A DNA stretch of 64,000 nucleotides from assembly GCA_009760855.2 (NCBI GenBank), contig WPIO01000036.1, positions 1,755,001-1,819,000 of the forward strand. Reading direction: 5' to 3'. The position numbers and the translations under genes were made by a program. Source of the stretch: Cristatella mucedo. Its lineage: Eukaryota; Bryozoa; Phylactolaemata; Cristatellidae. This document shows, piece by piece, positions 1-64,000 of the stretch (the first letter of the stretch is position 1; each line of letters starts with the position of its first letter). Under the pieces are notes generated by a model. That model was not told the DNA's origin. It saw only the letters and a program-made list of their open reading frames with translations, and ran no database searches.

Positions 1-476
1 GCGAGGCCAAGGCCAAGGTCGGTGCAGTTTATTGGTTTCCCGAAGTGCATCGACTTTAGCCTCGATGTGGCCATTTGATTTCAGAGCTGAGCCGGACGTT
101 TGTTTTCTGGCGGCCAAAGGGTTAGCAAGTACCCAAAGGGTTAGCGCGCACGCCGGCGCTGACGCTGGGTCCGACTGTCGGTTCGCGCATTCGCCCCGCG
201 GCAGCTGCACGTCCGCTCTCCTGCTGCTGTGGGCAGTTTGCTTCTGCTCCTCCTGTGAACAAGGAGCGCGTCGTTTACCTCCCTCCCTGCCCCCACACCC
301 AGTCAGAGGTGCCGCACAGCTCAGGAGTTTGTAGCATGCCAAGCCAGCCGGCTCACCCTCTGCTGCTGCCTGCCCTTGCTCGCTGTCGCTATCTTTAGCC
401 GTGTTCGTGCTGGGACAGACCTTTGTATCGTCTGCTGCTGACGTTCGCGACGGCAGTTGAGCTGAGACAAAACTGT

Positions 477-478
<2 letters not shown>

Positions 479-520
<42 letters not shown>

Positions 521-521
521 C
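479..521. repeat. (CAGC)n microsatellite
   Basis: About ten uninterrupted copies of a four-base CAGC/AGCC unit. The surrounding 1-1341 interval has no exon I can recognise. Any upstream exons of the TIR gene would lie here or before the window. Confidence 0.9.
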
Positions 522-1341
522 AGCCCCCTAGCTGCTGACAGCATCGAGGCTGTTAGCAGCCTCGCCCTTCGTTTGCACGGAAGAAAGTCGGTCGGTGCCA
601 AAGGGTGCCTAGCTGCTGTTCTCAGCCCATCATTTGACCTTTGCTTGTATGACCGTTTGTCTTTTTTGACTAGTTGCACTATTTGAAAAGTGCAGACCGG
701 GTAGTTAGCCTGCTTACGGAGCACCAGATTACTGACGCTAACGCCCATGCCAGATTTTCTTCCATTCAATTCCCGAGTTCTGGGTCTTGAATCTGCTGAC
801 GTCCTGTGAGCTGCGGAAAGCTGCGCTGTATCGGGTCCGACCTCAGTTGGATCACTGCTTGGCTTGGCTTAGCCTGGCTGGGCTTAGCCGCCAGTTGGAA
901 ACTCCCGACATTGGATATCGGATATTGGATATCCATAGATATCCAGGCTTATCGTGCATCTACAGGTGGTCAGTAGTTGACGGGTCAGCAAAAATGATAG
1001 CTCTCGTTAGTGAATCAGGGGTTGCAGCAGCAGCATCATAATCGCGACAGACAGGGGGTTTGTGCCAGGGCATCTTGAGAGACTCGCGTCCGGGGGAGGC
1101 ATTCCAATTTGCATTCAAGCATGCTGCATGCTGCTCTGTCATGCCGAGTGGGTACAAGCAACTTCCAGAGTATGCACAGCACAGAAGCCGAATGTTTCGA
1201 TTGATGCCGTATTTGTGGAAACCGACTCCTTCGTCGTCGTCGGTGGCCAGCCTCGCGTCGTTCTCTGCATCGCTTGACACGTGACGTTGGCACGCGATCG
1301 GCAGGACTGCGCTGCTCGCTTTCTGCGGTAGGCATTGACAG

Positions 1342-1534
1342 CCGAGTGGTGAGGAAGAAGATCATGCAGCAGATCCTGCAGACCCTCGACAAGGAGTACA
1401 AGGCGCCCGACAACTGGCATTTGCGCGCTCGGACGCAGCGCCCGCGTGCCAACACCATCTATGTCGTCTACGATCCGTCCGACGTTCGGCTCGCCCAGGG
1501 TCTGAAAGCCGACCTGCAGAAAAAAGGCTTAACG
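1342..1534 (+). CDS. Tandem TIR-domain protein, first visible exon
   Basis: This exon begins the TIR-TIR gene (exons 1342-1534, 12005-12233, 12417-12587, 12956-13659). The first in-frame ATG is at 1364 with A at -3; counting from it, the four exons give 1275 nt, i.e. 424 residues and a stop. The exon encodes residues 1-57. Residues 30-37 (NTIYVVYD) are the first beta strand of a TIR fold, followed by the first helix. The frame is open upstream and an acceptor-like CAG ends at 1341, so this may be an internal exon of a longer protein. The donor is ACG|GTGAGC, phase 0. TIR domains act in innate-immune signalling by homotypic assembly, and some are NAD+ hydrolases; which applies here is unknown. 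The next exon is 10.5 kb downstream, but phase and domain continuity support the join. Confidence 0.72.
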
Positions 1535-2206
1535 GTGAGCCGTCAGCGGGGGCAGGGGGCAGGGGGCAGGGGGGGGGGGCAGGGTGGCGCGGGCTGCTGC
1601 TGTTTCAGTCAGCGCTGACGGCTGCTGCTCCTAGCATTGCCGTGGGGGCGTGGTCAAATTAAAGCTTGACCCTCTGCACAGAGCTCGGTAATGCAAATGG
1701 AGTAGCTGAGACCAGTCGGCCTGTTCCATGACCGCGTGCTGTCTTTCGAGTCACGTACTTTGTCTCCTTTTGCCACTGCACGACCCGCTAGGTGATACAC
1801 AGTTCCCATGTGATACGCGTTTGCCAGAGACAGAGAGGGTTGGTGGCTGCAGGCAGCAGGACTCGAGAGCTTGGCTTAAAATGCATAGCAATAGGTCTAG
1901 TTCTTACTGGGTGCTATTCAAACGTCGTGATTTCATCATTACTAGACATGGTCGCCAAACCGTGTAGTCGCTGTTAAGAGTGGCTAAATTACTGCAATCT
2001 GTCGCCAGGCAATACCGAATCTTAGAGGTCAGCTGTCAGAGCCTTTCCATGCTTTAGGTGCATAGGGACTGCAGGCAAGGTTTCCAGAGAATTTGAGCTC
2101 GGCTCGAGGCACAAGCTAATCGATTAGAATCTAAAAAAGCTGCTGTAGGATACATGGATGGATTTAAGAATAAACAAATAGCTTGATTCAATAAGAAATG
2201 AATATT

Positions 2207-2362
2207 AGCTGATTTAACAGCCTCATTTGTGTAGCAGCAGAAGAGCTTTAATGGCTTTCACCGCCACTTGCAGTTGGCAATAAACAATCGCCCACTGCAG
2301 GACACGAACCCACGACCTCGATCGTGGAGAGCACGCACCTTACTTCCCGGGCAATCGCTGCC
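2207..2362 (-). mobile_element. SINE-A copy (tRNA-derived)
   Basis: Reverse complement matches the SINE-A consensus seen across the window: a tRNA-like head with a B box close to GGTTCGAATCC, a body containing a self-complementary GC-rich segment (GCCGC...GCGGC), and a tail ending near GCTGTTAAATCAGC. This copy is diverged; its B box reads GGTTCGTGTCC. Confidence 0.75.
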
Positions 2363-3115
2363 CAGATTAGGTAGTACTTCAGATCGGTAGGCCGATTTCC
2401 ACAAGCATAATTTCCAAAATAGTGCAAGGTTTCTACCAGTGGATCTACGAATTAGGTTCGCTTGGTCATCGATTGCTTGCGGTGTGCCGTGTCTTGGACA
2501 TTTAAGCTTGGCATCGAGCTACGGTTGCATATGTGAGCAATGCCTGCTGCTGTGTGAAGCCAATAGGTCTATCTCTTGCACCTATTTCTGGTCAGGTTTC
2601 ATTGGGTGCCAGTGAACTTGTCGCTTTTCATTCCTATCTACCTTTTATTCTAACCTGAGCACGATTCAGTGCATGCTATAGGCTGCCGTCCTACTGACCT
2701 GTGGCCACGAATGTCTTCCCATGTGCTCCAGTTAGCTGGCATAAGCATTAGACTTGTTGGCTTTTGCATGGATGATATCCTGAGTGTCATCAACTCTTGG
2801 CTGTTGATTCTTTCGCAACGAGTTGTAAAGCACTCGGATAGCGATTTAGTTCTCTTAGGATGCCATGCAGACGATCTATTGTGGCCATAGTCATTATAAG
2901 GTTGCATTCTGCTTGTTGCCGGCTTGGGCTACCAAAGCAATACTCCAGCCCTCACCGGACCCCACGAGCTGCTGCCCGGCCCGAGCTTAGCAGCTCAGCT
3001 CTAGAGCAAGGTCAAATCTAACTGATGAGACCTAAGCTGCACGTAGTGAGTAGCCTCGTACTGATAATCCCTTCCCTAATCGTTCTGACAATCAGCATTC
3101 GACCTTCTTGCTCGA

Positions 3116-3249
3116 GACTGGGTTGGTCCAGCGGTTAAGGTGCTCGCCGCCCCGACCGAAGGTCAAGGCTGAGGTCGTGGGCTCGAGCCCCGAGGCACAT
3201 GTGAAGCGCCTGAATAGAGATTTAGTTCTCTTTGGGCGCTATGCAAATG

Positions 3250-3250
<1 letters not shown>
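3116..3250 (+). mobile_element. SINE-B copy
   Basis: tRNA-like head with an A-box-like TGGTCCAGCGGTTAAGG and a B-box-like GGGCTCGAGCCCC. The 3' tail reads GTGAAGCGCCTGAATAGAG and continues to GGGCGCTATGCAAATG. That tail resembles the LINE-A 3' end. It runs directly into a (TA)n tract. Confidence 0.8.
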
Positions 3251-3289
<39 letters not shown>

Positions 3290-3290
3290 A
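3251..3290. repeat. (TA)n microsatellite at SINE-B 3' end
   Basis: About 20 TA units directly after the SINE-B tail, probably expanded from the A/T-rich end of the insertion. Confidence 0.85.
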
Positions 3291-3405
3291 GACCCAAACC
3301 TATAAAGCCGCGTTTGCACAACGGCCAGTCTGGTTTCTGTCCTGCTGTAGTCTTGGGTGCATATGTCACCGAGACTGGGGGAGGGGAGGGTGATCCAAGA
3401 TTTGC

Positions 3406-3441
3406 AGACGATTCTGATCTTCGGAATCTTCAGAATCGTCT
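3406..3441. repeat. 12-bp inverted repeat
   Basis: AGACGATTCTGA at 3406-3417 is the exact reverse complement of TCAGAATCGTCT at 3430-3441, with a 12-bp spacer. A related motif (GATTCTTCAGAAG) follows near 3450. Confidence 0.75.
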
Positions 3442-3597
3442 TGATCGATTACGATTCTTCAGAAGAGTGAATGTAGACTCTCAAGCTGAGCTAAGGTTGT
3501 ACTTCTTGGCCAGGACGACGACGACTTGACCGATGAAACCATCGAAGCGATGGTTTGATGATCCATCCACGTGATCCATCCACGTGATTCATCCACG

Positions 3598-3623
3598 AGA
3601 GTCCCACAAGCTTGTGGGACTCT
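3598..3623. repeat. Perfect 26-bp palindrome
   Basis: Arms AGAGTCCCACAAG (3598-3610) and CTTGTGGGACTCT (3611-3623) are perfectly complementary with no spacer. It is preceded at 3558-3597 by three 12-13-bp tandem copies of TGATCCATCCACG. Confidence 0.85.
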
Positions 3624-3829
3624 TACGAGCTCGGCATAGAAGAATCAGACTTATTAATAGTCCCAAGGGGATGGGAGGACAGGGAGGCGCCATGAGCTGC
3701 TAAAAAGAGTGCGATCTCCCATCTATTCAGCTGCAGAAGGCCTACTAGTCATCAGGCTGGCGTTGGAAAGTTCATGCAGCGTGCTTCTAGCTGGCTAATC
3801 GCACCAAGTACTGCCGACCAGTCGTTGCT

Positions 3830-3970
3830 CACTGTTCTTCCGGCTTGTGCAATAAGACACTTACGGCTGATGCAAAACTCGGCAGCCAGGCTTGTCTGTC
3901 GTGGGCCTCCGTTGCCCCATCACACCACTTCTTGCCACCGACCTGCACCTTCTCCCAATCAAGGAAAGTA
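3830..3970 (+). mobile_element. LINE-A reverse transcriptase relic
   Basis: The translation includes PACAIRHLRLMQNSAARLVC, matching the post-palm region of the LINE-A reverse transcriptase seen better preserved at 33.6-34.4 kb (CAIRRLQLVQSSA). The fragment loses its frame near the region equivalent to LLADLHWLPVKQR. Non-functional. Confidence 0.7.
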
Positions 3971-4484
3971 TTTACCTGTGGTTACTCAGGACCACTGGCT
4001 AGTAGGAGCCCTGGTTAGTAACACGCACTGAATCGTGCACAGATCAACACCCACACCCAGGAGAAAGAGATAAAGTTTCACTGGGATGCTAGAGAAAAGC
4101 GCATTGCATTTTTTTTCTCATATCCATTCTTGCCCTTGATAGTGCCGGGCAAACTTGCTGAACGCAAGCACGCAAAGGACCGTTCAATCGAGGAACGGAT
4201 AGAGGCTTTCAGCGTCTTTGTTATTAATTATTATATTTTTTATATTAGCTGTCATATTAGGAGACGAAGCAGTGCGATTCGGTAGGAAGTTTAGCAAAGA
4301 GCAGGAGGGCGGGAGGCACGAACACGAGCACGACGGCCGAATGCTCTGGCGAAAGTCGACTTGTCTGAGGCGCCTGCCCACATAGGTATGTGCATGGGCT
4401 GCCGAGCTGCATTAGTACGCCGGTGGCCAGCTCTCACGAAGCCTCTCCGAACTCTGCCTCGGCCTTGCCTCAATCTTCCCATCT

Positions 4485-4690
4485 TTGGCCATAAAGACTA
4501 GTCAACAGCCATAAATCGGCCACTTCACGATCAACTTGGCCATAACTGGGGATGAGCCATAAACCGGCGACAGTCACGGGTCAACAAGGTCATACACATC
4601 AGTGGGCCATAAATCGGCCACATCAAGATCAAAAGAGGCCATAAAATGTCACCAGGCTGTAGACTGGCTCCACCAGGATCAACAACGCCG
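4485..4690. repeat. Degenerate tandem repeat with GCCATAAA motif
   Basis: GCCATAAA recurs at about 4489, 4509, 4556, 4605 and 4640. It alternates with GATCAAC/GGTCAAC, giving an irregular unit of about 50 bp. No coding potential is evident. Confidence 0.6.
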
Positions 4691-4959
4691 CACGGTTCAA
4701 TGTGCCATACAACGACCACACTCCAGCTCCAGGCTCTGAAACCATAATAATAAATGAAGGCACTGTCTTAGAGGGAATTTAAGTTTTTTGGAAGCACAAC
4801 AAATCGACTGGAGTCAAAAGAGCAGTGCAATGAGGTGCCTAATGTTTCAAGTAGGTAGGCCAGAGCACTGAGATGGATGGACCCACAGGTGAATAACATG
4901 ATCTTGAGGTCGGTGGGCTTCTTGATAGGCAACCAGAGCTTTCGATGAGCTCATCGAAT

Positions 4960-5115
4960 ATCATGTAATTTGTAATTGATGATATTATGATATTATGTAA
5001 TATATTGTATCATATCATAAATATACATAATATCATATCATAATATATATATATATATATATATCATATATGATATTAATCATATTATAAATGATATTGT
5101 GTAATATCTAATTGA
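4960..5115. repeat. AT-rich low-complexity tract
   Basis: Runs of ATGATATTATG, ATATCATA and (TA)n. Probably an expanded A/T simple repeat. The following 5116-5880 has no supported gene. Confidence 0.7.
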
Positions 5116-5879
5116 TGGTGTAATATGATGGTGTAATAGGACAGTTGAGAAGTTTACGACGGATAATCCTAGCTGCAGAATTGTGTACCAACTGTAAGTT
5201 TTCTTTTATCACAGCCAGGACTACCTAACAGTGGAGGGTTTCAGGAGTCCAGTTGGAATTTCAACACGAATTCATGAAGCTGCTTAGCATATGTGTCCAT
5301 AGCCATGCAAGCCCGAATTCGTGCTTATGCTACATAGGTGAATGTGGGAAGAATTTACTCCGGAGCTGTTGGGCTCATCTAGAGAAATGTCTTTTTGGAA
5401 GAGGACATGCATATTCCACGCACAAGCCTACAGAAGATATGCCGGTTGAACCGATTTGGAGAGTCAGGCTTTCCAGTTTCGGAGTAACGCCTGGTTTGCC
5501 CATAGTTGACAAATTGGTTTTATCTTGGATTTTTAATCGTGCTTTTTACTCACCATATCGTGATTAGGCGATTCAGACTCAGGTGACAGAGTATTTCCAA
5601 ACTCATTCCATTCCGAACATAATCATGTCCAAACAAATGTGCTTTTGCAGTTTGAAAATACATCGCTATCAAGTAAGAGAAACTCAATGAGTGACACTCT
5701 GTAAACGTAATACAAATTTTAATTGATGGCTAAGCTTTGTTTCCACAACATGGGGGTTTCCTCTGCTAAGGAACTGCATGCGGGTACAATGGCATCATAG
5801 CAAGACACCAGCTGAGTATAGCTGGTCCCCTTGGGGGGTTTCACTTTTGACAAGACAGTGCGTAAGAAACTCGTTGTTC

Positions 5880-6120
5880 TCTTGAGATTCGTCCTTTGTG
5901 TGTTCATACATGCCGACACTATGCATGCTGCCTGCCACTGGCCATATTTTCATGTTGACCCTGTGCATATCACTTCTAACCATCTTATGCTTGTTGACAT
6001 TGAGCATGCTACCACTAACTATTCGATCAAGCTTTCATTATAGCATATTGTATGTAATGTACCTAGGAAGAGATTAAGTTCTCTGATGGTGCTTCACAAG
6101 TGTATTATTATTATTATCAC
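5880..6120 (+). mobile_element. LINE-A 3' UTR and tail
   Basis: Matches the LINE-A 3' untranslated region also seen at 21.48-21.71 and 36.6-36.8 kb (TGACCCTGTGCAT, GAGCATGCTACCACTAAC). It ends with CCTAGGAAGAGATTAAG, TTCTCTGATGGTGCTT and an ATT-type repeat. It is 5'-truncated and non-coding. Confidence 0.75.
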
Positions 6121-6399
6121 CAACTCATGATATGAGTGCACGGATCCCGGGAGGCAGATGTAATGGTCACGTGACACAAACTTATCGATGCAAGGTCCAA
6201 CTCTCCGGATATGCTTGCTGCCTTAAGCAAAGGGAAAGCCAGCATGGCCCTGTCCACCTACGACGTGCCCTATGACTAAATAGAAAAATTTATTTTTCAG
6301 AGGGTATAAAAAATCAATCGATTATGCTCTGAGTCCAAAGGTTTAAAGCTGTTTCGTGGAGAAGGCTGGGTACGGACATTCTGGAGGTTCTCCCCCCCC

Positions 6400-6640
6400 C
6401 CCCCCGACATTCCCCCAGGACATTTCCCCCTGGGTAGGATATTCCCCCTATATGGTTTAGAGTTTAGGTTTTAGGGTTTAGAGTTTAGGATTTTTAGGCT
6501 TTATTGTTTTAGGGTTTAGGGATTTTAGGGTTTTTAGGGTTTAGGGTTTTTAGGGTTTAGGGTTGAGGGTTTTAGGGCTTTATGGTTTAGGGTGTAGGGT
6601 TTTTGGGCTTAGGGTTTTTAGGGTTTTAGGGTTTAGGGCC
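6400..6640. repeat. Poly-C plus interstitial telomere-like repeats
   Basis: A poly-C run (about 6402-6415) and three C-rich ACATTCCCCC-type motifs lead into 6455-6640. That stretch is dominated by TTTAGGG, TTTTAGGG and TTTTTAGGG with some decayed units (TTTAGAG, TTTATGG). It is not a uniform TTAGGG array, so this is a degenerate, interstitial, telomere-like repeat and not a true telomere. Confidence 0.75.
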
Positions 6641-7003
6641 GGCTTCGTCTCCGCCGCCTAAATCCACCCTTGCTCGTGTTCCGAACTTTAATTAATGAGT
6701 ATTAGGGCATAACTAAATCTCTTGAGCTCGAGTTATACTCAGTAGACTTCTGAGGCTTAGCGCTCATTTGCAGTAACGAGCGGCACGCCGTAGCGCCCGC
6801 CCGCTTTGACGGGTACGAGCACGTGTCTGGCGGCGTCGAGCGCGACCGAACTTCTTAGGGACCGAACTGTATAGCTCACTGCTGCAGCAGTGGCTGCAGC
6901 CGCCGAAGCTGCTCGCTCCATTAGAAACCATCTTTACAATCGATCCATTCTTCTAATTATACTGAGTTGATTTGATTTCAATAGAGCGTGAACTTCATTT
7001 GAT

Positions 7004-7035
7004 CATGTATATATATATATATTCTTATATAGTCT

Positions 7036-7111
<76 letters not shown>

Positions 7112-7125
7112 TTGTATATATATTC
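7004..7125. repeat. Long (TA)n microsatellite
   Basis: About 100 bases of near-perfect TA. The open frame across it is low-complexity tyrosine/isoleucine and not a gene. A poly-G run flanked by two GAAATGTCCTAC motifs follows at 7149-7195. Confidence 0.9.
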
Positions 7126-7527
7126 TTGGTTGTACATTCATCAACATGGGAAGAAATGTCCTACTCGGGGGGGGGGAAATGTCCTACAACTGTGAAGGCA
7201 GCCTGCATTGAAACTGAGGCTCACAATCGTCGCTCAGGAGTCGTGTAGCAGCAGTTAGTTGCCCATAATGCTCTACTCGCCGGGAAAGCAGTAGCCGCTC
7301 CTGTTTCGCTTCCTAAGCGTCGTGCGTGAGCATGCGATGTGCACACTTAGGCGAGTGAGTCACCTGCATGCCTGTATGCATCGCTTGCACGAGAACTCAG
7401 CCATCTAACTCAGCTGGAGCACACCCTCATTTCACGGTGTCCTATGCCGAGTTTACGCTACGAGTTTTCCACACGTCCTACTTTGTTCTTCCCACTTGCA
7501 GGAAGAGTTTATGCGGTCAGTTATCCT

Positions 7528-7665
7528 CCATCCACGAGGTAAGGTGCTCGTGGTTTCGAATCCTTCAGTGGGCATCCTGCTTTGTTGTCCCTTGCTGCTG
7601 CAAGCGGTTGTGATAACCGTTAAGGCTCTTCTGTCGCTACATAAATGAGGCTGTTAAAACAGGGA
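7528..7665 (+). mobile_element. SINE-A copy, subfamily A2
   Basis: Starts at GAGGTAAGGTGCTCG, has a B box GGTTTCGAATCC, and ends ACATAAATGAGGCTGTTAAA. It lacks the first tRNA-like segment found in full-length copies, and the A-box to B-box part is shortened. Confidence 0.75.
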
Positions 7666-7697
7666 ATCCGTTTTTCAGTGCCCTCCTCAGTTCTTAG

Positions 7698-7842
7698 CCC
7701 AAGCGCTGGGTGCTCGCTCTTCGCGATCCGTGTCATGGGTTCGAATCCTGCGGTGGGCGATCCTTTATCGCGGCTGCAAGCGGCGGTGATGGCCGCGAAG
7801 GCTATCACCGCCGCTATATAAAGGATGCTGTTAAATCAGCTT
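7698..7842 (+). mobile_element. SINE-A copy, subfamily A2
   Basis: B box GGGTTCGAATCCTGCGGTGG, the GCTGCAAGCGGCGGTGAT body and a GCTGTTAAATCAGC tail. It lies head-to-tail after the previous copy and within 80 bp of an opposite-strand copy. Confidence 0.8.
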
Positions 7843-7919
7843 CCCCAGAGGGATCGTGGGAAAGTAGTCCTTGTTTAGGGCGGTAGGCAGGCAATGGCCC
7901 TCTGCGTTAAAAATAAATA

Positions 7920-8088
7920 CTCGCTGGTTCAACAGCCTCTTTTTGTATAGCGACAGAAGAGCCTTGACGGCTATCACCGCGGCTTGCAGCTGCGATAAAG
8001 GATCGCCCACCGTAGGATTCGAACCCACGACCTCGGTCCCGGGGTTGTGTAAGGCAACCGCCTTACCTAGTGTGCTATCGCGGCTCAC
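7920..8088 (-). mobile_element. SINE-A copy with flank shared with 9.7-9.9 kb
   Basis: Full-length on the minus strand, with a perfect B box (GGTTCGAATCC) and an A1-type tail (CTATACAAAAAGAGG). The 65 bp beyond its 3' end (7855-7919) is also present, inverted, after the copy at 9747-9812. The duplicated piece is therefore larger than the SINE consensus. Confidence 0.85.
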
Positions 8089-9680
8089 CACGATATGCCA
8101 CCCGATGACTTTTAGCCTTCCGGGACTGTCTTTATCGCATACCGCCTCATTATCTTATTCTTATGCGCCGAGCTCGTAAATATCCCACGAGCAGGGACTC
8201 TCGTGGAATGCTTCGTTGATTGCAGCAGTCGAGTGGGCGGCTATGCTTTTAAAGCTGCGAAAAAGATGGCGCCCGTGATTGGTCGTTCGTTTAGCCATGC
8301 CCGAGTCTTTGCCAAGAAGTAGAACCGCGTTTAGCTGCCGAGTCTTCGATAAGTCTCCCTTAAGTATTGAACCACCCCCCCACAGTCTTGGTGCCGTATG
8401 TACCCAAAGATTCGAGCAGGACCGAATCAGGAAGGAAGCAAGACTCGCCGCGTAAACGCGACTTTACTATGCGTGCATTGCTGCTATAACCGGGCCAGCT
8501 ACTGTACTGGCCGACCTTCAACCGTATCCAGGGAGTAAGGTTATAGGTGTAGTTCGCCCAAAACGCCGCTAGTGCGGTATTGCTCCGGCAAGCGGAGGCA
8601 GAGAAGGCCGGCCCTTAGCCAGGTGCTAAACCTTGACCTCGGAGGACATAATGTGCCCCATTTACTCGAAACAACTCGGTGGCTGGGCTCCTTGGGATTA
8701 CGCCTCCGGTTTGTCATTGTATCTGTGCTATAGGCAAACAGCTGCCGCTCTTTATTAGCAGGCGAAGTACTCCCAAATGGGCCGACGTGTAAGCCACCGT
8801 CAGTCGACAGGAAGAGCACGGTTCGTAGAGCTCAACACGTGGTACTTTAGCAGCCTATCGGACGCGAGTGGCCGCGGCGGCTCAGTGTCGGCGTCAGATC
8901 GACCGAGCGAAGCTCCGCGGTTGGTTAAACTCGCGTTAGTATCCCTTGGCGGCTCGCTAAGATTAGCATCAGCAGACTACGGCTATTTGTCAGGCTCTAT
9001 ACGGATTGCTGCGGACCGTAAATATTTGCCAACTCCACTGAAGCCGTAGAAGACTCCTGAAAGTCGTCTCTCAAGCAGCCGCCTCGGAGCTGCGAAGCTC
9101 TCTCTCTCTCACCGAGCGCGTGCCGCACGAACGCCGCCTGCCTCTCTCTAGCGCCTGCATTTAGTCTTCGCGAGGGAGAAGCTCTGGATGCAGCCTGAAC
9201 CCGCACGCTGACAAGTGTGCCGCTCGGCAAGAGATAGTCCTCAGCCCCGCCCCTGTGAAAGACATTCGCTAGCCTCACTTTCGTAGAGCCCTAAGCTCTG
9301 CACAGAAGGCGGCCTCTGGCGGTCATTTTAGGTCCCCGTCTGTGCGGGGAAAATCGTACGCTCGCCCGGAGAGCCTGCAACCGCGTCCTGACGGTCCAGT
9401 GCCAAGCAGCGGGCACGAGCGACGGCTCATTTAGCCCCGTAGCCTGCAAAAACGGTTGGTTGTTCCCCCCCCCCCTGTAGAGACAATACCTTGACGTTGC
9501 TAGCTAAAAGTGCCGCTCGACATTGCTCTCTAGCTCTCCCCCAAGAAATGAGTGCCCCTCGTTTCCGGAGAGCCCGAAACTGTCCCGCCGCCGCCGCCGC
9601 CCCCCCCGTCTCTCTTCTGCATCAGGGAACGTTGGGGGGGGGGGAACCTGCTTCAGATGTAGCTAGATAAAGGTAAAGGT

Positions 9681-9698
9681 ATTATATATATATATTGC

Positions 9699-9746
<48 letters not shown>
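9681..9746. repeat. (TA)n microsatellite
   Basis: TA run interrupted once by TTGCAT, directly abutting the truncated SINE-A at 9747. A second TA run (about 9886-9945) lies on its other side. Confidence 0.85.
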
Positions 9747-9749
<3 letters not shown>

Positions 9750-9884
9750 CTGCAAGCCGCGGTGATAGCCGTCAAGGCTCTTCTGTCGCTATACAAAAAG
9801 AGGCTGTTGAACCAGCGAGTATTTATTTTTATCGCAGAGGGCCATTGCCTGCCTACCGCCCTAAACAAGGACTACTTTCCCACG
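9747..9884 (+). mobile_element. Truncated SINE-A plus extra flank between TA tracts
   Basis: Begins inside the SINE-A body at CAGCTGCAAGCCGCGG, has lost its tRNA head, and runs through the tail and 65-70 bp of unique flank. It is nearly identical, inverted, to 7855-7995. The abrupt borders at TA repeats on both sides suggest the fragment was copied or captured there. Confidence 0.8.
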
Positions 9885-10424
9885 ATATATATATATATAT
9901 ATATATTATATTATATATATGATATATATATATATATCATAATATTATATTAGATAAAGGTATTATACCCCATTTGAGAGCTTGAATCTTTTCACCGAAG
10001 GCTTCTCATTGCCGGGCATTCCGATAACCTTGGACGAGTCGAAATAGAATTGCCTGCTTCAGCTCGCCCTCTCTAAAAATGCCGATCCCTTTTTACGCAA
10101 GACGACGTCATCCCTCTGGAAACTGGCGAAACTTTTGCACCAAAGTAGCCTACTACTGCTGAGTCAATTATGCATAGAGAGTAGCCAAGTTCCTGCAATG
10201 GACCCTGTGCCCATGGCCGAACGTTCAACATGGTAGCCAGCACCTATTTATAATTTAAACATAAAAGAAAAGATGGGTTGACATTTTTTCGGTGTTTGGC
10301 TTAGGGTTTAATGCTTAGCATGGTCTGTGATATAGGTTTTAATGCTAAGTATGGGTATGCTATTTTTGGCTTTCGGCTTAATGGTTTAGAATTCAGGGTT
10401 TGAGTTTTATGGTTTACATAAAAA

Positions 10425-10556
10425 CAAATATAATTCATTTATATAGCGCCCCAAGAGAACTTAATCTCTATTCAGGCGCTTCACATATGCCTCGGGGCTC
10501 GAGCCCCAGACCTTGGTCGGGCGAGCACCTTAACCGCTGGACCAAACCAGCTCGGC
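10425..10556 (-). mobile_element. SINE-B copy
   Basis: Reverse complement reads from GCCGAGCTGGTTTGGTCC through GGTTAAGGTGCTCGCCCGAC to GCGCCTGAATAGAGATTAAG and GGGGCGCTATATAAATG. One of the better preserved copies. Confidence 0.85.
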
Positions 10557-11202
10557 AAAAAACGCTAGGTACAGTGTTCAACTTTCTGCTGTGGTCACAG
10601 CGTCCTTAGCAGAAAGTTCATTGCCGCTATGCAGAACGATTTCGTATTAGCTGAAGGTGCAGCCTTTTTGGTCTCCTGTCTAAAAAATAGAAGGTTATTA
10701 GAGCTCCTTTCGGCACGATGACGTCAAGTTTCGCCCACCCACCCGAGAAGCCTCTAGGCGCCCCTTTAGGCGTACTCCGTGAGCTTGGCTGCCTTCCCCT
10801 TTGGGGCTGCTGGGAGAGACGCCGACGCGGCGAATTCGGCGGCGAGAGCGAGAAACAGTGAGAAGGCTCCGGGTCGCCTGGCAGTAATTGGGGGGGGGGG
10901 GACCTTCCTGTAGCCGTCCCTACCCACGGTCCCAAGGGGAGACTTACATTTAATTTGCCCTGGCCCCGACGACTCGCTGGATGTGGGCCCGTCGAATTCG
11001 CCCACGTCGCCTGGCTACAGGAATCTACGGGGTGCACAGAACCTGAGACCCACAGCCGTCTGGACAAGCGCTCGCCCAGCGTGGGTCGCAGCTGCTGTTA
11101 ACAAAGAATGTATACCTAATTAATATACGACGCTTGAGAGCATAAATCGTGTGAATCCGTTTTTGTACATGCCACGGCCGCCGAATTTTCGCTGCCTGCC
11201 GG

Positions 11203-11248
11203 AGTTGTGTGTGTGTGTGTGTGTGTGTGTGTGGGGGGGGGGGGGGGG
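11203..11248. repeat. (GT)n followed by poly-G
   Basis: About 14 GT units run directly into a 16-base G run. Simple-sequence DNA inside the TIR-gene intron. Confidence 0.9.
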
Positions 11249-11540
11249 TGGTGGGGCTACTGTTCTGCCGAACGGCGGCAGAGGTAATTCGATATGGCCT
11301 TTGGAAACCCCACTCTACTGACGACGTCGAGTTTGCTCAGCCCATGCAGAGAGTTGTTAAGAGCCTGGATAGCGATGTAGTTCGGTCGCTGTGCGTACGA
11401 TGCATACTGCAATTCTCAGTGTCGTTATTATTATTATTAGTGCTTACTTGGCTGCCATCACTCCCGCTTGCAATGGTTCGTAAAGAATGACTAATGGATG
11501 ACTCGAACCCTCGGAGGAGACACGGATCTCGAAGATGCTC

Positions 11541-11620
11541 GAGCACGTGACCCCCTCGAGCACGTGACCCACCGAACACGTGACCCCGTCGAGCACGTGA
11601 CCTCGTCGAGCACGTGACCC
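11541..11620. promoter_or_regulatory. Array of five CACGTG E-boxes
   Basis: CACGTG occurs at 11544, 11561, 11577, 11594 and 11611, spaced 16-17 bp, each followed by AC and set in a GAGCACGTGACCCC-like unit. CACGTG is the core site of bHLH-ZIP factors (MYC/USF type). The array lies about 390 bp upstream of the second visible exon of the TIR gene. It could be an intronic regulatory element or simply a minisatellite. Confidence 0.45.
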
Positions 11621-12004
11621 CCGCCCCCAGGCTAGGATTCAGTGGCGATCCGAGCTTCTAAGTGCTTGGCCGTGCTTGATTCGGCCGATTCAGTGGTGGT
11701 GGTGGCGGTGGCGGTGGTGGCATTGTCTACCTTGTCGGCGAGCGAGCGAGCAGGAATGGGTGCGGCTGCCGCCGAGTTATCTTCCTTCGTCGTCGCAGGT
11801 CCACTCTCGCGATCGATCGGGTGTGGAAGACCACCTTTCGCTGCAGGGTGGTCCATCTTGACGTGCCATAGGCAGTTCCCTCGGCCCAGCCTCCCAGCTG
11901 AGCGTAGCAAGCGAGCAAGCGAGCGTCATCTTCGGGAGAGCTCTCATCGGTCGCCCTCCTCCAGCTGCCAGCACTGCCTCCATCCATCCATCTGCCTGCT
12001 GCAG

Positions 12005-12233
12005 GTCATTCATCACCAGAAGCTCGGTCAGTCCAAAGACGAGTTCCTGCAGATCAACGGGCCGCACATGGCCACGGCCACGCATCTGCTCGTCGTGCTC
12101 ACCGAGACGGCGGCCACGTCGCCATTCGTTTTCCACGAGATACTCTTTGGCGACTGGCTTGGCAAGAAGGTGCTCGTGGCCATGTTCAAGAACGTTTGGC
12201 CCACCATTCGTCCGGCGCTGAAAGCCGTGCTGG
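12005..12233 (+). CDS. TIR-TIR protein, exon completing TIR domain 1
   Basis: Acceptor CTGCAG|GTC at 12004/12005 keeps phase 0 with the upstream exon. Donor G|GTGAGT at 12233/12234 is phase 1. It encodes residues 58-133 plus one base. The join reads KGLT|VIHHQKLG, then a beta strand (HLLVVL, 84-89), then SPFVFHEILF, where Glu102 sits where catalytic Glu occurs in NAD-cleaving TIR domains. KKVLVAMF is the next strand. Residues 30 to about 133 therefore make one complete TIR-like domain. Glu102 makes enzymatic activity possible but does not show it. Confidence 0.78.
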
Positions 12234-12416
12234 GTGAGTGCCGCAGCCGCCACCGCTGCCTCCTCGCCGAGCGCCGGGCAAAACGACGACGCGGTCGACG
12301 GCTCTACTTTTCGAACGAAATTAAATGGCGCCTTCGCTGCTGCTGCTGCTGCCGCCCTTTGGCTTGCTCGCTCCGCCGCTGCCCCAACGCTCTCACGCGA
12401 CGCACTGGCTCCGCAG

Positions 12417-12587
12417 GCGACTGCACGTCGGTGGACTTCGAGAGCAAGCTGTACGCGGAAAGTGTCGACGTGCTTGAGCACCACTTCAAGCCTCAGCGCT
12501 CCCTGCCGGGCGTCGTGCTCGAACAGTCCTATCTCGACAAGATGGCTGACGGCCTCAAGCCGCTGGCTCAGCTGGTGTCAGCCGCCT
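12417..12587 (+). CDS. TIR-TIR protein, inter-domain exon
   Basis: Acceptor CCGCAG|GC and donor T|GTGAGT are both phase 1 and consistent with their neighbours. It encodes residues 134-190 (GDCTSVDFESKLYAESVDVL...). The segment is charged and probably helical, matches no domain I recognise, and links the two TIR domains. The two flanking introns are short (183 and 368 bp). No in-frame stop occurs. Confidence 0.72.
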
Positions 12588-12955
12588 GTGAGTCGGGATG
12601 CTGCCGCTGCCTCCATGCTGCAGCCTTCTCCTTTGCCTCCATCCTACCGCTATCTCTTTCTCCTCCTCCTCCTCCTCCTCCGATGAAGCCTTCTGCCGCC
12701 CGCCCCCTTCGACTGCCAGCCACCTGCTTCGCCCGACGCCGGCTCGCCCACTCTGCTCCGACGCCTTCTCCATCTCTGCCTCCTCCCCCTGCTCCGACGC
12801 TGCCTCTCCCAAGCTGCTGCCTCTTCATCTTCTGCAGCTGCCGGCTTCCTGCTGCCACCGCGAAGTCCTGCACGATCCACCACTCCCCCACCTCACCGAA
12901 TCCCACAATCCCCCTGTGTGAGCATCTAGTACTGACTTTTTCTTTTCCGTTTCAG

Positions 12956-13659
12956 CCGAAGTGCCACTGGTTCGGCAGCAGCAGCAGCAGTTGCATCTGC
13001 TGTCTGCTCAGCAGCAGCAGCAACAGCCCGAGCGGCTCGTGTTCATCAGCTACCACTGGGACATGCAGAGCAAGGTCGAGGAGCTTCGGCGGCTGCTCGA
13101 GGGCGCCGGCTTCGTCTGCTGGGCCGACGTGGCGCCAATCGTGACGCTGCCTCGCGGCAGCAGCAGCCTGAGCAGCCGCAGCATGGGCAGCGGAGGCGGC
13201 GGAGGCCTCGTCGGAGGCACCGGTGTTGGCAGCGGCGGTGCCGCCGTGGCAGTTGCAGCCTCGGACGGCGGCGGCGGCATTGACGGCGGCAGCGGCGGCC
13301 GATCGAGCCGCGGCATGCGTCAAGCGGCAGCCGTTCTGTGCTGCATCACCCCCAAGTACCTGCAGAGCGACGGCTGCGCCAAGGACCTGACCCTGGCCGA
13401 GTCACTCCGGAAGCCGCTCGTGCCCGTCATGCTGCGGTACTGTCCGTGGCCGCCAGAGGGTGCCCCGGCCACCGTCCGAAAGATCCTCGCCCGCTGTCAG
13501 ACGCCCGTCGTAGAGCTGTACAACGACAAGCTGTTCAAAGTCAACTTGAGTGCCGTCGTCGACCGAGTGCTCAAGGTGGTCGCGTCAGCCGCGTCGTCGG
13601 CGGCCGCCACCACCGTCGCCAGTGTCAGCGGCAGCGGAGCACCGACGTCGCCCCACTGA
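12956..13659 (+). CDS. TIR-TIR protein, last exon with split TIR domain 2
   Basis: Acceptor TTTCAG|CC follows a good pyrimidine tract and is phase 1. It encodes residues 191-424 and ends in TGA. A short poly-Gln linker (198-202 and 209-214) precedes TIR domain 2: RLVFISYHWD (217-226) is the signature first strand, then GFVCWADV (242-249), VLCCITPKY (317-325) and PLVPVML (344-350). Between CWADV and the next helix, about 52 residues (258-309) are Gly/Ser/Ala-rich and absent from ordinary TIR domains. At the usual catalytic site the sequence is GCAKDLTLAE, with Asp334 in place of Glu, so this domain may be non-enzymatic. The C-terminal tail is Ala/Ser/Thr-rich. The insertion is GC-rich and reads as coding in this frame. 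Confidence 0.85.
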
Positions 13660-14853
13660 CCGGACAGTTGGCTCGCGAACGCAGTGCAATCACAGTGCCC
13701 TTTCAGTACCGCGGCTCGCGAGCGTCTGCCGCTGTTCGAGGAGCGGTGCGACTGCCGCCGAGCGTCTGCTTCGGAAGCTGTTGGAAGCTTGCTGCTGCTG
13801 ACTGTGAAGGCAGCGACCTTTGCAACAGCAGCAGCAGCAGCGACACAGCGTACAGCGGTGGCAGCAGCCGCGAGCTGCGACCAGCACGGCTGCTGCCGAA
13901 GTTCTTACTCGAGCTCCTACTCTTTTCGCTGCACAACGGATGTAGAGCGCGAGCGCCGTGCGCTAGGATCAGCGAGAAATGGCCGCAGCATCTGCTTCCG
14001 GCAGTGTACATGTCCACTTTGTGCGGCAGCTCCTCGATTCGTCAAGTCTCATTCATTCGTCTCACTGCAACGGCCTCGGAGCCACGTCCGACGCAGACAC
14101 ATTCTAACCGCCCGGTTCTTTTTTTTTTCGTTGAACGAGGTTGTTTTATGTTTTGTTTTGCATCCGCGCAAATGTAGCGGCCAGCCGAGTTCTCTACTTT
14201 CACGCAGAAGGCGACGAACGAACGAAGCGATCGCATTTTCGCTACCTGGGTGACATGACACTTAACTATTACGCGACTTTTCTAATGCCCTCTCCCCTTG
14301 ATCGGAAGCTGAAAAAGTCCAGCCTTCAGTAACCGGCCGTTCAAATTCGGAAGGCCCGAAGCGTCGACTAGCTGGCATCGTGGCACACGCTAGTTCCGGA
14401 TGCACCGCCGGCACGCTCGGCAACGGACGGCTTTCGATGGCTGCGCTACGGGGTCGCAGGAGAAGAAGAGAAAAAGCCGAAACCGCCTCGCTGTGGGCAA
14501 CGAAGCTCTCGCCGTCGTGAATATACGCCTATCAAACGCCGAGCAGCTGGCGCTCGCTCTGACCGCCGGCTGCTCTTCGCGAGCCGCCGTGCGGAGCCGA
14601 CGGAAGTGGTCCAACTCTATGGCTCTGCAGCCCCAGGGCCGATTCTAGCGGAGCTGGCGCTAGCGAGAAGTAGACGCAGGCGTCGGCGGGTGTGTGCAGA
14701 CGACGCCATTTAATATAGCCAGCGCCTAAGCGGTAAGTCCGCGAGCGTTCGACGCAGGCTCCTTTTACTTCCAGCCATTAGTGGTCTTTCAGCTCCACGA
14801 AAGCCGCCGGGCAACCGCTCGTCAGTAAGGTGTCGCATCGCTGTCTCGATGAT
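13660..14853. other. Downstream region of the TIR gene
   Basis: Likely 3' UTR followed by spacer. It holds a CAG-rich stretch at about 13823-13870. I saw no AATAAA before the SINE at 14854, so the transcript end cannot be placed. Open frames here are continuations in other frames and are not credible genes. Confidence 0.4.
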
Positions 14854-15018
14854 GAGCCGTGACGGCACACTGGGTAAGGCGGTGGCTTTCACGACCTCTG
14901 TCCCGAGGTCGTGGGATCGATTCCTGCGGTGGGCGATTCTTTATCGCCACTGCAAGCGGTGGTGATAGCCATGAAGGCTCTTCTGTCGCTATACAAAAAG
15001 AGGCTGTTTAATCGGCTA
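14854..15018 (+). mobile_element. SINE-A copy, subfamily A1, full length
   Basis: Begins GAGCCGTGACGGCACACTGG. The A-box-like part and a slightly altered B box (GGGATCGATTCC) are present. It ends with CTATACAAAAAGAGGCTGTT. A good reference copy for length (about 165 bp). Confidence 0.85.
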
Positions 15019-15170
15019 TAATTTATTATTTGTTATTATGTAAATGCTCGAATAGCAGCAGCGCCAAAGTTCTGGCCCTCGAGATTCCTAGTTATTCGCA
15101 ATTAATCTTAATTCACAAGTCATTAATGGACTCTCGCTGCAAACGCGGTCCGGGTCCGATTATCTTCGGC

Positions 15171-15285
15171 CCGAGCTACTGGCCCGAGCTACTGGCCCGA
15201 GCTACTGGCCCGAGCCACTGGCCCGAGCTACTGGCCCGAGCTACTGGCCCGAGCTACTGGCTCGAGCTACTGGCCCGAGCTACTC
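15171..15285. repeat. 14-bp minisatellite (CGAGCTACTGGCCC)
   Basis: Eight consecutive 14-bp units with only a few substitutions (one CCACTGG, one GGCTCG). In one frame it encodes a repeating ARATGPSYWPELL-like peptide, which I take as incidental. Confidence 0.9.
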
Positions 15286-15303
15286 TGCGTCTTAGCCTCG
15301 CAG

Positions 15304-15430
15304 GCAGGTAAGGTGCTCGCTCTTCACGACCCACCCAGGTCGCGAACAGCGAGTCCTGCAGTTGGCGACTCTGTATCGCCAGCTGCAAGCGGCGGCGACC
15401 GCCTTTTCAGGCTCTTCCGCCGCTACGAGT
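15304..15430 (+). mobile_element. SINE-A copy (A2), 3' end displaced
   Basis: Matches A2 from GGTAAGGTGCTCGCTCTTCA to CTTCCGCCGCTAC. The expected tail (TAAATGAGGCTTTTAGAATC) is found only at about 15788-15808, so about 360 bp appear inserted between body and tail. That insert carries the 15468-15505 hairpin. Confidence 0.55.
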
Positions 15431-15467
15431 AGCTCGCTGCCCGTGCCGGCCGTCAAAGCAATTCTGT

Positions 15468-15505
15468 CGCGGCAAGATGGCGCTGCGGTGCGCCATCTTG
15501 CCGCG
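15468..15505. repeat. 16-bp inverted repeat with YY1-like motifs
   Basis: CGCGGCAAGATGGCGC and GCGCCATCTTGCCGCG are perfect complements around a 6-bp loop. AAGATGGCG is the core of the YY1 site in other animals. It may be a hairpin, a palindromic regulatory site, or the end of a small unknown element. Confidence 0.7.
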
Positions 15506-16083
15506 TGACCGCCGCACTGTGTCCACGCGATCGACGTACAGGAAGCCAGGAAGCTTACCGAAAGTGACCCGCGGTGGAAGGTCGGAGGGGAAGTGATCTC
15601 CTCGCTCGAGATGGAGGCGGTTTGCATGGCGCCGCAGCCAGCTCAGCGGGACACGCTGGGCCGCCGCCGCCGCTCATGGGGGCGAGGCTCGCTCCCTGGA
15701 GGAGGGACCCTGAAAGGAGCGCCGCCCTTTCCAAGTGCTGTAGCGGAAGTACGAGCTCGAGCCCCGTAGGCCGGCCGAGCTGCACGACCGTAAATGAGGC
15801 TTTTAGAATCAGCTCACCTCGATATTCTCTGGACGCGGCCGCTTAGCCAGCCACGCGCACGGAGCTTAGGGCATAGCCTGGATTTTGGTAGGGAGGCGGT
15901 ACGTCGACCTCGAGGGACACGGCTCAAAGTCATCAATGACGCTAAAATCTGCTCGGAATAGCTCTTTAGCATCTCTCTAAAGTGTCGCTTTTTAAAAATT
16001 CTCATCTTTCTTTTTTACCTCTCTCTTTAGTGCGAGCCAAACTGTGAATTGACTGCGGCGAAACCAGTAAAAAGAAAAAATCC

Positions 16084-16247
16084 TAGCTGATTAAACAGCC
16101 TCTTTTTGTATAGCGACAGAAGAGCCTTTACGGCTATCACCACCGCTTGCAGTGGCGATAAAGGATCGCCCACCACAGGAATCGAACCCACGACCTCGGG
16201 ACCGAGGTCGTAAAAGCAAGCGCCTTACCTAGTGTGCCATCACGGCT
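16084..16247 (-). mobile_element. SINE-A copy, subfamily A1, full length
   Basis: Reverse complement runs from GCCGTGATGGCACACTAGG through a near-consensus B box (GGTTCGATTCC) to AAAAAGAGGCTGTTTAATCA. Well preserved, so relatively young. Confidence 0.87.
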
Positions 16248-16249
16248 AA

Positions 16250-17225
16250 CTCCGTTGCGACGGTGAGCCGGACAGAAGGTGAAGGCCACTGCGTCGTACC
16301 GAGGAGAAAGAAACACGTACCTCTATTTGGTGAGCTCGGAGCAGCGTCTAGCCGAAGGTGTGCTGCTTCGAATAGGTGTCTGTATATCTGTCTATACAAA
16401 CTCCCTATTCGGCAACTTTAAAAATGTGATCCCTCCTTAAATTTCGCCAACGAAAGCCGCCTTACAATATGCAGGTTGAGGCAGCTTTTCTGGACTCATC
16501 TAAAAGCCCCAATCTAATTTTCGCCCGACAAGAGTGGTATCGTTACAGAATGCCGTATGCCGGTAGAGAGGCGTGACTTTTTCGGAGAGGGTGTGTGTGG
16601 GTGGGTGGGTGGGTTGGTGAGGGTTCATCTGGCTACGTATCTGACTACGTATACATCATTCGTTGTGCATCGCCGAGACTCTGCGAAACAGCATGGCGGA
16701 GAGAGGCGACTGAACCTTCGCATTCTCAAGCGACTTTCTTAGGCTAGGAGCCGCAAATTGTCGCTCGTTCTGCACCGTACAGGAATGAATGAAAAATGTT
16801 GTATTCTCGCCTCCCGACAGCGAGTGGTACTAGCGTTTCCTGTGCGTTGCATAATTATCTTCCGAAAATCGGAGCTGTTATGAGCATCTTATACTAAAAC
16901 GTGTTGTATGCTCATCTTCGCGAGCCTGGTGCGATGCTCGGCCGCAACAGAAGCGTTCGCATTAAAAGCGACGCCGCCCGTAAAACCTGGCTAGCCTCCC
17001 TTGCGCAAAGCCTCCCTTCCTAGCTCTTCTATTCTTAAATCAGACGCGCCCTTTTCCGGACGTAGCGTAGATTCGGCGCGCCACAGGAGCGCCGATATGA
17101 TTACTCTCTAGTCTGTCTGAAAAAGTGCATTCTACTTTAAATGAATATAAATGAATAGAATAAATATATAATTGAATATTGAAACATGTAATTGAATTAT
17201 ATAATTTAATAATAATTAAATAAAT
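16250..17225. other. Spacer without a supported feature
   Basis: Unique-looking sequence with no convincing open frame, RNA or repeat. It ends in an A/T-rich stretch with a (TA)n run at about 17229-17254. Confidence 0.4.
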
Positions 17226-17535
17226 GAATTATATATATATATATATATATATATACTTTGGGTAAATCTGCTTTTATGTCTGATTTTTGGCAGCTAAGCA
17301 CCGGCGCTTGGATGAGCCTCTGCAGAAGCCCTACAAAAAGTAACTGCACTCCATCTGGAGAGGTTGGGGCTGCTTCTCGTATTATTGTAACGGATCCACT
17401 CTCCCTATGCCCTTTTTATTGAATACATTGGAGTGAGAGTTGACTGAGCAATGCGCATGCGCAGTGCGCATGGGTATCCCGCCCCGGATGCGGGAGGAAG
17501 GCGAAAATGCCCAAGCAATGCGACGGGTCTCTGCT

Positions 17536-17536
<1 letters not shown>

Positions 17537-17624
<88 letters not shown>

Positions 17625-17640
17625 CAGAGAGACAGAGACT
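17537..17640. repeat. (GA)n / GACA microsatellite
   Basis: About 36 GA units followed by GAGACA variants. The opposite strand reads Ser/Leu and this strand Arg/Glu; neither is a gene. Confidence 0.92.
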
Positions 17641-17889
17641 GAGGTTTCTGAGGCGTTTTTCCACACGTTATTATTATTATTTTATATTCCCCAATGGCTT
17701 TCTGCTGGAACCTTCTGCTGTCTCTAGGGCACAAGAGGCGTCCCGTGGGGCTCTCGTATGGCGCTGCCGAGTGCTCTGGCGCTATTGCGACCGGCTTCGA
17801 AACTGAAGCGGCACGCTGAATTCCAAGGAAGCAAGCCGTTGCAGGGTGTACGAATTCATTGATAAGAACTAAGCATTAGAACGCGTAAA

Positions 17890-18031
17890 CCAGCGCCTAA
17901 AGTGCTCGCATTTCACGACCCAGCTCGTGGGTGTGAGTCCTTCGGTGGGCAATTCTGTAATGCCGCAGCAAATCGGAATGATAGCCGCTAAGGCTCCTCT
18001 GCCGCCGTGTAAATGAGGCTGTTAGGATAAG
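17890..18031 (+). mobile_element. SINE-A copy, subfamily A2, diverged
   Basis: Begins CAGCGCCTAAAGTGCTCGCA, has a B-box-like GTGTGAGTCCTTCGGTGGGC, and ends GTGTAAATGAGGCTGTTAGG. Older than most copies, judging by substitutions. Confidence 0.7.
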
Positions 18032-18217
18032 CTGAAACTCAGCACTTCTGCTGAGCGTAGCGTTTGAAAATCACGCCACTGCACGAGTGGTTACGATGGC
18101 TAGAGCCATAGGAACGGTCACGGAAGTCAATGCTGCACCATCTTGCCGTACGACGGAAGTTCGCCATCGTGCCACCTAACGGACGGACTTTTTTCGCTTT
18201 AATTAGTACAGGTATTT

Positions 18218-18386
18218 AGGATTAATTGGATAGCGCCTAATAAAATTCATCTCTATTCAGGCGTTTCACATATCCCACAGGGATCGAGCCCCTCCCCCCC
18301 CCCCGACCTCGGCCATTAAATACATTCACCTTGACCTTGGTCCGCGCGACTAGCGCCTTCGTCGCTCGGCCAAACTAGTTCGGCAA
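18218..18386 (-). mobile_element. SINE-B copy with internal expansion
   Basis: Tail segment (ATCTCTATTCAGGCGTTTCA on the + strand) and head segment (GGCCAAACTAGTTCGGC) are both present. A C-run and about 30 bp of extra sequence separate them. Confidence 0.65.
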
Positions 18387-18485
18387 AAATGGCAAGAGCT
18401 TACGGATGCTGGTTGAGCATGGTGACTATAACGCCACTCAAACAGCCACCCGCTCCCCAAACGATGAGACGGCGTGAAAAGGCTC

Positions 18486-18640
<155 letters not shown>

Positions 18641-19891
18641 AAATTCATTCTCCCTCTCGGCTTGCTGGGGGCGCGTACAGCCCAGGCGACCTGGGGCGAC
18701 CCGCACGATGCTCGCCAGCAACGCCACCGCAGCCGCGGCAGGCGCAGCTGTTACACGTCTTCCCGGAACTCATTTGTCCGGGTTCGGGAAATGTCGAGAT
18801 ATTTTCCAGCATCGAGAGACCCCTATGACCCTTACTCGCCCCCGCGAGATTGTATCCATTGGACTCAAAGTCATCCGTGTGGGAAGGTGACCGGGCGCTG
18901 GTCCCCTAACCTAACCGTGACCCAAACGTTGACTCGTTTGGCATTTCGAAACTCGGCGGCTCGGTTACTGGGTCAACTTTCGCTCGCATCCAATTAGCGC
19001 CCTACGGACTAGTGTGCGGGTGGCATCGTGCCGACTCGATAGCGCATCGCCGTGCGCCCCGTGTACCCCATCCATGCTGGATCGGCTCTGCCCTAAACGG
19101 TGGAGCCGGCGGCGCAGCTACGGCGCCAGCTTTGCTGCGAAAGTTCGTAGCTGCCCCGAACGAAGTCTTTCTTGCCACCACGAAACTGATGTAGCCGATG
19201 CAGAATCTGGTGGCCGCGTGACCAGCTGTCGGAGGAGCAGCTGCTCGAGGGGGGGGGGGGGGGGGGGGGGCAGGTTCGCGTCGCAGGCTCGCGTCGCAGG
19301 TGCAGCCCCAGAGCAGGCGCTAGATATGCAGTCGCTGGCACACCGAAACAGTAATCGGTATAGTGGTCCGATGCTGATGATGATTCACTACAAACGTCTT
19401 CGCTAGAACGTTTATGTTCCATCATTTTTGCGAGTAGCGGACTCGAAAGGCAAAATCAGCCTCGGGTGCCAGTCGAGACCAACTTGAACGGTCTCTGCGA
19501 GACAAATTGCACAAATGACAAGATGAGATTCCTAGAACTGATCGCATGCGAACACCAAATGGCAGCACCCGAGGCGGCAGTAACGTTATGTTATGGCCTT
19601 TTAACTACCGGCTTCAGCATCGAGTCGGAGCGCGAAGAATGCATCCATCAATGCATCGGTGGACTCGAGCGCAGGCTCACCTGCCTGCAAGAAGTAAAAG
19701 TCCGGCGCGAGGTGCTGTTCAGAGCGCCGGATGTGCTCGATGAAGACGAATGCCGAGAATGTCGCAGAAACGCTGGACGACCACGACCACGATCATTATA
19801 GACGAGCACATCCGCTCTAAAATAGTTGTAGAATGTTGAAATTCTCTCCGTGGCAGCCGAGCGTTTCTGTCTCCTTGCAGAGTCTTCCTAA

Positions 19892-19946
<55 letters not shown>
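19892..19946. repeat. (CTG)n trinucleotide repeat
   Basis: About 18 uninterrupted CTG units. No exon around it can be established, so it cannot be called poly-Leu or poly-Gln coding. Confidence 0.92.
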
Positions 19947-19947
<1 letters not shown>

Positions 19948-20151
19948 GTGCCATTTCACCATTTCACCCTGCCATCGTGTCTCCTTGTTAGCTTGCTGCG
20001 TGCTTCTCACTTTTCCTTTCTGCAGTTCTGCCCGAGAGGAAGTCTGCGTTCGTCTACATTGCTTGCGGTGCCGAAGCCTCTTTCAGGTTTCGAGTGCTCC
20101 GTGCGAAACTTTCTTGCGTCACACTCGTTTAGTCATTGTGGCTTTGTGGAG

Positions 20152-20232
20152 TTGACTCGTGGAGGGGACTCGAACGCACCGCCTGGGGTCACGGAGTTCG
20201 AGCACCTTAACCCTCGGCTAATACTAGGGGCT
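20152..20232 (-). pseudogene. tRNA-like relic, Ser/Leu type
   Basis: The reverse complement contains GCCGAGGGTTAAGG (A-box-like), then CTCGAACTCC (resembling a CGA anticodon loop) and GCGTTCGAGTCCCC (B-box-like). I could not pair a complete acceptor stem. It may be a tRNA-Ser/Leu pseudogene or the head of an unlisted SINE. Confidence 0.35.
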
Positions 20233-20613
20233 AAGCATAGGGGAGCATATTCTTAAGTAAATGAGAGGGACCGGTTTATATCAGCAGCAGCAGCCGAAGG
20301 GCACATTTCTCCGAAACCACAGAGTAACTGAATCACCAATATTTGGGCTAGTTATGCCGCCTAACCTTGAGATAGCAGCTTAGACAGTTCTGATTCATTA
20401 GAATTTAGAAACCGTCAAGAATTGCTAAGCTATCAGAATCTGGCTGATACCGAATTCCAATGCTTTGCTATTCAGCCGACTATTGCGGCTGAATATTACT
20501 GGCTGCTGATAGCTGTAGATGAAATGGCTCGGTGGGCAAATTAAGACAAATTTAAAAGAAATGCAAAGATCGGTAGTTTTGGTTTAGCTGGCAGAGACAA
20601 GGGGCGGCGGCGG

Positions 20614-20615
<2 letters not shown>

Positions 20616-20648
<33 letters not shown>

Positions 20649-20664
20649 TCAGCAGCAGCAGCAG
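20616..20664. repeat. (CAG)n trinucleotide repeat
   Basis: Two CAG runs separated by one CGT interruption, preceded by GGCGGCGGCGGTGG. No exon identified. Confidence 0.9.
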
Positions 20665-20730
20665 ACCAAGATCAAGGATGGCAGACTAAGCAGGTCATGG
20701 CTATCCTGGTAGCAGAGTTCTTAGGTGTCT

Positions 20731-20877
20731 TAGATCAGCGGTAAAATGCTCCCACTTCACACCCTAGGTCGTGGGTTCAAAACAGGCAGAAGGCAATTCA
20801 ATACTATCCACTGCGAGTGGCAGCGATAGCTGCTTAGGTCCGTGCGTCGTTGCATAAATGAGAACGCTAAATCTGCC
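20731..20877 (+). mobile_element. SINE-A copy (A2), old
   Basis: GGTAAAATGCTCCCACTTCA, GTCGTGGGTTCAAAACAGG and a GCATAAATGAGAACGCTAAA tail align in order with the A2 consensus, at lower identity. Confidence 0.65.
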
Positions 20878-21049
20878 TGCCTCGGCGTTGCACTTTTAGC
20901 TGCTGCGTCAGTTCGTTTTCCGAGCAGGCACACGCAGAAGCTGCTCTGCCTGCACCGAAGAGCTGCCAAAGGTCACGCCCGTTCGGGGTCGACCACCCGA
21001 ATTAAAACCAATCGACCGCTCCGAGATCGCTTCCTGTCTCTGCAAACAA

Positions 21050-21715
21050 ATGGTTGCAGATGAACAGGCCAAATTCCGCCGGCATTGCGGCAGCCCAATT
21101 GCTAGGCTTGTCTGTCGTGAGCGTCGCAGTTGCCACATTACTCCACTTCTCGCTGACCTGCACTGGATACCAGTCAAGCAACGGATTGAATTCAAGGTCT
21201 TGTCGCTCACTTTTAGGTCCCTTCATTCTATGGCTCCAACCTATCTCTCAGACATGCTACCCCATGAGGCCAAGCATCGTACCACCCGCTTTTCGGAATC
21301 CAACAGTCTACAAATACCTCGTACAAACCTTAAATCCTTTTGGAGATCGTGCATTTAGTTCGTATGCTCCCAAAGACTGGAACTCCCTCCCGACCTGCGT
21401 CAGAACATCCCCTGACCTGACCACATTTAAAAGGAACTTATATAACACACACATTTAGGACAGTATATAGTGGGTCCCTGTGATTCGTCCTTCATGTGCT
21501 TATGCGTGCCGACGCTGTGCATGCTGCCACTAACCACATTTGCATGCTGGCCCTGTGCATGTCAACCCTAACCATATTATTCATTTCGTTTGTTTTTCAA
21601 GCATGATTTTACTTACCATTCAATTGCATTTCCCTTTGAAGCAAATGTAAAGCGCCTAGAAAGAGATTAAGTTCTCAGAGGGCGCTTTATCAAGTACATT
21701 AGTATTATTATTAGT
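21050..21715 (+). mobile_element. LINE-A 3' end: reverse transcriptase C-terminus plus tail
   Basis: Two adjoining frames encode CRERRSCHITPLLADLHWIP, LSLTFRSLHSMAPTYLSDML and, after a frameshift near 21345, FGDRAFSSYAPKDWNSLPTC. This is the characteristic C-terminal region of L2/CR1-type reverse transcriptases. The 3' UTR follows (CTGCCACTAACCACATTT). The element ends GCGCCTAGAAAGAGATTAAG, TTCTCAGAGGGCGCTT and ATT repeats. It is 5'-truncated and frameshifted, so dead. It gives the best-ordered view of the family's 3' end. Confidence 0.88.
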
Positions 21716-22540
21716 CATTCGTTGTTATTACCGAGCTCTTCCATTCCTTGCTATTGTTAACGGCTGCGAGATACTTATGCAATTCTTACGTAGCGGCTGC
21801 TCGTACGCGTGGTCCAAGAGGATTTTACCTAGAATGGCTTCACATTATGGCGTTTCTTCGTAGAAAATGCGCTGTGCAAATTATATTTGTCGACTCTTAA
21901 TGGTTTTTACGTGCTTCCTAAGCTGTGACGCTCCTGGCGTCACCGGCGAGACTCAGGCTGCACTCAGACCCGGGCTTCCTTCTCCGGCTTTAATCGACCC
22001 GCTTCTCAGGGAAGGCGTTCGCTTGCTGGCGCCGAGCAAGAGCGAGCGCCGGTGCTATCGCCGACTGGCGAGCCGACAGAGGTCGCTCCGAGTTGATCAA
22101 AGAAACGCTGAAATGGCAAGGTGCACCGGTTCGCGCGTGCCTTTACTTAGCGCTTACGCGCCGGTAAGCGAAATCAGTTCCGGTTCCTCCCTCCAGCTAT
22201 TTAAGCGCTTCGCCGCCGGAGCCATTATCGCGCTCTTATTGACTCTGTCCAGCGTTCGCTGTTAGGGAAGGCGAGCGGCGTTTCGAGCAAGGGGCTCGAC
22301 GAATTGCAGCAAATCCACCGAAGTCTGCTTCATTCAAGCTAAAGTTGACAGGAATTTGGCTGCGCCCAGCTCAAATGTCGAGCGACTATTGTAGGACGCC
22401 GTCGATTTTAGGTAAATATCATACAATTTGAATTTCATAAAACTTCACTAGATTTCGTGCCATTTCGCTCTCGCTGTCATGCAAATGAGCTGTGCAGGCA
22501 GAGACCTGTGCCGCAATCTACTTAACAAGCCACCTCAAAT
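21716..22540. other. Spacer without a supported feature
   Basis: No repeat or gene recognised. The open frame at 21867-22265 has no recognisable domain and lacks supporting splice structure. Confidence 0.35.
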
Positions 22541-24365
22541 CCACCGCAAATCGGCAGCATGAAGTTCCAACTAGTATTGAATAATATATATTAATAATAA
22601 TAGACTGAGCTATATTTAAAGCGTACCCACACATGTTAATGCAGTTCTGCTCATGCGTTCTCATGAAGTTCCTGGCCAATACCGCAATCTACTTCATTCC
22701 ACAGCGAAGCGAAAGAAATCGAAAGCGAAAAGCTTTTTTCTGATTGCCCACGACTTCGCACTCTATGGCGAGCGTACTCGCATGGATTCACTTGCATTGG
22801 CACGGGCGTTCTCATGCAATGCACTGTAGTCGACTGCATAGACCCGCAAAATACAGCAATCCACTGCAACAGAATAAATACAAATAGATTGCGCCGATCT
22901 CCAGTTTCTATTGCATATTAAAGCACGCTGTGTTTTGTGCACACACGTGAAAATTCAAGCCATTTCGCATCCGCCCCCCACATTCTGGTGATTTTCGGCA
23001 ATAGCCCGAAATGGCATGGGAAAGTACGGCTTGAATCCACTTGAATCCGCTGCAAATCATTCTCAAATCTTCGTCAATGCGAAGCTCCAATTTATACTGC
23101 ATGTAAGACTAGACTCAGTTCAATTCGACTTAGTTCAATGTGCAGCCACGAAATCGTGCGCAACTGCGCATGCGCGTTCTCAGCCAATGAAAATGCCCTG
23201 CAATCGCCAGCAACAGCCTGGTTCCACAGCCCAATCTACTGTAATCCACCGTATAGCGAGCAGAAAGCGTACATTAAAAGCTCTAATCAAAATTGAACAT
23301 TGCTCTGCTCTTTGTGTACTGTGTACTCGCACAATTATACTGCAATTTCCACGAGAATTCTGATGCAATGCACTGTAATCGACCGCAATGGCCGGAGCCA
23401 ATATCGCAATCCACTGCGTTTTGCGACAAGAATGACCCGAAGTCGACTTTTCAATGCTCCAATTTTGCGATCCGCAACAATCTGTGACATATAGACCACA
23501 AATTGGCTGCGCGAAGCTCCAATTCTCACTGCATATTGCATTTATCTGTGTTCCAAGAGAAACCACTGCACTTTCAAGCTATTTGCCCGTCGATTGTCGA
23601 CCATGCTAGGCAATTGACGGTCTGCAGCAGGGGCCAATGCCTCAATCCGTGGCAAATCGAGGCGAAATCGGCTGCGAGAAGCTCGAATTCTCATTCCACG
23701 TAACATCTCACTGCAAATCACCAGAAATCAGCAGGGCCAAGCTCAAACTTTTCTTGCGTAATAAAGCGTACTGTATTAGATTGTAGCCACATCATTTCAG
23801 CCACTTGCTCACGTAGAATCTCACGCAATAAATGGCAATCGACAGCAATGGCCCCGGGCCAACGCCGCAATCCGCGGCAGATCCAGCAGAAATGGGCAGT
23901 GTGAAGCTCTACTTGTAACTGCATATACGATTTCTTTTTTTTCTAAGCTTAACTTTGGAATTTTAAGCTTTTTTGCTCGTTAATTGCTATTTATGTACTT
24001 AATATAGCAAATAGAACTATTTCGCTAGTGTACCACATTCCACAAGATTCTGTCACGATCTACTAATCGGCAAGAAATACGACGGGAAGATCGACATCGA
24101 TTGCAAATTACACCACGTGACCACATAGGTTCACCACGTTTAAAGTGTTTCCAATAGATTTCACTCTTATATGCTCGCGTGAACTCTTGAAAAATGCACC
24201 GTAATGGGACCAAATAAACCCAGAAAGCATTCAGTGCGAGAAGCCCAAATGTCAGTTGCGTAATACATTAAGTTTAGTTTCTGGTGTACTCGCAAAACTT
24301 AACGCGCGTGCAAAATCGAAAATCGGTTTCGCGAAGCTCCAACTTGGCTGCATAGTGCAGCACCA
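22540..24365 (-). repeat. Degenerate array of 160-190-bp monomers
   Basis: A recurring cassette: GAAGCTCCAA-like box (about 22565, 23083, 23513, 23680, 23902, 24335 and weaker ones), then a GCATATTAAAGCACRCTGTG-like box, then CAATCGACWGCAATGGCC-like boxes and CGCAATCCRCTGC. Spacing is irregular, about 160-230 bp. The same boxes occur reverse-complemented at 56.9-58.8 kb. I give it the minus strand relative to that array. No coding potential. Confidence 0.75.
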
Positions 24366-25320
24366 ATTATAAGAGCTCCGTTTCAGTCTAGGCTCTTCCG
24401 TCTCCCCGGACGTGACAGCCACTATCCGTCATTTGCACATCTGCGAGTGGAATGTCTGAGGCTTAGGGATCTTAGCGAGTAGCCGAGTTACAGCAAGTTT
24501 TTTCAGCATCGACAGTCCGAACATTGAGATCAGTCAACACAAGTTGCGTAACTACCAGAACAGCGATTCCATGCCGCCATGTTCAGCACTCGCGACTGTC
24601 TGAAAGAATCAATTACAAACCTAAGTAGTATAGTATATATATAGTATATATTATAGTATTACATCATAGAAGTATATAAGTATTAGCACATGTTTTTGCA
24701 TCAAATTCAGCGAGCTTGATGTCTTTCTTAGCATTTTACGTACGCAGTAAACGAAACACGATCACATGGTTGGTAGGATGGGCAAGATAATTTTACCATG
24801 AGCGTAATTACATTTAAAATTAGTTAATGTGCTATGAGGTGATACGTAGGGTGTTACTCTTAAATTCGCATAGTCTTCAGTCCCTGTAGAGATAACATTC
24901 ACAGAGACATCACCATTCGTATATTTAGATAGCGAAGGTGCAGCTTGCATTTTGGTGAAACATCAAACCGCTTGGCGGCTGTGAGAAGTTACAAAAGTTA
25001 TTCCCCCTCAGCCACTGCATATATTGTAGGCATTAAGAAGTGCCAGGCGGACACACGTAGCACCTTTAATTAGCTTGGGTGCATTCCTAAAATTGGAACG
25101 AGCAAAGGGCCAAAGCAAGTGTTGAGCATATGCTGCCCACGTTTTTTACACAGGACTCTCAATTTCAAGCTATACAACAGCTACCGGTTATTCATTCCGT
25201 TGTAGCACCTAAAGTTGCTCACCCAGCAGCTGCACAAAGCGTCACTTTCTGCGTCAAGCGAACGGCGTTCATTTTTTGTCTAGCATGTAGTTCGAGTGCA
25301 TGCCGGCTCCTCTGATGAGC

Positions 25321-25475
25321 CTGTGATGTGGCATGGACACAGGCCGGTAACCCACTGGTGGCCAGATGGTGGATTCACTACCAGGGTCGGCCGGTGCACA
25401 GCTGTGGCCCGCCTGTGATGTGGCATGGAGGCAGGCCAGTAACCCGCTGGTGGCCGGATGGTGGACGGGAGCACG
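25321..25475. repeat. 92-bp direct repeat, two copies
   Basis: CTGTGATGTGGCATGGACAC at 25321 and CTGTGATGTGGCATGGAGGC at 25413 each begin a near-identical segment (CTGGTGGCC, ATGGTGGA). It interrupts copy 1 of the duplication and is absent from copy 2, so it arrived after the duplication. Confidence 0.8.
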
Positions 25476-26000
25476 GGAGGAGACGGGAGTTGAGTGAGAG
25501 TAGAGGCCGAAGGGAGCCGTGGGCGCTCTTGGGCTCCGTGCGTTGGTAATAAACTGTCGGTGCTGGGCATCGGCTGGCTCTCTGCTGTGCGAACAAACTA
25601 CATAGCAGAACTTTGATTTCACTAAGCGGGATTCTGGGCTGCTCGGCTCTGGATATCCGGCCTTCAAGCTTGGCCGAGAGCCATCCACACTGACTTCGTT
25701 TCAGATACGTGAAACAGTTGCACCGGACTAACCAAAGTTGGCCCCCTCGCGGTGCGGTCTCAACAGAGCCAGGGTAACGCGCCCGGCCACAAGGGAAAGT
25801 GTGCTTAGTCGAGTGAGTACGCCAAGGCAAAAGCTAAAATATTCATCCTATAAACAGTATATTCGCAATCATTTGTACCCGCCCATGCATCACATCTAGC
25901 TAAAAAGTCATCTAACGGCGAAAGCAAATCAACCTGCTTTCAGGTTCCTACTCGTCAAGCTTTGGCGAGTAAGAATAAGTTTGGTCAGCAAAACGATTAC

Positions 26001-26043
26001 GTCCCTGGGTGGGCTCGAACCACCAACCTTACGGTCAACAGCC
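26001..26043 (-). pseudogene. tRNA-Asn pseudogene, 5' half deleted
   Basis: Matches the 3' half of the intact gene at 30320-30393: acceptor 3' strand, T arm with intact B box, variable loop and anticodon GTT. The sequence then jumps to downstream flank. A deletion of about 37 bp removed the D arm, the A box and the acceptor 5' strand. Confidence 0.88.
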
Positions 26044-26599
26044 GCAATGTGTGAGTTACGCTCGTGTTAATTTATGCACCAGTAGCCCTCATTAGCATGC
26101 TAGGGAGGGTTCGGGTTGTTACCATTTGGTATTAGAAGCGTGGTGCCTGTACGTAATGAACTGGCGCGATACAATTTGAAAGCTTTTAACGGGTATACAA
26201 TTCGCATTCTCGGACAAAGTGCCAAAAAAGAGAGAGAGCATTACCTTTCTCAAATAGAAAAAATTCAAAAATCATTGTGCTGAAATGCAGGCCTCAAGAA
26301 CTTGCCACTGGTTTGCGGCCTCCGCGGCCCCGGCGTCTTCAGGCGACGAGCCTGAAGCCCACGGGACATGCCTAGCTAACCTGGCTATGGCGGAGTCGTT
26401 TGGCGTTCAACGATAAACTTTCTGAAATGAGCACAGTGCCAATAGTGCAAAGTTCAGCATGGTAGCCAGCGGCAGCAAACCAAAAACTTGGAGCCTTAAT
26501 CATTCCAATTCCACGCCCTGAGCGCCAAGCTCCAAACCTTACACCCCCAACACTTTAAACGAAAGATGTCGTTTTAATACGTGATATCAATATGTAGGC

Positions 26600-27660
26600 A
26601 CATATATGCATGTTCTGGAAAGGAGTGACATCTAGGACATCGAAAGACTGTTGTTATTTTTGCTACGAAATAGTAGCCAGGAGCAGATAAATGCTACGCT
26701 AATCAATGGCCGAGGCGTCATAGAAGCCAAGGCCGCGACGCAGCAGGCAATCGGTCGTGCTCCAGCAGACGGCCTTTGGATTTGAGCTGAGTTTTGACCC
26801 GCGCCGTTGAGCTCTACGAGAGCTGTCGCCGCGTCAAGGCTGCATTTGAACACATGCAACCCTTAGACAATGTCTAAAATTCTCACATTTGCTGCAGATA
26901 TGGCAACTTTACGCGAAGTCATTGGCGGTCCGGGGCGCTGCCGCGTTACGCTGCACTAGGCATAGCTGGGCGCATTGGTGGTTAGAGTACGCGCGGCTGG
27001 CCGCGATTCCAAAACTCGGAGCTTCACCGGTCACGCGTCCGAAAAGACTTTCTCCGTTAACAGCACACTGTTTGCGGCCTAGAGTCCCGATGCGAGACCC
27101 GCTGCGCTCCGTTTGCACCATGCTAAAGTGCAGCTAGCTGTAGTGTCGCGACCGATGAGTGAGTGCAATGATTCTACACCAGGTGACGCTTCTAACGCTG
27201 CGAGGGCGCAACCGCAACAGCCAAAGAGCGTGCAAAAAACGACGACGTCGGTGACCGCTTTTCGCGTAACGCACGGTCGTTGCAAAGCGTCGTTGCATCC
27301 CCAGAGCTACAGTGCATCCCCGCACTGACAAAAAGGACAATTAACGGCACGAATCCGTCCTTGCAGGCGAGCGAATGCCTGCTTGATTCCTCCAAAGCTA
27401 ACGTCGCAGAGCGCCGCTGCTGCTGCTAGCAAGCAACGTACGGATACGTGCCTAGACACAGTGACGAGAGCAAAACTTGACAGCTATGAGGAACGGGTGC
27501 GCCTTAATCAAAGCGCCCGCCTGGATAATTCTTTGCATTCCATAGCCGCAGAGGGCCGGATCAGTACAAACACTAACGCGCACGCGTCGCTAACTGACAC
27601 TTCGGCCGGTACGTTATATCGTCGAAGACCTCCGTCGAAGCCCTGGAATACGACGCGCGG
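26600..27660. other. Centre of duplication copy 1, no gene seen
   Basis: Several open frames overlap on both strands, the longest in-frame ATG one at 27383-27667. The aligned part of copy 2 (about 32540-32720) does not preserve it, which argues against coding. Confidence 0.4.
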
Positions 27661-28074
27661 TTCGTAATTAATATAATGCAGTAATCGCTAATAATATTTG
27701 TCGCTTTGTTCTGGTTGTTACGCTTGCCGGCACTTTAAACCTTCAAAAGTAGCTTGTGCTGGGCCTCTGAGATCGATGATGATGAAGGCAGCCAGAAACT
27801 ACAGTAAGTCTCTTCAGAAGACTGCGTTTAAACTGAATGATGTTTGGATTTCTACGTAGTTAAGTTTCTACTCATGAACATTTTTTGGCACTTTGGCCAA
27901 AAAGACGAATTTTGTACCCGTCAAAAGCTGCACAGCTACAGCTTGCAGGATTCAGACCTGCGGTGCATCACGCTTGTAGCATCGATGGGCAATAACTCAA
28001 GGCCTCCTTAACATGCTAATCTTAGGTTGCTGGTGCATTAGTTAAGATCAGCGCAACACTGCTAGCAGATAGTT

Positions 28075-28148
28075 GTCTCTGTGGCGCAACTGGTTAGCGC
28101 GTACGGCTGTTAACCGTAAGGTTGGTGGTTCGAGCCCACCCAGGGACG
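28075..28148 (+). tRNA. tRNA-Asn (GTT)
   Basis: 74 nt including discriminator G. Acceptor stem GTCTCTG/CAGGGAC (one G-T pair), D arm with an A-box-like TGGCGCAACTGG, anticodon stem TACGG/CCGTA around loop CTGTTAA (anticodon GTT), T arm GGTGG/CCACC with loop TTCGAGC. A TTTT Pol III terminator follows at about 28153. The sequence is close to the well-conserved metazoan tRNA-Asn. No intron and no genomic CCA. It delivers asparagine to AAC and AAU codons. Confidence 0.95.
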
Positions 28149-28784
28149 TATTCATTTTGCTTGGGAATTAGCCTGAGCTGTGAGCCTCACGAGAGATGGT
28201 GTACGCCATGGGTGCTTTGGGTCACTGGCCCCCGGAGTCTGTGCCCATTCGATGTGTTTGTTCTAGAGTCGCCCAGAGATGCGGATACGGAAATGCATCT
28301 CAACAGAAGGAGATCTTTGCTTTTTCAGAGTTCCGTTACTATTGGCATAACAGCGTGCATTTGTGCTGATCCAGTCGCTAGCCCGGATATAGTGTTCCAA
28401 GCTATGTCCCGGTTTTACTCTGTGTTTGCAGAGACTATCCCGGTTATGAGAGCTGTGTTTTTTGCGATCTACTTCTGTGCGGACTTGGATGTTGCGGTAC
28501 GTCATTTGAACAGTTGTGACTGGCCTGTCTGAGGGTCTGAGGCATTTACAGAGAGTAGCCTATGCAACAAGCTTCTAATAGTGTCGACAGCTGAAGCATT
28601 TAGACCGGTCAGCATAAGTTTTGTAACTACCAGACAAGCGATCCTACAGCGTTGCTCAAAACTCATTACAGACTGAAGGAATCAATTAATATCATCCGTA
28701 ATAATACATTTGAACAGCACATTCCCAAAATATTAATGTCTTTGTAGGCATTTTGCGTATGCTGTAAGCGAAGCATGATCAAAT

Positions 28785-29408
28785 TGTAATGTAATGTATT
28801 TCCGTCTGCAACTCCACAAAGCAGGAAAGACTATGTGGGTGTTACGCAGGAGAGTTTTGGATAGCACAATCACAGCCTAAGCGGCTTTCGGTACGCATTC
28901 GGTAGCCGACAGAGTTCATCTCACGCAACAAAGAGAAAGTGGGAAGCAAAGCAGAGTCAGGTGAGCAGTTGAGGTAGTGAATGGCATGGAAGTAGCAGCT
29001 CAGGACCGCTAGAAAAGAATGAGCCATATTTGGCAGCAGGAGAGTAATTGTCGTTGCGTAAGAATCGCGGATGCAAGTTCCACAGTCTAAGACCAGCAGA
29101 GCTAAAGCTTCTGTCGCCAACGGTCTTTAAGCGCTGGAATGGAACAGCTAATTTATCGTCCATACAGGACCTGAGGGCAGGAGGAGGTTGAAACTGGTGC
29201 AACAGTTCAGCTAAGTATAGAGGAGCCAAGACGCGGCCGGGCCTTGCGGGTCAGCGTAACAACCTTGTTCTGCATCCGCTGATCAACCGGCAGCCATCCT
29301 AGCTCTTTTAGCAAAGGTGACACGTGCTCAAACCCCTGTGGGACTTGAAGACCAGCCTTGCAGCCATATCCATAGCCAGCTGCAGTGGCCCTAGCGGCTT
29401 TCTTTGGT
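28785..29408 (-). mobile_element. LINE-B 3' end inserted in the duplication
   Basis: Minus-strand frames give FEHVSPLLKELGWLPVDQR, LYLAELLHQFQPP, LKTVGDRSFSSAGLRLWN and a C-terminus around REMNSVGYRMRTESRLGC. That is the C-terminal part of an L2/CR1-like reverse transcriptase, distinct from LINE-A. The 3' end is CGGAAATACATTACATTAC on the minus strand. Copy 1 has uninterrupted sequence at the matching site (about 24772), so insertion followed duplication. Confidence 0.87.
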
Positions 29409-30319
29409 AGGTAGGATGGGCAAGATAAATTTACCACGAGCACAATGCCATAACAATTAGGTAACATGATATGAGCCGATACGCAGGGTGTTGCTCTTAC
29501 ATTCGCGTAGTCTTTGGTCCCTTTAGAAACAGCTATACATCAACATTTGCATATTTAGATAGCGACGGTCCAGTTCACATTTTAGTGAAATATCAGACAG
29601 TTTACCAACTGCGAGAAATACCAAAGCGATTCCCAGCCACCGAATGTTTTGTAGGTATATAGAAGTTTACCAGACGGGCACACATTGCGCCTCTCACCAG
29701 GTTGGGTACTCCTGAAATCGGAACATGCAAAGGGCATGTCTTAAGCAAATACTCCCTACTATTTTTAACTGGTCTCTCAATTCCGAGCGAGTAACCAGCT
29801 ACCAGCCTTTGATTCAGTGGCTGCACCTGCAGTTGTAAGCAAGGCAACTGCACGGAGTGTCACTTCCAGCCACATTTACAGCGTTCGTTTGTCTACCAGT
29901 TCTTAGGTTTTTCCCAGAGGGGGAATCGAGTGACTGATCGTCTGAACGGCCCAGCGCATATAAACCTGCCAGCTTGGCTGAGAGCCACCCACCTACAAGA
30001 ATGCCCACTGACTTCGCTTCATGTAAGTGGAATAGCTGCACCGTGCTAACCAAAGTCTGACCCCCTCCCCACAGCAGTGCAGTCTCATCAGAACGATAGT
30101 GGCAGCCACCCGCCAGGGCAAGGCTGCTTAGCCGGGTGAGCAGGAAGGGGTGAAAGGTCAATGGCCGTTGCATTTACAGCCTACGAGCAAATTATTCGTA
30201 CCCGTCCACGCACCACGTCCGACGCTAAGAGAAGACGTCGAGCGGAGAAAGGAAAATTGCCTGCTTTTGCAGATTCTTACTCGTCAAGCTTTCTTAGTTT
30301 GTTCAGCAAAAAAAAAACA

Positions 30320-30393
30320 CGTCCCTGGGTGGGCTCGAACCACCAACCTTACGGTTAACAGCCGTACGCGCTAACCAGTTGCGCCACAGAGAC
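30320..30393 (-). tRNA. tRNA-Asn (GTT), second copy
   Basis: Mature-region sequence appears identical to the gene at 28075-28148, on the opposite strand, with all stems intact. A run of ten Ts directly downstream is a strong Pol III terminator. The flanks differ from the 28075 gene on the 3' side beyond about 14 bp but are related on the 5' side. Confidence 0.95.
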
Positions 30394-30867
30394 TTCGATG
30401 GCAATTGTGAGTTACGCTTGAATTAACGTATGCAGCAGTAGCCCTCATTAGCATTCTGAGAAGGTCTTGGGTTGTTACTAATTGGTGTTAGAAGCGTGGT
30501 GCACTGCAGGTAATGAACTGGCATGTGATGCACTCGGAAAGCTTTTAACGGCTATACAATTCATATTGTCGGCCCAAGTGCAAACGAAAAACATTCAAAA
30601 GTAGAACCTTTCTCATATAGAAAAATCCAATAAATCGTTTCGCTGAAACGCAGACCTCTGAAAAACTGCCAGTTTTTTATAGCTTCTGCAGCTATGCGGT
30701 TATGAGGTCGATCGCCAGGGACACGAACAGCTAAGCTATTGCGGCAGCGCTTGACATTGAACGGCGAATTCTTTCTGCAACGGGCACAGTGCTAATAATA
30801 GCATAGAGTTCAGCAAGCTAGCCAGCGTTTTTTAACCACAAACTCTGAAACTTACACATTACGTTGG

Positions 30868-31035
30868 AGACCATGCCTTTAGTTCCTATGCTCCCAAAGC
30901 CTGGGACTCACTAGCGACACATACCAAAACTTCCCCTGACACGACAACATTTAAAAAGAAGCTTAAAATGCACCTTTTTATTACAGCATTTGGTGGGTCT
31001 TTGTGATTTTTCATTCGTGTGCATGTACCTGTTTA
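30868..31035 (+). mobile_element. LINE-A fragment, upstream half
   Basis: Begins TTTAGTTCCTATGCTCCCAA (equivalent to FSSYAPKAWNSL) and continues into the 3' UTR (GGTGGGTCTTTGTGA). It stops at a LINE-B insertion and resumes at about 31365. Confidence 0.75.
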
Positions 31036-31322
31036 CATAATGTAATGTAATGTATCTCCGTCAGTAACTCCACAAAGTCATAAAGACCATGTGGGTGTTA
31101 CGCAGGAGAGTTTTGTATAGCGCACTCGCAGCCTAAGTGGCTTTCGGTACGCATTCGGTAGCCAACAGACTTTGTCTCACGCAGCAAAGAGAAAGTGGGA
31201 AGCATAGCAGAGTTAGGAGAGCAGTTGAGGTAGTGAGTAGCATGGAAGTAGCAGTTCAGGACCGCTGAAAAAGGCGTGCCATAGTCGGCAGTTGGAGAGT
31301 AGATGTCGTTGCGTAAGAATGC
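31036..31322 (-). mobile_element. LINE-B 3' end nested in LINE-A
   Basis: Starts ATAATGTAATGTAATGTATC, the same end as the copy at 28785. It contains GGTGTTACGCAGGAGAGTTT and CGGTAGCCAACAGAC and stops near GTTGCGTAAGAAT. The minus-strand reading matches the LINE-B C-terminus (KSVGYRMRTESHLGCECAIQ). Confidence 0.83.
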
Positions 31323-31364
31323 CTGCCTCTTGTGGATGTTACCACCAAACGTTGAGTAATGCTT

Positions 31365-31388
31365 TCTATGCAGCATCTGTAAAGTGCC

Positions 31389-31462
<74 letters not shown>

Positions 31463-31505
31463 CAGTTCTCTGAGGGCGCATTATAAATGTATTCTTAATA
31501 CTATT
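31365..31505 (+). mobile_element. LINE-A tail carrying an internal (GA)n expansion
   Basis: CTGTAAAGTGCCTAGAGA enters about 36 GA units (31390-31461) and emerges as TTCAGTTCTCTGAGGGCGCA. In normal copies only CTAGAAAGAGATTGAG separates those flanks, so the microsatellite grew from the GA-rich part of the LINE tail. Confidence 0.85.
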
Positions 31506-31700
31506 AATATTAAAATCCTATGTCCTAAGCGATCCGCCCTAAGCCTTACACCCAAACCCTTAAGCAAAGTATATCTCAAAACGTGCTGTCAATAGATATG
31601 CATTTGCATACATGTTCTGAGGACGCTGCACACTTCAGAACCCGTATGACGAACATTAGGACGAAACAGAGGCCTGTCAAAAATTCTACGCTGCCATTCA

Positions 31701-31704
<4 letters not shown>

Positions 31705-31770
<66 letters not shown>

Positions 31771-32050
31771 CTCTCTCTGTGTCTCCCTCTGTCTCTCTCT
31801 ATCTCTCTGTCTCTGTCTCTCCCTCTGTCTCTCCCTCTGTCTCTCTCTGTCTCTCTCTGTGTCTCTCTCTGTTTCTCTTTCTCCGTGTCTCAATCTGTGT
31901 CTCTCCGTTTCTCTGTGTGTCTCTCTCTCTCTCCGCGTCCCTCTCTTTGTCTCTCTGTGTCTCTCTCTGTCTCCGGGCCTGTCTTTCTGTCTGTCTGTCT
32001 TTCTTTCTCTGTCTCTGTCTCTGTCTCTCACTGTCTCAGTCTCTATCACT
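31705..32050. repeat. (CT)n imperfect microsatellite
   Basis: About 340 bp of CT with scattered TGTCTC, CCTCTG and TTTCTC variants. Long Ser/Leu or Arg/Glu open frames across it are artefacts. Confidence 0.92.
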
Positions 32051-33121
32051 ATCTGTGACGGTGTGCTCTAGTCGTTGCGTCTCAGGGACATTACTGTTGT
32101 TCGGCAAGCCACCGCTGAGCCCGAGGGGAAGGTAATCTCAACGCCCACGACCTAGTAAAAATTATATATAGCCACGATGAAAAACTTAACTCAGCACTAA
32201 CTAATACCAACTTGAAATGAGTCTGCCTGACGTCGTCTGCCTAGTCAGCCGTAATGTGCCTGGCACACTTGCCTTGCCGGAGAGTTCGTTAGTACTATTT
32301 TATAATCTTAATATTTTATTTTTTATAATTTTATTCTTTTATTGTTTTGTAGCTGCTTTTGGAATTTGGAGTGCTCAATCTTTGCCTTTTGATTTCTGCG
32401 AGCGTCTGGTATATAAAAATTGCACGCACTGCACCTCTTCACGCAGTAGCGAGGTAGTACACGGAAACTATCTTTTGTCGGCTGTAGAAGTGGAAAAAAT
32501 TGAATTTAGCTGCAAGACGTGAGAACTACAAAGCTTGACGGCAATAAGAAATGCCTATACCTTAATTGAAAGCCCTCGTAGTTAACATAAGCGCCGCTCA
32601 ATCCGTAGCCACAGAGGGAACGTGTGGTCAGTGTGTAGCCTAATTTACAAGTCTGTAACCAACACCTCTGTCGGCCTTCTGTTCACTCTAAACCTTATAT
32701 TATAACATGCGGCTCGTAAGGAGTATAACTCATAAGCCGGTAATAATCCTTATCAATTTATTGATCTGATCGATTTGGCATGCCAGCTTTTAACAAGTAA
32801 CCTGTGCTGGGCCACTGAGCCTGATGACGATAACAGCCAGAAGGAAGCCAGAGTGATTCTTTAGAGGTCGGCGTTCAGCACAATTTCATCTGGATTTATA
32901 ACTGAGAAAGATCCGACTCGTGAACGCGTGTTGAAAATTGGGCTGATATCGTGAATTGCTTACCCGTCAAAAGCTGTCAAATACATCAAGCCGGGTTGCA
33001 ATCAGCAGTGCTCCACGCTTCTACCAATATTAGGTAACAAACAGAACCCTCCTAAGCTATCACTAAATTTATGCCGCCGTTGCGGGAGATTATACGAGCG
33101 TAACTCCGAGTGTTAATCGAA

Positions 33122-33195
33122 GTCTCTGCGGCGCAACCGGTTGGCGCGTACGGCTGTTAACTGTAAGGTTGGCGGTTCGAGCCCACGCAGGGGCG
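33122..33195 (+). pseudogene. tRNA-Asn (GTT), T arm damaged
   Basis: Aligned end to end with the intact genes and retains anticodon GTT and the A box. The T stem reads GGCGG/CCACG and loses two pairs, and the acceptor stem gains an extra G-T pair. It may be transcribed, but probably does not fold as a standard tRNA. Confidence 0.8.
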
Positions 33196-33361
33196 TATTT
33201 GTGTTGCTTGCCAGTTCAGCTGAGTTGGGCTGTGGTCAGTATGAGAGATGGTGTACGCCATGGCTACTGTTCGAAGCACCTATAGCCTCGCTCACTGTCT
33301 TCTATAAATCAGTCGGCTTTGGATATGGGGATGCTATCTTAACGTATGGTTGCTCAAGGAC

Positions 33362-33362
<1 letters not shown>

Positions 33363-33434
<72 letters not shown>

Positions 33435-33480
33435 GGAGAGAGAGAGAGAGGAGAGAGAGGAGAGAGAGAGAGGGAGAGAG
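33363..33480. repeat. (GA)n microsatellite
   Basis: About 30 GA units followed by GGGAGA and GGAGA variants. It lies shortly downstream of the duplicated block. Confidence 0.92.
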
Positions 33481-33498
33481 ACTAAAAACAGTACAAGA

Positions 33499-33647
33499 GG
33501 TGATTCAACGGCCTCTTTCGTCTAGCGACACAAGAGCCGTTTACGGCTATCATCATCACCGCTTGCGGTGGCGATAAAGTGTCGCCGCCGCATTAGTCGA
33601 ATCCACGACCTCTGGGGATCGAGATTGCGAAAAGCAACCGCCTTACA
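33499..33647 (-). mobile_element. SINE-A, 3' portion, split by LINE-A
   Basis: Reverse complement of tail, body and B-box region. The copy stops at CCGCCTTAC and resumes after the LINE-A insertion at 34424-34447 with ACCTAGTGCGCCATCACGGC, the missing head. Confidence 0.85.
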
Positions 33648-34423
33648 TATAATAATAATAATGCACTTGATAAAGCACCCTCAGAGAACTCAATTTCTTT
33701 CTAGGCGCTTTACATTTGCTTGAAAGGGAAACGCAATTAAATCGTGAGTAATATCATGCTTGATAAACAGCATGAATAACATGCACAGGGTCAGCATGCG
33801 AGTGTGGTTAGTGGCAGCATGCACAGTGGCAGCACGCACAAGCACATCAATGACGAATCACAGGGACCCACTAAATGCTGTCCTAAATAGGTGTGTTTTT
33901 AGGTTCCTTTTAAATGTGGTCAGGTCATGGGATGTTGTGACGCAAGTCGGGAGTGAGTTCCAGGCTTTGGGAGCATACGAACTAAATGCACGGTCTCCAA
34001 AGGATTTGAGGTTTGTACGAGGTATTGGTAAACTGTTGGATTCCAAAAAGCGGGTGGTACAATGCTTGGCCTGGTGAAGGAGTAGATCTGAGAGATAGGC
34101 TGGAGCCAAAGAATGAAGTGACCTAAAAGTGAGCGAAAAACCTTGAATACAATCCGTTGCTTGACTGGTAGCCAGTGCAGGTCGGCGAGAAGTGGTGTGA
34201 TGTGGCAACTGCGACGCTCACGACAGACAAGCACAGTTGCGGAGCTTTGCACCAGCTGCAATCGCCTGATCGCACATGCCGATTGGCCAGCAAGCAGTGA
34301 GTTACAGAAGTCGAGACGGGATGTCACAAATGCATGGACCCACTTAGACGTGGTATCCTTATCTAAAAAAAGCCCGATTCTTAGCAATGTTATGTAGCTG
34401 AAAGTAGGCAGACTTAATTGTAT
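33648..34423 (-). mobile_element. LINE-A 3' end inserted into SINE-A
   Basis: The longest LINE-A fragment in one piece. The minus strand encodes LVHAFVTSRLDFCNSLLAG-like residues (WVHAFVTSRLDFCNSLLAG), CHITPLLADLHWLPVKQRI, HSLAPAYLSDLLLHQAKH, LKSFGDRAFSSYAPKAWNSL and TTFKRNLKTHLFRTAF, then the 3' UTR and tail. It is an L2/CR1-like reverse transcriptase C-terminal region with stops and a frameshift. It is 5'-truncated, as expected for target-primed reverse transcription. Confidence 0.9.
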
Positions 34424-34449
34424 ACCTAGTGCGCCATCACGGCTCACCA

Positions 34450-35390
34450 GCCTCAACGAACCTGTCAATAGTTGTCTGCATATACCAGCGATGTGGCACG
34501 GCCGCGACCAAGCGGTCCAAAGCCAAGGTCACGCCTGACCGTAACGAATGGACCGTCGTATCAGGAAATGCTATTTAGCGTTTCGTTCAGCTCTGGACAA
34601 AGAGCGCTGACGCGGTCGAATGAGTAGCCAACCTTGCCAGCGGGCTGATGGCGTAGCCGGTATTTTTCCCGTGCGTCAATGCAGGGTCTAGCGTGCTCGC
34701 TCCTGCTCCTGGTTTTAGGCTTAAAGATGTGAGTGCAGAAACCGCTACAGCTACTCGCGCTGCTCGTACCGTACAGAACTGCGACCGAAGACGGCAACCG
34801 ACCGCTTGAGAGTGACTCTATACAGCACACGAAAAGTGCCAAAAAGGAGGTTAGGTTCCCCGAGGGCGCTACGCTTGTACTATCGTCATTACTAATATTG
34901 CTATTTAGTAGCCTCAGGCATTTGGCGCGTGAGAACAGCACGGTGGGTCGCAGTCGTACGTAATATAGGAATTTACTGCCACGCGGGAATTGCGACGCGA
35001 GACTCGATAGCGGCGAGCGGGCGGTTCGAGAGCTCTCGGAAACGGCGAGAAACGGCGAGACCGGAGGACAAAGCGCAGGTCGGACAGCTGGGCTGACGAT
35101 AGCCAACGAGCTGAACTGTCCGCCGGAGAGGGCGGAGAGATTTTGAAGTTGATTCAATTCCTGACGGGGAAGCTCGAGCAGAACTAGTGGGATGTGACGT
35201 TGTAGTAGTGGCATGTGTGGGATAGTGAGTGAGTAGTGAGATGTGGCAATGTAGTAGTGGGATGCGTGGGATGTGGGATAGTGAGTGAGTGTAGTGGGAT
35301 GTGGCGGCTAGGCCCCGTCGATGACCGGCCTGACGAGTCTGTCTCCGAGTTTTGTTGCACACCGTCCATAATTCATTTAAAATAAATACA
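34450..35390. other. Spacer with a long uncertain open frame
   Basis: A 217-codon open frame lies on the minus strand at 34561-35214. It covers a decayed LINE-A tail (about 34840-34910) and a GTGGGATGTG repeat, has no recognisable domain and is probably chance. A degenerate tandem repeat of GTGGGATGTGG and GATAGTGAGTGAG units occupies 35165-35330. Confidence 0.45.
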
Positions 35391-35391
35391 T

Positions 35392-35533
35392 AATTCATTC
35401 ATTTAGCTCGCCAAGAGAACTTAATCTCTATTCAGGCGCTTCACATACGCCTCGGGGCTCGAGCCCACGACCTCAGCCAGACCACCTTGGTCGGGGCGAG
35501 AGCACCTTAACCGCTGGACCAAACCAGCTTGGC
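35392..35533 (-). mobile_element. SINE-B copy
   Basis: Reverse complement contains GGTTTGGTCCAGCGGTTAAG, GTCGTGGGCTCGAGCCCC and GCGCCTGAATAGAGATTAAG. Well preserved. The region 35540-36490 beyond it has no supported feature. Confidence 0.85.
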
Positions 35534-36489
35534 GCGCTCCATTACGTGAACGGACCACGAGTCCCGCTTAAAGGCATCGCTGCGAGCGGCTAGGGCAGGG
35601 ACGGGCAGACGCCGGAAAGGCTTCAGCATTCGTTCTTCGCGTCGTTTTCTCGAGTTTGCAAGCTGTGTGCAGTGAACGAGCCTCTTGCTGGAATCGGCCA
35701 GATTACCACTGCCGAGATGTTCAGTTTTCGCGGTCAGGAATTATGGCGTCTTGAAACCGATCACGTGATAATCCGTGGTCGTGCAGCGTTGCACAAGGTG
35801 AAGCTACGTGCTAAGCGATCAGTCGTGCACGCTTTAGTTATTGACCCGAGACGAGTGGCCCTTGACCTCTAGTCGGACGAGGGTCGTCGGACGCCGTGGC
35901 AGCCAGTGGACGCCGGTAGTCCGCCGTCGCTGCCGAAAAGATTTCTCTACTCCACGGATGTGAACGTGCTATCGTGAGGTCGCTCTGCCTTGCTGCCGAG
36001 TTCCCCCGCTGTCTGCAAGCGAGCGTGCGTGGTCGCTGCGCTTACAAATCGTGACGAGCGGTGCGCTTTCGGCCTAGTTCTGTCCGCACGTGGAATCTCA
36101 CGTACTCAATTGTAAGGGACGCTATTCGCGACTCCAGTGAATCGAATAGTGTTTCCTTCCGATTCTGGCTCGCTTAGCAGTGCAACGCCCCCGTGATTAT
36201 GAGCCATGAGCTTGACCGATGGATTATGACTGAGAGCCTCTCATGAAATAGTCGCGATGAGCCAAGGCTTAAGAGGAGCTCGATTTACGATTACGCACGG
36301 TCATTATGTAGGGCACGAGCCGGCGGCGGTAGTCACTCTCGCGGAGTGACGACTGTCGGCGAGTCCTAGCGCTGAGCGCCGAGCTGTTGCCCTCCTGTGA
36401 ACCAGTCTGCTGTTAGTCACCTGCTGCGAGAACCGTGCTACACATTGTAATATGCATCGTCCGCGCTCTTTTTTATATGGTTTTTATTA

Positions 36490-36803
36490 GCGCTAGTTCG
36501 CATGCGCCCAAAGCCTGGAGCTCACTTCCGGCTTGTGTCACGACATCTCCTGACTTGTCCACATCGAAAAAGAAATTAAAAAAACACCTACTCAGGACAG
36601 CATTTAGTGGGTCCCTGTGACTAATCCTTTAGTGCTTATGCCTGCTGACCCTGTGCATGCCACACCCCCTAACAATGTTATTCTTATTGTTTATTGAGCT
36701 AACCACTAACCATTCGATCGTGCTTCCCTTTGCAGCATATGTAAAGTGCCTAGAAAGAGATTGAGTTCTCCGAGGGCGCTTCGTCAAATGTATTATTATT
36801 ATC
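36490..36803 (+). mobile_element. LINE-A 3' end
   Basis: Encodes a short C-terminus (APKAWSSLPACVTTSPDLST and LKKHLLRTAFSGSL), then the 3' UTR and a tail with CTAGAAAGAGATTGAG, TTCTCCGAGGGCGCTT and ATT repeats. 5'-truncated. Confidence 0.85.
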
Positions 36804-37413
36804 GCAGTGCAGAATATCGAGAGCATATGTCGTTACCATTAGAGTGCTGCTTGGTTCAGGTCTTTCCACGTTGCACGCGTTGTGCCGCTACCCGAACTAG
36901 CGAGGGCTTTGCGGTCATAGCAACCGGATATTTACATCGTATCGTGTTTTAACGATGGTTAACGACTGGCAATGTCTTTGAATTGAATCTACTGACCGTT
37001 GCATAGTGCGAACATGCTGAAAATTATACTCGCGCGAATGTTTCTCAAAACGTTTCGCTTTAAAAGTGTTTACGCTCTGCGGTGGAATGCTCGCGCCGTC
37101 TAAATTATCCGCCGGCACGTCGCCCGCGTCTGGCCGCTCGCTCTCCTGCGGCGCGGCGGCGAGACGCCGTCGCGCCGCCGCTGCGCCGCGAGACGCCGCC
37201 GCCGCGCGAGCGGAGTCGCCGCAGATCGTCTAGCGCGGTCCCTGCGGTGCAGGGCACCCGGATGGAAAGCTCGTCACGACGACGAGAACCGACGAGTCGT
37301 CAGGCGAGACGATCAGCCGCCGGCCAGCCTCCAGCGAGGCCTGGCAGTGGCGACAGAGCGAGGCTGCCTGCCGCTGCTCGCGAACTTCAGTTCGCGAGCG
37401 GCCGCCTGCTTCA

Positions 37414-37433
37414 ATGCTTCGACGGCTCGGCGG

Positions 37434-37464
<31 letters not shown>

Positions 37465-37650
37465 GGCGGCGGCGGCAGCGACTCGATTGGTAGCGAGGAC
37501 GAGGCGAATGAAGAGGAGCAGGCGGCGGCGGACGACGAGGCGAATGAAGAGGAGAAGGCGGCGGCGGACGACGACGACGACGAGGAAAATGTGAACTGCG
37601 ACGACGACGTCGCGGCATCCGTGCTCTCGCTCTCGAGGGACACGGCCTGA
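37414..37650 (+). CDS. Possible acidic Gly-rich coding segment
   Basis: The frame reads MLRRL, a run of Gly, SDSIGSEDEANEEEQ, AAADDEANEEEKAAADDDDD and EENVNCDDDVAASVLSLSRD before TGA. A 36-bp unit (GAGGCGAATGAAGAGG...) is repeated twice in frame. Acidic repeats like this occur in nuclear proteins, but composition alone can produce it. No splice partner was found, so this is a weak candidate. Confidence 0.22.
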
Positions 37651-37881
37651 AGGCGGTGCGGCGACTGCCCGACGCCGCCGCCACCGCCGGGGCTCCACGA
37701 GTGACGGGACCAGCGCGGCGGCGCCAGCCTGAACCGAGCCTGGAACGAGCGCTCCACGGCGGCAGCGGTGGAGGAGTCCTGCAAGACGAAAGGGCGGCGT
37801 CAGCGAGCGGCGGAAAGCGTCGCGTCGCCTCACCGACGCGCGCGCGCCGGCGCGCGCGCGCGCCGGTTGGCTGGCCAACGA

Positions 37882-38003
<122 letters not shown>

Positions 38004-38339
38004 GTGCCGGGCGCTGCCGACGCCCGAGGACCCGAGTCTCCGGTTCGAGAGCTGGGACGCTGTTTGTAGGATTTTCTTTTTCGAGTTCGTTCGCCGCCTC
38101 GCGGCTGCACGGGCCGCGCCGTGCCGATTCGACGCGCTTGGAGGAGCACGGCACTCGAGCGAGCGCAGGGTCGCCCGCGCGAGCGAGCGTCGCCCGCCGA
38201 GTGGCCACCGATCGGCGCCGTTCGCGGTTCGTCGCACCAGATGCGGTCGCTAGCGAGCCCGCTCGAGCAGACGCTCGAACACGCTGCCGTAGGAGATCGA
38301 CGTCGCCCCCCCCATAAGACTCGAGTGCGCTCTAAGGGG

Positions 38340-38625
38340 TAATAGAGAAATTGGGAAGCATAGCTGAGTCAGGAGGGCGATTGAGGTAGTGAGTAGCATG
38401 GAAGTAGCAGCCCAGGACTGCGGGAAAGTATGTGCCTTAGTCGGAAGCCGGGGAGAGTAAATGTCCTTGCGTAAGAATCGTGGAAGTGAGTTCAACAGGC
38501 TCGGACCTGCAGAGCTAAAGCAAGCTCCTTCGGCAAAAGACATACCCGACGAAACGTCTGGAATTTATTAGCTAGTCTTGCAGCCATATTCATCACCAGC
38601 TGCAATAGCCTAGTGGCTATTTTTC
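38340..38625 (-). mobile_element. LINE-B, C-terminal half of a split copy
   Basis: GGGAAGCATAGCTGAGTCAG, TAGCATGGAAGTAGCAG and GCGTAAGAATCGTGGAAG match the minus-strand LINE-B end. The copy stops at 38625 and resumes upstream in LINE sense at about 38793. Confidence 0.8.
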
Positions 38626-38792
38626 AGTAGCATGCTGATCCTGTGCATGTCACTTCTAACTATGTTATACTTGTTGTTTATTGAGCATGCTACCACTAAC
38701 CAATAGATCGTCCTTCCTTTACAGCAATTGTGAAGCGCCTAGAAAGCGATTGATTTCTCTGAGGGCGCTGTATCAAACGTACTACTATTATT
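38626..38792 (+). mobile_element. LINE-A tail nested in LINE-B
   Basis: Begins TAGCATGCTGATCCTGTGCA, passes GAGCATGCTACCACTAACCA and ends GCGCCTAGAAAGCGATTG, TCTGAGGGCGCTG and ACTATTATT. It splits a LINE-B copy. Confidence 0.82.
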
Positions 38793-39540
38793 AGCCCATC
38801 CAAAATGGAAGTGCAATAATCTAACCAAGACAGAACTACGGAGCTAGCTGAATTTTTTGTAAACCGCAATGGTAGACAGTTCCCTAATCATAGATAAGGA
38901 TTGGCCGTGATTCCTACAATTGGACGCAGTCGTCTTAACAAAAATTTCAGAAAGTATGTAGCTGTCAAAGACGACAACTAAATTCCGTGCACACGGTGAT
39001 AGTCTCACAACAGCGTCACCTATTAGAAGAGCAAAGTCTTCTATTTCAGATACACGCTTGGGCGCCCTACGAATAGCTGTTCAGTTTTCCGTCGCCAATT
39101 CAGAAGCTGGCCGTAATCGTCGGAAATGGGCCGAAATCTGGGATCGAATATCTGCAAGGTAAGCCTTCAGTTTATCAGTCGTCGCAACAGACTCCGATGG
39201 TTTTAATACAGCTGAGTGTCATCAGCATAAAATGGTCGTGGGAACTATCTCAGGCGGAAATGACTTAAGTGGACAGAGCTGTGCATTGGAAGCAACCGCG
39301 TCAAATGAGAGCCACTAACGGACCGTACGAAGGTGCTGATGCAATCGCCGGACATCAAATTGGGCTATGTGAAACAGTTTGTTTCGGCTGCAAATAATGA
39401 GCCCGCAGGGCAGCGGGTACCGGTTTCTTCGAATTATTTCCTCAAGCTGTCTGAGGCAAAGGTCAAGTATGATCGGGGGGGGGAACAGGTGCAAGATTCC
39501 TAAGCGATACGAGTTCATCACGAGAGGCTTTCACTGTTAA
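38793..39540 (-). mobile_element. LINE-B reverse transcriptase palm relic
   Basis: The minus strand at about 39200-39226 reads FYADDTQLY, the catalytic YADD motif of non-LTR reverse transcriptases, followed at once by a stop codon. Downstream in LINE sense the sequence is the decayed stretch leading to the C-terminal half at 38625. Numerous stops show it is dead. It is the only intact catalytic motif I found in the window. Confidence 0.72.
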
Positions 39541-40005
39541 GGAGAACCGTCTGGAAGCAGCGTTGTCGCAGTGGTTTGGAGCTTGTACAGCTGGTTGAGA
39601 CTATGCTGGGGATCTTTGACAAATTGCGCGGCAGGATGCATTTAATTTTCCGTAACTTTGAGTTTTACTAATTTTTACTATTTTTACTATATTTATTTTT
39701 ACTTTTGATTTTTAAATTTTCACTCGTCTTGATAAATTCAAATGAATAGGATGGGTGCTTACGCCCAAGAACGAATCCACTCATAAAAGCAAGGCCAGCT
39801 CTGTCACCTTGGATTTACTTGAATTTGACCGCTATTACAAAGGACGATAATTTGATGAGAGTCTTGTGAATGAATTACAGTTTTAGCATAAATCTAGACT
39901 ATTTCGACTGATTCATTTTTTGACGACACTTGAACCAAAAAGAAGTGGTCATTCTTTTTTAATTGGAAATATGGGTAAATTTCAAAGTATTTTCTCTTGT
40001 CAGAA
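39541..40005. other. AT-rich spacer
   Basis: T-rich runs (TTTTTACTATTTTTACT) and no supported feature. Confidence 0.4.
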
Positions 40006-40595
40006 ATAATAATAATAACAATGTAATAATGCACTTGATAAAGTACCCTCAGAGAACTCAATCTCTTTCTAGGTGCTTTACATTTGCTGCCGAGGAAACA
40101 CGATCGAATGGTGAACGGTATCATCCTTGATAAACAACATGAATAACATGGTTAGGGGTGACATGAACAGGGTCAGCATGCAAATGTGGTTAGTGGCAGC
40201 ATGAGCAGTGTCAGCACGCATAAGCACACGAAGGACCCACTAAATGCTGTCCTAAATAGGTGTATTTTTAAGTTCTTCTTAAATGTAGTCAAGTCTGATG
40301 CTGTGACGCAAGTCGGAGTGAGTTCCAGGCTTTGGGAGCATACGAACTAAATGCACGGTCTCCAAAGGATTTGAGGTTTGTACGAAGTATAGATAAATAG
40401 TTTCCAAAAAGCGGGTGGTACGATGCTTGGCCTGGTGGAGGAGTAGCTGTGAGAGATAGGCTGGAGCCAAAGAATGAAGTCACCTAAAAGTGAGCGACAA
40501 GACCTTGAAGTCGATCCATTGCTTGACTGGTAGCCAGTGCAGGTTGGCGAGAAGTGGCGTGATGTGGCAACTGCGACGCTTACGACAGACAAGAA
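40006..40595 (-). mobile_element. LINE-A 3' end
   Basis: Reverse complement runs from CACGCCACTTCTCGCCAACC (equivalent to HITPLLA) through the KSFGDRAFSSYAPKAWNSLR region and the 3' UTR to ATTACATTGTTATTATTATT. Several frameshifts. Confidence 0.87.
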
Positions 40596-40964
40596 AGGCA
40601 AAGCGTGTCGCCATTGGTGGTTATTTCCCATACTGCTTAGGTATAGGCAATGTGGACGTAATACTCACGAAAACAAATTGTGTTGCCTGGCATAACTATC
40701 AACATGATTTATGATCATGCGGTGTTGTGAGTTCAAAAGTGCTTCGGAAATTGTAGATCTTCACAGTAAAGTTCACGGCTGATTTGACACCTGCAATTAT
40801 GTAGTTGTTAGCAGAGCCTTGGCGGCTCTTACTCTATCCTCTTGAAGCGGGTATTAATAAAGAATGGTTTTCCTGAGAAAGCGAACGCAAAATTTGGGCC
40901 GTGAAGTACGAGCGGCTTACTACTAAGCCAAGAAACAGGGGTATGTGCGTAATTACATGCACCA

Positions 40965-41030
40965 AATGCAAAATGCCTAGAAAGAGATTGAGTTCTCCGA
41001 GGGTGCTAAATCAAATGTACTAACATTGTC
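40965..41030 (+). mobile_element. LINE-A tail fragment
   Basis: AAAATGCCTAGAAAGAGATT, then GAGTTCTCCGAGGGTGCTAA and ATCAAATGTACTAACATTG. Only the last 65 bp of the element is present. Confidence 0.75.
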
Positions 41031-41419
41031 ACTACTCCGGCGGTAGATTTTCTCGGACTCGTCTATCATCTTGAAAATCAGGTTCCGCTGCATTAGAAGG
41101 AGAGGGAGGTAAGACACGTACTTAGATATATCTACGGTATTTGACGGTGGATATTTGACAGTTTTCAAGAAGCAATCTTACAGATGCACTCTTGGTATCT
41201 GCCGCACGAAATGCAAACGCGTTCTTTGCAATCTATGACTTTAGATCTTTCCTATTACTAGCCCTCGGTAATTTGGCCTTTTGACGCTGCTTAAGGTATT
41301 AACAAAATTAAAGTCCCGATTGAAATAAAATAGCAGCGTGCTTAGGGAAGAGCATGCATGAGGCATCGACTCCCTTAAAAGAAGCAAATGGACAAAAATG
41401 ACTCGTGTCATTCATCTAC

Positions 41420-41510
41420 GTGCTTTCATTACAGCAAACGTAAAGTGCCTAGGAAAAAAAGAGATGCAAGTTCTCTGAGGGCGCTATAACAAATGTATTA
41501 TTAATATTGT
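41420..41510 (+). mobile_element. LINE-A tail fragment
   Basis: GTAAAGTGCCTAGGAAAAAA, then GCAAGTTCTCTGAGGGCGCT and ATAACAAATGTATTATTAAT. The interval 41511-42300 shows no supported gene. Confidence 0.75.
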
Positions 41511-42304
41511 TGTAAACTAATTATTTTGTACCTCGCTGCCCCGAGTCTCGCACGACTGCATTCCACTCATAGTTGCCAGCCACAGTACTCCTTAATCGAA
41601 TGTCTCGCCGTCGCCTCCAATGTACTTCTTAATTATATCAACCCGTTGCTTGCAAACAATTCCTCAGGATGTCCGAATCTTACACGGAGTTACGTCAGAC
41701 CGATAGTAGCCCAACCATTATAGGATAAATGGGTTCAAACGCATGACGATGGGCTGCAAATTATTATGAAAGACTTATACTGTACGGAAGTAAATAACAT
41801 TTTATAATGAAGAATTTATAAGACCTCCTGTGGGAAATAATCTATCTGCTTAGACGCATTGCAAGTGCTGAAAAGACAGCCTATGTCTGCCGAAATCGAG
41901 AGCACGTCAATTGTTCATCGGTACAATGTACAATTTGAGCGTGAACAACACACAGAAACCTTCTCACAGACAGAGAAAAGTAGGCGAGGAACAGCTGATA
42001 TTTAGCCTCTTTTTAAATTTATGCAAGTCAGAAGATGCCTTAATAGATTTCAGTCGGCTGTGAATTCCCTTCTTACGAACCTTGAGAAATGAAAGCACGA
42101 TCGCTAAGGGATTTGCGATTCTTTAGAGTTGTTACCAAACTAACAGAAGCAGAAGAACAAGAGGCGCGTGCTGTGAAATCTGCGTAATGATGATTCCAGA
42201 TAAATCATTCAGAGCAAAATAATAAAGTGAAATAAGAGCGAGTAAGAGAATTTCAAATCCATTACGTTCCTCGACGGTGACACAGTGCAACTGTGAGATA
42301 TGAT

Positions 42305-42480
42305 ATAATGAGCCTGCCACGCTCACGACAGACTAGTCTGGCTGTCGAATTGGCAAGCTTTTGCACGCACTGCAAGCGTCTTATTGCACTGGCATTAAGA
42401 CCAGCGAGCAGCGAGTCTCAGAAGTCCAGACGGAGAGACTCAAATGAATATACGAGGTTAGCTCTGTACCCTATTTAAGC
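42305..42480 (-). mobile_element. LINE-A reverse transcriptase fragment
   Basis: The + strand reads GCCACGCTCACGACAGACTA and later AGTCTCAGAAGTCCAGACGG, antisense to the CRERRSC to TSRLDFCNS part of LINE-A. No tail, so internal. Confidence 0.65.
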
Positions 42481-42659
42481 AAGTTCAACGTTTTGCAATG
42501 CCACGTAAGTGAAAAACATCTATTTTTGCCATGGACGTAGCCGGAAGTAGGCAAACCCGAGCGCTATTAATCTCATGGGTCTTAGCGTATCAGCAACATT
42601 CTAGTACGTCATAACCCAGGTCTCAGGTTTGTCATGTAGCAGAAAATCTTTTAGCACCT

Positions 42660-42724
42660 GCAGCAAGCTGTTTAGTAGCCACAAACGCCCCTATGTCGCT
42701 ATATAAGCGAGGCAGTTAGATCAG
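42660..42724 (+). mobile_element. SINE-A 3' fragment
   Basis: GTAGCCACAAACGCCCCTAT, TGTCGCTATATAAGCGAGG and CAGTTAGATCAGA match the last 60 bp of SINE-A. Confidence 0.55.
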
Positions 42725-42854
42725 ATCGCCTTCACTTGTTACCTTGACCGTGGTGCTTATTGAGTGAAAGCTAATTTTCCAACAGGTCACCCAGGTTGTA
42801 TTTTAATTATATTGTATGGAACCCCGTATGTAAGCTAAAAAGCCAAAAAGCCAA

Positions 42855-43010
42855 AAAGACTATGTGGGTGTTACGCAGGAGAGTTTTGTCTAGCGCACTC
42901 GCAGCCTGAGCGGCTTTCGGTAAGCATTCAGTAGCCAACAGACTTCATCTCACGAAACAAGGATAAAATGGGAAGCATAGCAGAGTCAGGCTAGCAATTG
43001 AGGTTTCTAC
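42855..43010 (-). mobile_element. LINE-B 3' fragment
   Basis: ACTATGTGGGTGTTACGCAG, CTCGCAGCCTGAGCGGCTTT and AGCATAGCAGAGTCAGGC match the antisense LINE-B end. The following 43011-43480 has no supported feature. Confidence 0.78.
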
Positions 43011-43487
43011 AGTGAATATACTATAGGGGATATACACGAGTATACTGCTGGGACTAACCAATTTTTGGGATTTGGTTTTCTAATTTTCAAAGTGGCACCT
43101 AGTTTTTTCATAATTTGAAGCTGGCTTTATCGTCATTCAATACGAGAAGTGGCCACGTCAGTATTGTTAAAATTTCAGCAAAAGATGCTGCAGAGATGTA
43201 TAAAAAAAATTAAAAAACCGATGCCTCTGCAGCTGCTGCAGTACTTATTTGCTATGCTAAGTGTTCAGCCTCATGTCCATCCTTACGATATTTACCTCGT
43301 AACCATAGATCACAGCCTATGTTTTTTGATCTCTACGAATTCAGATTGATCTTCAGATTCTCGCTAATTTTCAAATGAGTGACTAAGGATGAAGCTGGTA
43401 TTTATTTAAGATTTCTTGCGTCGTTTGCGAAATTCAGATAAGAAACAGCTTAATAAATCTCGCATCCGCTGCCCGGTTCAAAGCCCA

Positions 43488-43628
43488 AAGGTGAGGCGCT
43501 CGCACACTTATCTACCCAGGTCGCGTGTTCGAGTCTCACGGCGACGCGCAATCCTCTGTTGCCCGTTGCGGGTGGCGATATCTGTCAATGCTCTTTTGCC
43601 GCCGCCTAAATGAGGCCGCCGAATCAGA
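43488..43628 (+). mobile_element. SINE-A copy (A2)
   Basis: GGTGAGGCGCTCGCACACTT, B-box-like GTGTTCGAGTCTCACGG, and CCTAAATGAGGCCGCCGAAT. Diverged and GC-shifted, at the edge of a CpG island. Confidence 0.65.
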
Positions 43629-43629
43629 C

Positions 43630-44064
43630 AATCTCTACTGTCTCGCGCACGCTTAAGCGTGACCTTCGGCCGGTCTTTCTCGCCGCCGCAAAACATTTGG
43701 CATCCCCAGGAAGCAAGATGGTGGGACCGAATTCGAGCCGATCGCTGCAGCCGCGGAGGGGGCGCTTCGTTTTCTACAGCGCGATTCTCCAAGGTCACCG
43801 CACGCGCACGCGCTTTCCAAACTGCCGCCGCCGCCGCGACGTCATTGGACACAGGCGATGTACCTCTACTCGCTAGAAGCCGTCCGAGTTAGCGTCCGCG
43901 AGCGCTCGCTGCGTGGCGGCGGCGCCTGCAGCCCAGTGACCTGCGCCGGGCCCGATGCGCATTGGCGGGCCGCCGCCGCCGCCGCCGTCGGACGGCCGCT
44001 TGCTTCAGCCCGCTGGGTTGAAGTGCCAATCGCTGCCGCTTCCGAGAGCGTTCCGCGTACGCCC

Positions 44065-44097
<33 letters not shown>

Positions 44098-44980
44098 TTT
44101 CTCGCGAGAGCGCCCTCGTCGGCCGCCGATCCCGGACTCCACGATCCAGCGGCTCGCGGAGTGTGAGACGAGGCTCCTATGGCTCCGGCGCCCGCGGCTG
44201 CCGAGGAGACCCGCGACGGCGGCTCCTGAAACAACAATGGCGGCGGCGCCCCCGACGGCTTTCGTCGACATCCATCGAAGCAGAGAACTTGGCGCCGACG
44301 CCGACGACAGGCGATAGCGCTGCAGCAGAATGCGTGCGGCCGCTCGAGGACCATTAGCGCTCGCGATTACGCAGCGATGAACGCTCAATAAGAGAGAGAG
44401 AGAGAGAGAGCCTGTCAGCATTCAGGACGGATGCAAGCTGCGGACCGCGAGAACGCTTTCGTTTCCAAAACGGGGGGGGGGCGCGACTTGCAGTTTAACG
44501 CCCCAGCCGCCGGCGAAAAGAAAACCCGAACGAGGCCTCAACGGCCAGCACTGCTGCGGCCTGGCCGGCGCGGTAGCGGTTGGGGCAGCAGCGCACGCGC
44601 AGCGACTGCCTCGCTTCTCGGATGGGAGCGCACGTTTTTTGCTCCGCCGGTGCCAGTTTTTTCCTGCCTCCCTCTCCCATTCTCGGGAAAGAGCGCGAGG
44701 ACGCGAAAAACCCAAGGGACACAAGTCACGTGGGAGAGGCGGAAGCCGTGAGCGCGTCGTCCGCATCACGTGGTTCCGCCCCAGCCGACCGACCTCTGCC
44801 CGCTTTCGGATGGGGCATGGTGGGAAGCACAGGGAAGCGGAGCGTCTCCGAGAAGCTTTGCGGTGTCTTATTTGGTCTCGCCATGAGCAAAGCTATGCGA
44901 AAACAAGCCGAGCGGGTAGGGTCTTCCTTCCTTGCAAGGGACGACGGTGGGAGTGCGCTCCGCTAATAGTCCTCCTCCAT
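43630..44980. promoter_or_regulatory. CpG-rich island, promoter-like
   Basis: High GC and CpG, with a (GCG)n run at 44063-44096, AAGATGG and ACAACAATGGCGGC motifs, and a short (GA)n at 44392-44410. Several alternative open frames exist on both strands. The one starting at the well-placed ATG at about 44234 stops after 26 codons. Probably a promoter or 5' UTR of an unresolved gene. Confidence 0.45.
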
Positions 44981-45099
44981 TTTCCGGAGGCGGATGCGTG
45001 GCGTGATCCTGCGGAAGCTAGTTACCAGCTCAATGTATGTATTCGTTCAAGCTCCCCTCAAACATATATGCAAAACTAGTACATGTTGTCAAAGTTGGA

Positions 45100-45960
45100 A
45101 AGGGCGGTAATGGTAGGGAACGTCGTACCTTCCTACAACCTAGCGCTCTGCGCGTGCCCGCCCTATGATAGATCGGCTGAGCTTATTTTTTTATCGAGCT
45201 ATATTTGCAGTGAGCTCGGAAAACTTTCTGAGGATCACGCTTAGCACGCAAGACATTCGTGGACTAGAGCAGATGTCCCCAGTGCTGACAAAATGACTCA
45301 CGAACGCTCGCCATTTTCACCGCACCGAAGCGACTTCGCACACGTAACGTAGCCATGGTCCTCCGTTCTCGTCTGCAGCCCATAGTGCCCGAAGAAGCCG
45401 GGCCGCAGTTTTCTATTTGCTATTTGATTTGCGGTGCACGGTATGCATTGCCGTGCGACTATGAACTGTACAATTCACCACTGACTTTGAATTGGAGATC
45501 GCTTAGGAAAGGCCCTGACAAGAAGAAGGAACGTGAGCAGCCCGATATTGATCCAAGCAGCCCGACTCAAGTGTAACTTCCAGCCTGGCCGGATACACAC
45601 AAGGGATAACCTGAACGAGGCGCTTTGCTTGAAAGACGGTCGGCCGGTCGGCGAGTCCTAGTGCTCCGAGTCGGCTTTTAGTTTACCTTTTTTTTTGCGA
45701 GCTTCAGGTCTGTGCACATTTCGCGCTTTGTGCCACCACCAGAGCGAGAGAGGATATTTCACGAATATAGCAGTACATCCTGCGATTGCGTGAGGTAATT
45801 CCTTAAAGTTGCTCCTATCTTGTTATATTTAATGCGATGTCGCACAATTTTACTTAAGGACAAGACCATCACGGTTTTACAACCCCTTTAAGTTTCCAGA
45901 CAACATTTTTATGCTCATAGCTACATAGATCGGTATAAATATTCATTTGAATCTATAAAT
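45100..45960. other. Spacer without a supported feature
   Basis: A 73-codon open frame at 45355-45576 starts in a fair initiation context (GTAGCCATGG). It has no recognisable domain and I do not call it a gene. Confidence 0.3.
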
Positions 45961-45968
45961 TCATGAGG

Positions 45969-46106
45969 ATGTAAGGTACTCGCTCTTCATGACCGAAGTG
46001 GCGGGTTCGAATCCTGCAGTGGGCGGTCCTTTATTGCCAACTGCAAGCGGTAACGATAACAGTTAAGGCTTTCGTGCTTCTAGACAAATGAGGCTTTTAA
46101 ATTAGC
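45969..46106 (+). mobile_element. SINE-A copy (A2)
   Basis: GTAAGGTACTCGCTCTTCAT, perfect B box GGTTCGAATCC, and CAAATGAGGCTTTTAAATTA. It starts at GGTAAGG like other A2 copies. Confidence 0.8.
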
Positions 46107-46297
46107 TAATATATATTTTCATGCCTGAGAACAATCCTAGTATTTCGTCAGAGTCTTTTATTACTACGCTTGGTAGCCTAACATAACTAGGTAGCTAGAA
46201 GCTATTATTTAGTAGAAAAAGGACACTGAGAAGCATGGAAGCTGAAGTCGGGAAGCCAGTCAGCGCGATTCAGCTGGCGATCCCAACAGATACGAGG

Positions 46298-46462
46298 TGA
46301 GCCGTAATGGCACACTAGGTAAGGCGGTCGCTTTTCACAACCTCGGACCCGAGGTCGTGGGTTCGAATCTGTGGTAGGCAATCCTTTATTGCCGCTACAA
46401 GCGGCGGTGACAACCACAAAGGCTCTTCTGCTGCTATAAAAAAGAGGCTGCTAAGTCAGCTA
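46298..46462 (+). mobile_element. SINE-A copy (A1), full length
   Basis: GAGCCGTAATGGCACACTAG, GGTAAGGCGGTCGCTTTTCA, GTCGTGGGTTCGAATCTG and AAAAAGAGGCTGCTAAGTCA are in order. Close to the consensus. Confidence 0.87.
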
Positions 46463-46549
46463 GTAACAAACCAAGTCTATCAGGTTTACATTGACTCTGC
46501 CTTGATCTATTTGCCATTTAATCCTGATAGTTATTTTGTTTTTAAGAAT

Positions 46550-46692
46550 GCCGAGCTGGCTTGGTCTAGCGGTCAAGGTGCTCGCCCCGACCAAGGTCTG
46601 ACTGAGGTCATGAGCTCGAGCTCCGAGGCATATGTGAAGCGCCTGAATAGAGATTAAGTTCTCTTAGGGCGCTATATAAATGAATTATATAT
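46550..46692 (+). mobile_element. SINE-B copy
   Basis: GCCGAGCTGGCTTGGTCTAG, GGTCATGAGCTCGAGCTCCG and GCGCCTGAATAGAGATTAAG, ending GGGCGCTATATAAATGAATT. Full-length. Confidence 0.87.
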
Positions 46693-46750
46693 TATACATA
46701 AGAACAACCGTCTGCGAGATTTTCGTTAATACATTACAAGTGAGCAAATG

Positions 46751-46756
46751 TTTATT
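46751..46756 (-). terminator. Possible poly(A) signal of the two-TM gene
   Basis: AATAAA on the minus strand, about 575 bp past the stop codon at 47330. It is the first canonical hexamer I noticed in that direction. A LINE-A tail lies between. Tentative. Confidence 0.25.
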
Positions 46757-46947
46757 GCATAGAAGATACACATATATTAATTGTCAAAATAGGACTTTAA
46801 TCCTCAGCTTCAACTTTTGCTTCAATGTTTGACGATAGGTGTAGTCACTTCAATAATATTCATACATTTTTCACTTTCATTTTACAGCATTTAACACGAA
46901 CATCCACTCACTATAACAGATTTCAAAACACCTCGACCAATATTTAG

Positions 46948-47033
46948 TAATAATAATACACTTGATAAAGCGCCATCAGAGAACTCAATCCCTTTCTAGG
47001 CGCTTTACATTTGCTGTAAAAGAAGCTCGATCT
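46948..47033 (-). mobile_element. LINE-A tail fragment
   Basis: AATAATAATACACTTGATAA, AGCGCCATCAGAGAACTCAA and CTAGGCGCTTTACATTTGC are antisense to the LINE-A tail. It may lie in the 3' UTR of the two-TM gene. Confidence 0.78.
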
Positions 47034-47329
47034 TCAAGCGAACTCACGAGGTGTGTTAAGTCTGCTACCGATGCAATGAATTTATGATATGTCTCGGAGT
47101 GAGCAGATCAGTTGCACGCATTCGGCCAATTGTGTAGCCGCATCGATGTTAAATTTGTTTTTAAGCAGCCGTTTTAAAGCATTGACGCCGAAATGTGGCA
47201 TTCTTTCTCCCTTGTGCCGGGCTATTTCTTTTGACCACTGCTGGGAATCAGGGTGGAAGCAGTACGCTAAATGCCAGTGAGCTTCCACGAAAACAACAGG
47301 GATGAAAGGATTCTCTATTACCGCAATAT

Positions 47330-47748
47330 CTAATGCTCACTGACCGTGGACATGCTGTTGTTGGTAATCGGATTACGGCTAGTATTAGTGACCGTCGTCG
47401 TGCTCTGGAGTCCGCTGCCCTTGGCTGATGCTGGCGCGGCATAGCTTTCTCCAAGCCACTTTATCGGGTTCGCACTGTCACTGTCGCTCAAGCCTTGCGT
47501 CGCTTTGATAGAGTCTGCCGTCGTTGAGCCGTCCTGACCTCTGGCGAGTGATGTCACGGTCACTGGCGGAATAAGGTTAGGCAAAGTTGATCGATCTATG
47601 TCTCGGTTGTATTGCTGCTGGCGGCGTTGGTTGTCCTCAAACAGCACGACCCACATGATTCCAGGCACGGCCAGCAGGACGCTGAACATCAGAAAGACGA
47701 TGCCTTCGAAGAAAAACTTTGTCTGATGAGTCTCAGGTGAGCGACAAT
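47330..47748 (-). CDS. Two-TM membrane protein, exon 2
   Basis: Joins in phase 1 to the exon at 55207-55015. An acceptor TTGAG|AT at 47749/47748 restores the frame as Asp65; nearer AG sites do not. It encodes residues 65-203 and ends in TAG. Residues about 76-101 (FFFEGIVFLMFSVLLAVPGI and MWVVLF) form the second membrane segment, with the PG kink seen in some small two-TM proteins (for example TMEM230/134 types); I do not assign that family. The cytosolic-looking tail (102-203) begins EDNQRRQQQ and is Ser/Thr-rich. The acceptor has an AT-rich, not pyrimidine-rich, tract, so the exact junction is the weakest point. Confidence 0.65.
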
Positions 47749-47827
47749 CTCAATTATTATATGATTGATATTTAATATTAATAATCAGTTATTAATAATA
47801 CGTTTTAAAAATAACATATAGTTACAT

Positions 47828-47833
47828 ATTATA

Positions 47834-47868
<35 letters not shown>
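47828..47868. repeat. (TA)n microsatellite
   Basis: About 18 TA units with one break, 80 bp inside the intron from the proposed acceptor. Confidence 0.85.
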
Positions 47869-47869
<1 letters not shown>

Positions 47870-48206
47870 TATTTCAATTATCATACATATTTTAATCATC
47901 GGCGGAGCTAATGGGCGTGACACGAAAGCCATCTGGCAATAGTCGCTAAATAGTCAGAAACAACGGAAGTTTGCAGAGAAATCCCTGGATGTTCCTGGAG
48001 CTCTTGCGGTGAACTCTGAATGCTCGCCACTGGAGGAAAACGGAGGAACGGAGGTTTGGCTATCGTTATGGGTTATTACTCTTGCCTCCAACTCAAAATC
48101 GTGCATTCTTGTGTCTGAAAGCTGCTAAAAATAAATGAGCGAGGAAGTGGAACGTCTTCATAGCCATACAGCAGGCTGCGCACGGTGAGTAAATACAATA
48201 AATGCT

Positions 48207-48368
48207 AGTTGATTAATAGTCTCTTTTGTATAGCAACGGAAGAGCCTTTGCTGCTATCACCACCACTTGCAGCGGCATTAAAGGATCGCTAACCGCAGGA
48301 TTCGAACCCACGACCTCAGGACCGAGCTCGCTAAAAGCAACCGCATTACCTAGTTTGCCATCACGGGA
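48207..48368 (-). mobile_element. SINE-A copy (A1)
   Basis: Reverse complement has a perfect B box (GGTTCGAATCC) and the A1 tail (CTATACAAAAGAGACTATTA). Nearly full-length. Confidence 0.85.
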
Positions 48369-48744
48369 AGATACAATAGCTTCGCGGAAAGTGTTCATGG
48401 GATCAGATCATATCATCAGACGCCACTTCGTTACCCCATACTAGCGGAGTGCTAGCCACTGCTAATTCTATCACTTCTATGTATGAGGAGGTTGCATCAA
48501 AAAAATAATAACAGAAATCTCAAATAACACGCTAAGATAACTAAGTTCCTTCTACGAAAGTTACATTTGCAGAAAAGAAAGTACGCCAGTTGGTTAGTGA
48601 CAAAAATTTCGGCAGTTATATGCAAAGAAAACAGCACATACTTTGAGAAACAGGTGGTTTTGACTTCTTTTTTGGTGTCGCATAATAAGAGGATAACTCG
48701 ACATCATTCGGAAGTAAGCCCCCCACATATTACTAGAGGATAGG

Positions 48745-49120
48745 AGCTGAAGGCGTGGACTCCAAAGGATTTCTGGTTCCCTAGAGGCACAGCCAGCTGA
48801 CGAGAGGCATGCAAACGGGTAGTAATAAAGAGGCGTGGTAGTGGCCCAGGACGTAAGGTGCTCGCTCTTCACGACTGAGGTCGTGGGTTAGAATCCTGCA
48901 GTGGGCGATCTTGTATAGCCAGCTGCGAGCGTTGGTAACAACCGTCACGGCTCTTTTGCAGCTACACGAATGAGGCTTTTAAATCAGCCAATTTTTTTTA
49001 AGATGGAAATTCTTAGTAGGAAGTATTCCAGATATGTGTGCCAGAGCGAGAGCATGCAGGGACCCTAAGGCGAGTGACAGAGAACCTTGAAGTCGGTGCA
49101 GAACTAGAACTGCCGGGGAG
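48745..49120 (-). mobile_element. Decayed LINE-A-related fragment, split by SINE-A
   Basis: GGACTCCAAAGGATTTCTGG (48758) and AGAACCTTGAAGTCGGTGCA (about 49080) match antisense LINE-A landmarks in the right order. The SINE-A at 48852-48991 sits between them. Confidence 0.45.
48852..48991 (+). mobile_element. SINE-A copy (A2)
   Basis: GACGTAAGGTGCTCGCTCTT, GAGGTCGTGGGTTAGAATCC and GAATGAGGCTTTTAAATCAG. The B box has one change (TTAGA for TTCGA). Confidence 0.8.
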
Positions 49121-49194
49121 CTAGAGCGGGAAACCTATGGGAATTGGTTTAGTGCTGAAGTTGCGAAGTTACTGACAGACACGTCGGTAAAGAT

Positions 49195-49300
49195 GCAAAG
49201 TTTTGCACCGACCAATTTATTGTCCATACAAGACCTGAGGGCACGAAGAGGCTGAAACTGGTGCAGCAGTTCAGCTAAGTACGAAGAGGTTTCGATATAT
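49195..49300 (-). mobile_element. LINE-B internal fragment
   Basis: AATTTATTGTCCATACAAGA, CCTGAGGGCACGAAGAGG and GCAGCAGTTCAGCTAAGTAC are antisense to LYLAELLHQFQPLRALRSCM. No 3' end present. Confidence 0.78.
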
Positions 49301-51094
49301 GAGTTCAGCTGGTCTACCAATGTAACGTCCATCACTAAACTTACAAGCTGCGTGAACGGGCACTCCCATGTTTCGCTCGGCTACAATACCCTGCTCGATG
49401 GCTAGGTATCGTAAAGGTGTAGGTACTGTAAGGACCTGCATGCTGTCACTTCCGGCGACCTGAGTGAACGCCTTTTTTCAAGCGGTCGCTACGGCAGATC
49501 AAATATACCGTAATCTCTCTACAAGATTTCTCAAACTATGCACACTTTCGGCTACATGGATAGAGATTTCCTAGACGGACTTGTATATGATTCTCTATTT
49601 TATTTTATTTCATCGTGTATTTTATTTTTTTTGCTGAATTGGCAGTCGACCAACGTGCAGAGAAACGCAGAAATGAATTCGACTGACGTTGAGAAATGAA
49701 GGGTAAATATAAAATCGGTCAGTGCGGCGGGTCAATACATGCGAACGCGAACGCGCTTGCGCAAACACACGTAGCAAGTACTGAAACGTGGTGGTTCGCA
49801 CACTGCGAGTGGCTGCATTGCAAGACAAACTAACGTCATTCGACAAGTACTGAAGAGGGGCTGAATGACCTGTCTGTCTTCTTTTGGAACCCAATGCTTA
49901 AATTCGTTATTCTAGTGGCTGATATTTCACAGACTCGGCGCGTTTTTTAAACAGCTAACAAATAAGGACTTCGCAAAGGTTAACTGCCCCACCCCCGCCA
50001 CCCTGCACTATATTTGTAGATTCACAGAACCGCCGGGAAATAAAAAAACACACCATTTAAATATAGTGAAATTTAATGCAACGTTTGTGCTCGTGATTTG
50101 GCTTACGCTGCCTAATTTCGTTTGGTCTACAGACTTTCACAGAACTCCGATTCATTTTCTGTGAACGTGCTGATGGGTGAAAGGCAAGGCGGCACGCGTT
50201 GGTCTCCTCGAGATGACATCAGCTCGAGCATGAAGATTTGCAGTCAAATACGAGGACAAGAGTATATTATTAAGTATAATATATATTATATAGTATATTA
50301 ATAATATAGCATAATATAATATAATATTATATAATATATTATTAAGTATATATTATAATTATATTATATTAAAAGATATATTCTTCGGAGTGAGATGCCT
50401 TTAGCGATGATGGTTTTTTAGTGTAACCATTCTACAGCGATAGCCACAAGTAGAAGAAATAGTTTCCTAAGTATTTCGAGTAGTTGGTTGGTTGGCGGCC
50501 GCCCAGCGCTGGCCAGCCCAGCTCATTATCGTGCAGCCTTCAGCTAGGGCCTCGTCTGCCCGTTCTGGCCGTCCGAAAGAGAGAGCATCGGCCACTGTTT
50601 AGTCATTCTTTGCTGATGCTTGGACATGTGCTCCGATTCGGCTAATAGTCGCTGCTGTGGCGCTCATTCGCGTGCATTTAGTGTTTTCAAGGTGCTCTAG
50701 CCAGTGAGAAATGAACTATGAATAGAAGTGAGCTACATAGATGCGTTCGCGTAATAACCTGCCGCGTGCCAATCAACATACGCTCCATGTGCGGGAAAAG
50801 TTCTCGACGGCTCTTATGTACATTGAATGTAACTATCAATAATAGTGATGCTTATGCAATAAAATTATGCGTACGTAGCACCATTGGATGACAGATTCTC
50901 TTGCCAGGCACTCTAAACACGGTCCCTGTTTTACACGTGCTGGAAAGAGAACCTCTCAAGTGGCATAGATGGTCATTTCTATGGCCATCAGAGCGTGAAC
51001 GATTTTTCGTGCAGACAAAGCAAACGAAGGCTGCGATGAATTGGCATGTTTATAGCTTATCTTAAATCTTCAGCAAGTCCTTAGAAGACTGCGA

Positions 51095-51500
51095 GAGGCG
51101 TATCGAGTTTCTGGTCTTGGGAGTATGCGAATGAAAGCGTGGTCCCCAAAAGATTTTAGGTAGGCACAACAAAACTACCCGAATCAGAACGAAAGCTCAA
51201 CTGGCAGTCAGACAAGCAAGCATTTAAAATGTTTAAGCAAGAGCAAGTAAATGAAGGAGCCTTGAGGTGAGTAAAAGGTGACCTCGAGGTTGATACGCTG
51301 CTTGATGGGAAGCGTGCGCAGATCAGTTAGAAGTGGTGCAATGTGGCAGTCGCGACTAATAATAATATTAATAATTATAATAATGCATTCGGTAAAGCGA
51401 GTAAAGTGAGCTCCAGGCATTGGGAGCATGCGAACTAGAGGCACGGTCTCCAAAGGATTTGAGGTTTTTTACGAGGTAGAGGTAAACAGTTAGATTCCGA
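51095..51500 (-). mobile_element. Two adjoining LINE-A fragments
   Basis: 51095-51356 is antisense LINE-A coding sequence, ending in AATGTGGCAGTCGCGAC. At 51357 a second copy begins with its own TAATAATAATATTAATAATT tail and continues CCAGGCATTGGGAGCATGCG and GGTCTCCAAAGGATTTGAGG. One LINE-A has inserted into another. Confidence 0.7.
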
Positions 51501-52868
51501 AAAGACATAGGTGACTTGGCACCTCTAAATAAACGACAGGTTCGTTACCATCGCAGACGACCGTCGGTGTACTGTTGAAATAGAAAAAAATAAGGAATAC
51601 TAAAATAGACTTTCTAAGGCTGCCGAAACGTCGAAACTCTGCCTCTTTCTTGGTGTTTGTGGATTATTGTAGCTTATCCATTCATTATCGAAAAGGCTAA
51701 GATAAAATTGTACAGAGCAACAGTCGAATCCCAGATTAACAACTCAAAAGCGTTAATTTCCACTATCGTCGCCCAAAAGTATCAAATTACACTATCGTTC
51801 ATCGTCCTCAAATGCTCAAAAAGTAGGGTGACTTGCGGGCAATCCACATGGAGACGTATATAGGCGTTTCTCCTACTTCCTTATGGGTAAGCTAGAACAA
51901 CGCGTGAACTCAATTACATCTCTGCTGCCTGCGCCGGACTGCAGCCGCGCTTGGCCAGGCTCTCGTTCTCTCTCCTCGTACGCGGCTGTGTCAATTCAAC
52001 TCGTTGCTAAATTTGTCCTCCGCCTCAAAGAACTTGGCAGGGTCTCGCGAGCGCGCTAATTTTATTGTGAACGAAACGGGGTTTGGATTCCGATTGGCAG
52101 TAAATGTTCGCTGCGTTTCTTCAGTCTGCCAGTGAGTGAATACTTAACTAAGAGATCTACGTGATGCAGCTCATTTCATATTCTGTCCAAATACTGTCCA
52201 ACTGAATGCAAAGCAGAGGAGAAGGGTGCCGGGCGAAAAGATGGGAGAAATGAGCGTACGATACGCGCTGCGCTCGCATTCGCTCGCCCAATCGTATCTG
52301 GAGGTCTGCTCCACTCCGTGCGTTCCGCGAACTAACGATGTTATGGCTTGAGATTGTTCTAGTTACCGTAGGGGAAAGAGCTGAGCATTTTAAGTCGTTG
52401 CCTGTTTCTAGCCTAGTGAAGCGCCCCAGACCTGAAAGTCAGCCACCATTAGGATTTAGATGATCCGATAAAGCGACAAAGCCCATGGCTGCGACAGCGC
52501 ATCCGTGATGACAGCTGAGACAAGAGAGCTATAATCAGTGCTGCGACGAACGCGTCGGAAAGAAATGTGTCTTTGAAGTAAGCTGATGTAAGCGTGCGAT
52601 GAGGCATCGTAGTCTAAAGTCAACACCTTCATGAGACTCTTATGCAAGGTTAGCTTTGCGATTTCAGTTGAGGACAGGCTTCAAAGTAAGGAGAAGGCAA
52701 GGGCAGGCATCGTGCTAAATCAGCCAGACTATGACAGTGTCAGAGATTGTTAACTGTTCCTGACATATAATCGCTAAAAATCGCGCAGATCCTAGAAAAA
52801 CTATCTGGCTCATGCCAACTAACTGCTCCACTACTGGGACATCAGTAAAACTAAGTACAATTGGTAAG

Positions 52869-52990
52869 TAAATACAAATATGCAATACGAATAGAGTAAA
52901 TACAAATATGCAATACGAATAGAGTAAATACAAATATGCAATACGAATACAGTAAATACAAATATGCAATACAAATACAGTAAATAAAAA
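52869..52990. repeat. 28-bp minisatellite
   Basis: Units start at 52869, 52897, 52925, 52953 and 52981, each TAAATACAAATATGCAATAC plus eight bases (GAATAGAG or variants). Four full units and a partial. The opposite strand reads a repeating hydrophobic peptide, which I treat as incidental. Confidence 0.92.
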
Positions 52991-53249
52991 GTACGATTGC
53001 TGAGCTCCACGTTCAGTTCGAAGGAGCGCATGCCAAGCAGCGTGTCCATTAGATTGAAACACTAGGCTTTCTGTGGAATGGCGAAGGTGGCATGATGGGA
53101 AGCGTGAGCGCCTTCCACGCCCACTTCCGGCTGATTCCAGCAGCTCAAAATGGCTGCAGCATGCACAACCTCTCTTCACCGACGGCCAGATCTCCACTGC
53201 CCTGTTTTTAGCAGCTAATCCTAGCTACTTCACGTGCTAAAAAAAATTC

Positions 53250-54038
53250 AGGTTTCGTTTTTGACAGCTGCTCACATTTTAAAAACTTTATCCAGAAGAC
53301 TGCTTCTAAAGCTTGCCATCACGTCGGTTACCTATCTAAGATAAGGAGCTGTCTTCCACAGTGGCTTGCCAAACATTTAACTAGCTCCTTAGTTTTGTCT
53401 CGGCTTGATTATTGTAATTCCCGTTTGGCTGGGCTACTTATAAAATCGACTAGGCCACTGCAAATGGCTATGAATATGGCTGAAAAGCTAGCTTTCAAGT
53501 CCCAGAGGTTTGACCACGTGTCTCCTCTGCTAAAAGAGCTAGGATGGCTACCAGCTGACCAACGGATACCGAGAAGTTCTTAAGCTGACCCACAAGGCCC
53601 GTCACGGCTTGGCTCCTCTATACCTAGCTGAACTGTTGTACCAGTTTCAGCCTCCTCGTGCTCTAGGTCCTGTGTAGACAATAAATCAGCTGTTCCATTC
53701 ATGCGCTTAAAGACCGTTGACGACAGAAGCTTTAGCTGTGCAGGTCCTAGACTGTGGAACTCACTTCCACAATTCTTACGCAACGAAAACTACTCTCCTG
53801 CTTCCGACTATGGCTCATCCTTTTCTAGGGGTCCTCAGCTGCCACTTCCATGCTACTCGCTAGTTCAACTGCCCTTCTGATTCAGCCATGCTTCCCACTT
53901 TCTCTTTATTTCGTGAGATGAAGTCTGTTGGCTACCTAATGCGTACCGAAAGCCGCCTAGGCTGTGAGTGGGCTACACAAAACTCTCATGCGTAACACCC
54001 ACATGGTCTTTGTGGAGTTAGACGGAGATACATTACTT
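53250..54038 (+). mobile_element. LINE-B 3' end, longest forward copy
   Basis: Frames along it give LSRLDYCNSRLAGLL, FDHVSPLLKELGWLPADQRI, PLYLAELLYQFQPP, LKTVDDRSFSCAGPRLWNSL and RTESRLGCEW, then GCGTAACACCCACATGGTCT and AGACGGAGATACATTAC. It is an L2/CR1-like reverse transcriptase C-terminus with a frameshift near 53578 and stops. It best defines the LINE-B 3' end and lies antisense in the intron of the two-TM gene. Confidence 0.88.
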
Positions 54039-54179
54039 GTCTGCGGTGTGTGCCAACAGCAGCGTTGCTGTCCCATCTTGTCACTTCTGTCAGAGCTTGC
54101 CTGGCATCGGATCGAATAGCCAATCAACTTCACGATCCTCTCTCTGGCCTCCTACAGATCGCTTTGCTCGCTTAAAGCG

Positions 54180-54475
54180 GCCTACCTAACCTTGACATAC
54201 AAAGCTTGTACCTAACCGACGACTTCCATCGTTCCTGCATTGTGCTCTTGCACCATCAGTTCCTCGACTGCCACTATTTTGGGCCGTCCTTTACACTGCA
54301 TATACATCTTTCGGTGATCAGGCCTTCAGTTTGTATGCTCCAGCAGTGTGGAGCTAGCTTTCGAACGTGTTCCATTTTCTCTCAACTACTGCGCTAACTT
54401 AACTTGGGCCTAATTTAAGCCTCAATTAAAGACGCACTTTCTCCGCTCAGCTATCTCAGTGGCGGAGTGAACTTG
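54180..54475 (+). mobile_element. Third LINE relic (LINE-C)
   Basis: GGTGATCAGGCCTTCAGTTT and GTATGCTCCAGCAGTGTGGA read as GDQAFSLYAPAVW, and TTAAAGACGCACTTTCTCCG as LKTHFLR. This is the same C-terminal reverse transcriptase signature but not LINE-A or LINE-B in sequence. Heavily decayed. Confidence 0.55.
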
Positions 54476-55014
54476 GGATTCTTGTTCCCGCGGTATGCGA
54501 GTGCCCACAGTGCATGTTTTAGTGCACTCTAGTAGCCAGGGTCCAACTAGCCAGTGTCGCCGAGCGTTTTTCTTGGTGCTTTCGCATGCTGGTGTAGGCC
54601 AGATATTCTTGTGCGTCTACACGCTTTTTACAAGCACTATACCTTGCTTGTTATTAGCTCTTGGTGATTGCATTTCTCGCAGAAAGATGTAAAATGTCAG
54701 GATATACATTTGGTTTCTCTCAAGTTGCCATTCAAAAGGCTAATTTGTATTGAATGCAACCAACGTCAAGCCAGGGCGAGGTAATATTGTACCTGACCGG
54801 CAAGGTTTTTAGTATAAAACGTAAGATGAATGTACACAGCATTTTTCGATAACCCCGGAGTCATACGCGCTGTTAGCTATCGTTTTCTACCGATAGATTG
54901 ACAGAGCGAACGTGCGATTTTCATTTCTCAAAAGGCAGGAGCGGCAAAATCAGCGGTTTTTTTTTTTATAAAAAAAACCACGCATGCCAAGTAACGCTCG
55001 AGGCGACGTCTCAC

Positions 55015-55207
55015 CGAAGCCCATCGTCACGTGGGATCCAGAATTGGCGCCAGTCCACGTACTGACCACGCCAGCCACGAGAAGCATGGCGGCCAGCGAC
55101 AGCGAGATAACGCCTCGTCGGTACTCGTGGCCAGTTTCGGCGTCGGGAAGGAGCCGAAGTTTGGCCGGCTTGCCGAATTCGCCAAATCTATAGAACAGTA
55201 AGCTCAT
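55015..55207 (-). CDS. Two-TM membrane protein, exon 1
   Basis: ATG at 55207 sits in GCCGCCATGA, a strong initiation context, beside a CpG island. It encodes residues 1-64: MSLLFYRFGEFGKPAKLRLL, then PDAETGHEYRR, a membrane segment at 32-51 (GVISLSLAAMLLVAGVVSTW) and TGANSGSHVTMGF. Donor G|GTGAGA at 55015/55014 is phase 1. With exon 2 (47748-47330) the product is 203 residues with two membrane spans and both ends probably on the same side. There is no signal peptide. I do not recognise the family. The pairing of the two exons rests on phase, strand and matching topology, not on homology. Confidence 0.62.
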
Positions 55208-55460
55208 GGCGGCGTGGCGGCGGCGCGCTTCGGCGCGCGTGGCGACGCGCCTCGGCGCGCGGCGGCGCTGATTCGGCGAGCCGCTCGGAGCAGCAGCGTT
55301 CGCTCTTCGCCGCTTCGACAGGGAAGAAGCTGGCGGAAGCAGCAGCGCTGCGCCGAGGGCGGCACCATCCGAGTCGCAGCTGCAGCGCCGGCGCTTTAGT
55401 TCGTGCGTTCGCTCGCTGCTCGGTCTTTAGAAAGCGAGTTTTCATTCGCAATGACCTCGA
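55208..55460 (-). promoter_or_regulatory. CpG-rich promoter / 5' UTR of the two-TM gene
   Basis: GC- and CpG-dense (GGCGCGC repeats, CGCGCGGCGGCG) and immediately upstream of the start codon at 55207 on the minus strand. No TATA box was seen, which is common for island promoters. The adjacent 55470-56360 is AT-rich with TA/ATA simple repeats and no gene. Confidence 0.5.
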
Positions 55461-56359
55461 CATTCTGCGAGTTCATGACGCAGCGGTAGACGCGCCTGGA
55501 TGCAGTCTCTAGCCGTAGTTTAAGGTAGCAAAATGGATGCAAAGGTCAAGTGTTTAGTCTGCTAATTGGCGCTCATAGCAGCCACATCGCAGACGTCAGC
55601 TCTACAAGCATTCAGCTGGTTATGAGCAGCCGCAGAAAGCGGTCGCAGCGAGTTCGCTAATGTACGTGAACTGATATATAACTTATATAAATAAACAATA
55701 CGATAATATATAATTTAATATATAATATATAATAATAATAATATAATAAACGGATGCCGATGTTATAATATTCGTTGCCGAATACAATAAAAATACATAA
55801 ATAACGCGGATCAGTAGCTCTCTAAGAATTGTTCGAATGTACGGACTCGCTAAGGTCTATGCAGCTTTGCGATTCTATTGAATATCATAATATTATAATA
55901 TATGAGATACATTATAATATATTGTATATATTGAATATTATAAATATTCTATATATCTGCGATTCTATTTGATACTGATTTGAACAGTCTGGGAGCATTG
56001 TCGTGTGACCTCTGGTTGCGAAGAAACAAACTGGAGTGAAACGCGACAACATTGGTCGAAAAGATCTGTAGATCCCTAATTGTAGCTGGACGGCTTCACG
56101 GGTTTTAGCTACTTTGTGCCCTCAGTTTCTCCTACGGTCAATAAAGTAGCTGTGTATCAATATTTAATTTAAAGACTGTTGGCGATAGAATCCTTTTCAC
56201 GCCTCCAGAAATTTTCATAGGGATGACGCAACAGCGTCAGTAGTATCGGCGTTCCTCGGTAATGAGCTATGTTTTCGTCAATTCTTCATGGCATGAGATG
56301 AAATCTGCTGGTAACGTGTTTACACATAAAGCTGCTTTGGCTGCACAAAATTCCAGTGC

Positions 56360-56505
56360 ATTATTATTATTATTAAACGTGGTATCCCTATCTAAATAAG
56401 CCCGACGTTTTCCAATGTTATGAGCCGGAAAGCAGGCAGATATGATTGTGGAGCTGATGTGGTCGTCTAACGAGAGGTCACTTTGGAACATGACACCTAG
56501 ATTTA
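56360..56505 (-). mobile_element. LINE-A reverse transcriptase fragment
   Basis: The minus strand encodes FQSDLSLDDHISSTI and the RAYLDRDTTF region found also at 59.4-59.7 kb, with an ATTATTATT run at its border. Confidence 0.72.
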
Positions 56506-56929
56506 TTTACACAATTATTTAATGTCTGCTCGCAGCCAATAGCAATACCGATAGTAAATAGTTTGCGTTGCATAATCAGTCAAAAAATTACTATTGCTAT
56601 CCTATAATATATATATATATATATATAAATATAATATGTAATATATCGTACATAATAAATAATCGCAGTCGCTATATACATCTCGCAGCAAGTGAAGCAG
56701 CAAATGAAAGACAATGAAAAGCCGGTCCAGGTTCCACAATCAGTTTCTGTGACAGCGAGCCGGCTTTAGACTTTGGGAACAAGAACGATACTCTAAGGAA
56801 CTTTGCAGAATACGCTGCGATTCGGAGCGAAAAATTGAATGACAGTAGGTTCCCCCCACCGCGCTGACCGGTTTTACACCAAGCGTGGTCGTCTCAAAAT
56901 AGATAGCAGCTCTGCTCAGTATTGTAAAG

Positions 56930-58780
56930 CATATACATACTGGCGGTCAAAACCCGGGCTATTGGCGTCGATTGCCGTGCATTTCCATCGCTTGTATGTT
57001 CTCGGTTGTTGGAAAGGATGTGGTTCAAGTTTTAATACAGGGTGATGTAATGCGCAAGATAAGTTGGAGCTTCTCCCAGCAGGTATGTGTACATTTGTAA
57101 AATAATATGATGGATTAACGTATTTTCCGGGCCATTTGATGTCAATTGTCATGGATTGCCGTCGATTGAACGCACAAAATGGATGCAAATTATGCACGCG
57201 CACATAAAATGTCAAGTGAAATAAAAGTACCAGTTTCGCAAAGCGAGTCTTTTCAATTTTCCAAGGACTGCAATGCTAACCCTGACCATTGCTATCGATT
57301 GCCGTTCATTGCAGATAGTTAACGAGAAAAGCAGCTCAAAAATGTCATTGTTTTACTTTGAATGCAGCGAAATGTTACATGTATTGACAATTTTAGCTTC
57401 ACTGCCAATTTCCTGTCGATTGGCCGCGGGTTGGGTATTGGCCCGGATAATTGCTGTCGATTGCCATTCATCGCTAACGATTGTATACGTAAGATTGGTT
57501 GAACGGATGTGATTTCACTTTACATGCAGCACGCTGTGACACCAAAGAAAAAAATGTGATCTTTGCCCAAACACTTTCCGGTGATTTGCTACGGACAATA
57601 ATGAATTGCCGTATTTCTCGAGCCATTAGCGTGGATTGTTATGCATTTCCCGAGATCGTGCAGATTGGGTTGAAATTCTATACGCGCATAGTGAGATGTT
57701 ACATGAAATGATAACTGGAGCTTCGTGCAGCAGATTTATCTTGGCTTTGTTATATATATTCAGCATTGTAGTATTTGAGGCACAGATTTTGGGGGCATTT
57801 AGCATTGGATTGCTGTGAATTTAGGTATTATAGCCTGGGCAATTGCAGTCGATTGAAGTGCATTGCTGCAGAGTTTGAGACGATTGTAGGGAAATTGTGT
57901 GATCACACAATAATCAAAGAGTAGAGCAACGTGTAATCATAATTAGAGCTTCTAATGTACGCGTTCTGGTCGCTTCAACTGAGGTGCATTGCGGTAAGAG
58001 ACCAGGCCGTTGCAGTGCATTGCGTAAGAATGCGTGTGCGAAATTGAGCGAAATTTTGTGGGTGCAATTTGAACTGAGTTTACTCTTATATGCAATGTAA
58101 ATTAGAGCTTCACGTTGGTAGTTTGATGATCATTTGCACTAAATTAAAGTGTATTGCTGTATTTCCCTGGGCCATTTCGGGCGATTGCCAAGCATTGCCT
58201 GAGGCACACTTTTTTATTTTAAGTGGGCGTGCACAAAGTACAGTGTGCTTTAATATGCAATAAAAACTAGAGCTTGGTGCAATTTATTTGTAGTCGTTTT
58301 TCGGTGGCTGCGATTGGAGTAAATTGTGATATTGGCTTGGACTGTTGCAGTCGGCTGCAGCGCATTGCATTAGCACGCCCATGCCAATATAAATGATATT
58401 TTATGAGCACAACTTTCACAGAGTGTACCTGCAATAAAAATGGGGCATTTTGGACAGGATTTCTTTCGTTTTCCGGTGGAATGCAGTGGATTGCGATGAA
58501 TTGTGGTATTGGCCCTGGCCACTGATATCTATTTCAGCAGACAGTGAGAACGCGTGAGCGGAATCGCTCCAAATTTTGGGGGTACATTTTAAATGCAGTG
58601 TAGTTTAATATTCCAAAGATTTTGAAGCTGCGCACAGCTGATTTGCGGTCGATTAAAGATGAATTAAAGTGGATTGTGATGGATTTCCGTGGATTTCCGT
58701 CCAGGCCTCCATCTTTTCAGCTCATTTTACATGAATGAACCTAAAATGACATTAATGGTGGGAAGGTAAGACCAAAGGTG
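56930..58780 (+). repeat. Degenerate monomer array, second locus
   Basis: Same cassette as 22.5-24.4 kb, read on the opposite strand. GAGCTT boxes lie at about 57068, 57718, 57947, 58108 and 58269. ACAGTGTGCTTTAATATGCA (58240) closely matches the reverse complement of 22905-22935. ATTGCAGTCGATTGAAGTGC-like boxes recur, and GGCCATTTCGGGCGATTGCC (58169) matches a box near 22995. Spacing is about 160-230 bp. Non-coding. Confidence 0.78.
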
Positions 58781-59066
58781 TTCTACAATATCCGCCAAAA
58801 AATTGAGCAGGGCAACGCTATTATCCTGTCGATTTTAGCCTAATTAGAATGGATTTCAATGGATTTCAATGGATTTCGGTAAATTATGGAACCCGACGGC
58901 AGGTGTCAGTTGCCGGGCCATGCACAGCTGCTTAATTGGTGCGGGTCATGAGACCGCAAAGTCTACGGCTCAACACAATTCGTCAGCCGTATGGACGCCA
59001 TCATCTCCTCTCACTTCCTACCCCATCAACGAAGCAGCTCATCTGACGTCAGCGACCCCCTAACCG

Positions 59067-59130
59067 CTAAGGTGCTACGAAAAAGATTGAGTTTCTTTGA
59101 GGTGGCTATATCAAATGTAATATTAATATC
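59067..59130 (+). mobile_element. LINE-A tail fragment
   Basis: AAAGATTGAGTTTCTTTGAG, then GTGGCTATATCAAATGTAAT and ATTAATATC. A diverged tail. Confidence 0.55.
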
Positions 59131-59324
59131 TTTATTTTTATCTGTATGCAACGCCGCTCGTCTGCCTGTGTCAAAACGGTCGTCACATTACAGCTCTTAC
59201 GCTGGGCATCATCTCTCTTCGTCACTGCGAGCCAGCACTCGCCTTCTCGAACGAAACAGCTGCTTCGTTCTTATGTTTTTTTGAGCCATCGCCACACGGT
59301 GTTAATTGATAGCATGGACAATGA

Positions 59325-59985
59325 GCGCGTCAGCGAGAAGTGGTTCTACATAGCAACTACGACGCTCACGACAGAAAAGCGTAGCTGCAGAGTTCTGCAC
59401 CAAATTAATCGTCTGATTACACAGGCCGGTAGACCAACGCGCAGTGAACGGAACAGAAGTCGAGACGGGATGACACAAATGTATGGACTAATTTAGATAC
59501 TGTATCCCTATCTAAATAAGCCCGAATTTTAGCAATGTTATGTAGCCGAATGTAAGCAGACTTGATTGTGGAGCTGATGTGATCGTCTAACGGAATGTCA
59601 CTTTGGAACATGACACCATGATTTCGTGCAGATTCAACAGGAGATATGCTGGCAGAGCCGATTTTGAGCGTTAGCCTGCTCATTTTCTGAATCACAATTG
59701 GCTTGCTAATAACTAGTAAGTTAGTTGTATCATCATTTAATTTAAGATAAAATGTGCTGCTGTCCATATGCGGATGTCACCAATACATGCAACAAGGGAG
59801 TTGAGAGGATTCGCTACGCTCGAATGCTGGGAGAGATCAAAGGAAAGGTACAACTGAGTGACACCTGGATAGAAGTGAAAGCATTGGTTTCGCTTGGGAT
59901 CAAATTTGGCAAGCTGTATCGAATAAACTGTGAAAAGAATTTGACCAAGCAAAGAGCCCCGATGTTCACCTCAGTTTTTTGCTTG
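59325..59985 (-). mobile_element. LINE-A reverse transcriptase, palm to thumb
   Basis: Frames on the minus strand give GQILFTVYSIQLAKF, then FHFYPGVTQLYLSF where the catalytic YADD has become YPGV, then LNDDTTNLLVISKPIV, SASISPVESARNHGVMFQSD, AYLDRDTVSKLVHTFVSSRL and DFC. This is an L2/CR1-like reverse transcriptase covering more of the palm than any other LINE-A copy here. Catalysis is lost. Confidence 0.83.
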
Positions 59986-59989
59986 TTCG

Positions 59990-61155
59990 TTTACTTCAGT
60001 TTATCTTCGGATGATCTCTTTCCATTCTCATCAATACTCTGGAGAGACTGAGTTAAGCGTACAGAACGCAGTGAATGTCCTGATGATCTTACAATTTATA
60101 TTATTATTACTATAATACTTTATAGTTAGCCCCTCCGTGTTGAATCGTGGCTAGATTCTATTTATGCATTCCCATCGCTTACAAAAGGCACGCTTAGTAA
60201 GACTTCAGGTCTTTCAAGCTCACACAACTTTTCAGCGCGGTAATTCCATGCTGAAGAAGGAATGCGCCTCGCCAATTCGGGTGACGGCAAAATGGGGTTC
60301 GTATTTCAGAGAGCTCAAGCTGCTGCTGGACATGCCACGACCACCGTTTGAAAAGAATTTAAAACATTGCAAAGTTTTATTTAAACAATGAGAGTGCATG
60401 CTGCAATTACACACGCAAATTATCATCCCCTTTTGGACACTGATCGGTGTTGCCGCTGTAGTAGTAAAATACAACTATAGCAAATAACTCAATGTGATCG
60501 TCACATCAGTGGCTCTGATGGACTTAAAGTCAAACGTTGCTAGCTTATTATCTGGTCAATTAAAACGTTGCTTAGTCCAATTCAGCGTCAACGCGAATAT
60601 TTAGCCCCTAGTAAAAGCAGTCTGTTATATGGTCTTAGGTATCCAATTTGGGCGTAGCCCGAGCTTGGGAAATGAGCATAGCCGGTGCACTCTTGTTTTC
60701 AATCAACTGTGCGTTTCCAAGTCCCTCCATAAATCGGAAATGCAGTCATTACCAAGGTGTTTTGTAAGAATCCTCGACTTGTAATTAAATCTTTCTTCCG
60801 TTTTCATTGAATAATGAAAAAGAGCCTTTGTAAAATCCAATACGTGAACAGAATCAAAATGAGCTAGCACTTTATTTAATGCAGCGATTTGGTATAGTCG
60901 GTCTCCCAGTGGTTGTGAACATCTAAAAACTCAGCAACTACATCGCTAAGAGCATTGAATATGCTGCAATGCAATGCCTCGGGCTAAAGCTATTGCGCAG
61001 GTTGGGTTTAACTGTTACTTTGCATAGGAACATTTCCTGTCGCAGATGTATCATTTTCTCGCGAATGGAAATACTACATGTTCTTAATCACACAGCATGT
61101 ACTGTAGTTTATCTTCTTCTGTGACTTCAAAATGTCACACAATCACTAATTAGGT
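59990..61155. other. Spacer without a supported feature
   Basis: AT-rich, with no convincing open frame or repeat family member. Confidence 0.4.
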
Positions 61156-61159
61156 GCGA

Positions 61160-61370
61160 GGCTGGACAGTTTTCGACAGCCCACTCAAAGCCGGCTTTGG
61201 GTCCACTTGTGGTAGCCAACACACTTTTCATCTCACGTAACAAAGAGAAAGCGGGAAGCATCGCTGAGGCAAGTTGAAGTGTAGTCGAGGCAGTGAGTAG
61301 CATGGAAGTAGCAGCTCACGACAGCTGGTAATAACGTGCCAGATTCGGCAGCAGGAGAGACAGTATCGTT
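61160..61370 (-). mobile_element. LINE-B 3' fragment
   Basis: GTAGCCAACACACTTTTCAT, AGAGAAAGCGGGAAGCATCG and AGTAGCATGGAAGTAGCAGC are antisense to the LINE-B C-terminus. Confidence 0.72.
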
Positions 61371-61719
61371 GCTTGTTTACATCTTGACTGCTTCGAGAAC
61401 AAAGTAAAAATTCCGAAAGCCTTACAAAAAAGAGTGTTAAGCTACACGCTTTGGCGACCGTTTTAGTTTAGCTCAGAGATTCTAATCAAATCTGGTCTGC
61501 ATGCCATACGATGCTACTTTTGTATAGAATTTTTATTCTATTAAAAAGTATTTGTAGTGGCAGTGGGCCTCGGCGTTGGTTCGTGGCCAAGTGGGCGAGA
61601 TGCTCGCTTGATCTTCTCGCTTCGCTTAATGAGTTCAGTTGATGTGCTCGATGGTATCGACTAGCCACCTACTGCCAGAGATCCCTAGGCAGATGAGTTT
61701 AGTATAGAGCACTGAAAGC

Positions 61720-62400
61720 CCAAGTGGCCTACAGTGCACATACGGTTGCCATTGGATTTCCTCTCTCATGAAAAAGAAAAAGCGGGAACGTTGCTGAGTC
61801 ATACACCAGCTGAAGAAGATGCATCACAGTCGGAAGCAGGAGGATAGATGATACTTGTAAGTATTTCAGATGTGAATTTCACAGTCTAGGATATGCAGAG
61901 AAAAATGTATAGTCTCTCATAAGCGGTCTTTAGGCGTAGGAATTGAGCAGGTCCTTTGCTGTCCACATAAAGCCTGAGCGCTCGAGGAGGCTGAAACCGA
62001 TTCAGCAGTTCAGCCAGATGTGGAGGAGCCCAGCTGTCTCGGCCGAGCCTTGTGACTCAGCAAAAAGCTTTACTCTCTGTCCTTTGATCAGCCGGGAGCC
62101 ATCTTAAAAGCTACTCCAGCAAAGGAGAAACATGGCTGGACCGCGGCGATGTGCTGACCTTGTTGACCTTGCAGCAATATTCAGCACGAGCCGCAGAGGC
62201 TGCAATGGCTGTATTCGTCAGCCCAGCAGAGAAGGAGCTCCGGTAGTCCAGCCTGGACGGAACAAAGGGAGACCTTTAGATATCAAGTAATGCCACCATG
62301 GTGCCATGGTCCTCAATCTTGGACGCGGGTCGGACGTGAATGGTAGCTGTAGAAGTGGTATTCCTAATGAAGCTTTTAAACTTAAAGCGGTTGTCAGAGG
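61720..62400 (-). mobile_element. LINE-B-related 3' region, diverged
   Basis: CATATGGTTGCC-like and GAAAAAGCGGGAACG boxes, then GAGGAGGCTGAAACCGATTC, TTGATCAGCCGGGAGCCATC and CTTGCAGCAATATTCAGCAC follow the antisense order of LINE-B from C-terminus back toward the palm. Low identity; an old copy. Confidence 0.65.
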
Positions 62401-62459
62401 GCACACAATTTCGAGCAAATGACGACTGTCACACTAGAGTATCGCCAAATAAATGAGCA

Positions 62460-64000
62460 AAGTCTGCCAGTCCAGCTGCGGTTTTATTGTCATTGAGCGA
62501 CAAGGAAATTCAACGACATCCACAATCAAACATCTGTAGAGCAAGCATCCCGTTTACCAGTTAATGCAGTGGCTTCTGGAGTAATAAATGACAAATAAAG
62601 CTGAGCTTTGTCAGTAGAGAGAAGTGATGGCCAATCCAATGAGCCAGAGTCACTATTTGGAGGCGCAGTATAAACCTGAGTTATGGCTGGACTAAGTTTG
62701 TCCGGCAGCGAAGACGAGAGATGTGATGGCATGGTGTCATTTGAAGACAAGCTCTTTTCACAAGCCTTAATAAAGGTAACCACTTCGTATACAAAAGCCT
62801 AAGAGAACTTCTTAAGGGGTTTCGCAGGTTTCTGCCCTCATGTTCTTTATTTGGTGGTATTAGGAGGCTACGGAGGATATGTGCAATGCTTCTAAGAAGA
62901 TGTCAGAAAACCAATCGGACGAACAGCTAATATCTTGGTAACGAGATTGTTCATATTTTTCAAGAAAATAATTCTTTGTCCTCTAAATGTTTCTTGGGTC
63001 TGACTGGCAGGCTTTCATTTTTCGAGTTGAAAGGAAGCCTTGGGATTTTTAAAGCTCGCGGGTGCAGCCATGGAGAATGCCTTTGAAATTGCCTAGATCG
63101 GCATTGGATACTCAGACTAACTAAAGCGACGCCGTTCAAGCCTGAGCATTACACGGTGCATCTTTTGAACTTGTTTGATAACTAGAAAGAAATATCGCTG
63201 AATTCTGAACACGAGCAGAAAGTGAAGGAAGGCGCTAATCAAGAGCGCTTTTCAGTTTTGCGCTTGCTGCATGCAATGAGACCAGCGAGGCTGTCAGAAG
63301 AGTCTGGGCGCATATAAAAAGTGACTGCACAGCAAATAGATTGCTCAAGAAGCTGGCAGGCGTAAGTTCAATGCTGTCTCCGAGGTTAGTGTTGGCCCTT
63401 ATCTGCTAGGTGGTAGAAAGTCGCAGCAGTTCTAAAGGGCGAACGAGTGGGGGGTAGCTTAGTAAGCTTAACAGTAGTTCTAGTTTGAGCAAGTGTGCTG
63501 CGATTAATGGCAACGTTGAAAATACCAGTCTGGTGCTGGTAGCAACCATTTTTATCGCGTCCTGCTCTACGCATCCTGCAGTTAGTAGTATGTGCCTAGC
63601 TCGCGAACCCAGGCAGAGAGACGTACCGGGGACGGTCTGTGGTAAACTTTGGAATGAGCGTGAATCGACAGCAATCAATAGTGGTCCGCTTACCGTTAAC
63701 AAACCTTACCGTACCTCCACCAGATTGAGCCTACGCATTAACTGGCCTTGATCATAACTCTTACTTTTAGACCAAGCAGAGAATATAGCCAATCATAACC
63801 ATATGCAGTGTCACCTAATTTCCAAATCACTCTCGAACTCATAGCTGAATTAAATCTGCACACTATAATGACATCAAGTTTCTATGTGATGTTTATCCTT
63901 TGTGCGACGAATGAATTTGATGAAAACGCATTTTCTAGATCCAGTAGAAATTCTATAAATATAAATCCTAGATCTAATAAAAATTCACATATCGCTGCGT
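62460..64000. other. Window end without a supported feature
   Basis: Several short open frames on both strands, none with a recognisable motif. Some of it may be further decayed LINE-B 5' sequence continuing from 62400, but I cannot show it. Confidence 0.35.

Follow-up and report, generated by a model that had tools for sequence, protein, structure and literature searches.

A tandem pair of roughly 4-kb units, each with one tRNA-Asn sequence on either strand, is present in a 64,000-nucleotide stretch of Cristatella mucedo DNA (hereafter, the window). The units are 62–77% identical in aligned blocks, far above shuffled sequence; the inverted arms around the tRNA sequences end at much the same points in the two units; one tRNA per unit has decayed; and the two remaining copies are identical. 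Comparison of these sequences makes it very probable that a tRNA-Asn gene was first copied in inverted orientation, that the stretch with the resulting pair was then copied in tandem, and that the units later became unequal and each lost one tRNA gene to decay.

Direct homology between the tandem units

Six collinear direct blocks (BLAST, E 1e-6 to 1e-110; Table 1) join 24.37–28.2 kb to 28.44–33.3 kb, adjacent and in the same orientation, which agrees with the ~4-kb tandem duplication proposed in a first-pass annotation. On re-alignment with 100 shuffles each, all but one of ten direct comparisons (of which three overlap, being one block and its two halves) scored 28–210, against shuffled maxima of 14–18. 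The units were compared by block alignments; a global whole-unit alignment misplaced the first 500 bp. No homology was detected between 26.6–27.5 kb and 31.6–32.5 kb, both inside the units (local alignment of 26600–27470 with 31450–32530: score 13, shuffled maximum 16, 100 shuffles). A GA run begins at 33364, just beyond the possible right edge of unit 2.

Direct block 2 is part of a piece at ~24705–24785 / 28699–28787 that is a shared repeat fragment, because it has further matches at 36709–36798 and at three or four loci elsewhere in the genome; alone it is weak evidence for unit homology. That fragment, in a region rich in interspersed and simple repeats, is what could be said for likeness confined to the tRNA genes with dispersed repeats making up the remainder, a reading that is hardly credible: the direct blocks and flanks score above shuffles, and 29405–30319 and 27471–28070 have no dispersed matches at the sensitivity of a genome search in which the former (915 bp) found itself and unit 1 alone and the latter (600 bp) found, besides itself, only the copy 1 arm. 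This search misses diverged copies, as the latter query did not return the arms of copies 3 and 4.

Several stretches are private to one unit. The one at 25286–25660 is probably a later repeat insertion, because a second genome locus, L013, resembles 25363–25602 (72%). Within the repeat insertion of unit 2, 28785–29390 is 84% identical to 54036–53453. The start of the composite insertion, 30861, comes from the shuffle-tested re-alignment; the BLAST block extends to 30897. False duplications and misplaced haplotype copies are common in large draft genomes, but copies of either origin should hardly differ, whereas the aligned blocks here are 23–38% different and the units have private insertions; there is next to no likelihood of an assembly artefact.

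Table 1. Coordinates (window positions) of the tandem units, tRNA-Asn copies, inverted arms, direct blocks and unit-private stretches.
Feature	Position	Strand or orientation	Evidence or remark
Unit 1 of tandem duplication	24367–28216		collinear homology with unit 2; right edge between 28216 and 28443
Unit 2 of tandem duplication	28444–33268		collinear homology; right edge possibly ~33343, judged by eye
Copy 1, tRNA-Asn 3′ remnant	26000–26044	-	45/74 bases, one mismatch; genome hit L031
Copy 2, intact tRNA-Asn(GTT)	28075–28148	+	ARAGORN 28074–28149; Rfam 65.8 bits; T4 run
Copy 3, intact tRNA-Asn(GTT), identical to copy 2	30320–30393	-	ARAGORN; Rfam 65.8 bits; T10 run
Copy 4, decaying tRNA-Asn	33122–33195	+	7/74 substitutions; Rfam 32.5 bits
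Inverted arm of copy 1	25987–26303	-	BLAST vs 28161–27806; also 25982–26300 vs 33213–32857
Inverted arm of copy 2	27790–28161	+	BLAST, 27790–28158 vs 30684–30310; also vs 25987–26303
Inverted arm of copy 3	30310–30684	-	BLAST
Inverted arm of copy 4	32857–33205	+	BLAST, 33205–32857 vs 30310–30665
Direct block 1	24367–24630 / 28444–28703	same	BLAST
Direct block 2 (small)	24716–24770 / 28733–28787	same	BLAST
Direct block 3	24767–25285 / 29405–29898	same	BLAST
Direct block 4	25661–26536 / 29965–30897	same	BLAST
Direct block 5	26496–26617 / 31504–31619	same	BLAST
Direct block 6	27471–28216 / 32529–33268	same	BLAST
Unit 1-only stretch	25286–25660		gap between direct blocks
Unit 1 stretch, no unit 2 counterpart found	26618–27462		three short genome matches, 68–81%
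Interspersed-repeat insertion, unit 2	28788–29404		breaks sequence unbroken in unit 1
Composite insertion, unit 2	30861–31508		repeat fragments 30864–31026 and 31041–31320, AG run 31390–31460
Unit 2 stretch, no unit 1 counterpart found	31620–32515		degenerate CT run 31705–32044

The tRNA-Asn copies and their inverted arms

The first-pass annotation had read four tRNA-Asn copies in the order -,+,-,+ with the members of each pair ~2–2.8 kb apart; order and spacing (2.0 and 2.7 kb in units 1 and 2, respectively) both hold, but ARAGORN and Rfam see three genes, copy 1 being a remnant and copy 4 a decaying gene. Copy 1, called by neither program, shares 44 of its 45 bases with copy 2 and adjoins a 36-column deletion that has removed the 5′ part of the gene. 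The Rfam scores of copies 2, 3 and 4 all exceed the tRNA cut-off of 29 bits. A Pol III terminator of T4 or longer soon follows copies 1, 2 and 3, and no T4 run occurs within 60 bp of copy 4. The intact copies are 2 and 3 alone, arranged tail to tail; none of their 74 bases differs, while their 5′ flanks differ by 29% (pairwise local) or 37% (four-way alignment), and at the 29% rate the binomial chance of zero differences is 6e-12.

The copies lie in reverse-complement arms with common ends, ~320–375 bp long and consisting of 265–290 bp of 5′ flank, the tRNA and a T-run; the 5′ flank shared over hundreds of base pairs within inverted pairs had been recognized at first pass, as had an end to the likeness ~14 bp beyond the tRNA. 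All four inverted flank comparisons score 54–83 against shuffled maxima of 14–17 (100 shuffles each). Opposite-strand copies diverge after a common TTTTGCT (GTGTTGCT in copy 4), 13–15 bp beyond the tRNA, and the BLAST arm ends fall 10–18 bp beyond it; a profile of the arm edges in 20-bp bins, with the 3′ sequence of copy 1 starting two bases early, was too noisy to refine these breakpoints. Past the first 16 columns of the 3′ flank, identity is 74% between copies 1 and 3 and 60% between copies 2 and 4, compared with 34–44% for opposite-strand pairs. Copies 1 and 3 are alike in both flanks, as are copies 2 and 4; opposite-strand copies are alike in the arm alone.

Sequences resembling tRNAs are frequently retroposed, but the common 265–290 bp of 5′ flank would be absent from an RNA intermediate that begins at the tRNA, and an origin of these copies by retroposition or from tRNA-derived SINEs is very improbable. 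A mobile element with the tRNA arms as terminal inverted repeats was also considered and dropped: genome searches with 27471–28070 and 29405–30319, and with the 25 other tRNA-Asn hits plus 1.5-kb flanks, found no further copies of arm plus spacer, though they miss diverged copies.

Order and mechanism of the duplications

The simplest history, an inverted duplication followed by a tandem one, is that of the first-pass annotation and is supported here: the inverted duplication appears to be the earlier event because the arm ends nearly coincide between the units and likeness continues past them in same-strand copies alone. Among 251 gap-free columns of the 5′ arm, 13 informative sites group the copies as (1,3)(2,4), vs 5 and 4 for the alternatives, and that grouping alone was preferred in 1908 of 2000 parsimony bootstraps. 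The other two branching orders survive a likelihood AU test (p = 0.19 and 0.22), and the pairwise distances between arms come close to a star, copies 2 and 4 being the most distant pair (K2P 0.53) though sisters in the proposed scheme; the event order therefore rests mainly on the common arm boundaries, with which the four-arm tree agrees, not significantly. The star-like distances and the AU result would also be compatible with a tandem duplication that came first, each unit then gaining an inverted copy of its own, or the arms of one unit later undergoing conversion. This order is improbable, because two separate events are not expected to yield arm ends that nearly coincide across units together with same-strand likeness outside the arms on both sides. 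Divergence between the units is uneven (left blocks, 388/1566 sites, 25%; right blocks, 212/633, 33%; Fisher p = 4.5e-5; the count omits the short block 26502–26617, and local alignment trims ends); this and the distant arms of copies 2 and 4 could reflect unequal rates, later gene conversion between the left halves or a more complex history.

In the inversion-first history that we infer, a ~370-bp segment comprising the 5′ flank, a complete tRNA-Asn and the T-run would have been copied in inverted orientation nearby, possibly by replication-based template switching, giving a head-to-head pair (<- ->) ~2 kb apart; the ~4-kb stretch with this pair would then have been duplicated in tandem. Interspersed repeats, simple repeats and indels would later have made the units unequal; copy 1 has decayed by deletion and copy 4 by substitutions and terminator loss, and purifying selection may have kept copies 2 and 3 intact. 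Genome-wide constraint is enough to explain their identity, because 17 of the 29 tRNA-Asn hits in the genome, copies 2 and 3 among them, are identical over all 74 bases and another three have scores equivalent to a single mismatch. The arrangement resembles fold-back inverted duplications in having an inverted and a direct copy with a spacer between, but those described are large rearrangements in human patients (PMC3907307), whereas this is an old ~370-bp copy. That the tRNA gene itself caused the inverted copy is a speculative and rather unlikely extension, in which a replication fork would have stalled at the transcribed tRNA, the nascent strand would have switched template at the Pol III terminator and the break would have ended where the transcription unit does; if true, the locus would preserve, as a natural fossil, an inverted duplication induced by a tRNA gene in a large eukaryotic genome.

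Other tRNA-Asn loci and known tRNA gene clusters

Neighbouring tRNA-Asn genes at the window locus are on opposite strands in all three pairs; the five pairs elsewhere within 20 kb are all same-strand. Copying of tRNA-Asn with kb-scale flanks occurs at two other clusters, C44:271.0–285.8 kb, where the blocks that surround two genes reappear, with their order kept, about another two, and the pair at C111:18.710–18.714 Mb; two genes at C299:3.547–3.551 Mb resemble both C44 types but are not arranged collinearly with the C44 units. Unlike the window locus, these three have only same-strand neighbours, and no flanks common with it were found beyond repeats. By eye, other tRNA-Asn loci resemble flank subfamilies, some matching each other over hundreds of bases. 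Further units elsewhere, for which a search was suggested at first pass, did not emerge from the two queries above or from the 1.5-kb flanks of the 25 other tRNA-Asn hits, at which the window-locus flanks were not found beyond common repeats (short matches at the tRNA itself filtered out), in searches that miss diverged copies.

BLAST matches that extend ~40–55 bp into 5′ flanks at some other loci suggested an upstream promoter element common to all tRNA-Asn genes. No such element is claimed: in local alignments over the last 150 bp of 5′ flank, only 4 of 100 comparisons (25 loci by four arms) scored above every one of 30 shuffles, roughly as many as chance would give. Over the initial 60 bp of 3′ flank 7 of 100 did so, and T-runs could explain this slight excess. 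An ARAGORN tRNA-Gly at 37980–38065 was rejected (it extends over the end of a GCG tract and is not reported by Rfam), and Pfam on 9 of the 54 open frames of at least 130 aa gave a TIR_2 domain alone, in a frame with one weak PDB sequence match (E 8e-4).

Antiparallel pairs and pseudogenes are well described in eukaryotic tRNA clusters, where homogeneous pairs are parallel, head-to-head or tail-to-tail amid pseudogenes, turnover is rapid and relocation is tied at least partly to chromosomal rearrangement (PMC2888827). The window locus shares the homogeneous antiparallel pairs and pseudogenes; unlike in those clusters, its copies are 2–2.7 kb apart, past the 1000-nt cluster limit used there, and flanking homology makes the event order readable. 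It also resembles Arabidopsis tRNA-Cys clusters, in which tandem units likewise combine a tRNA gene with a decayed copy and with transposable elements, but the units there are 0.4 kb and the abstract's account has no inverted pair (PMC10701932). The locus is a further case for the link between tRNA genes and rearrangement, cited for budding and fission yeast (PMC5368702). It is a clear but ordinary case of birth-and-death turnover in a multicopy tRNA gene family, and offers a readable record of the birth of extra tRNA genes, by an inverted and then a tandem copy, and of their death, by deletion and point decay, with the survivors letter-perfect.

Tandem units and their tRNA-Asn copies

The first-pass annotation had proposed tandem copies of a unit of about 4 kb, each holding an inverted pair of tRNA-Asn genes. 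This arrangement is borne out by self-comparison of the window, in which six collinear direct blocks connect 24367-28216 (unit 1) with 28444-33268 (unit 2) and inverted matches are found among all four arms (the inverted-repeat segments comprising 5′ flank, tRNA and T-run), and by scores that exceeded every shuffle in 9 of 10 direct comparisons (26600-27470 against 31450-32530 being the exception) and in 4 of 4 inverted flank comparisons (100 shuffles each). The small direct block 24716-24770/28733-28787 belongs to a fragment that is present at other loci too. Unit 2 is longer than unit 1 because of repeat insertions, including an AG run, and a CT-run stretch.

All four tRNA-Asn copies (1-4 in window order) are present, with the correction that two have decayed: copy 4 is substituted and copy 1 is a remnant, whose 5′ gene portion and adjoining flank fall in a 36-column alignment gap. 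Copies 1 and 2 stand head-to-head in unit 1 (spacing ~2.0 kb), as do copies 3 and 4 in unit 2 (~2.7 kb); copies 2 and 3, both intact, lie tail-to-tail over the unit border, 2.15 kb apart.

tRNA-Asn copies, repeat insertions and private stretches of the two units (window coordinates)
Feature	Position	Strand	Evidence
Copy 1, tRNA-Asn 3′ remnant, 45/74 bases, one mismatch	26000-26044	-	alignment only
Copy 2, tRNA-Asn(GTT)	28074-28149	+	ARAGORN; Rfam 65.8 bits
Copy 3, tRNA-Asn(GTT)	30320-30393	-	ARAGORN; Rfam 65.8 bits
Copy 4, tRNA-Asn(GTT)	33122-33195	+	ARAGORN; Rfam 32.5 bits
Unit 1 private stretch	25286-25660
Unit 1 private stretch	26618-27462
Unit 2 repeat insertion	28788-29404
Unit 2 repeat insertion	30861-31508

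Order of the duplications and decay of the copies

The arms take in 265-290 bp of 5′ flank and the tRNA and stop ~10-15 bp beyond it (10-18 by BLAST), directly past a common TTTTGCT (GTGTTGCT in copy 4). Beyond the first 16 columns of the 3′ flank, same-strand pairs share 65/88 (copies 1 and 3) and 50/83 (copies 2 and 4) identities, and opposite-strand pairs 29-40 over 79-92. The similar arm ends in both units, together with outside-arm homology in same-strand pairs only, imply that one inverted duplication would have preceded the tandem duplication, the order proposed in the first-pass annotation. In 251 gap-free columns of the 5′ arm, 13 parsimony-informative sites favor (1,3)(2,4), against 5 and 4 for the alternatives, and parsimony preferred this grouping alone in 1908 of 2000 bootstrap replicates; the AU test keeps all three branching orders (0.86 for (1,3)(2,4); 0.19 and 0.22 for the others). 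Arm distances are near a star, with K2P values of 0.28 (5′ side, copies 1 and 3), 0.37-0.41 (opposite-strand pairs) and 0.53 (copies 2 and 4), and 5′-arm identity in the four-way alignment is 78% for copies 1 and 3 and 59-64% for every other pair. Divergence is lower in left (388/1566) than in right blocks (212/633; p = 4.5e-5; counts leave out the short 26502-26617 block); gene conversion and unequal rates are candidate explanations.

Copies 2 and 3 are identical at 74/74 bases, with 5′ flanks that diverge by 29% (pairwise) or 37% (four-way alignment); the binomial chance of such identity at 29% flank divergence is 6e-12. A T4 run follows copies 1, 2 and 3 and is absent within 60 bp of copy 4. 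Copy 4 differs at 7/74 bases, still well under the flank rate (p = 9e-6), which suggests that its decay may have been a late event.

tRNA-Asn genes elsewhere in the genome

The assembly searched comprises 572,011,866 bases in 688 contigs (the window being C299:1755001-1819000) and yielded 29 tRNA-Asn matches, large-family figures from the search tool being lower bounds: 17 have the identical 74 bases (including copies 2 and 3), 3 score as one mismatch and 9 are degraded. One tRNA-Asn-like copy (locus L029, 1510-1583), probably decaying, is called tRNA-Ser by ARAGORN because its anticodon is GCT. Eight neighboring pairs lie <20 kb apart on one contig; 3/3 at this locus are opposite-strand, whereas 5/5 elsewhere are same-strand (contigs C111, one; C299, one; C44, three), thus inversion sets this locus apart among the pairs examined.

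On C44, blocks around two tRNA-Asn genes reappear, with order kept, around two further genes amid many repeats. The C111 pair (18.707-18.715 Mb, L041/L042) shows 95% identity across the 267 bp surrounding the gene but 66% farther upstream, a difference that may reflect local conversion or uneven constraint. Kilobase-scale duplication of a tRNA-Asn gene is therefore seen at two other clusters. The other C299 pair (3.547-3.551 Mb) is similar to both types of C44 gene, in an order that is not collinear. Comparison with the flanks of the other tRNA-Asn matches, and genome-wide queries with 26600-27470, 27471-28070 and 29405-30319, found no flanks of this locus elsewhere beyond shared repeats; the genome-wide search misses diverged copies (27471-28070 returned one of three other arms), and 26600-27470 gave three short matches elsewhere (68-81%).

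Neighboring features and known systems

The regions 22788-23983 and 58396-57319, ~35 kb apart, are linked by two collinear matches in inverted orientation (65% and 69%), with direct repeats at 23278-23986 inside the former region. A repeat in three copies (21106-21711, 33649-34232 and 40024-40593; 82-87%), which we take to resemble the 3′ end of a LINE, overlaps open frames at 20900-21358 (+) and 33920-34528 (-), for which Pfam gave no match. The open frame at 12922-13659 (+) matches the TIR_2 domain (E 6e-13), with a single weak match in a PDB sequence search (E 8e-4). A degenerate array at 6454-6638 (consensus GGTTTAG / GGTTTAGGGTTTTAG) resembles a telomere repeat. A GCG run of ~41 units occupies 37882-38004; the ARAGORN tRNA-Gly within 37882-38065 overlaps its end, has no Rfam call and is probably false.

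A literature search made without the species name found no paper on this locus. Parallel and antiparallel tRNA pairs and clusters with pseudogenes are described for many eukaryotes, as is fast tRNA gene turnover linked in part to rearrangement (PMC2888827). Arabidopsis is described as having a tandem tRNA-Cys cluster that includes a pseudogene and transposable elements (PMC10701932), tRNA genes in yeasts as sites of fork pausing and rearrangement (PMC5368702), and humans as showing fold-back inverted duplication (PMC3907307). That the locus is a further example of this known kind of tRNA-gene duplication and turnover is well supported.
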